A DNA stretch of 64,000 nt. Origin: Gracilaria domingensis (Eukaryota; Rhodophyta; Florideophyceae; Gracilariales; Gracilariaceae). The stretch is taken from assembly GCA_022539475.1 (NCBI GenBank), contig VCMS01000024.1:186001-250000 (forward strand), written 5' to 3'. Shown here in pieces: positions 1 through 64,000 of the stretch; the first letter of the stretch is position 1; each line of letters opens with the position of its first letter. The translations under genes were made by a program, and so were the position numbers. Below the pieces are notes generated by a model. It saw only the letters and a list, made by a program, of their open reading frames with translations, searched no databases and was not told the DNA's origin.

Positions 1-120
1 AAGGTAGCTGAAATCTTCAGCAAATACGCTAAACACTGGAAAGTAGCGATGAATGTGATATTGGTGCCACCAGTGTTCTCGTTAGACAATAGCGAAATGG
101 GCAAGTTTGGTTGCTTCTGA
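1..120 (+). CDS. 3' end of an unidentified gene cut by the window edge
   Basis: The first frame is open from base 1 to a TGA at 118-120 and encodes 39 residues. The segment mixes lysine-rich and hydrophobic stretches and ends in GKFGCF. I do not recognise the family. It is called a partial gene only because the frame is open from the edge and the composition is protein-like; such a short open stretch could be chance. Confidence 0.3.
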   Translation, partial: KVAEIFSKYAKHWKVAMNVILVPPVFSLDNSEMGKFGCF

Positions 121-747
121 AGCTGCTACGTACGCAGCCGGCTCTGTACTACGGTGAACTTATGAGAACGAATGAAAGGGGCATTGTTGAACCGCAAGCA
201 CCATGTGAGTTTCGTTCGGAGGCAGCCGATTCTGTCCTCGTCTTTAAACGATTTTCGCGGGAAATCTACCGTCATACCCCTTTTATTTCCTGTGTCCGTG
301 AAAGTTTCAGGAGAGCTTTCAAAGTTACAAGTGCCGCGTACGTGTACACGGGTACAAAAAGATATGATACAAGGGTATCTATGTCGGGCAGGTAAATGAG
401 CATGTAAGATGAAAGTGTAGGTGGATTTCCGAAAGTACGGCTGAAAGAAAACAACTGCTCCTTCGTCAATCTGTAACTGGGCGAGAAACAATCAAAATAT
501 TCATTGCAATCCTTTTTCTCTCCAGCCCAGAATTCAGTTCGTCCAACTTCTTTAAACCCGCGGTACGAGTCTACTTCCGCATTGAACGGAATCACCCGGT
601 GCTCATAGCGAGGCCTTGTCACCCACGCTTTCCCTCTTTCAATCCCTCTCTTGTTCTCTTTCACTCTGAAGAGTCGAGCCTGGTGGCTTGTGTTTGTAGA
701 CAAAGTCACTCTTGCAATCTCGTGTTACCACGCTAGGCGACAACACC
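121..747. other. intergenic region upstream of the derlin gene
   Basis: About 630 bases lie between the edge gene and the derlin ATG. Several overlapping short frames exist on both strands, but none has a recognisable domain or convincing composition. A pyrimidine-rich stretch (about 628-665) just before the derlin start may belong to its promoter or 5' leader. Confidence 0.4.
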
Positions 748-1623
748 ATGTCAGGTCCAAGTGGTGATGTTCATGGAACGGGGGATTTCGACATGAAGTC
801 GTTCTTTCTGGATATTCCCCCAGTGACCCGAACGCTTTTTATATCCATATTTTCTTGTACACTACTTACTGGACTGGGTGTTCTTCCAATTCAACCATTT
901 GCTCTACTATGGCCTAGAGTTTTTCAAGGAGTACAGATCTGGCGTATACCATTGTCATTTTTGCACATGGGATCACTTGGAGTTGGTTTTCTAATCCGAA
1001 TGTATTTCCTCTACACGTACTCAAAGCAGCTGGAATCTGGTGTCTTCTTCGGCCGTCCACCAAATTATGCTTGGTTTCTGACGATTGTTGCGGCAGTTGT
1101 ATCACTTGGATCATTAATTTTCCCTTCGTACTTGAATGGAACTGCACTGCTAACTGCGATTATTCACTTGTGGGGAAAACATGCCACAAGTGTCACCGTA
1201 TCGCTTTATGGGTTCCTAAGCATCCCTGCGAAGTATCTTTCTCTGTCAATGGTATTTATTGATCTCATCAGGACTGGTAGTGTACCTGTCTCTGACGTGC
1301 TTGGGCTTGTTGGAGGCCATTTGTACTACTTCCTCGATTCTGTATATCCGGGTATGCCTGACGGAAAACAGCTCATATTCGTTCCAATCTGGTTCGAGAA
1401 TACCATAGAATCAGTGCAGAGAATGTTGGGCTCCCTCACCGGACTACAGCGTGGGCCTCCAGTGGCTTTCCCCCAATCTTCGACAGGTGGAAGATCGCAC
1501 ACGTCCACGGTGTCCGGGAGATGGAATAGCGGAGGTGCTACATCTGGAGCTAGAACCGGTTTTACAAACCCTATATCACGAGGTGGTTACAACTGGGGAA
1601 CGGGGCATACCTTAGGGTCTTAA
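748..1623 (+). CDS. Derlin (Der1-like ER-associated degradation protein)
   Basis: Derlins are rhomboid pseudoproteases of the ER membrane. They help retrotranslocate misfolded proteins to cytosolic Cdc48/p97 and the proteasome. The 291-residue product shows the family layout: PPVTR near residues 24-28 before the first membrane segment, the WR motif at 65-66, several hydrophobic segments, a YS..LE motif near 91-96, and GLVGGH at 186-191 followed by an LYYFLDSVYP block. The Ser/Gly-rich cytosolic tail ends in NWGTGHTLG, which matches the SHP box that binds Cdc48/p97. The frame is open upstream of the ATG at 748, but only a TTG is available there, so this ATG is chosen. The length fits the family (about 210-300). 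No plastid or secretory targeting extension is seen, so this should be the ordinary ER derlin. Confidence 0.92.
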   Translation: MSGPSGDVHGTGDFDMKSFFLDIPPVTRTLFISIFSCTLLTGLGVLPIQPFALLWPRVFQGVQIWRIPLSFLHMGSLGVGFLIRMYFLYTYSKQLESGVFFGRPPNYAWFLTIVAAVVSLGSLIFPSYLNGTALLTAIIHLWGKHATSVTVSLYGFLSIPAKYLSLSMVFIDLIRTGSVPVSDVLGLVGGHLYYFLDSVYPGMPDGKQLIFVPIWFENTIESVQRMLGSLTGLQRGPPVAFPQSSTGGRSHTSTVSGRWNSGGATSGARTGFTNPISRGGYNWGTGHTLGS

Positions 1624-2645
1624 TAGATGAAAACAAAGCTCAAGAATGACTAGCATGTAAATACAGTAGTAATGTCGAAGAAGATCACCCCCCTTGGCAT
1701 AAGCGCCATACTTCGACAAAGGCTGTCGCATCCACTCAAATGTTACTTGGGTTCTCCATAGAGGCATCATTTTAGAGCTATGATTCACTGCCTATGTAGT
1801 CCACATCCCTATTCAGATCGCTCCCTTTGCTAGAGAAAAGCTGTACTCTGCACGCCATTCATGTGTCGCATACACAGGAGTACTGATACTTAACCAGCAA
1901 CCTTATACAAGTATTGCACCCTTTCACCACAATATCGTGTTGATTTACAGAGGAGACGTTAACTCATTTTGTTCGCATCGTTTACCTTCCGCGAAAAAGA
2001 GGCTTCAATTATACATCAAGCCCAAGCCTGTTGAGAGCAGTCGTACCTGTGTGGTAACGACCTAAACTCTATTGCCCGTTTAACAACAAACCATGGGTTC
2101 TAAGCATCCATAGAACCACAAGTGTCGCTTTTAGAAACGAGCAATGACGTCCGGGGGTCTACGAGATTCGTTGTTCACAAATATGGGCTTTTGGCCGAAT
2201 GAGTATTTTCTTGTGGCCATAGAAGAAACAATTGGCATCCTGATGATATTGAACCGTCACTGAAGGATAGTTCTTTCAGGATACACACACATTCGTTAGT
2301 ATGCCCACGTCTGGTCAAACCTGGGTATTTTGTAACTTGTAACTTCCCAGACAGGCTCCGAAAAGACTTCTTTGTCTACGACTGCTGAGGTACAGCGGAG
2401 GTAGCGCCACACAGTCAACTGGGCATAAGCCACCGGCCGTTGTCGTGAGATTAGAAATCATCTTTCTGCTACTTGGCTAAACGCGACCTTGGGAAAGCCA
2501 GGAAATAGTCAGTTCATCCTGAAACAGTTGCCTGGGGCTCATTCTGATGAGACCCATGATCATCATGATTATGTCAGCATGGACTGCCAGACGGTGATAA
2601 GAATCTTGGTTTAACCAAGAATTTGGTCATCATCTTACATGGTTT
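1624..2645. other. intergenic region, no gene seen
   Basis: About 1 kb lies between the convergent derlin and kinase genes. No frame longer than about 60 codons looks coding. It should hold the 3' UTRs of both genes. A small hairpin lies at 2604-2620, just beyond the kinase stop. Confidence 0.5.
2604..2620. repeat. short hairpin beyond the kinase 3' end
   Basis: The arms TCTTGGTT and AACCAAGA are separated by one T, 26 bases downstream of the kinase stop codon. It may be a 3'-UTR structure; no function is known. Confidence 0.4.
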
Positions 2646-4097
2646 TCATATTCCCAGACTTGCTAAGTCAAGCAACTCAAGATTTAAGGGGTTCTTCTCG
2701 GATCGGAAGTCATCGCTGAATTCACTGTCGATGCTGGCCATGAATGGATTTGTGCCCTCCTGGTTCGAGCTCTCCTTGGCAGCTTCCGCGGCCATTGCCA
2801 AAGCTTTCGATTGCAGTGCTTCTGATTCACTTAGCAACAAATGGTTAGATTGCAATGTCTCACTAAGGTCCAGTCGGTGTCCTACGGGGTCTCTCGCATC
2901 GTTATTTACTTGAACCTTGGCGAACACGCTGACAGGCAAGATGAGGGAACGCCTGCAAGAAAGCAGCGCCGGGTTCTCCCGGATAAACCTTGACCGATTT
3001 CCTTTCTCCCACACTCGATCGGACGAATCGCCACTTGATCTGGCTACACGAGCTATCAGGGCCCGACTTCTCTCCACATCCCTTATTAAGGTCTCTTGAT
3101 TGATAGGTCTAGAACGCAGTCCTGCAGGTCCTAGAATGTTACGCAGCCCGAAGGTCGTGCGTACTGCCATGACCCCAGCCTTCAGCTTCCGTCTAGCATT
3201 GAAAGACTTGAGCTTACTGTTCGGCAAATCGCTTGTGGATTGAGACATGCGAATCCAGGGATGCGCGAGTGCCTGAGCGGGAGTCAGACGCTTCTCCGGG
3301 TCAACCTGCAACATTGCACTCACAACCGTTTTAGCATCAACGGATACATGGGTCCATTCGCCGACAGGAAAAGAATAATTCCCATTCACAATTGCGGCGG
3401 TTAACATCTGGGGGTTGTCGTAAATTGGAAACGGTGGATACCCACAAAGCACAATGTACATGACCACTCCAAGGCTCCACATATCACACGCACAGTCATA
3501 GCCATTGCCTTTCAAAATTTCTGGAGCCACGAAAAGAGGCGTCCCTATTGCGTCAGTCAAGAGTTGATCAGGCTGCATCTTCTCTGACAGACCGAAATCG
3601 GTCAGTTTTATAGGCCACTGCTTGCTATGGTTGTCGACAAGAATGTTCTCGGGTTTTATATCGCGATGCACGCAGCCAAGCTCGCTCAAGAAACGCAATG
3701 TAAGAAGAAGAGTTCTCAACAGAATTCGTGCGTCATTTTCACTAAGCGAACCCCTAGATACGATTCTGTCCAGCAAAGGACCGCCATCAACGTACTCCAT
3801 GATGAAAAACATGTGTGTGTCTGTCTCATGACTGTCAATGAGTGTCACAATGCCTGGATGTTCAGATACAGCCTGTAGAATTCTGAGCTCATTGTGAAGC
3901 AAATCGGAAGTCTCATCATCCAGTCGTTTCTTCTCGATGACTTTGATCGCAACAGATTTATTGTCGCATTTCCGAATCGCTTTGAAAACTTTTGCGAAGC
4001 AGCCACGGCCCAACTGACGTCCAACGTGATACGCATCAAGAATGGGCGAGGATTGTGGGAAACTTGAGGGTTGTTCCGCAGATACGTTGAGGTTCAT
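2646..4097 (-). CDS. CaMK-type serine/threonine protein kinase
   Basis: This 483-residue kinase phosphorylates Ser/Thr and belongs to the CAMK group. Its complete catalytic domain (about residues 24-282) has the glycine loop LGRGCFAKVF (29-38), the VAIK lysine K52, the HRDIKPEN catalytic loop (H144, D146), DFG at 167-169, APE at 191-193 and the HPW motif near 279. Directly after the domain comes a basic helix starting FNARRKLKAG (about 299-308). This is typical of the autoinhibitory, calmodulin-binding segment of CaMKs, so calcium/calmodulin control is likely. There are no EF hands, so it is not a plant-type CDPK. The C-terminal 170 residues are Ser/Ala-rich with no known domain. The start is the first in-frame ATG; further upstream the frame offers only a GTG. 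Confidence 0.93.
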   Translation of the reverse strand: MNLNVSAEQPSSFPQSSPILDAYHVGRQLGRGCFAKVFKAIRKCDNKSVAIKVIEKKRLDDETSDLLHNELRILQAVSEHPGIVTLIDSHETDTHMFFIMEYVDGGPLLDRIVSRGSLSENDARILLRTLLLTLRFLSELGCVHRDIKPENILVDNHSKQWPIKLTDFGLSEKMQPDQLLTDAIGTPLFVAPEILKGNGYDCACDMWSLGVVMYIVLCGYPPFPIYDNPQMLTAAIVNGNYSFPVGEWTHVSVDAKTVVSAMLQVDPEKRLTPAQALAHPWIRMSQSTSDLPNSKLKSFNARRKLKAGVMAVRTTFGLRNILGPAGLRSRPINQETLIRDVERSRALIARVARSSGDSSDRVWEKGNRSRFIRENPALLSCRRSLILPVSVFAKVQVNNDARDPVGHRLDLSETLQSNHLLLSESEALQSKALAMAAEAAKESSNQEGTNPFMASIDSEFSDDFRSEKNPLNLELLDLASLGI

Positions 4098-5090
4098 GAT
4101 GAGGAGCACTTGTAGCAACGTTTGCAGGTAATCTAACGCAGCACTTGATAGTCTGTGCAACACGTGCGATTCGTTGGCACTCGAGACATTGAACGAGCAT
4201 TTCTACAGGGGTTTGCAATCACACATGCACGAAACTGCGCGAAAATGACTGGGATGTTCAGCGAATTAAACGGGCCGGAAGATAAGCTCAGTCGGCGAGG
4301 TTTCTTTGGTTAGAGCTCGGAAGAGAGGATGACCCTAACAAGGATGCCCAGGTCGACAGAAGGCGCGCGAAGTGCGGACTCTGGCGTGGAAGAGGGCTTG
4401 TGCGTCGTTTTCAGTCTGAAGCGACAAGTCACGGCACGCATACCCGTGTAGAGGTACTACAGGACCTGTGCGTGTACCAAACGTAGCCTTCTACTGTTGG
4501 TAGGCTACCTTCGTAGGGAACCTTCGTAGGGAGTTTCCGTCGCATCTCCGTCGGCTTCCGGTCGCGAAGCTCCCGGAGTCTTATGCAAATAAAAACTGCC
4601 CGTTATCCAGTTTAGAAACATCGAATAGCTCTGAAGTTCGTGGACATACATACGAAGGTACATACAGTAAGAACTTTTTAGTAAATGGCAAGTTCAGCTC
4701 ATGTTTTCTTCTGCCAAAGTACACGTGCATGAAAGGTACATGTAAGCGACTTTGGTAGCACCTACCGCGCGTGTCAGCCCTGGATCTACCTTTCACCGCA
4801 CTCCCGAGATAAACCTTTCAGAGAAGTTAAGACGAACCAGCCTTGGCCTCTAAAATACGAATTGAGCTCCCATATTCTCTCACTGCGAAAACGGCCGCTG
4901 GAGATTTTGTCTAACTTTACGTCTGCACTTTTCTCGTGCACTACTCACTTCCCCTCTGCTCCGTCGAACATACTCCGCCCATTTACCGCAACGTAGATAT
5001 CTGCTTCCGATATACCGCAACAAAAGTCTTGGCTTGCAACATCCACGATCCATATCCTGAGCTGACCAATCCACTTACGTGCTTGTCAAT
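4098..5090. other. divergent promoter region between kinase and RHD3-like gene
   Basis: About 990 bases separate two genes that diverge from this interval. No coding sequence is recognisable. A short direct repeat of CCTTCGTAGGGA lies around 4508-4532. The interval presumably carries both promoters. Confidence 0.45.
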
Positions 5091-6752
5091 ATGAGTGCGG
5101 ACGCCGCAATCCTGGTCTCAGGAGATGGTGTTTTGGATACCACCCCCCTGAAACTGCTCGAGCAAGAAACTGATGCCACTGTGACCAAGTTAATCGCACT
5201 TGGTGCTCATAACCTTCAGCAACCACAGCTTCTGGATCAGCTGTTCGGCACTAAACTTTCACACGCAAGTCAACAAGGGGTTAGTACTGCTCTTGTGCAA
5301 GGGGACGACTCTGCTGTCTTGAGTGATTCCCCTCATGATCTCTTCATACTTAATTTGGAACCCTTTGATGGCCCAGATCGAAGTCGCGACGAGCAGCGGG
5401 AACGAGCTCGTCATCTTGCGTTATCCCTTTCCGATGGTCTTCTTTTTTCCGTCCGAATGCACGATCTACCACGTGTGCAAACTAACGGTATCGCTACCCT
5501 GCAGGGAAGTATGACACAGATGTTAATGTTGCAAGCCGACGGTGTAGTAGAAACATCGACAGATAAACGAGCGTTTATCGTGGTCGTCAAGGACTATGAG
5601 TCAGACGTTCTTTCTCGACAAGAAGTAATCAATGGGTTCTTGCAAGAAATGCAAACTGTGTATAAGAATGTTGCGAAACCACCTAGATCGCCTCATTTGG
5701 TCACCGAGGTGTTCGAGTTTGAATTTCTGCTTCTTCCCAACGAGATTTTGAGACCTACAGAGTACAAGGAGGCTCTTGGAGACGTGCGCACCCGATTGAT
5801 GGATCCATTTTCAGATAATTATTTGTTTGAAGACGGCAAGTTCTCTCGGAGGTCCGGCGCCTCCGAAGCAGAGATTGCTGAAAATGTATGGAAGAAGTTG
5901 GATGTGAATCAAACTGCTGATATGCCCCCTATGAAAGATCTTATGTCTACCTTCGACTGCGATAACGCCATGAGGAAGGTGTTCGAGAAATATCGTAGAA
6001 GCGTGCGAGTCTGGAGGCAAGATGCAGATGGTGGGGTGATCATCGACCAATTTGGTTCGTGTGCATCTGACATGGTTAAAGAGACTGTGTCAGCATATGA
6101 GCGAGATGCGGCTCCTCATAAAGGTTCTAAAGCGTTCAAGCGGAAGAGGGATGAACTGAAGGACCTTCTGGATGCTGATCTCTACAACTTGTTTGTTGTG
6201 CAGGTAGCAAAATTAAGGGAAGTGACATACAGTGAGTTCAAGGATAAACTGGCCTCCCTTGGGGACTCGGAGCCACGCTTAGAACGGTCTGTGAATGGTG
6301 CTGTAAAAGAGTTTCAGAAGGAGTTTAAGACGAAGGCCGAAGGACTGCGACCAGGATTCTCATCATGGCGTTATGACAACGACGTGAAGGAGCTTGCGCA
6401 CCAGATGCGAGAAGATGCTACGGAACGCTTGCAACGTGCCCGCATTGCTGATTACCAAGAAAGCGGAATGCGACGCAACCGAAGACGTAGACCGGCCATT
6501 GGTGGTATCGGAGGAAGAAGGCCGAGGCAGCCTATTAATTTAAGCATTCACTATCTTGATCCGGCCCCATTTGGATGGAAGGATTCTCGCTACGAGAAGT
6601 TAAACGAGGATGATGATATCGAATTTCATGGCGGTAGTCCTCTTGCGCTTGGATCCGGAAAAGGAGGTGGACTCTCAGTTCCTTTGGAGCCACCAAAAAA
6701 TTCTGCGTGGCAGCAGAGAAACGAGGATTTTATCTACTCTGAACGAAGGTGA
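5091..6752 (+). CDS. RHD3/Sey1-like (atlastin-type) protein with degenerate GTPase domain
   Basis: RHD3/Sey1 proteins are dynamin-like GTPases that fuse ER tubules. This 553-residue protein follows the family pattern: LLDQLFGT (47-54) matches the helix after the P-loop, LNLEPFDG (87-94) matches the switch-II LDLEGTDG block, LALSLSDGLLF follows, and IVVVKDYE (163-170) sits where the family has its RD nucleotide-specificity motif. The P-loop position instead reads GAHNLQQP (38-45), with neither GK nor S/T, so GTP binding is probably lost. The rest is helical and charged, like the RHD3 helical bundle. There is no C-terminal pair of membrane segments, and the protein is about 250 residues shorter than usual; it ends in a basic and Gly-rich tail. 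It may be a regulatory pseudo-GTPase. The assignment rests on motif order, not on a database search. Confidence 0.72.
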   Translation: MSADAAILVSGDGVLDTTPLKLLEQETDATVTKLIALGAHNLQQPQLLDQLFGTKLSHASQQGVSTALVQGDDSAVLSDSPHDLFILNLEPFDGPDRSRDEQRERARHLALSLSDGLLFSVRMHDLPRVQTNGIATLQGSMTQMLMLQADGVVETSTDKRAFIVVVKDYESDVLSRQEVINGFLQEMQTVYKNVAKPPRSPHLVTEVFEFEFLLLPNEILRPTEYKEALGDVRTRLMDPFSDNYLFEDGKFSRRSGASEAEIAENVWKKLDVNQTADMPPMKDLMSTFDCDNAMRKVFEKYRRSVRVWRQDADGGVIIDQFGSCASDMVKETVSAYERDAAPHKGSKAFKRKRDELKDLLDADLYNLFVVQVAKLREVTYSEFKDKLASLGDSEPRLERSVNGAVKEFQKEFKTKAEGLRPGFSSWRYDNDVKELAHQMREDATERLQRARIADYQESGMRRNRRRRPAIGGIGGRRPRQPINLSIHYLDPAPFGWKDSRYEKLNEDDDIEFHGGSPLALGSGKGGGLSVPLEPPKNSAWQQRNEDFIYSERR

Positions 6753-7290
6753 TGCTAGTATCGATAACTTGTTCCAGTACAGCGGCATTAAAACCCATAT
6801 TGTTTCTCATGTCCATATCGTTTGACATCATTACAGAGACCACAGCCAGATTGAAGTCACTGTCGACGAAGCCTCCTGAAGTCTTGATATCGAAATGCAA
6901 AGCACATGTCCAATCTTATTAGTCGTCTTGTGCTTCACATTCAAAGACCATTGGGGAACACATTTCGCCCATAGAGCTGGTCTCCATCATCCGACAACAA
7001 GATCATCATCATCATCATGTTCATGATGCGGAAAAGCAGAATCTTTCATTGAATCCTTGATGCTTCAAGCTGTTGAGACCTTCTTGGCATCCTCTTCCTT
7101 GTGTCCTTCGTTTTTCTGTAACAGTTCTCCGTAGATCGTAGATCTCCTGCTTCTTCGCAATGAGGAGTTGCAGACCATACTAAAAAAGAAAGAAGACAGT
7201 TCTCCTTTAGTTCAACAAGAACGAGACTTAAGCCTGTATAGTGTGAAATTCCAGGGTTTTCTTGGACGGACTACAATAGGGTTGGATTAC

Positions 7291-7663
7291 GGTGAAAGGC
7301 TACGGACTGGTTCTGGCACCTGGTTTCGCCGATGATATGAGGATTGGATGGAAAGAACGTCGCTCATGGTTTCTTGAGTGGCCAATGTGGTACATGCGGA
7401 GCGCCTTGTCGTGGTGTGCCCCTCTGCCGACGGTCTCAAGAGGATGAATGAAGAGAGTAGTGGGAATAAGAAGGCGATAAGCGCCGGTAGCAAAACGCCC
7501 GAGGTCGGAAACACCTAAGATATCTAATATTTCTCATCGTAGTCCAGTAAGTGTAGTACGGCTGCTTCGTTGTGGTCAGTGGTCGCGATGTAGAGGTATA
7601 ATAGGTCGTTGGGTCTTGAGCAAACCCACGCGTAGGAGCGGAATTAGCTCCACCGTCTCCATA

Positions 7664-7671
<8 letters not shown>
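7291..7671 (+). repeat. dispersed repeat, copy A
   Basis: This stretch aligns over about 380 bases with the reverse complement of 19739-20119. Its 3' half aligns in direct orientation with 18860-19075. Shared landmarks are GGTGAAAGGCTACG, GCCCCTCTGCCGACGGTCTC, GAAACACC, AATAGGTCGTTSGGTCTTGAGC and a GAG(n) tail. By eye identity is high, roughly 80-90 per cent. No intact frame is shared, so it looks like a non-coding mobile-element remnant. Confidence 0.8.

Positions 7672-7694
<23 letters not shown>
7669..7694. repeat. GA microsatellite at the end of dispersed repeat A
   Basis: About 13 uninterrupted GA units end in GAAAGAAA. Similar purine or pyrimidine tracts follow the related repeats elsewhere in the window, so the tract is probably part of the element's tail. 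Confidence 0.85.
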
Positions 7695-8894
7695 AAGAAA
7701 TTCCCCGAAGTTTTTGCCCTTTCTCAGGAGACATGAGATTCTTCATATAAGTGTCTTGCTGTTTCGTATTGAAAAGTAATAGACCACAACAACACAACAA
7801 CAGGGATAAAGAAGATCTCGGGAGAGGTACCCGTACAGCAGACTACGGTACACTGTTGCACCATGTCTACAGTCCAGGTATAACACAGAAATCATTCTGT
7901 AATTCATAAAGCCCTCAAGGTTTTGACTCTATTCTCCAACGCTTTACTTTGGGGTCGAAGAAAGGTGCAGAGATAGGGGCTGATCATATTCCCTGACGTG
8001 GTCGAAAAAAGGGATGGACGCAAGGGATGTTGCAATTGTCTCTCAGGCGGATTAGCAGCGTACGTGCAAAACCGGTTGTTGCGATGTGCTCCTCTGCCGA
8101 TAAGTTCTCTCTCTCTCATTTATGGTCGTCTGCCCCCAATTACGAGGCAGAAGGTTATTCCTAAGCTAAAAAGTAACCTTCTCTCCTAAAGAAAGCTCTG
8201 GAATCCAGTCCATCTTCACTTTCACTCCCCGGAGTCTCCAGGTGTGAATGAAGACATATGATTGGAGACGACTAACGGAGCCATTTGAACAGGAGGAATC
8301 ACCAGTAGCGAAATGGTCTTCACCCAGACCGAGAACGCTTCAAAGACCTAACGTTCTGTAACACGCCAGAATTGGGCTGTTACACCCATAAACCGAGAGA
8401 GAGAAAGACCTAAAGCATCTTTTGCGTAATAACATGTGCTATCGAAAGTACCTTTGGTAGGCACACGAGCTCCAGCAGTGCCGGACCAGCCGAAGAGTTC
8501 GACTGAAAAATTTTTAACGCCCGCACATCCTTGCGGGAGTCGAGAAATCGAGCTTTTTGCCAACGGTTACTTGTCTGACTGATCTTATATCTTTTGAGGT
8601 CAGACAAGTATGGGTGGTTTAACATAACGATCGATGCTATCATTATCAATGATAAAGTAAGACAGCATATTTACGCTGGTTCGCATAATGCGATGAATCT
8701 GGTTCTGAACCCCAGGGTGAGATGATCATCATCGTTCAAGCAATTTTCTCACAGGCCACTCTCCTGTTTGTTCTAGGTTCCTGCTAAGGTCCAAGAGGAC
8801 TCTCTGAAGCATCTCATAATCATCAAAATGAGCAGTCTTCAGTTTTATTCAGTTAGATTTAGAATGCTGTTGTCCGCATTAAAGAAGAAGAATT

Positions 8895-10718
8895 CTATAC
8901 ACTTGCGTTGGAAGAAGACCGGAGTTCTTTCAAGCCCCGAAGGACTTGATACATTCTTTCAGGCTTAATTGGAGCGCTTGCGAACTCTAGACCAGAGACA
9001 AAAATTGCAGTCTCAACTTCGGCGCTTGCATCTTTGTTTTCATAATCAATACCGTGAAACGAGGAAGATAACCCACCGGTTGCTGGTGTCTCGCTCTTAG
9101 GCAAATCCCGTTCATCAAAATGCGATGCAATATGACCCAGACATGACCATGATTGCGGATAGTTTTTGGATGTGTGAAACGCTTCAGTCGTTGACGGTGA
9201 CCGTGTAAGACTTTTGATGTACTGTCGCATAGCAATCTTGACTAGTCGCGGATCAATCTTGGATACGAACTTCTGCCGAAAACGGGATTTTGACGTGTTC
9301 TTCTTATCTCTTCTGATTTTGATGAGATGCTTGCTTTTCGCCTGCAAGCTGACTCTGAAGTTTCGCAAAACATCTTTGGGTGGAACCTTTGATTTCACTC
9401 CTGGCCGAACCACAGATCCTTTCGTTCCGAACGAAGCCTGGATTTTCTTTCCTACAAGAGCATCGTCTGCACCAATAACGCCATCTGGAATCGTGATCTT
9501 CTTAGCTCTATTCACAGTTCGAATACTAGTACTTGGTCCATCAAATGCCGAGTCCTGGTTGTTAATACTGAATCCCCTTGTCTGACCGAAAAGCACAGAT
9601 TGAGTCTTCTTTCCTTTTTTCGACATTTCGCATATATCACTAAGAGAAAGAACTGGTACATCTACAACACCTGAAGGGAGAACTGTTAAACCCGGCGTTT
9701 CGTCTCCTGATTGCACTTGAGCACAATTTGGTAACCTCGATCTAACTGTCGGAGCGATATTGAACGAAGAGAGATGTACGGAAGACGCCGTAATGTGCCA
9801 GTGATTGATGAAACCACGCGGTGGCACCCATGATGCAACGAAAAGCTTCTCATCGTACTCCAAGAAAACTTCCATATTTAGCGTACGCCAGGACTCGATC
9901 AACTCGATTGTCTTGTCACACGAAGTTATATCTAAAGTGATAACAAAGTTAGCTCGCGTCCTTGTCAGGGTGGTTTGAACTGTTTCAGATGGATTACACG
10001 AAGCAATTGTGACAGGACCCACAGGCATACCGACGTTTGATGAATGAAGAAAACGAAATCCCGTGTATTCTTCGTTGGCTGACGAGAAGATGGAGCCTTT
10101 CCACGTGACTTTGAGTGGTGACGCGGGTTCCAGCTGAGCAGGAACGCATTGTAGAGGGAGAGTATTACACCGTGGAACAGAGGACAGAATCTGAGTCCGT
10201 GTGTTGAGACCGGGGTATCGGTAAAAGTGTGTGGAACGACGGTGGTATTCAGGTGTATCCAAGTCGTACAGAAGAGACTGATAGATGAGACGACCAACAT
10301 AACCTTGAAGTGCGAAATCAGCCTGAAACAAATGCGCATACTGTTGACATACGGCATGAGCCACATCTTTGAAGATGAGGATGACGTACATGTCTACGTT
10401 CAAAGTATCATGAATTTGATTTAAAGTCTCGGCTACATCTAGCAAAAGCTCGATGTCATCGCCGCATAGCTCGTTGATAGGTTGTGATGGCAGCAAGAGG
10501 TAGGTAGTTGATGGACAAAGCAAAGCCATCTGGTCCCACAAGCCGGAAAGACCCGGGCGCGGAGCGCCTGTGCCGGGGATGCTTGGTTCGCAGTTCCAAA
10601 TAACCCGTTCCTCACCTCTGTAGCATGTGCTTGGTTTGAACGTCGGGCCGCACGTTCTGAACTGAAGATCTGGCATAGTTTGCACAAACACAGCATCTAG
10701 AGCAGCGTCAAGATCCAT
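8895..10718 (-). CDS. hypothetical protein with basic C-terminal half
   Basis: A single open frame of 607 residues from the first ATG; only TTG lies upstream in frame. I do not recognise it with confidence. The N-terminal 180 residues alternate hydrophobic strands and helices (for example MYVILIF) like an alpha/beta fold. The next 150 residues are strand-rich. From about residue 385 the sequence becomes Ser- and Lys-rich and disordered (KKGKKTQ, KIRRDKKNTSKSRFRQKF), then ends in a helical segment (DPRLVKIAMRQYIKSL). This order loosely recalls Treslin/MTBP replication factors (vWA-like, beta-barrel, basic helical domain), but no diagnostic motif proves it. The basic region suggests a nuclear protein. 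Confidence 0.75.
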   Translation of the reverse strand: MDLDAALDAVFVQTMPDLQFRTCGPTFKPSTCYRGEERVIWNCEPSIPGTGAPRPGLSGLWDQMALLCPSTTYLLLPSQPINELCGDDIELLLDVAETLNQIHDTLNVDMYVILIFKDVAHAVCQQYAHLFQADFALQGYVGRLIYQSLLYDLDTPEYHRRSTHFYRYPGLNTRTQILSSVPRCNTLPLQCVPAQLEPASPLKVTWKGSIFSSANEEYTGFRFLHSSNVGMPVGPVTIASCNPSETVQTTLTRTRANFVITLDITSCDKTIELIESWRTLNMEVFLEYDEKLFVASWVPPRGFINHWHITASSVHLSSFNIAPTVRSRLPNCAQVQSGDETPGLTVLPSGVVDVPVLSLSDICEMSKKGKKTQSVLFGQTRGFSINNQDSAFDGPSTSIRTVNRAKKITIPDGVIGADDALVGKKIQASFGTKGSVVRPGVKSKVPPKDVLRNFRVSLQAKSKHLIKIRRDKKNTSKSRFRQKFVSKIDPRLVKIAMRQYIKSLTRSPSTTEAFHTSKNYPQSWSCLGHIASHFDERDLPKSETPATGGLSSSFHGIDYENKDASAEVETAIFVSGLEFASAPIKPERMYQVLRGLKELRSSSNASV

Positions 10719-11519
10719 GGTTGATTTTATGCGTGTGAAGAAGTCTGGGGAGAAGGTGTCAAACAAGTTGTACAAGAGTAGAGTTTGTTTGTAAGGGTGG
10801 GGGTGGAAGATGCACGCGGCGAGCAGTCATGTGTACTTGAGCGATCGCGCTAACAGCTCGAAACCAGGCGCGGACATGCTGAGCAGGCCGACTGCGGCAG
10901 GCGGAAGATGAGCCTATAAATGGTTGCGGGCGATAGCGCAGTTAAGTTATGATGGCACGGGAATGGCGACAAACCGACAGCCTTGTAGGCGGAGATGGCC
11001 ACGTACGCAAGACGACAGCGGCAGATCGGCGCGCCAAAGCGACGGCTCCCGCCAAAACGCCGCACGGGCAAACAGACAGTTGCTGTAAAGCGCCGCTTGA
11101 GCGGCGTTTACAGAGCACTGTGTGCCATGCGCCGTGCCTCTCGGCTTTCGTGGGTGGTGTCAAACAGCTGACGCTTCACGAAGCGTCAACGGCGCGTCGT
11201 TTCGAATTAAACTGCGCGCGCGCGCGCCGCGGGCGTGTCGCACTGCCGCTGCTGCCACCGCCCAATCCTCGCCATCGATACCTGAACGAGCCCCGTCAAT
11301 GTGATCCAAACGCCTCTGGCTTCAAGCCACTGTCTGTGAAGGACTGCCCAGGATGGGCGTTTCATGGCAACGTTTTACGCCGTGCCGACACTACCGAAGG
11401 TAGAACAAAACCATTCACGATGATCATCAGATGCTCATAACGTGCAAATCAAAGAGCACCAACGCTTCCAACATTCCACCCTCAGGTTTGTCAGCAACCA
11501 TTAGTTTTACCGGCAAATC
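10719..11519. other. GC-rich intergenic region with hairpins
   Basis: It lies between the start of the hypothetical gene and the stop of the thiouridylase gene. About 10850-11280 is clearly richer in GC and CpG than the surroundings and includes an alternating GC run near 11215-11230. Hairpins lie at 11083-11113 (stem about 13 bp with one bulge) and 11169-11188 (TGACGCTT/AAGCGTCA). Open frames here reflect GC content and are not called as genes. Confidence 0.5.
11083..11113. repeat. GC-rich hairpin
   Basis: The arms CTGTAAA-CGCCGC and GCGGCG-TTTACAG surround a TTGA loop, with one bulged G. It lies about 365 bases upstream of the ATG of the hypothetical gene on the minus strand. Confidence 0.6.
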
Positions 11520-12698
11520 TCACCCTTGCAGTGTCTCCACGGCTTCACGTTCATCGTGTTCGCAGACAGGCCATAACGCGCCAAGACATTCCCTTCCATC
11601 GTACACAACAACCGCTTGTCCTCGACCAATTTTTCTTCTTTCCTCATCGAATCGCACCGACCACCCTCCACACTCTCTCTTCACCCAAGCTTTTCCCATG
11701 CGCATTGTTGAGCAAGCCTTGAAACTCACCTGTTTTTCGTCTCCATCTGCGATACATTCCGGTTCGTTGCCGATCCAGTCCGCTGTACCACACCAAACTC
11801 CAGTACTCCTCAAACACTCATGTTCGTGTGATGCCACGATGATGTCTTTTCCGCGTCGCCCCACAACAAATCTTGCCTTGGCCAAACCAGCAATTCTCGC
11901 CCTCTGTCCAACGGTCAGCGCATATCCATTTGTAACATCCCCCAAAACATCACCGCTGTCAACGTCGACAAACCTTCCCTCATCGTTCAAATCGACATAT
12001 TGTTCTATGAATTCACCCATGCTACGTTTGCCAACAAAGCAAATCCCACGACTACTCTTTGCTTCGGCGGCTGGAAGCTGAGCATCCGACGCAATCGATA
12101 CCACTTCAGTTTTCAGCAAATCCCCCACTGGCAACACCACCCTTCGCAGTGCCTTTTCTTGCACGCTTGCCAAAAAGTAACTCTGATCCTTAACTTCATC
12201 GCGAGCTGCCAAAAGCCTAGATCCTGTTGATGTATGCTGTACCATCGCATAATGCCCAGTAGCAATCGGTGTGTCTTCATGACTAAGCTCTGCAACACGC
12301 TCTGGAAACGCACCGAACTTCACCCATCTGTTACACGCCAAATCCGCGTTAGGGATAAATCCGCGTCTTATACCTCCCAAGAACACATTCTCGAACACAT
12401 CTGTCCAGTATTCTTTGACAAAATCAAACACTTGTAATGGTTCCAACCTCAACTTTTCAACTGTGAGTTCGGCGGCGCGAAGCTCTTCCTCAAAGCAATT
12501 TGTACTTCCTTCGTCTTGTCCAGAGTCCCAACATCGCATCAGTACCGGTTTCACGCGCCATCCGGCCTCCCGTAGAATCAGGGCAGACACTGAAGAGTCG
12601 ACGCCTCCGGACAAGGCCAGATATATGGAAGAGCGCTTCCGAGGAGGTTTTGAAACCGTGCCTAACCCGTGCTTGATTAGTTCAGATACAGCTCTCAT
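11520..12698 (-). CDS. mnmA: tRNA-specific 2-thiouridylase (MnmA/TRMU type)
   Basis: The enzyme activates U34 of Lys, Glu and Gln tRNAs with ATP and installs sulfur (2-thiouridine). In eukaryotes it works in mitochondria, in algae possibly also in plastids. The 392 residues include the PP-loop SGGVDSS at 30-36, the first catalytic cysteine in the ADLACN motif (C122), the persulfide-forming cysteine in SRGICFVG (C220), ATGHY near 146-150 and KDQSYFL near 170-176, all in family order. Length matches the family (about 360-420). The first 25 residues are basic and free of acids apart from one Glu, which is consistent with an organelle presequence. ATG 12698 is the first ATG in the frame. MnmA function is firm; the target organelle is inferred. 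Confidence 0.95.
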   Translation of the reverse strand: MRAVSELIKHGLGTVSKPPRKRSSIYLALSGGVDSSVSALILREAGWRVKPVLMRCWDSGQDEGSTNCFEEELRAAELTVEKLRLEPLQVFDFVKEYWTDVFENVFLGGIRRGFIPNADLACNRWVKFGAFPERVAELSHEDTPIATGHYAMVQHTSTGSRLLAARDEVKDQSYFLASVQEKALRRVVLPVGDLLKTEVVSIASDAQLPAAEAKSSRGICFVGKRSMGEFIEQYVDLNDEGRFVDVDSGDVLGDVTNGYALTVGQRARIAGLAKARFVVGRRGKDIIVASHEHECLRSTGVWCGTADWIGNEPECIADGDEKQVSFKACSTMRMGKAWVKRECGGWSVRFDEERRKIGRGQAVVVYDGRECLGALWPVCEHDEREAVETLQG

Positions 12699-13104
12699 TC
12701 TATATTTCGCAGCTAAATGATTCGCCAGATGCGTTGCTTCTGATTAGTTCCATGGGTCACGGAGCGATACGATTTGAGAAGATTCAACGAAACCCCTCGA
12801 TGAAGAGAGATTCTGAAGTCCTTAGACTTCACCTCTACCTGAATCCAACACAATATCGCGTTCAGAGCGAGATGCGAGAAACGAATGCAGAACAACACAG
12901 GTACAGCAACTGGAGCATCACGAAAAGATAAAAGTAATGGAGAGCGGGTAAACAGAAATGTTCAGAGGTACCCTTGGTACGCCGAACTGCGGATCTCAAC
13001 AGAGAGAGAGACTCCTGTTTATTTTGAGCCTGGCCCTCGAATCATCGCCAATAATGGCAACGTGAAGAAACCAACTTACCCTTTACAGAGGAGTATGTTC
13101 CGTA

Positions 13105-13376
13105 TAGTGCACCCTTTTAACAATGCACGCTCCTTTCAGTGCACCATTTATGTCGAGACACGAACCGGCCTACGTGGAATACGTGTACATCAACGTGAGC
13201 TGCAGAGAGTCTTTCAAACCCGTATACCGAAGGGCTTTCGGGAGACGAGCCTGAATGAGATGTGGAAGTAAAACAATCGGCATCTTTGTTCAGTGCACAC
13301 TCCCTGCAGTGCACACTCCCTGCAGTGCACTTTTGGTCGCTTGACAGGGGGGTGCACTGTATAAAGGGGTCCACTG
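13105..13376. mobile_element. MITE-like element with inverted termini and TA duplication
   Basis: The left end reads AGTGCACCCTTTTAACA; the right end, reverse complemented, reads AGTGGACCCCTTTATACA. Both continue with matching TGCAC blocks for about 30 bases. The element is flanked by TA on both sides (13103-13104 and 13377-13378), as for mariner/pogo-type insertions. A 16-base unit with TGCACACTCCCTGCAG is repeated in tandem near 13303-13330 inside the right end. There is no coding capacity, so it would depend on a transposase elsewhere. Confidence 0.65.
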
Positions 13377-13443
13377 TATTGGAGACGGAGGCAAGCAAAA
13401 TAATGAAAATAAGATGATATCATACGTGTAGTTAGCCCAAGTT

Positions 13444-13471
13444 GTTTTGCGAGTAGTAGTACTCGCAAAAC
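13444..13471. repeat. perfect hairpin, 12-bp stem
   Basis: The arms GTTTTGCGAGTA and TACTCGCAAAAC are separated by GTAG. It lies in a non-coding stretch next to two larger hairpins. Confidence 0.8.
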
Positions 13472-13592
13472 AGTAGTACTCAGCGAGTATCATACAGGAG
13501 CGTCAATGGGAGTTTCCTTCCTCCGCTAGTCGTCTCGCGGTTGATCTTGCTCTCGACATGCGTATGTATCAAATGTGGTTCGTTCGACTCTT

Positions 13593-13645
13593 ACATAGAT
13601 TCAGGTACTACATACTATGTATCTTCGTAGTACCTGAATCTATGT
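13593..13645. repeat. 19-bp-stem hairpin
   Basis: The left arm 13593-13611 (ACATAGATTCAGGTACTAC) is the exact reverse complement of 13627-13645, with a 15-base loop. Part of this arm (TACCTGAATCTATG) recurs at 17407-17420, so it may belong to a dispersed element. Confidence 0.85.
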
Positions 13646-13714
13646 TTCCGCTAGATCACAGATCATTCTGCCTATGTAGTACATAGGCTGAATGATCTGT
13701 GATCTAGCGGAAAC
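13644..13714. repeat. near-perfect 71-bp palindrome
   Basis: Both arms begin GTTTCCGCTAGATCACAGAT and are complementary over about 35 bases with one mismatched position, centred near 13679. It directly abuts the preceding hairpin. This could be a fold-back element or a cruciform-forming site. Confidence 0.88.
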
Positions 13715-13803
13715 AAAAATTTAAGCTTCAGAAGAAACCGGCAGAGTCAAGTAGTTTTCAGACGACCGTTACATCCCCAAGATGCGATTCAAGACGCCAA
13801 CAA

Positions 13804-15276
13804 TCACGGGTTGGATTCTTCGCACTTTTCATCCAAGTTCTCGGACCCACTGCCTTTTAGTATTTGTTCAGGCTTCGCCTCCAGCATACAAACGACAATA
13901 GGACAGTGGTCTGACCCAAGAAATCCCTGCCTGTCCGCACCGTGCCCTGTTATCTCAACTGATGCCACCTTGGAAGCCAGTTCTCGCGACACAATACAAT
14001 GATCGATTCTCATTCCCCGGCCACCGTGCTTTCCAGTAGGGTGTCCACGCCAAGATAATCTGATGCTAGTGCTGTCTCCAACGAGCTGTCGGTATGCGTC
14101 TACCATATCACCTGAGTCAAGGATTTCTGCAAAACGATTTCTTTCACCATCAGTGCATCCAGGTTGTCCAACATCCATTGGAGACAGTACATCTCTGCTA
14201 CCTTTTGTTTGACTTCTGTAGTACGTCGGGTGAGATAAATCCTCATCCTTCGGTGCAACGTTCTGTTGAAAGAGTTACAGTTTGTGTCATACGCGAAAAT
14301 TAGATTTCTGCGCAAGCAATGAAAAAAGTCTTAGGTGGTGCGGGGCAGTGAATCCAACTTACAAGGTCTCCTATCCAAATAACCTTGATTCCGGATTCGC
14401 GCTTGCGGGCCATGAACTGTTTCAGCTGATTATCCCAGGCTCGCCTGCGTTGAAAGTGTTTCTCTTCCCAGCCATTGTTAGGGGAATACCTTTTGAGGGT
14501 CCAACAGTCGGGCGACAAACAGTTCGAATTTCAGACGTTAATAATGTTAAACCTGATACAAGGCTTTGTTCTGCGTGGCCAATTTGTTGAAGAAGTCTGG
14601 TGATGTAACTAACTTACGTGTGCAAAACCGAAAAGTTCTCGAACTTCGCATAAATAACACGCCCCTCCGGATGATGTTTTTTCGACTTTTCCCTTTCTAA
14701 GTTGTACCGCATGACTTTGGGAGAACGAACCGTCTTTTTGTTCCAAAGCATGGCAGTCCCAGCATATTTGGTATCGGCCAGACTAAAACGTACGGCATAT
14801 GATCGCAATTCTGGCGTAGATAATAACGATTGCACAAGCGACACATCGGCGCTAGATTTGCTATCGTCCTGGCGCATACGACCTCTGACGCGTTGTGCTT
14901 GCTGATCAGATTTGCTAGATGTACCATTGTACGCAGCTGAAACGCGAACTTCGCTCAAAAACATTATGTCTGGGGTGTACTTGAGCAAAAAGTCGCGGAT
15001 AGCTCGCACGTCGGATTCAGAACGAAGTCTGGGGGTGAGACCATTACAATTCCACGCCTGCAGAAAATAAAGAATTCAAAGCAAAATAGCATGTCAGATA
15101 CAAGAAGTGCCCTTAAAGCTGGAACGAAAGGACAAGGCCCAACATACGACGATAACAAGGGGGTCACCGCGAACATCTCTGTCCACATCAGTATTGGGGG
15201 GTGCTTCCCGACGAGCTCTCTTACTGCCTGGTTCTTTCGGATCACCTGCTGCTCGCTTTTTGAAGAAGTTTGCCAT
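13804..15276 (-). CDS. AP endonuclease, APE1/ExoIII family, four exons
   Basis: The enzyme cuts DNA 5' of abasic sites in base excision repair. Exons on the minus strand are 15276-15148, 15057-14618, 14489-14363 and 14262-13804. The introns are 90, 128 and 100 bp with donors GTATGT, GTAAGT, GTAAGT and acceptors CAG, AAG, CAG, and splicing joins the frames exactly into 384 residues. Catalytic residues are all present: WNCNG (N46), FLSEV (E79), Y191 in TYSPNNG, GDLN (D231, N233), RIDH (D319) and GSDHCPI (D350, H351). The N-terminus carries a basic KRARRE nuclear-localisation-like cluster. Compared with human APE1 there is an insertion of roughly 30 polar residues after E79. An in-frame extension upstream to 15393 exists but starts at TTG; MANFFKK is chosen. 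Confidence 0.93.
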
Positions 15277-16282
15277 TGCTCCTACTTTGCACAAGATGAT
15301 GCGGGAGGGGACCCTCAATGGTTGACGGCAGCCATTGGTGCCGACTAGAGGAGCAAGAGGTGTTTGACTCCGCACCTCTGTGTGACTCCGCACCTCTGTG
15401 TCAAACTCGGCATTTCGGATGCGAAACTGATCGGCGCATTTTGGCGCGAAAGTGCGTGGTCCATAAGTGGTCCGTTTGGGGCAATTTATTCTAGGACCAT
15501 CGGGTTCTTACTAAGAACTTCTTAGAGCCCGCGCAATGTGTCGCCCCTCTCACAAGAGTTGCAAAGATCCCAACTCTCCCATAGAGTTGACTCCACACTG
15601 TAGATACCCCTGTAGAGTCCACACAAATCGGCATCGCTCCAGTGCCATTCGGCGAATTCAAAATTCGAAGCGTCGCCTGGCGCGTACCTCTGTACGGACT
15701 ACAGACTGTACCGTTACACGGTTCTCGCCTGGCGTCGCGCGATCGGAAGTGGCATCAATGCAGTTTCATTAATGGACTCAATTGAATGGAGAAGGCTGTT
15801 GTTGCCCATGGTGCCGTTACAGGGAAAGTGGATAAGATCTGCATGCAATCCTCGTGAAGTATGAAACCGCTTCAACGCACTGGCGGACGCATCTGCAATG
15901 CAGATCCGTGGTAGCAGTTGGGACTCCTAACTTAGGAGGGCTACTGGCTCCATGCGCTGTCTGGAGGCCCTCCAGTGGAGGGTAGAGACTCTCTACTAGA
16001 GACTCTCTAGTAGAGAGTGATCCTCTGGATCACTGTAACGGCATACTCTGCCTGTCGGGCGACTCCCGCCTCCAACTGCCCGCTACATTGGTACAAGTTT
16101 TGAAGTTCAAACTTTGAACTGCAGCAATCATGCCTGCCGCGACTAACAAGTTGGCTGTCTTCCACTAGCCACAAGCAAGAGACAACTAAAAGCAGACACC
16201 TTGCTTTCCACCCGTCGCAAACCCTGCGAGTCTTCGTCTAGAATACATTGTTCTTGGAGGCCGTTTCTCTCTTCCTTCAACT
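15277..16282. other. intergenic region with an array of small palindromes
   Basis: About 1 kb upstream of the AP endonuclease start. No convincing gene is present. The part 15500-16110 is crowded with short inverted repeats (see repeat entry). The last 150 bases before 16283 are pyrimidine-rich and may be a promoter for the coiled-coil frame. Confidence 0.5.
15500..16110. repeat. cluster of short palindromes
   Basis: Many 14-25-base inverted repeats follow each other: GTTCTT/AAGAAC near 15506, CAACTCT/AGAGTTG near 15580, CTCCTAA/TTAGGAG near 15926, CTCTCTACTAGAGA/TCTCTAGTAGAGAG near 15990-16018, GATCC/GGATC near 16019-16034 and AGTTCAAA/TTTGAACT near 16096. Each is weak alone, but the density over 600 bases is striking compared with the genes nearby. 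Confidence 0.55.
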
Positions 16283-16765
16283 ATGGCTTCGTTGCCACCA
16301 AAGACTGTACAGGTTTCTCCCAACTCTCGCCGCCGACAATTGCGCAACTTACTAGAATCGCACCGAGAAGACCGTCTTCGCTTTCAGCAGCGCGCTGAGC
16401 TCCGTGCCACCCCTGTTGACATGTCCGACAGGCTACAAGCGGCACTTTCGGAAATTCGTCGCATCGAACGCGAGTTCCACACATTCCGTACCGGCGCGAA
16501 TGCTAGATTGGCCGCTGCCTTGGATGAGAATGAAAAGCTTCGCAAGAGTTTGGACAAGATAAGAGATGGTCATGTACCCAAGCCAACTGAAAAAGAGCTT
16601 GAGATTGACCGCCTCAAACACGCTAGTGTCAAGCCGCCATACTCATGCAGTCGGGAGAGGAGAAGTTTGCGGTTACCGTTTATGGTTGAGACAGAGACGA
16701 AGGAAAGGAGAAAAACGATAAGGATTCCCATTCGCTTTAGCAGGAAGTGGTCAACCTGTTTTTGA
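16283..16765 (+). pseudogene. coiled-coil protein fragment, probably broken
   Basis: The ATG at 16283 opens 160 codons. Residues 15-110 form a charged helical, coiled-coil-like region (heptad-like LQAALSEIRRIEREF and DENEKLRKSLDKI). From about residue 115 the frame loses this character. A different frame just downstream (about 16745-16900) reads protein-like (GQPVFDAIVKLILNF) before a stop. The likely explanation is a gene or transposon fragment broken by a frameshift, or a spliced gene I cannot resolve. The family is not recognised. Confidence 0.4.
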
Positions 16766-17579
16766 TGCAATTGTAAAGCTTATTCTCAACTTTCCAAAGT
16801 TGAATTCCACCTTCAAGCGCCTCAAAAGCCAGCACACTGGAACCAGGTTGTTCTACTGCATATCACCTTTAATATTGCTCTACAGCTCGGGATTGACCCT
16901 CTAACTAAGAAGGGAGAAACATCATATGATGAAGGTTAAAGCCCAAGAAGTGAAGCTCAATCGAGCCTTAATCCTCGCGAGAACGATCTAGTATCTCGTA
17001 TAGGGCTCCCTTCTTTCATGCATTTCATACCACAGAAAGTCATCAAAGATGATCGTGACAAGAATAGACTTTCCGGACACGGATCCGTCTTATGCAACCA
17101 AACTCTTTGGAACACAAAAAATCGGTACGTCTGACTGTTAATGTTACCTGGTGTTTGTATGTGAGGCACAAGGCTACATCTTGTTAGAGAGAAGAGAAAT
17201 ATCTCTCTCAGTCGCTCCTGTATCTTTTAAACTGATGGCATAAGTTCATAGGAGTTACACCAGATATGAACTGCTGGATGTCTGTTAACTCTCTTTGACC
17301 CAATCGCGTAGGACGTGAACGAAATTGTTTTGAAGTAACCACGGTCAATGATTGACGTCTAGAAAAAGTCCTAAGATCAAGAGTTCGTAGGTTTCTAGCA
17401 CGTGCTACCTGAATCTATGCTCTACTCGTGGAATCTCTCTCTCTCTCTCTCATTTATGGGCACACTATAGTCTCGTGGAATCAAATCCTGAAACCCTGTT
17501 GTCCGCAGTCTTTTGATAATTCTCTGCTTCTTTCTGAACTTCTGATATACTCAGCATCTTACTGCAGGCCTGTCTTACT

Positions 17580-17919
17580 GTGTAGAGACGAGGTCCTATA
17601 GAGTTCCATCCGCAAAGTTTGTCGATCCTGGAACTCCCGGGATCGGAGAACTATGAATGGTTGTCATCACTAGACAGTCGAAATCTCTATATTTCACGAA
17701 ATGGCACAAGAAAATGAAGATACGCCGTGAACACCATGCCGCATCCATTGTGTAGAGACGAGGTCCTATAGAGTTCCATCCGCAAAGTTTGTCGATCCTG
17801 GAACTCCCGGGATCGGAGAACTATGAATGGTTGTCATCACTAGACAGTCGAAATCTCTATATTTCACGAAATGGCACAAGAAAATGAAGATACGCCGTGA
17901 ACACCATGCCGCATCCATT
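17580..17919. repeat. perfect tandem duplication of a 170-bp unit
   Basis: Bases 17580-17749 and 17750-17919 appear identical throughout. The unit starts GTGTAGAGACGAGG and ends GCCGCATCCATT. No mismatch was found by eye, so the duplication is recent, kept identical by conversion, or an assembly artefact. Confidence 0.95.
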
Positions 17920-18859
17920 CAATGCTCTTCGGAATATGCACTTCAGACCAAACCACAGAGGGATGTTTTGCTGTTTTCCAAAGCTTCTATTGGCGTGGCG
18001 AATGCTTACAAGTCTAAGATATAGTGTAGAAGACGTTTGGAAAGAAGCACCAAGCGTATTGGTTCTTTTTCTAACTTCCGTCATGTGAAGTTACAATGAA
18101 ATTTCTCCTTCAGCAGTAACAACTATGCCGAGCCGCGTATCGTGTATACGCTTTAAGAACATTCGAGACAATGAAGTTACCCGTCCATGACAAACCCGTT
18201 CCTCTCACAAGGTTCCTGTGAAACTAGTCCTCCTTCCATTATGTTGTGTGCAGTACCCTTCAGAATAAAGGTCATCATGTACCAATAATCCTCTTTTTAG
18301 TTCGCTATCGTGGACAATAATTGTCCAAGATTGACATAAATGTCTCGAAGCTTTAGCGGCTAAGCTTGAGCATTAAAGCATCGCGATACTTCTCGTCGTT
18401 GCAAAAATAAAATGTCTATGGAAAGGTAAGCGTGTGGAACAGTCTCGAAATATTCTATCTATAGTGAACTTCATCCATCAGCCGGAAACATGATGTCTAA
18501 ATCCATTCAAATCAACTGTCTACTGGATTGTCACTCATGTTTTCGCTGCTCTCAACAAGAGAAGCCAAACCGAGTAGAGACGAACCATAACATTGACTGC
18601 TTGTGTTACTTCCTCAGGATACATAGTGCAGGGAATGTTGAATGGCATACCGCATGCTCAACTATTGAAGGCTTTCTTCTTCTTCTTCTTCCTTACTACC
18701 CAGGACTTCCTGAGTATGGCCATCTCAGTGCAACACAAGCAAACTAGGTATAACTACTGTCTCATCAAATCGAAAACATCCAGTACTCGATTTCAAAGAG
18801 GCATCGTTTCCTTGAGCGACATATGACTCTATAAGCTTACGTATAAAGGTTTAATGAAG

Positions 18860-19075
18860 AGGGAAAGACGAAGGCTAGAATCGTTGGTGACGAAACGCTT
18901 TGCATTTGGAAACATGTAAGACACCTAATACTTTCTCATCGTAGCCCAGTAATGGTACGGCCACTGGGCAGTGGTCAGTGGCTGTGATGAAGAGGTATTA
19001 CAGGTCGTTCGGTCTTAACAAAGCCTCGCGTAGAAGCGGAATTAGCTCTAACGTTTTCGCAAAAAAGAGAGAGAA
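18860..19075 (+). repeat. dispersed repeat, copy B (partial)
   Basis: This corresponds in direct orientation to the 3' half of copy A. Shared landmarks are CACCTAATA, TTTCTCATCGTAG, GGTCAGTGG, AGGTCGTTCGGTCTT and GCGGAATTAGCTC, followed by a purine tract with GAGAGAG. The 5' half is missing. Confidence 0.75.
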
Positions 19076-19738
19076 CACTATGGCCTCCCTATGAATGAGA
19101 GACAAAAAACTATCAGAACATATCTTGGCTTTGGATGTGACTTCGTACTGGCAGTTCATTTCTGTTGAAGGTATCCAGTACGAGAAAGAAACCGGTCTGG
19201 ACCCCGGAGTCAGAAGGGCAGAAATATAGCCCTTCCCGTGTTTAGTTATCCTTAAGGATAGCCACTATCCATAATTGTTCTCCTCCTGCTACTGGCCTTT
19301 TTTTAGTGTGAGATCGTTTCTTTGATGAGAAACGCTTTAAACGACGTAGGATTAACGAGGCCAGGATACCGGTGCAGAGAGAGAGAAAGTTCTCGTCCTA
19401 CAAATCGAGCACTGAACTATATATATATATATCTCTTGTTTACGGTACAGTAGTTCCATTTATAGCTACTGTGGGCAGGAGCATTTCAAATAGAAGAAAT
19501 GCGCTCTCACCGAGAAACCCAACTAAACTATTACATCTCTGTATTGTAAGAAAGCAGTAGATCTGTTAAGGTGTTCTCAAGGTGTTTGAAATTATCTCCT
19601 GCTTATCCACTGCCATTCTTTTTTCTTCTTCTTTAATGCGAACAACATCCTCTAGCTCTGCCACTCTTCTTCGGCTTGTATACTATGCATGGTCATTCCG
19701 AAACTGAAAGCGTACAGTACCTCAGCTGATTTTCTCCT

Positions 19739-20119
19739 CCCCTCTTCTACGGAAACGGTGGAGCCCATTCTGCTCCCACTCGTGGCTTTGCTCAAGACCG
19801 AACGACCTATTACACCTCTAACTCGCAACCACTGACTATAACTAAGTAGCCGCACCGCACTTACTGGACTACGGTGAGAAGGTATTAGATATCTTGGTGT
19901 TTCCCACCGCAGGCCTTTTGCTACCGACGCTTATCGCCTTCTCCGTTCCACGACTCTTTTCATTCATCGTCTAGAGACCGTCGGCAGAGGGGCACACCAC
20001 GACAAGGCGCTCCGCATGTTCCACAGTGGCCACTAGAAACGGTCAGCGGCGTTCTTTCCACCCGATCCTCATATCAGTCGGCGAAACCAGGTGCAAGAAC
20101 CAGTTCGTAGCCTTTCACC
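19739..20119 (-). repeat. dispersed repeat, copy C (inverted)
   Basis: The reverse complement aligns with copy A over its whole length, including GGTGAAAGGCTACG at one end and CTCCACCGT at the other. It is inverted relative to copies A and B. No long frame is conserved between A and C. Confidence 0.8.
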
Positions 20120-20469
20120 GTCCCCCGGCCCCAGTTTAGTCCGCCCGAGAAACCCCCGGAGAAAACCCCCATCCAACGTCCAAAGGAGCTTTCCTTGAGT
20201 GGGGAAAATTCTGGGAAACGTCGATAGTATCTTCCTTCAGGGACCTGCTCGTGACCTTCGGCAGTTCGAATGTTTTAGTGACGTACCACCTGGGTCCATG
20301 AGTCAGTGCAGTACCTGATAAAACATAATTCACAGAACTTCTTGGCCTTTCTAAAGAGAGAGAACCTCCTCTGAGGCTCTACTGTAGTTCAGTCATAGTA
20401 AACTACTGTGCACAATAAAGAAAGAAGAAGGGTCCATGAGGGCGACCAGCGAGCTGACCATCGCTCAGA

Positions 20470-20928
20470 CGAGTTTAGCGACGGCTGATTTATGTCCCGA
20501 TCGGACTCCCCACACTTTCTGCGTATACAAACATTCTCACGACGCTTTGGGATACGCATTACCCCTACGACGTGCTCAACGTCTTCCTTGATGCTTGCGA
20601 AGCAATCAAGTATCTTCTTAGCATGTGCCCAATCAAATATCAGAACCTTGTTTTTTGATGCTGTTCATTTGCTGCTTGCTTCTCCAAATTCTTCAAGTAC
20701 TGCGCTCGAAGTCTCTGGTCTCTGTTGGAAAGCAGAGCGCAAACTCATGCGCTCCGGCCACGTGATCGCGTCAAGGAGTCAGACACGCTACGTGAAAGCA
20801 AGTGGCGTGTGTCCACTATCTTCCACTTCTTATTGGTTTACGAGGTAATCTTGAACGATCCTCATGTTCCCGAGGCTTATCAAGAGTTAAATCAAGCTGC
20901 ACCTTTTCCCGTAAACACACAACAATAA
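20470..20928 (+). pseudogene. decayed coding remnant
   Basis: Two frames look protein-like in turn. The first (about 20488-20659) reads IYVPIGLPTL and YPYDVLNVFLDACEAIKYLL, then a TGA. A second frame downstream (about 20660-20928) reads SKFFKYCARSLWSLLESRAQ and VSTIFHFLLVYEVILNDPH before a stop. A gene fragment broken by at least one frameshift is the simplest reading. The family is not recognised. Confidence 0.35.
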
Positions 20929-21664
20929 GAGTTAAACAAACTTTTTGGATACCATGGTGAATCCAGTGACATCTAATTCGAAGCAAGATCTCAAGATCTA
21001 GTGTCCTTTTCGGCTCCGAAGATAAACAAAATGCTTGGAGGAGAGGAGGAGTAGGATGTGATTCTGGCAAAGCAGAGCGAGAGAGAGCGAGGCAGGTGAG
21101 AGTGCCTGGATCAATAACGAATCAGAGGAGGAAACTGGCACAATTTGGTGTGCCACGCGAAGAAGGAAGAAGAGAAAGAGAGAGAACGTCGTTGATAATG
21201 ATGATGATCCCGTTCCATTTGATATTTACTTTGGGACATATCATCGGAACTACTTCTAAGCCAGATACTGTTTGTTGGTCAAGCCGATGAATGCTATCAT
21301 TGATATTGTTAACTGTTTCTTTAATGCTATCTCAATGGAGCTTCGTAGCTCTGTATTGAAACGAGTTAGCCAAGTGCTTGGTTTATACTGCATGAACGAA
21401 ACTCATCTTTTCGTTTGTTGCTATAAAACTATCTCTACATCTGTAAGAAAGTGTTTCACTTAAAAACCTGTTCGAATAATGGTAATATCAAGGCTGAATG
21501 TCCACAAGGTCTCTCCGATACAAGGCCACAAGAATTCATGAAGGCCTAAAGCCAAAACAAATAAATATTCCCTCGGGGTATACGCTTATGGTCAGTCCCA
21601 TCCCTGCAATCTGGTGTGTCTGTATTTAGAGTTAAAGAGATTCATCGCATCTGGATATCATTCA

Positions 21665-21880
21665 TTTGATTCGGGTTTTCCCCTGTACAGAAATGTCTCC
21701 TTAATTGCGACTTTTGTTTGAACATTGCACCACAGACAGGACATTTTATGCGGTCGTTGATCAAGGTGTACAAGGACGTGCCTCTCCAATCCATTTAAAG
21801 GCGAAACTTGATCCGCAGATATCACAACCGTAAGGTTTCTCTTTGTAATGCCGGGATTTCTTATGCTTGCTTAGTTTTCC
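21665..21880 (-). pseudogene. C2H2 zinc-finger remnant with frameshifts
   Basis: The minus strand encodes a finger linker and finger core (KEKPYGCDICGSSFAF) in one frame, then GLERHVLVHLDQRPHK in a second, then CPVCGAMFKQKSQLRRHF in a third. These join into the C-X2-C...H-X3-4-H pattern of three consecutive C2H2 fingers, but two frame changes separate them within 200 bases, with no splice-like signals at the junctions. I read it as a decayed zinc-finger gene. A more degenerate finger-like stretch may lie upstream near 22200-22240. Confidence 0.6.
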
Positions 21881-24800
21881 TGTAATCACAAGTATCATCA
21901 CAACAGGTCAAAGGTGGTGGCACGGATAGTTTACTTCCTTCAAGTTTCAACGATACGCAGAATTCAAAGAGATCACTGTGCATGTGTGGGAAACGAACGA
22001 GATGTGTTTCAGTCTTACCTTTCTCACCAAGCTATTGCCGCATTATTTCCACTTGAAAGGCCGGAGCTTGTCATGAACAGTTCTGCGAGCGGCAAAGTGG
22101 TGAAGTACATCAGATGGTTAGAAGCTTCTCTCAAAGCAGATATCGCCAACGGTCGTTTATCGCTCTAACGCATGAAACCAACCTTCTGTTGCTTCAGGTT
22201 GCATCATGATCTCGCAAATGTCGCCCCGATATTGACATGGTATTTCGAGGGCTTTTGACGACGAGGACTTTACATGCGATTTCGAGAGGATGACGGCGCA
22301 GCGGAATTCGCTCGGCCAACTTGCGATGAAGAAGCAGCCCCGTCACCTGTTTGAGAAGTATGTACTTTCAAGTCCATCTTCGGGCTGCGTGAGGACGACA
22401 TTGCGTGAAATGTTGAAGTGAGATGAGAAGCTGGAGTTGTGCGTTTCACTTGGTCATACCTCGTAGAGAGTAGAATCGATGGTTGTAGTTGGAACACATT
22501 CACTGGCTTAAATAGAGGTTGCTCCTGGCTTCTTGACGGTCGAGGGTTGACAGTACGCGCTGCAGTGCATCTAACTGCAGGCACAAGTCTCGGTGGTTTA
22601 GGCAGCAGGTGAAACAAACGGCAAAACGGATACGCAAGAACAAGGGAGAGGGTGACTCTAAAAAAGGATGGTGGAAGGCAAGGGCTTCTGCCGTACTGAA
22701 TGGTTATATTCAAATGAGGGCCTGTTGTAGAGTCAAGTGCAAATGACCCACACAGTGCGATGTTTGTGAGACAGACCGCCGAACATGTGGACAAAGAAAG
22801 CAACTCTCGTTTTCCATCGTTCGTGGTACTCGCATGTTGATGTTGGCACGCTTCGTGACTCCAGACTCGAGACCCCTCAGTTTAAACTGACGTGTTTCGC
22901 GTTGACGGTGAATTCTGCATTCTACTTGTGAGGTAAGGTTGGACAGGCTTCTTGCAGCGAGTGTTCGTCAGAGATATCGGAGGAAGTTCGATACACGGGG
23001 TTACAGGTGAACGGCAACGGCGCCTCACCAGGTCACAAGATGAAACTTCCGAATGCTCGGCGACGCGCACGCGCATTCAAGCTGCATGCCCGTCCAGAGC
23101 AAGGCCTTTTTTTGCAGCAACATATGTCTTGGTGACGCGGCACACATATCTTCGTAGCTTTTTTGTCTCGAGTCTCCGGGTACAACTCGCTGAACCAGGC
23201 CCAGTGTGGACATGGGGTCTATGATGCTTCTGAAATGCGGCGCGATGACAGATCCTGATTCAAAGTTTCCACCTGAGCTACACCTCTACTCTCGTGAGTG
23301 CTTTACTGGCACTCGCAGGTTGTCCGGTCGCAGAACTCAGCAACTACTTTTGGTTTGCGTTGAAATGAATGAGATTGCCAAACGAGCGATTCCGCCATTT
23401 TGACTGTTTCCACACTTTGGAAGGAATTCACACCATAGTCCCCTCAGCTCAGCTTGGGTAATTACAACGCTATTAGTGCATGCGGAAAACTTGCGGGACT
23501 TAAGAGACTTGTGTTGTAGGCTTTAAGAGTACAAGAAACTACTAGAAACATATTGGCGAAAGAACAATCCTGAACTCGCAATTCGAGGGTGACTTCTCAA
23601 CGCAGAACCACGAAAGCCATTAGCTTCAAGATTCTTTCTATTGAAAGTTGCGCGCGAAGTTCAACCGTCTGCCTCAACCCTTGGTTGCAGTCGAGAAGGC
23701 GACGGCCCTCTCTATCCCATGATTCACTCCGGGCCAGAGGTGTGATCAGTTTGCCGGATAGTCTATTAATACCACTCGTGAGACTATTCGAAAGATTCGT
23801 GTCAGGATGGAAGCTGTTCTGACAATGTCTGAGAGAGCAAAGACGAATCCCGACCAATAGAGTATCGCCATAATCTTGCTAATTGGGGTTTGCCGTGATC
23901 GACAAGGACTTCTTAACCGCAAGTGGCCGAAAGGGATCTTCGTCATGTGGTGGACCACGTACCCAAGTGGAATCGAAATGTGTCAGTTCTACACAGGAAG
24001 GAATGTGGTACGAAGAACAAGATCTCCGTGTTCCGCAGTTTGCTCCATTGGCCATCAAGCCTACTTACATTTCTCATCGAAGAGTAGTAGTGCGTGGCCA
24101 CAGCTGTTGCCCGCTAATGAGGTGTGGTGGAGAAATGAAATGCGGATTAAAGAGTGTAACTTACCACGCCTCTTGACGCACAGGAACTTTGACTGCGACG
24201 TTATGTCCATGTACCGTACAAAAAATGACACTTTATAGCGAAAGCACAAGTTAGAACGAACTCGGGAGGCCTCGTATGTGTACTGTGACACTGCACAATC
24301 TTCATTAGTTTCTACATGTTCTTTTGAGTGCCGACGTGATGATGTTGTGGTTTGGCGCAATGCTGTGGAAGCAAAAGATAGGGCGAAGAGATCTTCTCCG
24401 CAAAATGAAAACATGTTCAACGCTTTCCGATTGTTTTCGGGGCAGTACAAGAGATTGCTTTAGCATCAATACAAGCCACGATCAATGCGGCTAAAATGGG
24501 ACTCCCATGGCATTAGAATTAGTGTGAACACGAATCGAAAGAAACCGTGTGTAAGATTAAACGTGGTATGGCGGGGAGAGATGCGGTCACGATGCAAATT
24601 GATCCGACGACACTAATGACGGACTTGAGAGATTTGAGTGAGAGGAATGGACCGCAACGAGTTAACAGATCTTCTAGACTTGTGAGCGTCGAACGCAGAT
24701 GCACATAGCCAGAGAATTATCAGCTGACAAAACAAACGTCTTTCTCGTTCCATAGCCAAGCATCTGACCAGTATCGTAGCGGGAAGTTTGTGCAGCACAA

Positions 24801-25467
24801 GTCTCCAGATCAATTTGAGAGGGCGTTGCTGAACTGGAGGCTTCCAGTTTCTTTTCCGCGCCTCGTATGCTTTCTGCGGAAGTACGTGATGCGCAGATGA
24901 AACGTTGGAAAGTGAGGAGGGCGCACGGTGGCCGCTCGCCAACAGTGGACGAGCGTTGACATCGCCGCGCGCCAATCTGGCTCCCTGACGCGCTCGCGAG
25001 AGCGAAACAAGTGAACTTCTTTTGATTACAGGTTGTGGTGCGCAGCGTCTCCGGGACGACACCATATGAAACGATTGCGACGCAGTCGACAAACCATTAG
25101 ATAACTTTTACGCAGACCATATTTATAGCGCAAGCTCCGATTCCACCGCCGTTTTTGGGAACTGTCAGATATTGATAGATAGATGCGTGCGCCAGCCAAC
25201 GCGATACCACCGTACCATCCCTTGGTACGCGCGACAAACTCTTACCAGCGCCGGCGTTGAAACGTATTCGCTACGTACTGGAGAGGTTAGCACAGCTTGG
25301 AAGAAACACATCCACCAACGAGCTCACCATCATTAGTTACCACCTGGTTGCAAAGTCTATAAAGGCCTAGATCGCTGAGCACCGCTCTCTAATTCTGCTG
25401 CGGCTACACTTTTCCTTACACTTGATCCTTTCTTAGCAAGTAAGAAATTCTTACCAGCACACGTAAG
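21881..25467. other. region without a convincing gene
   Basis: About 3.6 kb containing many overlapping frames of 60-180 codons on both strands, none with recognisable domains. The longest (22270-22803, minus) is Ser/Pro-rich and probably chance. A frame at 23883-24176 (plus) is somewhat protein-like but unidentified. A plus-strand TATAAAG lies near 25359, with no coding sequence behind it. Confidence 0.4.
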
Positions 25468-27150
25468 TTACGTCCATTTCGGCAACCATCTCCGCTTCAC
25501 GTGCTCATCGTTGTCCATAGGAATCGCATAGACCCACGGCGACCAGTATGCGAACGCGGCAGCCATACTCAAAACCATTAAGGTCGCTACAGCTACGCGT
25601 GCCTTGGGCGGCGCGACATCTAATGTCAGACCCATCAGCAACTGGCCGTAGAATAATCCAGGGATGTAATGGTATATGAATGCAGCTCGATCTACAAGGA
25701 TATATGGTAGCAAGTTGCACAGCCACCCGCTGAGCAGGAATATCCCTGTGTCACGGATACGTTGTAACTGCCTGTACCGCTTCCACCGCCGCACATGCTC
25801 GCGGTATCTCGCTGACAAGAGCACAGCGAAGCTGAACATCAGCACACATATGAGTGTCAAGTAGGTTACCACTGGATTCCCCAACAAGTATATCTGTGTT
25901 CTAATTGTCACGTTGTCCTTGGGCTCCTTGCGCAAGAAGTATAGCACACCACGCCAGTTCACAATCCATTGGTACCAGTCCGATTCCCATGTATGCCTCT
26001 TTTTGATGCTGGCATTACTTTGCACCATCCTTCGATTCAAGTACGCGAACAGCCTGAGAAACGAAACCCTCTTGGCTGTAGGATCATAATTGTCTCCACC
26101 GACAAGCGTTCGACGAAAATGCATCGGCATGAATCTGTCATATTTACCCCCTGTTTTCCACAAAAGGTTAAACATGACGTGAAAGGTTGACGCATATAAC
26201 AGGAACCCGCATGATCCCGCCCATGCACATTCGAGTAAACTAAGCGGACTCCTTAGAAAATGAAGTCCAAAAAAAGATATGACGGCAACAAGTCCCGGAG
26301 TTGCGAGAGCTGTATGTTTGATGGAAAGGGCGGCTCCAGCGACAAAACCAGTAACTGTGAGCCATAACAATCTTTCTGTAGTCTTTGGTTTTGTTCTCCA
26401 CAACTGTAATGCGCAAAGGAGAGTTAGCTGGCAGAAGAATAGTAGTTGGGAGTCCATCAGGATAAGCCTTCCTTCGATGAGGCTTAGGAAGTCCAACAGG
26501 ACTGAGCAAGACGCGAGGATACTACTCGTCCTTGAAATAAGTAAGCTGCGTGATACGAGGTACGTCAATGGGACTGTACAAACGCTGAACATTGCTGACA
26601 CAGAACGAACCAGGTAGTACTTGACATGGTCTGGGTAAGGGTTTCCAATCTTTTCGATCACAAACGTGGGTTCTGGACGGTAGCCCATGATGAAACTTCC
26701 ATAAGCCAGAATAAGCTTTCCTAGTGGAGGATGAATGTCAAAGAACCCTGACGAGCCCGTCAGAAACTCTTCCTCCGACTAAACGCAGCTAGTCTTCAAC
26801 TTACATGTACCAGTTAGAAGCCGATCGACGAACTTCGAAAAATGCAACTCATCGAAAACAACTCTATTACAACCATATTAAAGGACGAGAACATGTTAGA
26901 ATCAGCTTTCCGAAGGAGATAAAAGCAACATGGCGGGGCGAAATTCTTACGCTGGAGGGGTTGCGAGATGATAAAACCGGGTTGCAACTGCAAGAATAAA
27001 GAGAACGGCCAATGCGCCATAGTCTCGACGCGCCACTAACGGAGCTGGGTATTGAAGTTTCGGAGGCTCATGATCATCGGCAGATTTGGGTCTCAAAGGT
27101 TGTGGAGTTTCCTGAACGGCCTTCGGGCGTCGCAAGCGCAATCCAGTCAT
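25468..27150 (-). CDS. protein O-mannosyltransferase (PMT family) lacking the MIR domain
   Basis: PMTs transfer mannose from dolichyl-phosphate-mannose to Ser/Thr of proteins in the ER membrane. Exons are 27150-26951, 26863-26811 and 26768-25468. Introns of 87 bp (GTAAGA...TAG) and about 42 bp (GTACATGTAAG...AAG, boundary less certain) give about 517 residues. Seen are TRFYHLATPP (57-66), the catalytic Asp-Glu in VVFDELHF (D71, E72), FFDIHPPLGKL in the third exon, many membrane segments and, near the C-terminus, the KKRHTWESDWYQW block of the PMT C-terminal domain. Fungal and animal PMTs are 700-820 residues because a MIR domain (about 180 residues) sits in the lumenal loop before that block. 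Here only about 45 residues occupy the place. The start is the first ATG; TTG lies upstream. Confidence 0.88.
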
Positions 27151-27557
27151 TTCTACAGCAGCAGAAAGCAAGACCAGAGTCAGCACAGAACGGAATTCTT
27201 TCTGACGGAAAAGGAATAGCAACGTTGTGCCTCTCGCAGGTGGGAAGTGGTCTCGTACGATACAGTGCGCTCTGGTCGCACATCAACTTCGGATCAAAAC
27301 GTTGAACATGTGGGGAGATGAAGCTAAACGCGCCCCGTCGGCAAGTGCGGAGCGGTATTGAATTGAAGACAACAAAACTGTTTTGTGTCAGACCAGGTGG
27401 TCTGACTACCCCTACGCGAGAACGTGGCGCTACGGTTTCGATGTTCGCGGCTTTCCGCTTCGTCACCTCCGTGGACTGCTTCTGGTCCACGCACGGGGCA
27501 GAGCAACACAGGCCAGATACCGGACCACTACGCATTCTGTAGAACTGCTCTTTCCAA
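27151..27557. promoter_or_regulatory. divergent promoter interval between PMT and NOT1 genes
   Basis: About 400 bases separate two divergently transcribed genes, so both promoters should lie here, unless NOT1 starts further downstream. No clear TATA box or repeated site is visible. Confidence 0.4.
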
Positions 27558-30500
27558 ATGCATTTAGATACGTACAATAACACTACAGTATGCAAGCGTA
27601 GTTGCACAACGTGGCGAACTTGTAGCGAAGGGAGAGCAGGACGAGAAACAGGTGGCCACGAAGGGAACGTGTACCAATGTACACGCATGGGAAAACTTGA
27701 TCTAGGTGATTTCCTTCCACAGACCCGTCGCCGGAGGCGCTGGACTGCTGCCGGCTGCGCTCTTGGGCCGCATCTGTTGGAAGTGGTTCCCGCCCACGCG
27801 AGTCCAGATACGGAGTGCGAAGATACTTGTATCCCTCTTTCATTCGTTGAGACCCGATACTTGCAGCCACCGTACGTCCTTTCCCGCACATATAGCGTTG
27901 CCGCAACCCCTCCCGATTCTATCGAACCGCGAGCAGAAGCTCAAGTCGCGCTTCACGCGATCACGTCCGAAGACTTGCGCATGGTATCTCTGTCTCGCCT
28001 ACTCGCCGCCGCAGACGACTCCTCCTCAGAAGAGCCGGCGGCACCGCCTCTCCCGTCCAGAGCTTCCCGGGATTGCGCTCTGCCGCCGTTTTTGGCCTCG
28101 GACTCCATTCCTGTCCGTCTCCGCCTCAGCCATAGCTTCAAGCGTATTTCGCCTTCTACAAAGGAACCGATTCCAAACTCAAACTCCTTTCGCCCTTCAC
28201 CACCGCTTCCACTTCAACGACTTCTACGGGATCTTGGTCCTGAGGCTACAGCTCCATCAAACATGGCTACTCTAGCGAGAACTCTCGCTCATTTTGGTAG
28301 GCCATCGGAGGCTGCCGTGGCTTCCGCTTTGCTTTTCCTAACCACACACGTTCCATCAGAGTCAGCTTCTATTGATAGCCACATTATGTTTCATCTGTTT
28401 GCTCTCTTCTGTGGCGATCCAGAGAACTCCTCGATTGATCCCCTTGTTCAACAAGCTGTGGCTACTACATCAAAATCTCCTCGTGAATGGCGAGCTGATG
28501 TGTTGGTTCAAGCAGTTTCATCTATTGCGATGCAATTCAATGCCCCTCTGGATTGGCGCCTCGTAATACATTCACTTGACGTGGAAGGTTTGGAAACTCA
28601 GCTAACGAAAGGGGCTTTTGTCGAGATAGCAAAGGCGTACATAGCTGGTACTGGCGGCACCATGCTCCCCGCCGACTGCGTGCTTGACTCGTGGCGCTAT
28701 CCGAAAGCCCAACTCTGTATTATTTCACACGCTTTGACCTGTCCTGAATGCATCAACTGGGATGTCCTTGAGGTATTTGACGGAGCATTAGCGGAGGACG
28801 TTGGCTCCCCATATTCGAGGGTCATGCTAATAGAAAGGCTAGTCGAACTTGACGCCCGGGACCTGCTCAACTACGCTGTGAAGGAGAACTCAAACGCAGT
28901 TCTTCTATCCCTTGCTTGCGCTAAACCGCAGAATAACACCGCTCTTCAACAAAAGTTAACAGTAACACTGCTGGCGCCTCTCTTTGCTGTGTTTCCAACT
29001 TCAGAGCGCCCTTTACGCCAGATGTGGAACGTCTCACCAACGCTTGTTGAGGCAGGCATCGTAAGCATGTGGAAAAAGGATCCAACGACTCTTCGAACAG
29101 CACTTTCTATTAGCTTAGACATGCAGATTTTGCCAGATCTACTGGCTAGCAATGTGTCAGTGGATTTTTCATTGGAACTTGCGATTCTTGCTTTCCAAGA
29201 AAATGTGCTCAAGTTTGAGAGTTGGCTTACGGAATTTCTGGCCACTAAGGGTGGCCAGGCTGCGTCGAGAATAGTGGTTTGCATTGCCCACAAAGCTCGG
29301 ATTGACCATGCCACATCAGGTCAAATTTCAGTGGATGCGGTCCGAATAATTCTGCGATGTGTGATCAATTGGGCGAGGCGATCACATGCGAACCAAGAAA
29401 AAGAATTTATCGAAGGAGTGCAGGATGTGTACGAGCTGTATTGCCGCCTTGACCAGAGAATTGTGGATTTGGCCCCGACAGCGGATGTCGGTAGCGCGAA
29501 AGTCATCGTTGGGAGTGAAGTACCGGCTCCACCTCCTCCTACACAGTCTGATGCGGCTTCAACGGCAGCCGCCATGTTGCTGCCTATCGCCCCTGGTTCC
29601 AATGGCTCGTCAACTGCTTTTCCGCCTTCGGTTGAGAAAGAAACTGATTTGTTTTTTCAGAAACTGTATCGGAGTGAGCTCTTACCGGACCAAGCTGTCG
29701 ATATATTGCGGCGGATGAAAGCATCCAATACAGAGCATGAGGCACAGGTTTTCAACTGCATGCTGCACACTCTTTTCGACGAGTACCGATTCTTTAAGGA
29801 CTACCCAGATCGTCAGTTGAAGATAACAGGAGTTGTATTTGGTTCCATAATTCAGTATGGTCTTGTGTCAGGAGGACTACTTGGCCTTGCTGTGCGATGT
29901 GTACTGGACGCATTGCGCACCGTCGAGCCAGCCCCTCACTCGGTCGGAAGATTCACCAAGTTTGGGCTATGTGCTTTGGAGCGCTTCAAGAACCGGTTTT
30001 ATGAATGGCCTCAGTTTTGTTCTCGTATTCTTGGACTTTCCAGATTGAAAGACATTGCTCCAGGTCTCATTGGGGAAGTTCAACAAGCTCTGGACATAAA
30101 TGGAGCCGTTATTCCCAGTGCGGCGGAGAAGAAGATTGGACTCGCTGAAGTAGACAGGCAGCCGATTAATGAACCTATTCATTCTACGGAGGAAGGAGTT
30201 CCACCTGTGTCTTCCCTGCGAGACCCAGCTGCAGATGCAGACGCTGTTCGTGACCTAGTGGCGTCTCCGCCCCTGTCAACCAGCAATACCCCTCTTAAAG
30301 GTAGAAGTGTGTCATCGACTTCATTGCGTTCTTCGCCAAATGCGGGAGTAGACGGTTCTCTTGGACTATCACCTTTGGATTTGTCAAATCTTCTGGGGCT
30401 CTCACGGGATGAAGCCAACCAGATAGTGGTTCCTGACGAAAGCACTCAGGACAAGATGAAGTTTATTTTCAACAACTTGTCTCAGTCGATGATGGACGAA

Positions 30501-33500
30501 AAAGTACATGAGATGCTTCGCATTCTTAAACCAAAGCACTTTGGGTTTTTTGCTGTGTATATAGTTGTGAAGCGTGCATCCTCCGAGGCTAACTTTCACT
30601 ATTTATACGTTGAGTTGCTGGAGAAAATGTCAGAGCAAGCTAAGTCACTACTACCTTTGGTATGCCGAACTACGTATAAGCGTGTCAACGTATTGCTCGC
30701 TTTGGATAGGTCTAAGACTTCAGCTGATCGTGGTATATTGAAAAGCTTGGGAAGCTGGATAGGTTCCTTAACTCTTGCGAGGAATAAGCCAATTCTGAGG
30801 CGCGAACTTGATTTGAAGGATGCTCTTCTCAACGCATACTCAAATGGGCGGCTAACAACTGTGATTCCGTTTGTTGCGAAGGTCCTTGAGGCATGCAAGG
30901 ATTCTGTAGTTTTCAAGCCGACGAACCCGTGGGTTCGTGGTGTTTTGAGCTTAATGAAGGAAATATGTGCATTGGAGGACCTTAAGCTCAACATGAAGTT
31001 TGAGCTCCAGATCCTATCGAAGCACATTGGCATAGATGTGACCAGTATTGTTTCCTCGGATATGTTGAATTCACGTCCAACGCCAGATAAGACTCAAAAT
31101 CCGGATTTCACCACGAAGAAAGCAAGTGCATCGCCACCACAGGTATCTCCCGTTGCGACAGCAGCATCTTCTCCTGAAATTCGAAGGAACTTCCCACATG
31201 TTCCTATCGGACCAAGGCCTGGTGCGCCGGTGTTTACGCTTTCGGAACAGCGTAATGGACTTCCTTCGTTTTCTAAACCGGTCCCAACAGGTCTGCCAAC
31301 TTCTAGTGGCCGGCTGAATTTGAATCATGGACTTCTGTCAGGCAATATTGGTGCTGTTTCGCACGAATCTGTGGGAGAGTTGTCCAGCATATTGCAGAGT
31401 GCATCTATTTCATCAGGAGTGGTCGGCTCAACGCAAGGACAGCGGAGTGCCATTCATCCTCAGTCGACAATTGGCATTGGGTCGGTGCCCCCTAGCGCAA
31501 CCCACCGAACTAGTTCATCCTTAAATGCTGCAGAGATGCTGGTACCGAATCTCTCTCAAATGGTGAATGTGAGCCCTGCGCTTGGTCTTCTGGAAACTTC
31601 ACCCAATCTGAAGCGACTAGTTCCATTGGCCATTGATAGGGCAATTCGCGAAATTATCCAACCTGTTGTTGAGCGCAGCTGTGCGATCGCGTTTTTGACA
31701 ACAAAGGAACTAACCTCTAAAGACTTTGCGAATGCACCTGAACATGATGTCAACAAGGTACGAAGAGCAGCTATGCAAATGGTGCAACAGCTCGCTGGAT
31801 CCTTGGCGTTGGTGACTTCGAAGGAGCCTTTAAGGGTTTCGATGGGAAATCAGTTGCGAACTATCTTAAGTCCGAGCATAGTTGCTGATCAGAATATGAT
31901 TGACCAAACTGCCCAGGTTATCTGCAATGCCAACCTTGATGTTGGCTGTGCAATCATTGAACGTCATGCAAAGGAAAAGGCAGTTCGGGACCTGAACGAA
32001 AAGATCGGATCTGCGTTTGCCAACAGGAGACAGACCAACCCGGCCTCTACATACGGAATGGTACCCGGACCTGATCTCTATCGTGTTTACGAAGAGTTTT
32101 CAAGAATTCACCGCGCTGGGGTTGTTCCTTCTCAGTATCAATCCCAGCCCCCAGTATCATCGCAAGCATTTCAACCCAACAATCAACCTTCGACCTCGAA
32201 ACCAAGTGATATTGCTAAGGATACCCCAGGGTTGTATCAGTCTAATGTTCCAAGCGGTCAGTTTGTCCCAGAGCAAAGGTCAAATGGAGCAGCTCAAGAT
32301 AGTAGGGGCCCCCTACGAGCACCTGCAAGTCATGGGGCGCCCAGAGTATTGGGTTCCTCTCAAGGAAGGGGAGGCTTGCTGTCGAGCTCGTCTGGTCCCG
32401 GAAGGAGAATGCCGTCGACGACTGCTTCAGGCCCTGAACCAAACCCGAGACCACCATTGCTTCTGAATACCCCGCGTTCTCGACTGGCTCCGGCCGCAGC
32501 TCTTGGTACGCTTTTGCTTCAAATGTGTGTCCCATCTAATGTGAATGGGTACGCCTCATCTCAAAACGCAAATCAGCAGAGCAGTAATTTGTCCCCTACT
32601 GGAGAGGCGGAACTATCAACCCAAGAAGTTTTGGAAAGATTCAATTCGATATATCCACAGCTTGTAACGGAGATAGACACAGCAATCTCGTCTTCTACTG
32701 ACAAAGATATGAAACTGGCGGATCTACCCCCGGATCATGAAGTGCACACACTTTGGGTACAGATTCCTGCAGCTGTAAAACGCTCCAATACTGCTGACGA
32801 GGCGGGGATGGCTGTCGCGCAGAAGATCTTCAAACGCCTTTTTGAAGGCGAATCTAATATGTACCGTGAAGCTCACGTTCTTATTCTTGAGGGGCTACGA
32901 GAGTCTTGTCGAAGGCTGTCGAAAGAGCTCGCCTCATGGTTGGCGTTTTCCGAGGAGCGAAGGAAATTGAATCTTGAGTGTATTCTGGTTCTTCTCAGGC
33001 CAGGATCTTTGCTCAGCAAGACAAGCTATGATGAGATTCTTGCAAAGGCAATTGACAACGGTAGGAACATCACAGCACTTTCATTCGCATGTGCTCTGAT
33101 CCGAAAGGCAGTGATTGAAGAACCACTGGCGACATCTGGTGATTTTTATCTCACTTTGGAAGTTATTCTCAAAGTTGCCCGGAAGCAGAACGTGCCCAAC
33201 ACGCCCATGAGTGCGGAGGACTTGTGTTCTCTTGTTGAGTTGGCGAGGAATGTAGTGCACAAGCCCGAAACGGCAAACACGTCAATTAATGTGAACGTAG
33301 AATCCCACACGACCATAGCGAAAAACACAAGAGAACACGAGAGTAATGACTCGACAACATTCAAGGAGGTCACGGCCCAACTTTTGCTGGACTGGCACAG
33401 AATCCTGACCGGGGATCCGGATCGAAATATATCCGACCAATCTGTTATTTCATTTATTGCGCAGACTCGCAGCGTTTCTTTGGCAAGCGGTGAAGCTGCA

Positions 33501-35108
33501 GAAAGGTTTTTCAGAATTGCAGTAGAGATTGTTTGCTCTGCAACATCCCAAGCGCTCAACTCAGGATGGGGGTACTCGAATGTACCACCGGAGATTCTTG
33601 ACGCTCCTTATACTGCTGCAGACAGCCTTGTCTTTTTGGTGTCGACCATTTGTCACACTGATCGTTCTCTCTCTTTGCCGAGCAGTATTGGGGCAGTGCA
33701 GGTGGTCTATTACTTTCTCGTCGCAGTTGCGAAGGACGCGATGTTACGATGTGCCAAGGGGGACTTGCGCTGCCATTTTCGTTTACTCTCTTGTATTATT
33801 AACCAGCTTTCTGCAGGGTCAGCCTCTAGAGAGCGCAGTGCGGGAGAGAACGTAGAAGCTAACCTAGACCGCCTTGTATCTGCCTATTCTCGCAAACTGG
33901 AAGAAGTTTCTTCGGGAAGGAAAGGTGTCGATTTCATTGAGGATAAAGAAGGTGGAATGCTTCGATGGGTTCTGGATCTTGGGTCTGTAAACCACCACGA
34001 GAAGGAAGTCAATCTCAACAACTTGCAGATACAAGGAGCATTGGTGGGGGTCTTAAGTTTGTGCTCACCCTCACAGATACCTCGCTTTGCCTTTTATTGG
34101 TTGGAGCTGTTAGCGAACAAGGAGTTCTTCCCGTGCCTTCTGTCTGTGAGAAATGTGAACGGTTGGCCTTTGTTCCGACATTTGCTCATGTCCTTCTTGA
34201 GGTTTATGTCTGGATATCTGAATAAGGGAGAGCCTTTATCCGCAGTTGTGAGGAGGTTGTATAATGGATTGCTACGGTTTCTTTTGGTTCTGCTTCACGA
34301 CTTTCCCGAGTTTCTTTGCGCGTATCATTTGGACTTCTGTCACACAATTCCGAACCGGTGCGTTCAGCTAAGGAACCTGATTCTTTCATCTTTCCCAAAG
34401 CAGATGCGTCTTCCAGATCCATTTGCCCCCGACTTGGACGTGAAGAGATTGCCGGACATGATGAACCCGCCGGTTATTCTCTCTGACTTCATAACTCCGT
34501 TACAAGAAAGTAGTGTGAAGGCTGCCATTGATTCTTACTTGAACCATGCAGAAAGAACTCTGGGTCAAAGAAGAATTGCGGATCTTGGGAAGTATATTTG
34601 TAGGACAAAAGACTCTGGTGAAGTTGAAGTTGACTTGGTGGTCCTCAACTCTCTTATGGTTTATCTGGCTCAGAATGCGTCAAGTTCAAATGAGCAGTAC
34701 AGCAGAACTAGTTCTTCTACAGAAGTCATTCGTCTACTTGCTTCTCAACTTGACTGCGAGGGTCAGATATTGCTGTTCAATGCCCTTGCTAATCAACTTC
34801 GTTACCCAAACAGTCATACGAGGTATTTCAGCAACATAATCCTGATGCTGTTCCGGGAAACGAGTAGTGAATGTATCAAGGAGGAAATAGCGAAGGTTCT
34901 TGTTGAACGGTTAATTGCAAACAGACCTCATCCCTGGGGGCTGCTGATTACTTTCGTAGAGCTTCTCAAGAATCCGGACTACAGCTTTTGGAGTTATTCG
35001 TTCGTCACTTGTGCCCCGGAAATAGAGGAGCTATTTCAGAATGTATCGAGGTACTGCATGGCGCCTTCATTCCAGAACAAGCGTCAATCCCTGGTCTCAG
35101 CGCAGTAG
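27558..35108 (+). CDS. NOT1: CCR4-NOT complex scaffold subunit NOT1
   Basis: NOT1 is the scaffold of the CCR4-NOT deadenylase, which shortens mRNA poly(A) tails and represses translation. The single frame encodes up to 2516 residues; human CNOT1 has about 2376. An alpha-helical N-terminal part is followed by a MIF4G domain (about 965-1180, starting FNNLSQSMMDEKVHEML) that docks CAF1. A Ser/Pro-rich linker leads to the CAF40-binding DUF3819 module (about 1325-1490, with VPLAIDRAIREIIQPVVER). The conserved NOT1 C-terminal domain (about 2290-2510, with LPDMMNPPVILSDF and NRPHPWGLLITFVELLKNP) recruits NOT2/NOT3. No intron is needed. The start is uncertain: the first 140 residues are basic and low in conservation, and in-frame ATGs at 27687 and 27981 are alternatives. 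Confidence 0.96.
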   Translation: MHLDTYNNTTVCKRSCTTWRTCSEGRAGRETGGHEGNVYQCTRMGKLDLGDFLPQTRRRRRWTAAGCALGPHLLEVVPAHASPDTECEDTCIPLSFVETRYLQPPYVLSRTYSVAATPPDSIEPRAEAQVALHAITSEDLRMVSLSRLLAAADDSSSEEPAAPPLPSRASRDCALPPFLASDSIPVRLRLSHSFKRISPSTKEPIPNSNSFRPSPPLPLQRLLRDLGPEATAPSNMATLARTLAHFGRPSEAAVASALLFLTTHVPSESASIDSHIMFHLFALFCGDPENSSIDPLVQQAVATTSKSPREWRADVLVQAVSSIAMQFNAPLDWRLVIHSLDVEGLETQLTKGAFVEIAKAYIAGTGGTMLPADCVLDSWRYPKAQLCIISHALTCPECINWDVLEVFDGALAEDVGSPYSRVMLIERLVELDARDLLNYAVKENSNAVLLSLACAKPQNNTALQQKLTVTLLAPLFAVFPTSERPLRQMWNVSPTLVEAGIVSMWKKDPTTLRTALSISLDMQILPDLLASNVSVDFSLELAILAFQENVLKFESWLTEFLATKGGQAASRIVVCIAHKARIDHATSGQISVDAVRIILRCVINWARRSHANQEKEFIEGVQDVYELYCRLDQRIVDLAPTADVGSAKVIVGSEVPAPPPPTQSDAASTAAAMLLPIAPGSNGSSTAFPPSVEKETDLFFQKLYRSELLPDQAVDILRRMKASNTEHEAQVFNCMLHTLFDEYRFFKDYPDRQLKITGVVFGSIIQYGLVSGGLLGLAVRCVLDALRTVEPAPHSVGRFTKFGLCALERFKNRFYEWPQFCSRILGLSRLKDIAPGLIGEVQQALDINGAVIPSAAEKKIGLAEVDRQPINEPIHSTEEGVPPVSSLRDPAADADAVRDLVASPPLSTSNTPLKGRSVSSTSLRSSPNAGVDGSLGLSPLDLSNLLGLSRDEANQIVVPDESTQDKMKFIFNNLSQSMMDEKVHEMLRILKPKHFGFFAVYIVVKRASSEANFHYLYVELLEKMSEQAKSLLPLVCRTTYKRVNVLLALDRSKTSADRGILKSLGSWIGSLTLARNKPILRRELDLKDALLNAYSNGRLTTVIPFVAKVLEACKDSVVFKPTNPWVRGVLSLMKEICALEDLKLNMKFELQILSKHIGIDVTSIVSSDMLNSRPTPDKTQNPDFTTKKASASPPQVSPVATAASSPEIRRNFPHVPIGPRPGAPVFTLSEQRNGLPSFSKPVPTGLPTSSGRLNLNHGLLSGNIGAVSHESVGELSSILQSASISSGVVGSTQGQRSAIHPQSTIGIGSVPPSATHRTSSSLNAAEMLVPNLSQMVNVSPALGLLETSPNLKRLVPLAIDRAIREIIQPVVERSCAIAFLTTKELTSKDFANAPEHDVNKVRRAAMQMVQQLAGSLALVTSKEPLRVSMGNQLRTILSPSIVADQNMIDQTAQVICNANLDVGCAIIERHAKEKAVRDLNEKIGSAFANRRQTNPASTYGMVPGPDLYRVYEEFSRIHRAGVVPSQYQSQPPVSSQAFQPNNQPSTSKPSDIAKDTPGLYQSNVPSGQFVPEQRSNGAAQDSRGPLRAPASHGAPRVLGSSQGRGGLLSSSSGPGRRMPSTTASGPEPNPRPPLLLNTPRSRLAPAAALGTLLLQMCVPSNVNGYASSQNANQQSSNLSPTGEAELSTQEVLERFNSIYPQLVTEIDTAISSSTDKDMKLADLPPDHEVHTLWVQIPAAVKRSNTADEAGMAVAQKIFKRLFEGESNMYREAHVLILEGLRESCRRLSKELASWLAFSEERRKLNLECILVLLRPGSLLSKTSYDEILAKAIDNGRNITALSFACALIRKAVIEEPLATSGDFYLTLEVILKVARKQNVPNTPMSAEDLCSLVELARNVVHKPETANTSINVNVESHTTIAKNTREHESNDSTTFKEVTAQLLLDWHRILTGDPDRNISDQSVISFIAQTRSVSLASGEAAERFFRIAVEIVCSATSQALNSGWGYSNVPPEILDAPYTAADSLVFLVSTICHTDRSLSLPSSIGAVQVVYYFLVAVAKDAMLRCAKGDLRCHFRLLSCIINQLSAGSASRERSAGENVEANLDRLVSAYSRKLEEVSSGRKGVDFIEDKEGGMLRWVLDLGSVNHHEKEVNLNNLQIQGALVGVLSLCSPSQIPRFAFYWLELLANKEFFPCLLSVRNVNGWPLFRHLLMSFLRFMSGYLNKGEPLSAVVRRLYNGLLRFLLVLLHDFPEFLCAYHLDFCHTIPNRCVQLRNLILSSFPKQMRLPDPFAPDLDVKRLPDMMNPPVILSDFITPLQESSVKAAIDSYLNHAERTLGQRRIADLGKYICRTKDSGEVEVDLVVLNSLMVYLAQNASSSNEQYSRTSSSTEVIRLLASQLDCEGQILLFNALANQLRYPNSHTRYFSNIILMLFRETSSECIKEEIAKVLVERLIANRPHPWGLLITFVELLKNPDYSFWSYSFVTCAPEIEELFQNVSRYCMAPSFQNKRQSLVSAQ

Positions 35109-35310
35109 AGCAGCTAGTTCAAGTACGGTATGTAAAACACTTAACTTTTAACCTTTAACAGACGAGTACTAAACACTTGTGTCTTTCGCCTTGAACGCAA
35201 CAATCCTCCTGCATACATGTACTTCCCAAACGTTTATTCAAACAAGCACATCAAGCACGCGCGAAGTCATTACGGAGTGGAATGAATGTGCAGCAAACGC
35301 GTCCCATACA

Positions 35311-36057
35311 TCAACCATCTGTAGGGGTTGATGAAGAACGACGAAACTTATCAATAAATTTTGACATATCACCTTCTTCAGTGACAGACTTGCGAATGTC
35401 ATCGGGCAAACGATCTATAACTTGTTTTGCAGCTGGAGATATGTATGAGCTTCCAGGACCTTTGAATCCAGCGAGTGAATTGAGAAGAACAGCAAACATC
35501 GAAACCAGATATCGAACAACACATCTGAAGTAGGAATAAATCTGTGCTTCGCAGGTTCCTCTTACTTGTTCCTCTCGCTCATTCATTGCCGTTGAAACCT
35601 TTGAAACTACATGGCGACTGATGCGCATGGACCAATTACGCAACCCATCATCCTCCTTACTCTCCATTCCTACTTTGCCCCCCACAGCGGCGAGAGCCGA
35701 AGAAAACAGCATGTGAATAAATGCCATCAGACTTCTCGCAAAAGCACATGACGCAGATGCTAGTTCTTTGCCTTCGTCAGTACCAAGAGTGTCTTTAGCC
35801 ACAACTACAGCTTCGTCTAGGCTGCTCAGAACCATCCTTGTTCGAGATACGCCGCGAGACAGGACAGGTCGAACATCCGAAGGAACGTTCAGGTCCACTT
35901 TTTGGATCAGAGGGCTTGATGCTGCTTGATCAAAGAGAGATATTAGCGGACCTCGTGTGTTCCGAGCTTCCGAGGCTTCAGGTCCAGAGGAAGAAGCGTC
36001 TCTTAATGATCCCAATGGATTCTGGTCATGGTGTCCTTTAGTTTCGGAGGACGCCAT
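35311..36057 (-). CDS. hypothetical protein, 248 residues
   Basis: The frame runs from ATG 36057; only TTG lies further upstream. The first 90 residues are polar and probably disordered. Residues about 100-215 are helical with two moderately hydrophobic stretches (SLMAFIHMLFSSALAAVGG and VVRYLVSMFAVLLNSLAGF) separated by a charged segment. The end is polar (DDIRKSVTEEGDMSKF). It may be membrane-associated, with two amphipathic or membrane hairpin helices. It is convergent with NOT1, 200 bases away. I do not recognise the family. Confidence 0.65.
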   Translation of the reverse strand: MASSETKGHHDQNPLGSLRDASSSGPEASEARNTRGPLISLFDQAASSPLIQKVDLNVPSDVRPVLSRGVSRTRMVLSSLDEAVVVAKDTLGTDEGKELASASCAFARSLMAFIHMLFSSALAAVGGKVGMESKEDDGLRNWSMRISRHVVSKVSTAMNEREEQVRGTCEAQIYSYFRCVVRYLVSMFAVLLNSLAGFKGPGSSYISPAAKQVIDRLPDDIRKSVTEEGDMSKFIDKFRRSSSTPTDG

Positions 36058-36452
36058 TTTGCAGCGCAACTCTTGAGAATTCCAGGACTTGTTCAAAGCA
36101 GGAGATCGGACTAGGGTGAGAAGAACGGGTGGGCTGAGAAGTCCGGAAGCTCTGAGCCTGTGAAAGGCCACTTGGATGTAAATGATAGCGTACACGCTAA
36201 AGGTACGATAGCGCACAAGAGAGTGCAAATACTGAAGGTGCGTCCCAAACGAAGGATACCAGCAGTCAAATACGATGGATGCCCAACTTTATCAGGTGAG
36301 TATGGCGTACAGCAGTGAACTGGGCACGTACCAACGTACGTACAATGCACGTCGTGCATGTCGTAGAAGGTATCGGTAAGATACAGTGCAGAACTGTAAC
36401 ATGCTTGGAGTACGAGCAAGAACCAAAAAACAGAATTCAATCCCAGCTGGGT
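36058..36452. other. interval between hypothetical gene and transposon
   Basis: About 400 bases holding the promoter side of the hypothetical gene, up to the transposon insertion point. A small palindrome ATGCACG/CGTGCAT lies near 36345-36359. No gene is seen. Confidence 0.45.
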
Positions 36453-36666
36453 TACCCCTCTGAACGGTCAAACTTGGGACACCTAACAAAGATTTAAAAA
36501 CATTTCAAACACCAGATTGCTTCTTTAATCTCATATTGGATTAGATACATTTGTCTTAATGAGACCATTCAAATGAGATAAACCTTGACGACAGAGATAC
36601 AGATTTGTATCCGGCCATCCTCAAATACTGTCCATCCCAGGGAACAACCCAGACAACGAAAAAGGG

Positions 36667-38877
36667 TTAATTTGGGCCACCCACATCTTCCAAACCAGCT
36701 TCGCTCGCCAAATCCACGACACCGACAACCAATAACGCCGCGAACTGATACGAACGAATTGACACCTTGGTCTTACCGCTTGAAGATCCTCCCGTTTGCT
36801 TCATACGCTCTCGAACACCTAACGCCACTTTTCTTCCCAAAGCTTGCGCAAACTTTCGAGCGTCTGTTTCTTTACGCTTTCGTTCGGCAGCGCTTTGCCG
36901 TTGAAGCCTACGACGTACAGCCTCCAACCGCCTCTTTTTCTGCTCTTGCTCTCGAACTCTCTGCTCTTCCTCGCGCTTCCGCTTTCTCTCTGCAGCTGCT
37001 TCTTGCGCTTGAAGGCCAAAACGTTCCCGTTCTTCTGCTTTCTTTGACTGTTCCGCAGCCTTCTCTTTTTGCTGTTGTAACGCCTCTCGCTCCTTCTCTC
37101 TCCGCAAGCGAAGTTCTTCACCATGTGTTAACCATTGTGCGGGCTGCCCTGCATCCATGAGTACCCGCGGTTGTAAATTACGGACAGTGTACGCCCCGAC
37201 GTTTGCTCCTGGAGGACTGACAGTGTTCATGAGAATTGAATTGACTGTCTCATTTTGGTTCAGTATCGTGGTAAGAGCTTTGATTTTGGTAGAGTACCCA
37301 TCCTTATTATGAAAAACCTGGGCGAGTTCCATGTAGGTGCTCTTATCTGACTGCCTTATTCGCACCAAACACAATGTACTGTCCTCACCGGCATTAATCA
37401 ATTTGTCCTCTTCCTTCTTAACTAATTCTCTTTTGGTATCTTCCTCTGTTCTGAATTGTTCGGGGAACGTCCTGCAGAACGGGAATGTTCCTGTCTTTCC
37501 AAACGAGTGCTTTATGTCCTCTTCTGTGATGCACTCATGTGCGTAAACTGCGCAAGCTAAATTAAAGCTGACCTTCGTTGTATCTATATGACATTGGCGA
37601 CAAAATTCGTCTCGAAGAACGCGCATATTCTTCTGAAATCCTTGGTTAATCTTCTGGTCGCACGGTTGCAGAAAGTGCGATGTATTTGCGGCGTTTACGG
37701 CCGCTTCAATATAGCGCTTCATACAGTAATCAACCCACTCTGGATCTTTGCGGGACGAATGCCCATCAAGAAAGAGAAGAAAGGGCGTTTTGCTCTCAAC
37801 AAACCGCCTAGCAGTGTGCTCGACATGTTTAACAAAAGAGGACATTAGGGGTCCTTGCATTGACCCATTGTCGGAGACCTTGATCACTCCGTCTTCTGGG
37901 AACCAACCGGGTTTGGTGAATCGTTTGATAATTCCCGTTGGCGGCGCAGAGAAGGAGCCCTCTACTGGAGCCCACCAATCGCTAGACTTTCGTTTCGCAG
38001 CCACGATGAAATATGGCGGCGCTTTCCGTCCTGCTGCGGAAGCCGCAATGACGCAGGTTATATGTTTGGAGATGCCATAAGTGGATTTCACACGGCGATG
38101 TCCTCCGTTCTTGGTGGAAGAAGAGTAGAATACCTTGATGTGCTTTCCAAAGATGTTGTCAATTCCGGTCTCATCCATATTCCACATTCTATTTGCGTCC
38201 GATAAGATTCCTTCATGAAGCTTTCCAATTCTTTCGAGGACAGCAAAGAAGGTCTCGACGTGGTTATAAGATTGTGCGGCAAGTTTTGCTTGCTCCCTGT
38301 TTTCTATATGCTTGTACGCTATTTCGCGGTTAGTAGCTCTGTAGGAACGTATTGCGTCATCGCCTGGAACTCCTGGTTTGAATCCTTTGCGTCCGTCAGC
38401 TGCAATTCTACTGAGAAGATGTTTAAACGTAAAATGGTCCACCGCAAATCCTCGTTCAGCCGCTACGATCAGTCTTTGGTTAATCAATGTGCGCTCCTCT
38501 GGTGTAATGATAGCACGACGACCAGGTCGTACGGAGGCGTTTACAAGTGATTCGAGGGCTGGGTCGTTGGAAAGAATCGCTTTGTGAATGCGGCCAACGG
38601 TTGTGCGGCTGACACCGGTCATTCGAGAAACTGCGCGAACACCGCGACCCTCTTGCGAGAGCTGCATAGCTGCAGTGCGGTTGATGGCATCCTGAGACTG
38701 TTTATCAAGACGGGTTTTGTAGTTAACGGCTTGTCGCCGCATTGAGAGTGGCATACTGAGCACGTGCTCAGTATGCCCATTGCATTGTAACGGTGGCTGT
38801 CGTGCACGACACTTGTTTAATGGGATCCTGTGCACTGTGCAACGATGCGGAAAGTGAAACTGGTAACTACGGAGCAT
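36667..38877 (-). CDS. pogo/Tigger-type DDE transposase
   Basis: The 736-residue frame is uninterrupted. Its N-terminal third carries helix-turn-helix-like DNA-binding segments (GVRAVSRMTGVSRTTVGRIH). The DDE domain shows the three acidic residues in family context: MWNMDETGI (D235), LLFLDGHSS (D371) and HFLQPCDQKIN (D407), a D-D spacing of 36 in the second pair, within the usual pogo range. The C-terminus is a long Glu/Lys/Arg/Gln-rich coiled coil followed by a short hydrophobic tail. The start may be further in: ATGs at 38754 and 38742 precede the conserved part, and the first of them lies in a perfect 26-bp palindrome. No stop or frameshift is seen, so the enzyme may still be active. Confidence 0.92.
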   Translation of the reverse strand: MLRSYQFHFPHRCTVHRIPLNKCRARQPPLQCNGHTEHVLSMPLSMRRQAVNYKTRLDKQSQDAINRTAAMQLSQEGRGVRAVSRMTGVSRTTVGRIHKAILSNDPALESLVNASVRPGRRAIITPEERTLINQRLIVAAERGFAVDHFTFKHLLSRIAADGRKGFKPGVPGDDAIRSYRATNREIAYKHIENREQAKLAAQSYNHVETFFAVLERIGKLHEGILSDANRMWNMDETGIDNIFGKHIKVFYSSSTKNGGHRRVKSTYGISKHITCVIAASAAGRKAPPYFIVAAKRKSSDWWAPVEGSFSAPPTGIIKRFTKPGWFPEDGVIKVSDNGSMQGPLMSSFVKHVEHTARRFVESKTPFLLFLDGHSSRKDPEWVDYCMKRYIEAAVNAANTSHFLQPCDQKINQGFQKNMRVLRDEFCRQCHIDTTKVSFNLACAVYAHECITEEDIKHSFGKTGTFPFCRTFPEQFRTEEDTKRELVKKEEDKLINAGEDSTLCLVRIRQSDKSTYMELAQVFHNKDGYSTKIKALTTILNQNETVNSILMNTVSPPGANVGAYTVRNLQPRVLMDAGQPAQWLTHGEELRLRREKEREALQQQKEKAAEQSKKAEERERFGLQAQEAAAERKRKREEEQRVREQEQKKRRLEAVRRRLQRQSAAERKRKETDARKFAQALGRKVALGVRERMKQTGGSSSGKTKVSIRSYQFAALLVVGVVDLASEAGLEDVGGPN
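38751..38776. repeat. perfect 26-bp palindrome at the transposase start
   Basis: The half-site GCATACTGAGCAC is followed at once by its exact reverse complement. The palindrome includes the candidate ATG at 38754-38752 and could be an operator-like transposase site or an RNA hairpin over the start codon. Confidence 0.85.
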
Positions 38878-39026
38878 CAAGAATGGCGCCAAAGTGCTCC
38901 ATCACGATTGTTTGCATCAGTTGCGGTGGGAGATGCGATGCGAAACTAGGTGTTTGGGTTGGAGAGAAAATGGCGGGAGTCGTCCCAAATAAACCCATGT
39001 CCCATAATTGCCCGTTCAGAGGGGTA

Positions 39027-40090
39027 CACGGAACTCTTGTCATCCACCAAGAGATTTTGTTGCGAATCTGGATTTTCGCATTACACGAATGCCACGTGTG
39101 GACAGCTCTAAGGATGATCTTAACCAGATTACAGCGACTGTAATGAGGCTATCGGGTTGCGGACAATCGACCCGGAGGCTATCATAATAGATACAGTATG
39201 ATGAAGTTTCCATCACGAGATGAACAACACGAAGTTGATCCTCATATGCTTGAATCCAATTTGGATGATCAGTAATTGCTTCATACTTTGATCCATCTTG
39301 ATCTCTATGGACAAACCTTTAAGGTGAATCCTAGCCTCTTCCCGACTTCACAACATTGTACCGCGTTAATTCAGTTTGAACGCTTTTGGATTCATCTCTA
39401 CAACACACAATGGGGCAAGTTTACCTCCAAGGAACAATCACATATCCCCTCCAAAAGATTCATTCATGCGCCCGAGTCTGTATCGCGAAAGGGGAGACAC
39501 CGAAACATCTGGAAAAACCACTATGTGCTCTCGGAACCAACACTACTCGTGCGAAAGCCTGCGAGGATTCGTGCAACTGTGCATGTAGAGCCGCATTAAG
39601 TGCCCCACTATCCCAGAACTTTTTCAGATGGTTTGTCAGTTTTATGAGCTCGAGAGAATGCCAGAGCATGTGTGTTTCTGCTTGCAGACAACCGGGTCGC
39701 GTGCAGAAAAGCGAGTTTTCTGGATTCTTGTAGTGATGGGCGAAAGAAACTTCGCTAAACTCTGGAAGTGATTCTAAAATGGAGAGAGAACATCACTTCG
39801 AGCTTTGGGTTAAGCCTTTGAACGACAGCTCTGGTTCGAAGACTTTCCAATAGAAGTCTTAAGAGGTGGGTATGCAGAAAGAGGCTGCTACAAAAGACTA
39901 CCAGAGCATTTTATTTACCCGCAATGCATCTACCCGTCTTATATGTTATGAGTGCCCTGGTACTCGTTGAGCCATGTTAGTAAAAAAGTCAGTGGTGCTT
40001 AAGTCAATGAAAATGAGAACTCTTCCGAACCATCTTCTTACGCCGCGGACATCGAATGCAAGTCCAGAAGGCGACTATCGCCCATGGCTT
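39027..40090. other. intergenic region, no gene seen
   Basis: About 1.06 kb between the transposon end and the stop of the SABRE-type gene. Three overlapping frames of 70-115 codons around 39276-39733 share the same DNA and show no family features; they are not called. Confidence 0.45.
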
Positions 40091-43000
40091 TCATTTCATA
40101 TCGCCTGAAACGTTAGGTCTACGCCGAATTCTATGTAAGAACCGCCGTGGACCGTCATCATCAATGCTGGATCTGCTTTGCGCGGAATTTCCGACACCTC
40201 GCTCTCCGCGCATCATTGCCCTGAACCCTGTCGAGGAGCCTCGTGCTACACTTCCGCTTTCAGCACTGCTGTCACTTCCTTGAGTTATAGAACCCTGGAT
40301 AACCTTCGGACCAAAATGTCCACTTAAACGTCTTCTACTCTCTCCTCTGGTCCTACTGCCATATAGAGCTTTCAGGATTTCTTCGCGGCGAATTCCTTCT
40401 TCCCCTGATATATCAGCAACAGCTGCGTCAATGGCCTCTTCCCGTTCGTCTTCGTCCATATCGGAAGACAACTCATCAATATTCGGATCTTCCCCATGCA
40501 CGTCCTCCTCTTTTGGCTGCCCCAAATCTTGTTCTTCCGGAGGTGTGGTTGAATTCGGGAGGCGGCTGGCAATGCTTCCCATGACGCTATCCGCCCCCTG
40601 AACTAGTTTTCTACGAGCTCTGCTGTACCCCGGCAGAAGCTTGATCTTTGCAAGATTAGAAACACCCCTCTTGGCGAAAGTCATAACCAAATCCTTTCGT
40701 AGTTGAACTGAGAAGTCCTTCCAGGTCCATATTTGGCTGGAATAACTGAAACTGGGAGTTGTGACGAAGAGGTCAAAGAAGTCCAGAACGCCACGTGCTG
40801 TAGTTTCTTTGTTCTTGTACGAAGCCGTGAGCTCAAACGCGTCAATGAAAACATACTTGAACAAGACACTAGACTCTCCCCTTTTCGCCATCTGACTCAC
40901 GTCGTCCATGTTTGCATTCACGTTAAAGAGGCCACTTCCTTGCGGATTCACACTCTTTCGGCCGTTGCTGCCGTCCACGGGCGGCTGATAAGCTGCAGAT
41001 GTACCATTGGTGTGCCTAATTCCACCTTTCGCATAATCTTCGGGAGAACTCCTTACAACGGTTCCAGAGCTTTCAGTTTTTGAACGATTGGAGAACAGAA
41101 AGTTCGTAACACTACTATACAACTTTCTGGTGATGGCAGCAGTCATTGGGGCAACTTGGATAGTAAGGAGTTCATATACTGGTATTCCTCCAACTCGATC
41201 TTCCTGGGTAGAATACCATCGAAAAGCAACTGGTGCACCATCCGAGGCCTTTATCCGGCTTTGTCTCTCTGTGGAGCCACCTGGCCCCAGTCTAGTACCA
41301 GTGGCAGCTGGTTCGAGTATGCCTTGAAAATAGCTACTCTTCATCTTGTTCTTCGCGTTGATGTGACCGAAAGTCATTTCTGTGGAGCTACCGCGCCCAA
41401 CGTAAAACGTGTGGCGAAACAAAAGATTGTCCAGGGTAATCTCCACGAATGGGTCTTCGCTCTCTTTGTTGAGTTCTTTGTGACGTTCCCTCAGTTCCCA
41501 TGAGCACTTATCAAAAGAATATGACACATACATCGTAGGATACAAAACATCAGTGGAGCTGGCTCGTTGATCTTGACGCATAAACGTTGCTACCGCCTTT
41601 GCCTTTGCCTTGTACCTCAGCAAGTTGTCTGAGAACTGAGATTCATCGGGAAGTAACAAAGAGTCGACGAGATCGTGCTGAAATGTGTCCGCAGCATACA
41701 TACATTGCTTCGTTATATTGTTCAATCGCCGCATGAAGTCGTCGAGGTCTTCTGACGAAACTTTTCCATCGGCAAGCTGAAGCTTATAACGAAGATTTGC
41801 GAGCTCCTCGTTAACAATCTCAGAAGATCTCATGCTTTGCATTAATACTTTGCGCACTACATCAGTCGCTGCATGAAACTCTTCTGCGTTTGTGGACAGA
41901 CTAATGTCCGGGATATTGATGAATAACAAAGATGGACGCAAAATATGATCATCTCGTTCATCTCCAGAATTTCTACCGATACTGGAGGAAGATATGTACA
42001 TCAGATCCATGCATATAGGGCTCGTTGTGATGAGGGCCGTCTTCCCAAGGTCCACACTATCACCAGATACCCAAGATTCCTGATTGAAATCAAACAAACC
42101 ACATGTCCGGCTTCTTGTGAATAGATTAGCTTCATCCAGATGAACCCGGTATTCTCGATCCCTCCAAGTCTCATTTCTCTCTCCAAGTTGCATGTTTTTT
42201 TGCATCTTTTTCTCGACTAGACCTAGCCTTACGGCTTTCGAGGTTAAGAAAACTATTCCGCTGGTTTCAGGAGAACCAAAGCCGACCTGGCAATCACATA
42301 TGAAAAGCTGAAACTTGGGTTTCGTTTGTAGTACTTCAAACGATCGCCCTTGGGGTTTGCTCTCTGGTATCAATCCTGTTGTGCTCACTTTTGGTCCTTC
42401 TGGCTTCTGTGACTTTCTCTTTGAATAAAGGATATCGATCATGCTTCCAACGAGATTTCTCGGTGCAGCAGCTTTGGACCTCGATAGTGCCGTCGCTGGA
42501 GGAGAGAGTGGATCATACCTAGGCACCGATATCGACTCTGAACTCTTTTGCGTTGGCGAAACAGGACTTCGTTCTTTGTCTGTACTTCTCCCGGGCTCGG
42601 CGGAAACCTGAGCTGTTGAGGCTACTTCTCGAAGTTGATACAACCTCTTCCCTTCACCTTCCTTCTGTTTCTCTGGGGAGGATTTCAAGCTCAGTGCAGG
42701 AATTGCTTCTCCCGAGTCCCCCAATAACTCTGCCGTTCTAGCAGGCTTTTCAAAATCACTGAGCGGATCCGCCTTTGCTTGCCTTCCTGCATTCTTATTC
42801 TCCTTCGCGTCAACTGTGTTTGGTTGAACTGCTTCACTTCGTCTAATTTTTGGTCCTTTCATGCAAAAAGCTTTCTCCTCGAATGCAGCTGGCCAAGCAA
42901 ATAAAGAGGATCGTCGCACTGGTGACCATACCAAGCGGACTCGCTCGACCAAAAGGCGTTTGTCATACTGAACTTTATCAAGCCTTTTCCCACGCTGTAA

Positions 43001-46000
43001 AGGATGAGTATTTGAAAATGTGTAGAACGGTGATTCTTCGAGATCGTTACTTCCAAAACCCGAAGATGGTTGGCCACTGATTTCAGAGTTTGAAGCTGTT
43101 CCTATGTGCCGAAGTTCATCTTTGAGATCGTCAGACAATTTGATGTTGTCGACCGTAAACAGTTTGCCCATGTTTCCGGCATCTATCGCCAAATCGAGAC
43201 CTGGTACTCGAATGCTGCAGTATATGTTAGAAATGTTAAATCTTCGCCTTGTCAATCTCGACTCTCTTTCAAGTTCTCCGTTTGCTAGCATCGTAAGAGT
43301 TGTTCTCTTCCGCAGTTCCCCACTAAGGCTTTGGATGCATACAAAAAGGCCATGTCCGGGTTCAAGGTTATTGTATAGCATTAAATTTAGATCCTTCGCA
43401 TCAACCGTGACATCTAGTCCACATAAAGTATTTGATAGACCCGTTTCACTCGGTGGTTTTCTGGAAGGCGGTCCTTTCCGAGGCGCTAGCCTGCATGAAA
43501 TAGGCCTTCTAACGATTGTCTTGATCACTTTCGTCAACGTCGTAATAGCATCCGAATGCACCACGGAGGCACCCCATGGCGCCCATGATGAATCTGTGAA
43601 AACTCCAGTCCTCTCCCCTCCCGTATGGATTGTTACACTTTCAGTTTGAGGATGCCGTACATGAACGTGAATGCCCAATATTATACGCCGTGACTTAAAT
43701 CCTGTGAAAGTATCATAGTTCGGTATATTGTGAAGCCCAGTAGTCCATGTCGTGAAGTTACCGAAGCCATTATCAGAAGGACAAACGGGATGATCCGAGT
43801 ATATCTCAGTTATTGCCCCCCTCCCAATTCCTGGGCCACCTTGTGCAACTTCTGACGTGGATGGAAAAGGAACGACATAGTGATCTTGAGGATCCCCGCT
43901 GTTGACAGATATGATTGGGTTGAGGCCAACTCGAACATATTTGAACATGACTTCGCTCTTCCTCTGCGCGTCAAAATTAGAAGGCATTATACGCCAGTTG
44001 TGTAACGTCCAAGAAATTGGGTATGGATCCCGCTCCGTAGCCTCTAAACGGGAAGTAAGCATTTCGAAGTCATCTGCTTCAACTTCGGCGAAATGCTTGG
44101 TCATTGAGTATGGTGAAATCGAGCTAGTAAGATAACCTTTCAGCTTCTTCGAAGTGATGCGCAAACGCCCATGCATATTGAAACGAAGAGTATCAAACCA
44201 CGGAACTCTTGGGGACGGGTTCTTGCCTCCTGAAAAGAACCTTGCAACGCCTCGACCAAAATCAACAATGGCACCCATGTACGATGGATTGTAACAGCAT
44301 TGAAGACAGTCAATGACGAGATGAAGGTCAGCGTAGGTTTTTGAGGGTCCAAGGCCTTTGACGATCTTCACCTGCCGTCTACGTCCAATAGAAACGGTGG
44401 TCTCCGCAATGTAAGGAGGTAGAGTTGCCTGCACAGCCATACCTACAATGGAATTGCTAAAGCGCATTCGATCAATCTCAGCAAATGTGTATGTATAATT
44501 CCTTAACTTCAACTTGACCTGTTGAGCTTCTAAGGCAACATTTCTAAAGCCGATAGAATTCCATGCATTGGATTCATAATGCCGTGTCTTGTTGTACTTC
44601 TTAGAGCCAAGCTCATAGTCATCCAACATCTTTAGTCTCCGGATGCTCTCCTTGCTTCCATGCTCTCGCACCATATCATCCATATACACCGAAAAGGATA
44701 GATGCGCTGCGACAAATATAGCCATGGGAGTATTCTCTAGGGGAGGAAGGTGGCCATTAGCAAGAATCAATGGGGGAACAGCTTCTTGTAGTTTCCGGAC
44801 TCTTTGTATCCAAATAGAGGAATCTTGCTTTTCGAGAGCTTCACTGCACCTCTGCGAGGTCCCCGCAATTTCAGCCCTCGCGATTTTGTGCAACTGCTGA
44901 ATTCGGGTTGCCATAATTTCCTCTCGTACCAGTCGTTCGCGACTCTCGTCCTGCATTAGTGGCAACATCTTCGTTATGAATGCTCCGATAGGATGATCCT
45001 CAAACACTACTTGCACTTCAGAAGCGTTGAAGTATATATCTGGCAGTGGACGACGTCTCAACTTCTCTGACGAAAGACCAACGCGCATCAGCCTTTCTTC
45101 CTGGGTCACTCTAATAGCAGCACGTAATCTTAGAATCCAGTCTTGAAGCAGAAATCCGAACTGAACATCATGGTATAGAATTAGGCTCAGTTCCTTCATA
45201 TCTATATCGATTCGCCGTTTTTCCAAGTCCCTATGCATAGTATGAAGCGGCGAAGAAAGACGTAATTCAGACCCATAGGCAAACTTTTTATCCTGCATAG
45301 TTACAACAACATCATGTCCACAAAAGGTTTTCGAATCCAGAGTACAGGAAGGCAGTTTCCCAATGCTCACACCCATCTTTGGTCCATCGGGAAACATGGC
45401 AACCATTGCAATATCAGATCCTGAAAGTTCCCAGGTCTGTAATTCTTCCAAAAGACGCTCTCTTTTTCGGGCTCTTTGCTCCCTAAGCTCTTCCTCGGAT
45501 ACCACCGTTTTCTCTTTTGTTGCGCGCATTGCTATAATATCCTCATCGTCGTCAGAGCCATCCAAGCCATACGAGCTACGAATGTATTTCAGCCTTTTTA
45601 ACTCCCGAAACAAGTCAGGCAGACATGCCAGACCAGCCTGGGCGTCCATATCCCAATCGATGGACGCGGATTTCAGAATTATCTTTTTCCCTACCTGAAT
45701 CCCTCGACTAATATCAAACTTTGCTTCGTCGCAAGAAAAATTCGTAGTTTGATCCCATTGACTCCAATGCATTAAGCGAACTTTCGTTGTCGAGCCTTTG
45801 AAGCGCATAAAAGAGGAACCAAAGAGGTCGATCTGGGGAAGAAGTATTGTCTCACTTGAAAGGACCAAAGCGAGTGTGTCTCCAGCGCCAATAGGCTGAT
45901 GTCCCAGAATTGTAACAGTCCAATGGCGCATATCCGACATCATCCTCAAAGATCTTGGCTCTCCATCAGCGCCATAGAGACTACTAGTACTTGACCGGCT

Positions 46001-47593
46001 GGGAAGAGCAGAGGATGATTCATCAGCACTCATACTTGACATAGAGCTCTGCCTTCGTATTGGGGTATCTATGTACTTGAGAGCAAAGTCACGCATATCA
46101 TTCACAAGCTGCACGAGGCCAACAGGCTCTAGCGCCACAACTCCCCCATGACCAGCAAAGTCAAGTCGCATACCATGCCTTTTTGAGCAGTTAACATCAA
46201 TAGCCGTAGTGACGTCCTCAACCCACATCAAAAACTCTGGCCTGGCAGCAACTATCTTTTCGATGTTTTCGACGGATTCAACACGACGTTCATCGGCTTC
46301 GCAGTTCTCTATAGCAGAACTTGTGGGCTGCGTTTCGTAAAGAGTGCTTGAAAGCGCATCAACAGCGATGGAACCAGCACTGCATCCCTGGATTGAGAGT
46401 GAAGCGCGAGTCATTGGCTCATGACGCTCATCGGCGGCCTTCCCGAGCGCCTCGACCCGAATACTTTTGACGCGCACGAAAAACCCGTTCTCTGGTCCTG
46501 CTGCTACCTTGTGCGTCTTCGTTCCATAACCACCGACAGACAGACTGGAGAGTGGAACCGAAGCGAACGCCATGTCCTCATGATTGCTTCGACTCGCAAG
46601 TGGAGTTATGACGCGAAGCGAAAGGCCGTGAATAGCACCATTACCTTCCCAGTACCTAAGAATGCCAGGCCTCCGTGGTTTCTTTGTTGCAGGGGCTGAT
46701 GGTGGAAGCTTTGCTCGCAATGTTCGGGAATAGCCAGGACAAAGCTCGCCGTCAATATGAGTTATGTTCGTTTCGAAAATCCCAGGTGCATTCCATGATA
46801 CATCGCGAGCTCTAATCGAAAGTCGTAAGTCGTCAAGTATTGCAAGACGCCTAGGGCGTAGCAAAGTGAAGAACCGTGGATCAAGATATGCGTTAATCTC
46901 AGTGCCCTTCCGCAGCACAAGGGCAGCATATACTGCGGGATATGGTGACGCGTCAGCCACTGGACGCTTGCAGACATTGACATACAATTCGTTAACAGAA
47001 AGTGTGTATTGGCTGCCGAAGACTCCAAATGCTCCGCCTTCCAGCACAAACTGTTCTGCCTTGCATTCCCATGAGCCTCCATCCTTCCAGATACGAACTT
47101 TGTCTGCCCTTATTCTTAACCCACGAACAAGAAACGCGAGCACGCGAGTGAGAACATTTCGAAGAAGGGTTGACCAATAGCCTTTATCCATAGCAGCTAC
47201 TCCAAGAGAAAAAAACCTGAAAAGAGCCACCCAACGTCGACTAAGCCGAGGCGCTGGACGAAGAGATGGGCGCATTCGCATATAAAACCGTTCAGCTGAC
47301 ACATCAAGCCATGGTCCTCTACAGCCACTGAGAAGAAATCCAATGAAGCGAGTCGTGATGCGTACCTCACATCCGTGCGGAAATCGACGAGCACCTGGTC
47401 GTGCATAAACTATTATAGTAAAGAACCTTAGGAGAACACCATAGCCCTTTCGACGCAAGATAATAGTAATGATGAACAGTAGAAAGAGGAAGATGACAGT
47501 GGATATAGAAAGGCCACCAAGCCATTGAGCAAGGCGGAAGGCTATTCGATGAATCCGCTGGTCGGCGGACGTCGCCGCGAAGGCAAAACGCAT
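40091..47593 (-). CDS. giant SABRE/FMP27/Hobbit-type bridge-like lipid transfer protein
   Basis: Proteins of this family (plant SABRE/KIP, yeast Fmp27, fly Hobbit, human BLTP2) are rod-like repeating-beta-groove proteins at ER-plasma membrane contacts that move lipids along a hydrophobic groove. The frame gives 2500 residues, close to the family (about 2200-2900). An N-terminal membrane anchor (about 25-50, STVIFLFLLFIITIIL) is followed by a LVRGLRIRADKVRIW strand block typical of chorein-like N-termini. Long beta-rich sequence follows, with a region near residue 2000 (VSYSFDKCSWELRERHKE) like the conserved C-terminal family block. A disordered Ser/Pro-rich insert lies at about 1560-1720, and the tail is acidic then basic. 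The start is the first ATG; TTG lies upstream. The family is firm; the exact orthologue is less so. Confidence 0.85.
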   Translation of the reverse strand: MRFAFAATSADQRIHRIAFRLAQWLGGLSISTVIFLFLLFIITIILRRKGYGVLLRFFTIIVYARPGARRFPHGCEVRITTRFIGFLLSGCRGPWLDVSAERFYMRMRPSLRPAPRLSRRWVALFRFFSLGVAAMDKGYWSTLLRNVLTRVLAFLVRGLRIRADKVRIWKDGGSWECKAEQFVLEGGAFGVFGSQYTLSVNELYVNVCKRPVADASPYPAVYAALVLRKGTEINAYLDPRFFTLLRPRRLAILDDLRLSIRARDVSWNAPGIFETNITHIDGELCPGYSRTLRAKLPPSAPATKKPRRPGILRYWEGNGAIHGLSLRVITPLASRSNHEDMAFASVPLSSLSVGGYGTKTHKVAAGPENGFFVRVKSIRVEALGKAADERHEPMTRASLSIQGCSAGSIAVDALSSTLYETQPTSSAIENCEADERRVESVENIEKIVAARPEFLMWVEDVTTAIDVNCSKRHGMRLDFAGHGGVVALEPVGLVQLVNDMRDFALKYIDTPIRRQSSMSSMSADESSSALPSRSSTSSLYGADGEPRSLRMMSDMRHWTVTILGHQPIGAGDTLALVLSSETILLPQIDLFGSSFMRFKGSTTKVRLMHWSQWDQTTNFSCDEAKFDISRGIQVGKKIILKSASIDWDMDAQAGLACLPDLFRELKRLKYIRSSYGLDGSDDDEDIIAMRATKEKTVVSEEELREQRARKRERLLEELQTWELSGSDIAMVAMFPDGPKMGVSIGKLPSCTLDSKTFCGHDVVVTMQDKKFAYGSELRLSSPLHTMHRDLEKRRIDIDMKELSLILYHDVQFGFLLQDWILRLRAAIRVTQEERLMRVGLSSEKLRRRPLPDIYFNASEVQVVFEDHPIGAFITKMLPLMQDESRERLVREEIMATRIQQLHKIARAEIAGTSQRCSEALEKQDSSIWIQRVRKLQEAVPPLILANGHLPPLENTPMAIFVAAHLSFSVYMDDMVREHGSKESIRRLKMLDDYELGSKKYNKTRHYESNAWNSIGFRNVALEAQQVKLKLRNYTYTFAEIDRMRFSNSIVGMAVQATLPPYIAETTVSIGRRRQVKIVKGLGPSKTYADLHLVIDCLQCCYNPSYMGAIVDFGRGVARFFSGGKNPSPRVPWFDTLRFNMHGRLRITSKKLKGYLTSSISPYSMTKHFAEVEADDFEMLTSRLEATERDPYPISWTLHNWRIMPSNFDAQRKSEVMFKYVRVGLNPIISVNSGDPQDHYVVPFPSTSEVAQGGPGIGRGAITEIYSDHPVCPSDNGFGNFTTWTTGLHNIPNYDTFTGFKSRRIILGIHVHVRHPQTESVTIHTGGERTGVFTDSSWAPWGASVVHSDAITTLTKVIKTIVRRPISCRLAPRKGPPSRKPPSETGLSNTLCGLDVTVDAKDLNLMLYNNLEPGHGLFVCIQSLSGELRKRTTLTMLANGELERESRLTRRRFNISNIYCSIRVPGLDLAIDAGNMGKLFTVDNIKLSDDLKDELRHIGTASNSEISGQPSSGFGSNDLEESPFYTFSNTHPLQRGKRLDKVQYDKRLLVERVRLVWSPVRRSSLFAWPAAFEEKAFCMKGPKIRRSEAVQPNTVDAKENKNAGRQAKADPLSDFEKPARTAELLGDSGEAIPALSLKSSPEKQKEGEGKRLYQLREVASTAQVSAEPGRSTDKERSPVSPTQKSSESISVPRYDPLSPPATALSRSKAAAPRNLVGSMIDILYSKRKSQKPEGPKVSTTGLIPESKPQGRSFEVLQTKPKFQLFICDCQVGFGSPETSGIVFLTSKAVRLGLVEKKMQKNMQLGERNETWRDREYRVHLDEANLFTRSRTCGLFDFNQESWVSGDSVDLGKTALITTSPICMDLMYISSSSIGRNSGDERDDHILRPSLLFINIPDISLSTNAEEFHAATDVVRKVLMQSMRSSEIVNEELANLRYKLQLADGKVSSEDLDDFMRRLNNITKQCMYAADTFQHDLVDSLLLPDESQFSDNLLRYKAKAKAVATFMRQDQRASSTDVLYPTMYVSYSFDKCSWELRERHKELNKESEDPFVEITLDNLLFRHTFYVGRGSSTEMTFGHINAKNKMKSSYFQGILEPAATGTRLGPGGSTERQSRIKASDGAPVAFRWYSTQEDRVGGIPVYELLTIQVAPMTAAITRKLYSSVTNFLFSNRSKTESSGTVVRSSPEDYAKGGIRHTNGTSAAYQPPVDGSNGRKSVNPQGSGLFNVNANMDDVSQMAKRGESSVLFKYVFIDAFELTASYKNKETTARGVLDFFDLFVTTPSFSYSSQIWTWKDFSVQLRKDLVMTFAKRGVSNLAKIKLLPGYSRARRKLVQGADSVMGSIASRLPNSTTPPEEQDLGQPKEEDVHGEDPNIDELSSDMDEDEREEAIDAAVADISGEEGIRREEILKALYGSRTRGESRRRLSGHFGPKVIQGSITQGSDSSAESGSVARGSSTGFRAMMRGERGVGNSAQSRSSIDDDGPRRFLHRIRRRPNVSGDMK

Positions 47594-48578
47594 GCTTTGA
47601 AGCTGACTACCCGAGTGAGAGCATATCGTGATCAAAGACAACTAAGAATTGTTGGAGAGAGCAATGCTTGACACTGACAACAACTTCAGGGCATGTGCTC
47701 AAATGATTGTACGACGAGAGGCTCGGGTGGGAGCAAATCGTCCCCAACAGGACTAGAGTCGTACTTTTCGGTGAAGAGACGCGACTCTGTAACCTTCAAT
47801 CGAAAAAGAAGAGCTGAATACGACTACGTCCGTGCGCTTGACGCTCGTTGGGTGACGTTGAAAATTGGGCGGTAAGTAGGTATGTCAAAGAACGCATTTG
47901 AAGTATGGCAAAACGGCAGAGAAGCGGTCCAATTCCATACGAAGGAATTCAACGGCAATTCCGACCACCGGTCAGTGTGTATTACACACACTGTTTGCTG
48001 GTCTGTGGGGTAGTACGCGCGAACTGCCACATCACATAAGGTTACTGCATGTTCGATAATGCATACTGTAATCTTTACTGCTCGCGTAAATTATTTCTGC
48101 ATAAGTGCCCAGCTGGTTCGGAAAATGTAGCACCGGTGCCATCAGTTCTTCCAGTGCTTCTTGATGCAGCTTCACACGTTCATTGTTCTGCTTTCATAGA
48201 TAGACAAGATAGAAATGTACCAGTTCTGAACTTGACCGTAAGCCATTCTTCATAGTCCATTCTACCGACGGTACCAAAGCTAATTGATCGATTCGCAGAA
48301 AGAGATCTCTGCAAAGATTCGATTGAAAGCACGGGCACAGCTGTTCAAGCAGAAAAGGTCATCCTTATTTCAGCCCTTCTGTTGCCCATTTTGAGGTGGC
48401 GGTCGTTTATGTTCATATTCCGCACGCGATTTTTCTATTCAAGAAGACAATCTTAAACTTCATGCGCTTCATGTTACCATGATCAGGTAACTCACGTTTC
48501 TAGCATTGTTGCGCGAAAGAAAAATTCCTTAAAGCACAGGAGGTCTCATCATTTGCCAACGATCTGTAACTTTCAAAC
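47594..48578. promoter_or_regulatory. divergent promoter region between SABRE-type gene and EMC1
   Basis: About 985 bases between two genes transcribed outward. No coding sequence is recognised. A short inverted repeat (CAGTGTGT/ACACACTG) lies near 47971-47991. Both promoters should be here. Confidence 0.4.
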
Positions 48579-50669
48579 ATGAACCTAATCGTGTTTTTTC
48601 TTTTCTTTCTTTGTTTCTCGAATCTTCATGTAGTGGTCCTCTCCTCGCTATGGTTCCGAAAGGGTCTTGGCCGTGTCATATGGGCTTTAGTTCCTGACGC
48701 CCCCAATCCGCACTCCGACGTGCTTGTGCTCACGGCAAGATCAACGATAGCGTCATTGAGCATGAGCAACGGATCAATCTTATGGCGACTTCCTTATCCA
48801 ATATCTGAAAACCCGGTGCATCCTACAGCCATTGTGTCTAAGGGTGAGATTGTTGTAGCCCAGTTTTCTGACAACAGATTACGTTCATGTGAAAGAAACG
48901 GGTCCGTGCTTTGGGAAATGAGTTCTTGTGAACTGTTAGGTCTGAAGGGAGATACAGTTTTATACCGATCATGCGAGTCTCCGGAGACCATGAGTATTGA
49001 TCTTGCGAACGGGATCTTTCATTCCATAGAAGAAGAATGCGATACACTGTCCATATCAGCAGAAAAGCTTGAGAGTTCTAACGTTGACAGATTAACATGG
49101 CAAGTACATAATGTAACCCTAAGCTCAAGAGATGATGGTCGATTTGAAGCTCTAAGAAACGGTACAGTTCTTTGGCATCTGGAAGAAGGTATTTCTCATC
49201 CGGTTGATGTGACATTGTTTCCTTTCGAAAACCTTCCTGTGATAGTTTTGCTCTCAGAACTAGGTTTCGTCACAGGACTAGATGGTACCGCCGATTCTAA
49301 ATTGCTCTGGAAAGTTTTTGTGAAGGGTAGATGTCGACTTCTGCATGGTCATGCAGAGGTCGCGGTCATAGTCTGCATTGACGGGAAGGAATCCAAAGTA
49401 ATAGCGCTGAACCCTATTTCAGGAGAGGAAATTTCTCATAGGAGATATGAGGATTTCGTTGTGCAAAGCGCCGCAGTACATAAAACATGCGAAGCGCAAG
49501 TTTGTGTTCACCTTTCAGACGCTGATGGTCAGAATCAGATGGTTTCAGCAGAAAGTACTGTTCTGGGTGATAGACAGATGATCCGAATCCAGTATGAGTC
49601 AGGGGGATCTGAACTAACTGCCTTCGTTGCAGAATCAGCAATATGGAAGATAAGCGTCGCTCAAAGCTCAAAGATCGTCGCCGTAATCTCTGACGAAAGA
49701 CATCCATTTGAAAATATGTTAAGCCTTCCTTCTGTTCGGGTAACAGGTGACCGAAGAGTGTTGTTTAAATATACGTATCGGCATGTACTTATTGTTCTTT
49801 CTTTTGACGAAGCCAAGGAGTGTGTTTATGCGATGCTTGTAGATGGGCGCTCGGGTGAAACTTATGAAGTGGTTGAACACCCGAGATCAGTGCCAACTTC
49901 TTTGGGAGCAAAGGGAGAAAACTGGTTTTTGTATGCAACCTGGAATACAGAGTTTATGGTTAATGAAGTTCATATAGTTGACATGTATCAGCGAAAAGAG
50001 CTTCATACATCATGGGTGCAAAGTCGTCTAATCGAAACGTTTTCTAGATATTGGACTTCGCTCTCAGAATTGACGGCTGCTCAGAGGTCGCGAGAATTCG
50101 AAGCTCACTCCGCTACATGTGCCCCGGACGATAAACTGTCTGTGTCAGGCCAGCAAAATCATCCTTACGTTGTAAGATCAAGCATGGTTCTAACCCACGT
50201 ACCTGTTGGAATGGATGTGACCTCGACTAGACTCGGTGTCACAGAACAAGCAGTTTTGCTTGTGTTGGATTCAGGAAAGAGTTCTCTAGTGCCGAAGTCG
50301 ACGATTGATGCACGACGACCGAAAAACATGAACCCGGCGTATGCTTCCGAGTATTTGAGAAAGTATGCTCCCTCGCTTTCCCTGCAATCCTCATCCTACG
50401 AGAAAGTTTTTATGGAGGAGAATATAATCCAGCCTGCTGGAATTCGATCAGTGTTTTGCTCTCCTGATATGTCCAGAGAGAGTGCAAGCCATGTCGTTTT
50501 GACAGGGTTAGATCTACTCTTCACCCAGGTGTATCCCATTGGAAAGTTCGATTTCCTTGATTCTGACTTTAATTTCTTGGCAGTGCTTCTTGTATTAGCC
50601 GTTCTTTTGTTTTCTTATCTATGCAGTGAGCATCTTTTACAAAAGACTTCCTTGTCGAGATCATGGTAA
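48579..50669 (+). CDS. EMC1: ER membrane protein complex subunit 1 (EMC1)
   Basis: EMC1 is the large lumenal subunit of the ER membrane complex, which inserts tail-anchored and multipass proteins. The 696 residues begin with a signal peptide (MNLIVFFLFFLCFSNLHVVV). The lumenal part has PQQ-like beta-propeller repeats (for example TIASLSMSNGSILWRLPYPI). The C-terminal DUF1620-type region contains LLVLDSGKSSLVPKSTIDAR and DPRRP-like blocks, then VVLTGLDLLFTQVYPIGKFD, a diagnostic EMC1 signature. A single membrane helix (about 660-682) precedes a short basic tail. It is shorter than human EMC1 (993) and nearer yeast (760), because the second propeller is reduced. No intron is needed. Confidence 0.9.
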   Translation: MNLIVFFLFFLCFSNLHVVVLSSLWFRKGLGRVIWALVPDAPNPHSDVLVLTARSTIASLSMSNGSILWRLPYPISENPVHPTAIVSKGEIVVAQFSDNRLRSCERNGSVLWEMSSCELLGLKGDTVLYRSCESPETMSIDLANGIFHSIEEECDTLSISAEKLESSNVDRLTWQVHNVTLSSRDDGRFEALRNGTVLWHLEEGISHPVDVTLFPFENLPVIVLLSELGFVTGLDGTADSKLLWKVFVKGRCRLLHGHAEVAVIVCIDGKESKVIALNPISGEEISHRRYEDFVVQSAAVHKTCEAQVCVHLSDADGQNQMVSAESTVLGDRQMIRIQYESGGSELTAFVAESAIWKISVAQSSKIVAVISDERHPFENMLSLPSVRVTGDRRVLFKYTYRHVLIVLSFDEAKECVYAMLVDGRSGETYEVVEHPRSVPTSLGAKGENWFLYATWNTEFMVNEVHIVDMYQRKELHTSWVQSRLIETFSRYWTSLSELTAAQRSREFEAHSATCAPDDKLSVSGQQNHPYVVRSSMVLTHVPVGMDVTSTRLGVTEQAVLLVLDSGKSSLVPKSTIDARRPKNMNPAYASEYLRKYAPSLSLQSSSYEKVFMEENIIQPAGIRSVFCSPDMSRESASHVVLTGLDLLFTQVYPIGKFDFLDSDFNFLAVLLVLAVLLFSYLCSEHLLQKTSLSRSW

Positions 50670-50783
50670 CTAGTAGCCTACGGCTACGCGCCTTTAAGCA
50701 GGAAGGATTAGTTGGTACTCAATGCTGATCTTATTGCTCAAGTTTCCGCTCAACGAATGTGCATAGGAGTTTGCAGATACGTC

Positions 50784-53065
<2,282 letters not shown>

Positions 53066-55501
53066 TTACTGCACAGCATATACCGTACTTCCGCTTTCTT
53101 CGGGTCCTACAACTTGAGCAACATCTTCATCAATTTCAGATCCAGATGCTGTTGACCTTGTCTCCTCAAACCGATACTGTGACATTCTGTTAGCATCACC
53201 TGGAGTCATAGAGTCAACAGAAATAAAAGATCTTGAGCTGCACTCCATCCCCGAACCCGCAGAAGAGTCATTCAACCACGGAATCATCGCTGTTGAGTTA
53301 CGAGGAGTACCTCCAAAATTGCTGATCATGAAGGATCCCTGATCAAGAGGAAATTCCTGATCTGGTCCAACATCATCTTCAAATTCTAGGTCTGAATCAT
53401 AATCGGACGAGTGGTTTGTAGCCGTGCCGTTCCTCATGTTGGCGGCTACAACCGCGACGAGGGCAACAAGGGATATCAGCGCAATGCCACCAACAGCAAT
53501 TCCTGCGATCACACCAACGCCAAGACCGGAAGTTCCCATAGCGGCCAACGGTTCTGATCGTTCAGTCATCTCCCCTTCCAGAAACACTGAAACTCTGTTG
53601 AAATCATGTGCAGCAAGCGTTTCGTCCATGCGGCCGTCTCTAGTGAATTCTTTGTATTTCTCCAGCTTCGGTTCGCACTCCGCGCCAGCGTTACAATGAG
53701 TCTCTAAAAGCAGTTCAAAGGAAATGAAACCATCTTCGGGTGCATCTTTCTGAAGATCGACGTCGTTTCCGTTGGTCGTGGCAAACTTAGACAGCTGTGA
53801 GAGCTCAAAGATGTTGATTATTTCCCATTCATCAGGAGTGACAAACTCGTTTGAATTCAATCGAATCTCCTCCGCTAGTTCTTGAGCACCAAAAGAAGGG
53901 GGATGTCTCACAACCAGTGCAACTGACAACAATTCGGGTTCTCCAGATGGTATGGGAACCTCTGCCGATGGCTCCGGTTCTACGGAGAAATCAGGTTCTA
54001 CAATGTCCTCGAGATTGCCAAATGTACCAGAGATATCTGGGAACACTGCCACGGGCGAAACCTCTGCGGGGCTCTCTGCAACGTCACCTTCTACAGTGTC
54101 TTCGGGATTGCCAAATGCACCAGAGACATCTGAAAAGACTGCCACAGGGGAAACCTCTGTAATATCATCTTCAACGTTTGAGAGGTTTTCTTTGCTAGTG
54201 TTCAATGGCTTCGGTGGAGGCGAAATGCCTTCTGGGCCGTTCGCATCTAATATCTGTGGTGCTTCCAGTGTATCCGTATCATCACTGGTCAAATTAGAAG
54301 TTGGAACAGATGCATCCATATTCCATGTAGGTGTGGGAGAGATGGAGCCTTCGACAGAGCTCTCACTGCCGATCGGTTTTGGACGTCCTGGGCTCTTCGG
54401 TTGTAATCGCCCAATTGCAATGGCTCCTCCGTCTTCAGTGTCAAATTCAGGCTCAGACGAAGCCTCAATGGAAATGTCGTCGGAGGGTTCGGGTTCCTCT
54501 GATGAAAGGTTTTCCTTCGTTGGAAGCGGGCGGTCATCGTTCTTTTCCACTGATTCGTCGTCCGTGGAAGACGAAAACGAAGCTACTGGAGGTTCTCCTT
54601 TACTCCAAGTCACTGATGCAGTTACGGGGCCGGAAACAAACACTGATGCTCGTGGTTTGGATTTATCTGATTTATCGACTTCATTTCCGCCTGAGTCTTT
54701 GTAATTGTCATCTTCAGTACGCTCTTCGTCCTCTTCCAAAACTTCAGGAGAAGGGGTAACTAGAGGAGATAAGTCTGGCACAAGGCCAATTGGAGTTGTC
54801 TCTTCCTGATTATTTGCTGAGGTGTCTCCTTCTACGGCGTCACTGGCTTCAGTCGCCTCCGGAACATTTTCTACTTCGGGCTCTGGAGTTTTTGAGGGAG
54901 GCTCATCTGATAAGTTCTCGAAAAAGTTCCCCCAAGGATCTGAACTTGGCTCCGGAGATTTGATCGGTGTGACAAGTGCGGTGGCAAGCGAACCATCAGA
55001 ATTGAACCTTCGAAAATGGAATTTAGGACGTCGTCGCCCTCCGTTGTCCGACTCGCTCGCTTTTGGGGTGAAACCAGAAGAGTCATCCTGCACGCCGAAA
55101 TCAAAGGAAGTTGTAACAGCTGCAGTAGGTTCCGGTGTTTTTGTTGGAACTACTGGAAGCGCGGTAGGTGTAGCGCTTGCCCCTGACTCGTCCAAAGAAG
55201 TTGGTTGTGGAGGTATCTGCGTCGGTTCCGTGACGTGCAATCCATTCTCACCGCTTTCCTCCGAAGACGTTGCAGAGAGCTCAGGTACGCTGAAATCCAT
55301 CACCGTGAGTCTCTCTATCGGAGAAGAAAATTGGGAGTCAGAATGTGTAGATGCGACATTCTGTAGTGACTGGCGGAAATCTCCGCCAACCTTCGAAGAA
55401 TATGAGGTGCGCTTTAGTTGAAGACGGGGAGACGGATAGTCCTCCGCCCTGCCGCACGTCACCACTATACAGAGCAGCAAAAACGCAACGATGGACGGCA
55501 T
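53066..55501 (-). CDS. secreted-type acidic single-pass membrane protein
   Basis: The 811-residue protein starts with a clear signal peptide (MPSIVAFLLLCIVVTCGRA). Its extracellular part, about 600 residues, is very rich in Ser, Pro, Thr, Glu and Asp with many TPEP, SPEP and TKTPEP motifs and probably disordered, like an O-glycosylated stalk. It contains two 31-residue repeats (SPVAVFSDVSGAFGNPED and SPVAVFPDISGTFGNLED). A small ordered module with two cysteines (ETHCNAGAECEPK) precedes one membrane helix (about 660-690, GVIAGIAVGGIALISLVALV). The acidic cytosolic tail of about 120 residues carries many Ser and Tyr. It may be a cell-wall or matrix sensor or anchor. No family is recognised. 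Confidence 0.8.
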   Translation of the reverse strand: MPSIVAFLLLCIVVTCGRAEDYPSPRLQLKRTSYSSKVGGDFRQSLQNVASTHSDSQFSSPIERLTVMDFSVPELSATSSEESGENGLHVTEPTQIPPQPTSLDESGASATPTALPVVPTKTPEPTAAVTTSFDFGVQDDSSGFTPKASESDNGGRRRPKFHFRRFNSDGSLATALVTPIKSPEPSSDPWGNFFENLSDEPPSKTPEPEVENVPEATEASDAVEGDTSANNQEETTPIGLVPDLSPLVTPSPEVLEEDEERTEDDNYKDSGGNEVDKSDKSKPRASVFVSGPVTASVTWSKGEPPVASFSSSTDDESVEKNDDRPLPTKENLSSEEPEPSDDISIEASSEPEFDTEDGGAIAIGRLQPKSPGRPKPIGSESSVEGSISPTPTWNMDASVPTSNLTSDDTDTLEAPQILDANGPEGISPPPKPLNTSKENLSNVEDDITEVSPVAVFSDVSGAFGNPEDTVEGDVAESPAEVSPVAVFPDISGTFGNLEDIVEPDFSVEPEPSAEVPIPSGEPELLSVALVVRHPPSFGAQELAEEIRLNSNEFVTPDEWEIINIFELSQLSKFATTNGNDVDLQKDAPEDGFISFELLLETHCNAGAECEPKLEKYKEFTRDGRMDETLAAHDFNRVSVFLEGEMTERSEPLAAMGTSGLGVGVIAGIAVGGIALISLVALVAVVAANMRNGTATNHSSDYDSDLEFEDDVGPDQEFPLDQGSFMISNFGGTPRNSTAMIPWLNDSSAGSGMECSSRSFISVDSMTPGDANRMSQYRFEETRSTASGSEIDEDVAQVVGPEESGSTVYAVQ
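53997..54182. repeat. two 93-bp coding repeats in the acidic protein gene
   Basis: Blocks starting near 53997 and 54090 share TTGCCAAATG, ACCAGAGA and GAAACCTCTG in the same spacing. They encode the two 31-residue repeats. The identity is high but not complete, so this is an older in-frame duplication. Confidence 0.75.
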
Positions 55502-56947
55502 AATTGGACGCCCTAGGCGTGCGCCAGGACTTAGCTCTATAACAGGAGTTAATCTGCGTCACCCCGAAGACTCATAGGTTTGTAACGGAAGGTGTAGACT
55601 GCCAAGTATGTTCAGACTTAGGCTAAATGTCGAGTTGACGCGCTTATGGTGCGGATATTGCAAGCCTGGGTAGGAAGGAACAATATGGCCCCGCAGATGT
55701 GTAAGAAAAGCAGGTCTGCACCTGGTACCGTGCGAACGAGGTTGTCATGAGTGTACTGACGGCAATGTCATGCAAAGATATTGCATAAGTTGCGGAGCGC
55801 GTAAATGTACCCAGTCGGCACATTGAGATGTTCGGAGAGACATTTGAAGAAGTTATCGTGACGACTTTTGGAGTGAACAGTGCGTCCTACGGGGCAGGAC
55901 TTCCTGCGCTATACCCGAAGTAAACGGGACCATCAGTGTGTGAAAGTCACACATTGAGAATCGCTTCGCGAGAGAACTTTGAATTGTCAAGTTATCGTGC
56001 AACGATAATCGGGCCTTCAGCCAACGTCACATGTCAGCAACAGCACAAGTCACTTGCAGTGGCCAGAGCTATCCGAAAGAGTGACGCTCAGAGTGATCGG
56101 ATCTTCCTATAGAGTTCAAATATTGTACTGTCGTACATGTGATTCTACACAGTTGGCGGATGTAGCAAAGACTGCGTGATATATGCGGAGCATACCGTCA
56201 AAACTGTCGCAGTCATTCGATGGAGTCTATGCCCCCGTCAACATGTCGAGATAATGACACTTATACCTATGCTCTCCAAGGTAAATTACAGGGTACACTG
56301 TGACTTCCTCATGGTTCAGGCTAGGTCACTATGACTCATGGTATGCGAGCGCGATCATCGACAAGCAATAAAGCCAGCACAAGGCATAACCTGGTCATAA
56401 CTTTCGATCCACCAACAGTATGATATCCCTGCCAATAGCGCTATGGTAATACCGGGCATCCCGAAGAAAGAAAGGTAGGCTACTGTACGATGCAGTATTA
56501 CAACGGTACAAAGGTAGTAGCAGTAGCAAGAATGGAGCATCCGGGCCGGAACATCTCGTAGTCTGTACCTCGGAAGGCTGTAAGGATAGTATCCTTACTA
56601 AATGCACACCGCCAATACCTGTGTAGTACACAGTGTGTACTACACACTGTGCACAGTCTGTGTAGTACTCGTTTTTTCTTATCCCCGGAAGGAAGAACAA
56701 GCTTGCTTGTAGACTTCTGCATCCGTGCGCGTTGGCGCTTGCAAGCAGTGCAAACTGAAGCAAAATATACGTAGCAAAAGGCGTATCGTGTGCTGTGGGT
56801 AAGCTCAAACAAGACAGACATCACAGCTGCACAATGTAACGGGAACAGCGCTGGCACAATAACTAGTCTCAAACCATGTACAGATAACATTGTCCGAATT
56901 CTTTATATCGTATGCCGTTGAAACAGGCTCAGAATAAGCGTTGACAG
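55502..56947. other. intergenic region with hairpins, no gene seen
   Basis: About 1.4 kb between the acidic membrane-protein start and the asparagine synthetase stop. Short inverted repeats lie at 55936-55952 (TGTGTGA/TCACACA), 56580-56598 and 56620-56646. Overlapping frames on the minus strand near 56400-56890 lack any family features. Confidence 0.45.
56580..56646. repeat. two adjacent hairpins
   Basis: The first is GTAAGGAT-AGT-ATCCTTAC (56580-56598). The second, 56620-56646, has arms TGTGTAGTACA and TGTACTACACA around a 5-base loop. The GTAGTAC core is shared with the hairpin arms at 13593-13645. Confidence 0.75.
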
Positions 56948-58639
56948 TTAATGAGAAGTTCCGTTCATAGTCTTCACGTAAGCAGCGGCATGGAACTTCT
57001 GAGCACGTCCGCTTGGATCATCACTGTCTGACCACAGAGGAACCCATTTGCGAACGCCTTCTCGCAAACCTTGAGCGCTCTCATAGTTACCAAATATCTT
57101 TTCGAACAATGTACGATAATAATAAGCTTCCTTCGTGGCCGGAGGATCATGTTTGAAAGTCTGTGGCGCCTCTCGCATCATCTTATCCGTCACTTGATCA
57201 TCACAATAGTCCTTGAGTCCGTCGATCCAGTTGTAGCCCACGCCATCAGAGAATTGCTCCTTTGGTCTCATGAGAATATCATCCGGTAAGTATTCTTCTC
57301 CACAAAATTGTTCTGAGAAGGCATGGCGAATAGCCCACTTTTCAATGCGCTTTCCTTTGTCGGTGATCTTATCCTTTGCAGAGTAGCACATAGCGACGTC
57401 CAAGAAATCGCGATCGAGGAAGGGTACTCTGAGCTCCAAACTTTGAGCTGCTGTGGACCGATCACCGCGTAGAACGTCTGATGTATACAAAAGTTTGACA
57501 CGGCGAACGGTTTCCTCATAAAATGCCTGCTCAGAGTCTGCGTTGTGGAAATAAAGATAGCCACCAAACACTTCATCGGCTCCCTCTCCACTCAAGACAA
57601 CCTTGACATATTGCTTGACAAGCTTTGAAAGCAGGAACATTGGAGTGGATGCTCGAATAGTGGTGATGTCATAAGTCTCCAAATGGTACACTACCTGCTC
57701 CAATGCTCTGATTCCATCGTCCACAGTGAAGGTGAGAACATGATGCTCAGTTCCCAAAAAATCGGCTACTCTCTGGGCGGCTTTAAGATCGGGAGAACCC
57801 TCCAGACCACAGGAGAAACTGTGGAACACGTAGTCGGCTGGGAGCGCCTTCTTCACTATACTGGCGACAAGCGAGGAGTCCAATCCGCCAGAAATGAAGA
57901 CGCCAACCGGCACATCCGACATGAGACGGCGCACACAGGCCTGCTTGAAAGAGTCGTGCAGCTTCTGCAAGTCAACTCTTTCGGTAGGAAGCCACCCCGG
58001 GTTGTAAAACATGGGGTTGTAGTATGGAACGAAGTCAGACTGGTTCTCCTGACCTCGCTTGGCAGCGTAGTAGGTACCTGGAAGAAAGGGGGTGACCATA
58101 TGACAATGGTCAAGGATAGCCTTTGCCTCTGAAGCAATCCACAAGGCTCCATCCGAAGAGCGACCCAAATACATGGCTCGCACGCCTATGGGATCCCTGG
58201 CGGCGACGAACTGGTTGCGAGCAAGATCGACAACGACAGAAGCAAAAACGCCCTTGAGCGTGTTGTACAGGTGAGAGACATCGTGCGGAAAGAGTGAGGT
58301 GGCATACTTCTCGTAGAGGGGGGCAATGACCTCACAGTCGGAGTTGGATCGAAGCGTTTCCCTTCCGAGCTCGGTGGTGCGAAGCTGACGATGGTTGTAG
58401 ATCTCACCGTTGGTGACGGCCCAGACAGTGTCGTCGGAGATATGCATGGGCTGCGCTCCGTGCTCCGGGTCGTTAATCTGAAGACGGGCGAAGCCGAGTG
58501 CGGCCCAGCCGTCTTCGCTGACGAAAGTCTGCAGGTCGTCTGGACCACGGTGCTGCAGTTTGTTGGTGGCGGAGATGGTGAGCTGCACGAGCTCGTCGCG
58601 GGACAGGGAGCTACCGAGAACGGCGAAGATTCCGCACAT
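56948..58639 (-). CDS. asnB: asparagine synthetase (glutamine-hydrolysing)
   Basis: The enzyme makes asparagine from aspartate, ATP and glutamine amide in the cytosol. In 563 residues, the N-terminal glutaminase domain starts MCGIFAVLG, with Cys2 becoming the N-terminal nucleophile. It has the LQHRGPDD block, GEIYNHRQLR and NSDCEV. The synthetase domain has the ATP-binding PP-loop ISGGLDSSLV (about 249-258), the VVLSGEGADEVFGGY block and the SLELRVPFLDRDF block. The length matches plant and AsnB enzymes (about 550-590). Because the Met-Cys start is needed for catalysis, the start at 58639 is certain. A very GC-rich stretch begins directly upstream. Confidence 0.98.
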   Translation of the reverse strand: MCGIFAVLGSSLSRDELVQLTISATNKLQHRGPDDLQTFVSEDGWAALGFARLQINDPEHGAQPMHISDDTVWAVTNGEIYNHRQLRTTELGRETLRSNSDCEVIAPLYEKYATSLFPHDVSHLYNTLKGVFASVVVDLARNQFVAARDPIGVRAMYLGRSSDGALWIASEAKAILDHCHMVTPFLPGTYYAAKRGQENQSDFVPYYNPMFYNPGWLPTERVDLQKLHDSFKQACVRRLMSDVPVGVFISGGLDSSLVASIVKKALPADYVFHSFSCGLEGSPDLKAAQRVADFLGTEHHVLTFTVDDGIRALEQVVYHLETYDITTIRASTPMFLLSKLVKQYVKVVLSGEGADEVFGGYLYFHNADSEQAFYEETVRRVKLLYTSDVLRGDRSTAAQSLELRVPFLDRDFLDVAMCYSAKDKITDKGKRIEKWAIRHAFSEQFCGEEYLPDDILMRPKEQFSDGVGYNWIDGLKDYCDDQVTDKMMREAPQTFKHDPPATKEAYYYRTLFEKIFGNYESAQGLREGVRKWVPLWSDSDDPSGRAQKFHAAAYVKTMNGTSH

Positions 58640-59959
58640 GGTGTGGAGGAACGAGCAGCGACGGAATTGGGTGGGGGGTGGGGGGGGAGCGGCGCTGGGA
58701 CGGGGCAGGGCGGAGCGGTCGAAGCAGGCGCAGCGGGGAAGCAGGTGCTAGGGCAGCGGGGGAGGAAGGAGGCGCGAAGGCGAAGCAGCAGCGGCGGCGC
58801 GGGCGCGCCGGGAATTTGTAGGGCACGCGAGCAGAACGCGGTGGCGGAAACGAGGCGCCGGTTGGCGCGCTTGTGCGGTGGTGCTGAGCGTTCGCGCAAA
58901 GATCGGCGGCGCGAGCGGTGCGCCGTTGTGCCAGCGCCGGCGGCAAAAAAACAATTTCCGCATGGCACGCGCGCCAGCCGCCCTTTGATCTCGCCGCGTG
59001 GCCGACCACGTGCCGCCGCGCGCCGTGCCACGTGTTTCATGCCTTCGCCGTAGGGACTCCCTACTAGGGAGGTGCTCCCCGCCGCGCCGCCGCCGCGCGC
59101 CGCCATGCGCCGCCGCCGCGCGACATGCCCCGTCGCGCGCGAGGCGCGCGCGCCGCCGCGGCCACGCCGCGCCGCGCCGCGCCGCGCTTTCAACTTGCCT
59201 GCACCGCGCGCGCGGCGGCGCGCGGAGCTCCGTCGCGTCGTGGCCTTCTTCGGCTTCGGCGCGATGCGCCGCACAACAGCAATTTACACCAGTTATATGG
59301 AACAGCCAGTACTGCGGTACGTTTGGTCATCTCCCTTCATCTCGCCGCGCCGCGCCGCGCCGCGCCGTCCATCCGTTCCCGCTGCGATCACGTCTCACCT
59401 CTTGATTCTCTGCGCACGCAATGGCCCCCGTGTGATCGCGAGTGTTGCCCGCGTTTTCGAGGTGTGCCAGTTTCGCTGTTCCAAACTAATGCTGACTCAT
59501 ACTTATCGCCAGCTCATTTGCGTGTTGTTTCGCTCTTGACATTTTCCACCGCTGGGTGGCTTGTGCCACTCACTACGCAACAAACAGCTCGTCCCGTTCT
59601 GTGCACTGCTTTGCGTGCCATTGCCACGAGTGCACTCTGCTGTTCAGTTCAGTTTTATTGTCGCCCAGGTGCTGCCAAGTGAGAGCGACGCCCTTGCAGC
59701 ACTGGTGGGCACACTGTATCATATACAATACTATCTGAGGTTACAGGGTACTGTGCCCAAGTCCTTGCCGTCAGTTGCTTTTTATGCCTCTCCCGTCACA
59801 CGAGCCCCGATGTTTTGTCCCGATCACGATGCATGCGAGGAGCGCTCCGTAACGCTGGGTCTATCGCAACGCCCCAATCATGAGATTCTTTATCTTACGC
59901 TTGCTACATTTTTCGTGTGCCCGTGATCATCTTACTGGTACGCTGCGTTCATTTCGTTT
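58640..59959. other. GC-rich island upstream of asparagine synthetase
   Basis: About 58640-59260 consists largely of G and C with many CGCGCC runs; a second short block of CGCGCCGCGC repeats lies at about 59340-59370. The long Arg/Ala/Pro-rich frames on both strands here follow from base composition and are not called as genes. The remaining part to 59959 is ordinary and without a recognised gene. Confidence 0.6.
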
Positions 59960-61845
59960 TCACGTCGTTGCCTCTTTCTCGTCCGCAGGTTCTTTGGCTC
60001 GAACAATCAGCGGCGAGATAATCAGCGTGTACACAGAAATGTCCAGGAACAAAGACGTCAGTCCAAAAAGTCCGCGATAAACGCGGACCAAGAAACTGAC
60101 AGCTGCTTGCCTACAACTCTCGTCAAGAAGCTCAGCATGCTAACTTCCACCACGTAGACGTCAGCCTGCGTCTTCACGTCACCGCTTCGCACGTCCTCCA
60201 AGATCGTGTGAGATCGAAATGACTCATTCTTTCCTAGGATCAAGTTTCGTTCAAGTTGTAGGAATGCCATCTTCTCAGCGGGTACGACACCGAGCAATTC
60301 ATTCACCCCGTTTTCAGAAAAGTTTGTCATCACAAACAAATCCTGCCCTGGGTATAGCGCCCTGTCTTCTAAAACTTCTTCACCAATTTGAGCGCTCTTG
60401 CTTTGCGCAGCGAGTCCTGGCTGATCCGCAATCGATCCAAACTCTTTTGGGTAATAAGGCCCTGCCCCTGTTCTTTCCCATTCATACTTTTCACCATTGA
60501 ATCTATAACGAATTCCAGTGGACGTGGATGGATAAAAATACCCGGAGAACATGTACACATTGCATAGCATGTCCGCCTGATCTACCATTCTCATGTCTCT
60601 TGTTATGTTTTCATGTCCCCACCGATACCCTGGCCACAAGATGTAGCTATGAGCCTCATTTTGCGGATCGTACCCCCCGTAATCCAGGATTCCACGGAGC
60701 TTTAGGTCCATGTAATGGTGAACGAATACCTTTCGAAAGTATTCCGTGAGAAAGAGCGGCAAGCCGAAAGAAGACTTTCGACATCTCGACACTAGTGCAT
60801 TTTGAGAAAGCCGCACAACGAGTTTATTCGAAAACGCCCTGGCATTCGTCCCTTCTCTGCCTTCTAGGCGGAACATTTTGTCTCTTTCCAACGTCAAACA
60901 ATGAAAACATGAGGGCGATCGCGTGTTTTCAGATTCAAATTGTGCTGGGTCCATTTGATTCAATGCAATGCATCGACTCCCAGCAGCCGTGAACGACTCA
61001 ACTCTCACCTGCGGTAATGATCTTGTGTCTGGATAGACAATGCTCGCATTTAGACTCCCTCCCCGAATGATATCAAGCCATATCAAAGGCTGTCCTTGGT
61101 ATGGTCCATTTGGAAGGTCTGAAAATGGAGGCAGTTGTGTACCAGTGGTGCAAAAGTGTAGAGTTGGTAGCTCGACGGCGTCAGTTTTTTCAAATGCAAT
61201 TGTGCGGGCCAGTTCTTCTCTACTTCCCAAGAAGTCTTTCGTCACGAAAACCAACGAAATGATGAGACCAGTCAGTGCCATTAACCAAGCAGATACGGCT
61301 ATTATTCTTTTCTCTCTTGTGCTGGCTACCGATTGAAGATAATTTGAAAGACTCCACTTGAATGGTGAACCGCGAGACTCATATATGCCTGGAAACGATT
61401 TTGATCTTCCACCTTCACGTAGATAGGGCTCGGACAGCCTTGATGCTGCACTGGGAAACTTCTGTGCACCATTCTTGGTACGAGTTGAGGAAGGTCTGCG
61501 AACTAGTGACGAACGTCTCATGAATGTCGTATCTTCTTTATGCAACGCTTTGGTTACCTCAGCCGCCGTGAACATATGGCCCTCTTCATCAACAGCACAA
61601 CTGGCTGGAAGGAGGTCGGTAGCATAGAAGTCGTCAGTATCATCCGTTCCTCGCTCTGCCGCTTGCCTGGCAGCTTCCACATGGGTGTCAAGCTCTTCAA
61701 CAGAGTTTTCTATAGCGAAGAAGAAACCATCTACATCATCCGTTGCAAGCTCTTTGAATATGGCGTTTAGTCTGCTCTGCGTTTTGGTTTGTTCCTCGGC
61801 GGTTTTGTCCAGATGCAAACCATCTTTCTTTCCGCGGAAACTCAT
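59960..61845 (-). CDS. two-membrane-segment protein resembling DEG/ENaC channels (copy 1)
   Basis: DEG/ENaC/ASIC proteins are trimeric cation channels with cytosolic ends, two membrane helices and a large Cys-rich outer domain. Here about 180 cytosolic residues lead to TM1 (181-202, IIAVSAWLMALTGLIISLVF). Then follow VELPTLHFC (224-232), where ASIC/ENaC have FPAVTLC, and a large loop with CFHC, CNVYMFSGYFYPS and GAGPYY, all shared with the neighbouring copy. The direct frame stops at 60058 without a second helix. A 38-bp GTGAAG...TAG intron (60140-60177) would instead join to a frame ending at 59960 that holds YRGLFGLTSLFLDISVYTLI, much like the GxxGLFLG-type TM2. That gives about 615 residues. 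The splice model is inferred; a one-base indel is the alternative. The start is the first ATG. Confidence 0.7.
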
Positions 61846-62440
61846 ATTCGCAAGCAAAATGTAAGTTTGTTTCAAAGTAGTGGATAACTTCTTGAGAAGG
61901 ACGACTGTTATCTAGGCAAGAGCATATCAGTTTGACAAGTAGCAATGGGATACTTTGCTCTTCGAAAATAACGTCTTTCAATATGGCGAAGTTGCACATA
62001 AGAACCGTCTTACAAGTTATACGTCCTGATTCAATTGCACATCGCATTACGTGAGGAACATGGCTCCCAAATGCATTTTGGTTCATTCTTCTTAAAAAGG
62101 TTGTTTCGTGGCGTCCCGACTATGCCTCCTCAGCCAGAATTATTTCGCTAGCTTCATCATATGTACGCATTTTCTCTCATTTCGAAAGTCTTACGCTCCC
62201 AGACTGACGTGCAAAAAGAGGCATCTTGCCGATGGTGTCGTGGACGCTCTATGCCGGACGATACTTAAATACTGCCCACTGTGAACAACTTCTCTCTCTC
62301 TATCTCTCTACGTTTAGCTACTAACATTGTGGGCCTAGATCACTATATCTGCAAGATAAATATTCATATGAGAGCAAAGAAGCTTCTCTGACTTGTCTGC
62401 AAACTTCAGTCGAGTGAATTGAGCCTTGTAACTTTTGCCA
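61846..62440. promoter_or_regulatory. divergent promoter between the two channel-like paralogues
   Basis: About 595 bases separate the two ATGs of a head-to-head paralogue pair. A pyrimidine tract with repeated TCTC lies near 62291-62308. No coding sequence is recognised. Any shared regulation of the pair would act here. Confidence 0.45.
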
Positions 62441-64000
62441 ATGCAGAAACACGAAAAAGAAGAAGTGTTAGATTCTATATCCAAGAAGTTGTTCTTTGCG
62501 GAAAAGGACTACAATGCTAGAAATCTGGAACTGCAAAGCTTTAAAAGAGTGGTGAACGTACTTACTAAGCTGGGAGAGACACGGAAAGAGAAGTTCAAGA
62601 ACGGAGAGGATATTACAATCCTCGATGAGTTTTTGGCCGACAATCGAATGCGTCTCGGACATTTACTTTCAACTCCTCCTGCGGAGGGCGAAGGATACAA
62701 CGTTGACTTTGATGCGTGGGTCGCAGACATCGAGAATGACATACGAGCGCGAGATCCTTTGATGTTGTCCTTTGACTCTACGGATGGAGAGGGATTTCCC
62801 AAGGCCACCTCATCTCGTGCTATTGAAGATTCGCAGTCACTATCTAGCAAGGGGGGGACACTGCTCACAATTCTGAAGACTAACGGAAAACTCTCTCCAA
62901 AGGTCGGAAATCAGGAATCTTCTGAAGCTGTAGAACAGAGTTTCTTTTGTCTCACAACCGCAGCTTGGGTTTTCGCAGTCTTTGGAATGATGGTAACTAT
63001 CGGTTTTCTTGCTGCAGATTTCTGGTACGCACAGAAGCATGTTGCTATCCATGTAGAACGATCGAAGCAACAACCACAGGAGCTTCCAGCCATAACGATA
63101 TGCAGTTTCGTTCCTAATGTTCCGAGCTTCTCAAACTATCCATCATCAGAATATCCAGGATTGCCAATCTTTGGAATCCAACGGCTCACCCGATACAACA
63201 AATCTACGTCGTTGCTTGTCTCCGACAAAACATATCCGGATATTTTGGCCACATCATCAAAGTCAGAAGTGGAGGATGTACTCCTTTCTCATGACCTGTC
63301 TCAATGTAGTGGCAATGAAGGATTCGATGTGGAGCGAGAAATGAAAGGTTTGATACTGGGCAATGACCTTGGCATTCAAAACAACGAGAACGAAGAAAGA
63401 TGCTACCACTGCATACGATTGGGACTTAAATCACGAATTAAGCTCTATCCCCCACCAAGTGAGGAAGATGCGATTCTCCCGCCAGCAATAAATATGAAAC
63501 TCTATCGAACCAAGCTACTTGCTGCCTGTCGGACGGAGTACCACAGGAGAAACATCATGGTCGTATCTCTTTTTGTAGACGAAATTCAGAAGTACGCCGA
63601 ACAACTCGGTGGACAGGGTGTTCTTGATTTTAATAATGAGGATGTAGAGAAAGCTTTTGGAGTGGACTGGTTTCGAGCTGATAGTCATCGTTTTTTCGAC
63701 TTTAGCTGCAATGTCTACTTTTTCTCAGGTTTTTTCTACCCGTCTAGAGACAACGCCGACATCTCATATCGGTTCGATGGTAGCACTGAAGAGCGGTGGG
63801 TGAAGACCGGATCTGGACCATACTATTCGGCATACACCTGGAGCTCTAATGCTGCTGATATAAACGGTCCCAATCGTGTCGCCATCGAAAAAGACTTCTT
63901 TACACCTGATGCTCTCGAACTCTATGTCGAAGAAGCGAAAGGTGTCAATATTACAGCAGCAGTGTCCCCAAGCACAAAGGTATCCGCAATTGAGGCCGCA
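62441..64000 (+). CDS. two-membrane-segment protein resembling DEG/ENaC channels (copy 2, cut by window edge)
   Basis: The frame opens at ATG 62441, with TAA in frame just upstream, and stays open to the window end: 520 residues without a stop. About 165 polar cytosolic residues precede TM1 (about 172-193, TTAAWVFAVFGMMVTIGFLA). Then come ELPAITIC, close to the FPAVTIC signature after TM1 in DEG/ENaC channels, and a long outer loop. CYHC, FSCNVYFFSGFFYPS, ISYRFDG and KTGSGPYY match copy 1 in the same order. The second membrane helix would lie beyond the edge. The two copies are diverged paralogues facing away from each other. An ion-channel role is inferred from architecture and one motif, not proven. 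Confidence 0.75.
   Translation, partial: MQKHEKEEVLDSISKKLFFAEKDYNARNLELQSFKRVVNVLTKLGETRKEKFKNGEDITILDEFLADNRMRLGHLLSTPPAEGEGYNVDFDAWVADIENDIRARDPLMLSFDSTDGEGFPKATSSRAIEDSQSLSSKGGTLLTILKTNGKLSPKVGNQESSEAVEQSFFCLTTAAWVFAVFGMMVTIGFLAADFWYAQKHVAIHVERSKQQPQELPAITICSFVPNVPSFSNYPSSEYPGLPIFGIQRLTRYNKSTSLLVSDKTYPDILATSSKSEVEDVLLSHDLSQCSGNEGFDVEREMKGLILGNDLGIQNNENEERCYHCIRLGLKSRIKLYPPPSEEDAILPPAINMKLYRTKLLAACRTEYHRRNIMVVSLFVDEIQKYAEQLGGQGVLDFNNEDVEKAFGVDWFRADSHRFFDFSCNVYFFSGFFYPSRDNADISYRFDGSTEERWVKTGSGPYYSAYTWSSNAADINGPNRVAIEKDFFTPDALELYVEEAKGVNITAAVSPSTKVSAIEAA

Follow-up and report, generated by a model that had tools for sequence, protein, structure and literature searches.

Divergent candidate DEG/ENaC channel subunits encoded by a red-algal nuclear genome

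Three paralogous genes of Gracilaria domingensis probably encode divergent channel subunits of the DEG/ENaC superfamily (PF00858) in a red-algal nuclear genome; judged from their sequences, we put the probability of this reading at roughly 0.8. Two of the genes, copies 1 and 2, lie in the window, by which we mean the whole 64,000-nt stretch that was analysed (GCA_022539475.1, VCMS01000024.1, positions 186,001–250,000, forward strand), and copy 3 lies outside it, on contig C189. The original prediction of a probable alga agrees with the phycobilisome linkers, which gave 10 nuclear matches on 8 contigs besides C680. Matches on so many contigs mean that the host is a red alga, a glaucophyte being formally possible.

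Copies 1 and 2 form the predicted head-to-head pair, with both reading frames present on opposite strands and their start codons separated by the spacer in Table 1. Both genes are apparently free of introns. Copy 2 is a single open frame that includes its own TM2 and ends, stop codon included, 303 bases beyond the window. The two copies are only 24% identical, and copy 3 is 30% identical to copy 2. The whole of copy 2 scored 137 bits against copy 3 and 81 bits against copy 1 (89 and 70 bits for the part in the window). A recent duplication of the pair was rejected, given this low identity and the closer match of copy 2 to copy 3. Paralogue-to-paralogue matches had E-values from 4.8e-18 to 7.6e-39 (five more matches of copy 3, at E 0.1–5, were discarded as chance or repeat), and the codon-use score of each of the three genes exceeded that of all 200 random synonymous versions. 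Together with the presence of three frames of ~600 aa, these values argue against chance reading frames.

Table 1. Coordinates of the channel-like genes and their features in the window.
Feature	Position	Strand	Description
Copy 1	60061..61845	-	595-aa frame (ATG 61845, stop 60058-60060): N-terminal region, TM1, ectodomain, first part of TM2
Copy 1 remainder, other frame	59960..60067	-	FGLTSLFLDISVYTLIISPLIV... (TM2) to stop codon
T5 run	60065..60069	-	Copy 1 reading frame shifts here by one base
Copy 1 CNVYMFSGYFYPS block	60526..60564	-	Common to paralogues
Copy 1 ELPTLHFC	61150..61173	-	FPAVTxC equivalent, 45 residues past TM1 Trp
Copy 1 TM1	61249..61305	-	Residues 181-199, hydropathy peak 2.38
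Spacer	61846..62440	.	595 bp separating the two start codons, head-to-head
Copy 2	62441..64000	+	ATG 62441; first 520 of 620 aa, rest to C24:250303; TM2 = PEFVIDVFEFIGLFTGICIFTLIVAP
Copy 2 TM1	62960..63016	+	Residues 174-192, hydropathy peak 2.09
Copy 2 ELPAITIC	63080..63103	+	FPAVTxC equivalent
Copy 2 CNVYFFSGFFYPS block	63707..63745	+	Contains last ectodomain cysteine

Searching all of Pfam with hmmscan, with matches considered up to E 10, returned PF00858 as the sole family for copies 2 and 3 at full length. Copy 2 scored 31.1 bits (E 1.7e-7), above the curated cut-off of 23.6 bits, and copy 3 scored 22.8 bits (E 5.7e-5), below it; with the cytosolic part trimmed, both exceeded the cut-off (32.1 and 23.8 bits, respectively). 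The HMMER check proposed with the original prediction therefore found the PF00858 signal whose absence would have counted against the family. In copy 2 both ends of the profile matched independently and in the correct order: its TM1 end alone gave 18.1 bits (E 0.0014, profile positions 21–78) and its TM2 end alone 19.3 bits (E 0.00066, positions 388–450). The TM1 end of copy 3 gave 17.4 bits (E 0.0024), and its TM2 end alone did not match PF00858. Copy 1 on its own had no PF00858 match, whole or trimmed. Read across the frame change described below, it matched PF00858 only, at 16.3 bits (E 0.0051), which is below the cut-off and on a par with a chance line from the controls. Thus, the proposed DEG/ENaC assignment is upheld by the profile for copies 2 and 3, while copy 1 gives no signal on its own and a weak one when read through. 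None of the three genes was picked up by a PF00858 search of the whole genome, and NCBIfam returned nothing for copies 1 and 2 and, for copy 3, a single line of 12.4 bits that is irrelevant.

The motifs noted earlier in copies 1 and 2, ELPxxxxC after TM1 and the shared blocks CxHC, CNVYxFSGxFYPS and GxGPYY, are present in both. The equivalents in copy 3 are CYSC and CNIYFFSGFFFPV, and GxGPYY is absent. The FPAVTxC-like motif, which reads ELPTLHFC, ELPAITIC and KVPVIHLC in the three paralogues, places its cysteine 45 residues past the TM1 Trp in every case (47 in ASIC1), a fixed spacing like that of the family. An N-terminus of ~170–180 aa precedes TM1. Hydropathy analysis gave TM1 and TM2 peaks in copies 2 and 3 (with an extra peak of 1.39 at 400–418 in copy 3); copy 1 showed TM1 and a weak peak of 1.25 at 561, its TM2 appearing solely when the frame change is crossed. 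The two hydrophobic helices enclose an ectodomain of ~390 residues, which is present in full in copies 2 and 3. In these two copies TM2 carries GLFTGIC, a pore motif of the GLFxGxS type, and an Asp in the outer part of TM2 is invariant in all three paralogues (D586 in copy 2). The His-Gly (HG) motif, which ASIC1 carries, is absent anywhere in the three proteins. However, this motif is not strictly defining, because PDPNaC1 (centipede, PDB 9jf7), a homotrimeric DEG/ENaC channel, is also described as being without a canonical HG (PMC12714832). PDPNaC1 has 421 aa and belongs to animal sensory neurons, and the algal sequences did not retrieve it.

ASIC1 (chicken, PDB 2qts) resembles the algal proteins in its two-helix topology, in a TM1 Trp followed by FPAVTxC, and in GLFxGxx in TM2. 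It differs in its filter, which is GAS as against GIC in copies 2 and 3 and DIS in copy 1, and in having 11 cysteines between CYTFN and GLFIGAS, where the algal equivalents have none. The stretch from CN[VI]Y to TM2 is free of cysteines in all three paralogues (counted to the end of the frame in copy 1), and a disulfide-rich thumb is therefore not apparent, the expectation of thumb disulfides being taken from ASIC1 and BRTNaC1.

The centipede DEG/ENaC channel BRTNaC1 (broad-range thermal receptor 1; PDB 8ymr, 8ymw and 8ymx) was alone in being retrieved when a profile of two algal C-terminal ends was searched against the PDB: three of 177,635 sequences matched up to E 10, and all three were BRTNaC1. 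They matched in the pore register, with GLFLGICILSVI over algal GLFTGIC, at E ~0.9. The tail of copy 3 alone also retrieved BRTNaC1 (3 of 4 matches), while that of copy 2 alone found nothing. Overall, BRTNaC1 was matched at E 0.9–1.3. Two altered tails gave six matches, none to DEG/ENaC, but reached E 0.19–1.8 with unrelated proteins, and therefore only the identity of the matches and their register are informative. Whole-length PDB searches with a three-paralogue profile, copy 2 or copy 3 did not find DEG/ENaC, a TM1-end profile gave six matches, all unrelated, and hhalign against ASIC1 gave a probability of 0.5%. AlphaFold models of the window proteins, made from two-row alignments only, had mean pLDDT values of 29.1 and 37.8, too low to support the palm, beta-ball, finger and thumb fold of the family. 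BRTNaC1 shares GIC at the filter position (GLFLGIC) with copies 2 and 3, and its Asp389, like the Asp of GDIGG in ASIC1, aligns with the invariant algal TM2 Asp; Asp389 is described as part of the selectivity filter (PMC12804983). BRTNaC1 is shorter, at 431 aa compared to ~620 aa, its likeness to the algal proteins was found only at the TM2 end, and it has pre-TM2 disulfides (C273–C341, C282–C337 and C299–C311; PMC12804983) in a region where the algal proteins have no cysteine.

Copy 1 had been predicted to be able to splice to a GLFGLTSLFLDI helix with the pore motif GLFGLTS. Instead, a shift of the frame by one base within the T5 run fits and needs no intron: past the run, FGLTSLFLDISVYTLIISP aligns gap-free with TM2 of both paralogues, and the score of this tail was reached by 0 of 1000 shuffles against copy 3 and 1 of 1000 against copy 2. 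An intron is therefore unnecessary and was rejected, and the alignment gives SLFLDIS in place of GLFGLTS. Copy 1 thus departs from the GLFxGxS type, with Gly replaced by Asp at the filter position, and given the filter DIS it may form a subunit that is modified or inactive. The frame change itself may be an assembly slip or a real lesion or, less likely, a site of frameshifting.

Could copy 1 be a decaying pseudogene, leaving copies 2 and 3 as the only working channels? Its frame breaks within TM2, the first position of its filter is Asp, and PF00858 is matched only on reading through. However, the 595 codons ahead of the frame change stay open, the sequence past it is still TM2-like up to a normal stop codon, and the break falls in a homopolymer, where assemblies can slip. 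We regard decay of copy 1 as a real possibility, although we lean against it. A more radical alternative is that all three genes encode red-algal two-helix surface proteins, such as receptors or adhesins, that are unrelated to DEG/ENaC, and that the PF00858 signal is due to chance. The likeness is indeed confined to the two ends, with profile positions 104–387 unaligned and no detectable similarity to the family in the large middle of the ectodomain (the finger and thumb region), and both the thumb cysteines and the HG motif are absent. Chance lines can also score well: the whole-genome search method gave a Thermotogaceae antisense frame 25.3 bits at the C-terminal end of PF00858, and one reversed control matched another family, LUC7, at 17 bits (E 0.0052), not far from the single-end PF00858 matches. 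Yet hmmscan returned nothing for the antisense frame, and none of the five reversed or locally shuffled controls matched PF00858. Moreover, the two ends of copy 2 match separately and in order, the TM-to-Cys spacing is identical in three diverged paralogues, and PDB retrieval finds the same family in the same register. We therefore consider an unrelated family to be quite improbable.

If the genes are DEG/ENaC relatives, they might still have reached the alga through horizontal transfer, with an animal or protist as donor, or belong to contaminating DNA, rather than being an old algal inheritance. Contamination was rejected as unlikely: the contigs carrying the genes are 316 and 135 kb long, the neighbouring genes are ordinary (asparagine synthase, class-III aminotransferase and uridine kinase/UPRTase), and the codon use of the channel genes resembles that of their neighbours. 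The GC3 of copies 1 and 2 fits, and that of copy 3 (0.590) lies slightly over the top reference value (0.578). No relative emerged from viral, prokaryotic or phage sequences: two short patterns each, run against viral and prokaryotic contigs, gave 210 and 71 pattern matches, none of which was confirmed, and a tblastn search with copy 2 against phages gave three matches at E 2–8, regarded as chance. Transfer would suit the patchy distribution of DEG/ENaC, for which gene loss and lateral transfer are weighed and left undecided in PMC10507113. However, the paralogues are just 24–30% identical to copy 2, and therefore a transfer preceding their split would be old. Acquisition from outside thus seems unlikely to us.

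DEG/ENaC channels are trimers that conduct monovalent cations independently of voltage, often with sensitivity to amiloride. If the three genes do encode DEG/ENaC subunits, each subunit would have both termini in the cytosol. Assembly would take three subunits, drawn from a single paralogue or from several, with their TM2 helices lining the pore. An external signal (acid, touch, a released peptide, or a change in salt or osmotic conditions) could shift the ectodomain, and this movement would let monovalent cations through irrespective of voltage. From sea water these would be chiefly Na+, whose entry would depolarise the cell. The GIC filter of copies 2 and 3 and the Asp kept in all three paralogues make ordinary cation conduction plausible.

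Apart from animals, DEG/ENaC proteins have been reported from little more than a handful of single-celled eukaryotes. In PMC10507113, a BLASTp survey of many eukaryote groups, including Rhodophyta, found its candidates among holozoans and, beyond these, in just one alveolate and one stramenopile; the algal proteins are therefore probably further away than those it could reach. The members from Cafeteria, Tunicaraptor and Symbiodinium, which came from BLASTp with animal queries (PMC10507113), are likewise outside Metazoa. Among the literature matches listed, no title or abstract start mentioned a red-algal DEG/ENaC. One tentative scenario, to which we give a little less than even odds, is that the family predates animals and reaches Archaeplastida, with red algae keeping a diverged branch that has a rebuilt, cysteine-poor ectodomain and an externally gated Na+/cation current. 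The animal and protist members would then be what is left of a family present in early eukaryotes, one beyond the reach of BLAST-level surveys. Red-algal members would extend the range of DEG/ENaC to Archaeplastida and make its origin testable with a tree, which addresses the question of how a channel family central to animal sensing of touch, acid and neuropeptides arose. For the seaweed itself, this reading, if true, would provide a candidate Na+-permeable sensory channel.

The two genes at the right-hand end of the window, copy 1 and copy 2, are the head-to-head paralogues originally predicted: they lie on opposite strands with their start codons 595 bp apart, and copy 1 is 24% identical to copy 2. 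The next 303 bases of the contig (the window being bases 186001-250000 of VCMS01000024.1, in an assembly of 77.9 Mb) complete copy 2 as a single open frame that ends just beyond its second hydrophobic helix. Each protein retrieved three matches from its own genome: itself, its partner and a gene on contig C189 (copy 3), which is 30% identical to copy 2. With the C189 protein as query, the same three genes were recovered; five additional matches, at E 0.1-5, were set aside as chance or repeat. They are 198-bp places (C83:13703, C232:11490, C10:372961, C20:168677 and C50:161078) that match residues 464-529 weakly (32-33%), and are perhaps a repeated element.

Location and length of the three algal genes (window coordinates for copies 1 and 2)
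Gene	Location	Strand	Product
Copy 1	61845 to stop 60058-60060	minus	595 aa open frame
Copy 2	start 62441, runs out of window	plus	620 aa once completed
Copy 3 (C189 gene)	contig C189		621 aa from first ATG

The predicted DEG/ENaC affinity was checked with PF00858 (ASC), the Pfam profile of these channels (curated cut-off 23.6 bits), and the signal was present. In hmmscan against 24,736 Pfam families, whole copy 2 exceeded the cut-off (31.1 bits, E 1.7e-7) and the whole C189 protein fell slightly below it (22.8 bits, E 5.7e-5); neither matched a further family up to E 10. Removing the cytosolic part gave 32.1 and 23.8 bits, respectively. Copy 1 had no hmmscan match, whole or trimmed in this way. 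PF00858 was also matched by the TM1 end (18.1 bits, profile 21-78) and the TM2 end (19.3 bits, profile 388-450) of copy 2 alone, and by the C189 TM1 end (17.4 bits, profile 11-75, plus two weaker DUF lines), but not by the C189 TM2 end or the copy 1 TM1 end alone. Read through its frame change, copy 1 matched PF00858 as its sole family (16.3 bits, E 0.0051, profile 400-450). Of ten controls made, five were run (two of them reversed sequences, the other three shuffled locally); none matched PF00858, and one matched LUC7 at E 0.0052. The read-through match of copy 1 is therefore near the level that chance can reach for some family, as are, to a lesser degree, the matches of single ends; the whole-length copy 2 match is not.

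A genome-wide search with the PF00858 profile recovered none of the three algal genes, yet gave a match in the Thermotoga maritima control. It found nothing in five further genomes and, across the 14 genomes that make up the family to which a Thermotogaceae MAG belongs, two matches, one of them above the cut-off at 25.3 bits. This match (1501-1884, plus strand, of the DNA stretch L091) lies in a frame antisense to a ThiI-like ORF with a VGLFGLHLESSVISFF stretch. As hmmscan reported nothing for this frame, the hmmscan results for the algal genes are the stricter set. The Thermotogaceae match looks like a chance one that might mislead family surveys.

The open frame of copy 1 stops within the second helix, at SWSAFIADFLD. 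The suggestion that it is spliced to a pore helix was not upheld: FGLTSLFLDISVYTLIISPLIV continues copy 1 in the neighbouring frame, and a one-base shift in a T5 run (60065-60069) aligns it gap-free over the helix with TM2 of both paralogues, making a splice needless. Its score was reached by 1/1000 shuffles against copy 2 and 0/1000 against the C189 gene. The frame change may reflect a slip in the assembly, a genuine lesion or, less likely, frameshifting.

The three genes are most likely not contamination. An algal host is supported by PF00427 (phycobilisome linker), which matched at 14 places: four on C680, a 179.8 kb contig taken for the plastid, with three of these in one 878-aa frame, and ten on eight other contigs. 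Nuclear linkers indicate a red alga. Pfam neighbours of the pair are asparagine synthase, class-III aminotransferase (GSA-type), GT2, EMC1, DER1 and PMT, and a uridine kinase/UPRTase adjoins the C189 gene. In codon use, each gene scored above all 200 of its random synonymous versions and inside the range of ten reference frames (0.003-0.041; copy 3 near the lower limit), these frames, several of whose names we assume, being scored against a table that contains them. GC3 was 0.466, 0.438 and 0.590 for copies 1, 2 and 3 (references, 0.400-0.578).

Other features of the window include a GC-rich CGCCGCG-type tract (58640-59400) upstream of the asparagine synthase gene; GC of bin 58001-60000 is 61.6%, against 43-53% in the remaining bins. 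On the minus strand, a 744-aa frame (36667-38901) contains a helix-turn-helix besides its DDE_1 transposase domain and is a pogo/Tigger-like element. An 830-aa minus-strand frame (53066-55558) begins, by eye, with a hydrophobic segment, continues into a long region rich in S, P and E, and has another hydrophobic segment close to its C-terminus; at E 0.001 it matched no Pfam family.

A profile built from the C-terminal ends of the copy 2 and C189 proteins, searched against 177,635 distinct PDB sequences up to E 10, gave three matches, all to the centipede DEG/ENaC channel BRTNaC1, whose GLFLGICILSVI sits over the algal GLFTGIC. The C189 tail alone gave BRTNaC1 in three of four matches, and the copy 2 tail alone gave none. 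The BRTNaC1 matches had E 0.9-1.3; since one reversed and one shuffled tail reached similar values (0.19-1.8, to ribosomal and other proteins, DEG/ENaC in 0/6), the weight of the result lies in its register and in the identity of a family with 32 sequences in the searched set (about 2 in 10,000). Whole-length PDB searches (three-paralogue profile, copy 2 and copy 3) found no DEG/ENaC protein, and the six matches of a TM1-end profile were all unrelated. Aligned by hhalign with chicken ASIC1 (2qts) alone, the probability was 0.5%, though TM2 was in register. AlphaFold gave poor models of the window proteins from two-row alignments (mean pLDDT 29.1 and 37.8).

One Asp is unchanged across the three algal proteins (D586 in copy 2) and aligns with the GDIGG Asp of ASIC1 (hhalign) and with Asp389 of BRTNaC1, part of the selectivity filter according to the available text of PMC12804983. 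From the TM1 Trp to the Cys of the FPAVTxC-like motif there are 47 residues in ASIC1 and 45 in all three algal proteins. Copies 2 and 3 share GIC at the filter with BRTNaC1, where ASIC1 has GAS. Each algal protein has six ectodomain cysteines, five in columns common to all three and a sixth aligned in copies 1 and 2 only. None occurs from CN[VI]Y to TM2, whereas ASIC1 has 11 beyond CYTFN and BRTNaC1 at least three disulfides in this region (PMC12804983, available text). The algal genes appear, from sequence, to carry the PF00858 profile while lacking two features common in the family, the thumb disulfides and the HG motif, which was found in none of the three. PDPNaC1, a proven centipede member, likewise lacks a canonical HG (PMC12714832, in the part accessible).

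Non-animal DEG/ENaC homologues are described from Cafeteria, Tunicaraptor and a Symbiodinium in the accessible part of PMC10507113, a survey that used animal sequences to query NCBI by BLASTp and whose candidates, in that part, are limited to holozoans, one alveolate and one stramenopile. Its coverage included Rhodophyta and, as far as this part extends, gave no candidate there; BLASTp searches of this kind would probably miss genes that have diverged as far as the algal ones. Algal members do not figure in the available parts of PMC13183375 or PMC7935092, and no report of a red-algal DEG/ENaC was found among the literature matches listed. Proteins of this kind may already be labelled PF00858 automatically in databases such as InterPro.

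The hydropathy of the algal proteins is compatible with DEG/ENaC topology, and both ends are family-like. We infer that they would assemble as trimers into a voltage-independent cation channel that an external signal opens, and that their finger and thumb would be rebuilt so as to lack the disulfide ladder. Selectivity for Na+ appears uncertain because copy 1 has Asp at the filter place and copies 2 and 3 have Val in place of the Glu that ASIC1 carries eight positions beyond the filter Gly. Candidate opening signals natural for a seaweed would be pH, osmotic change and wounding.
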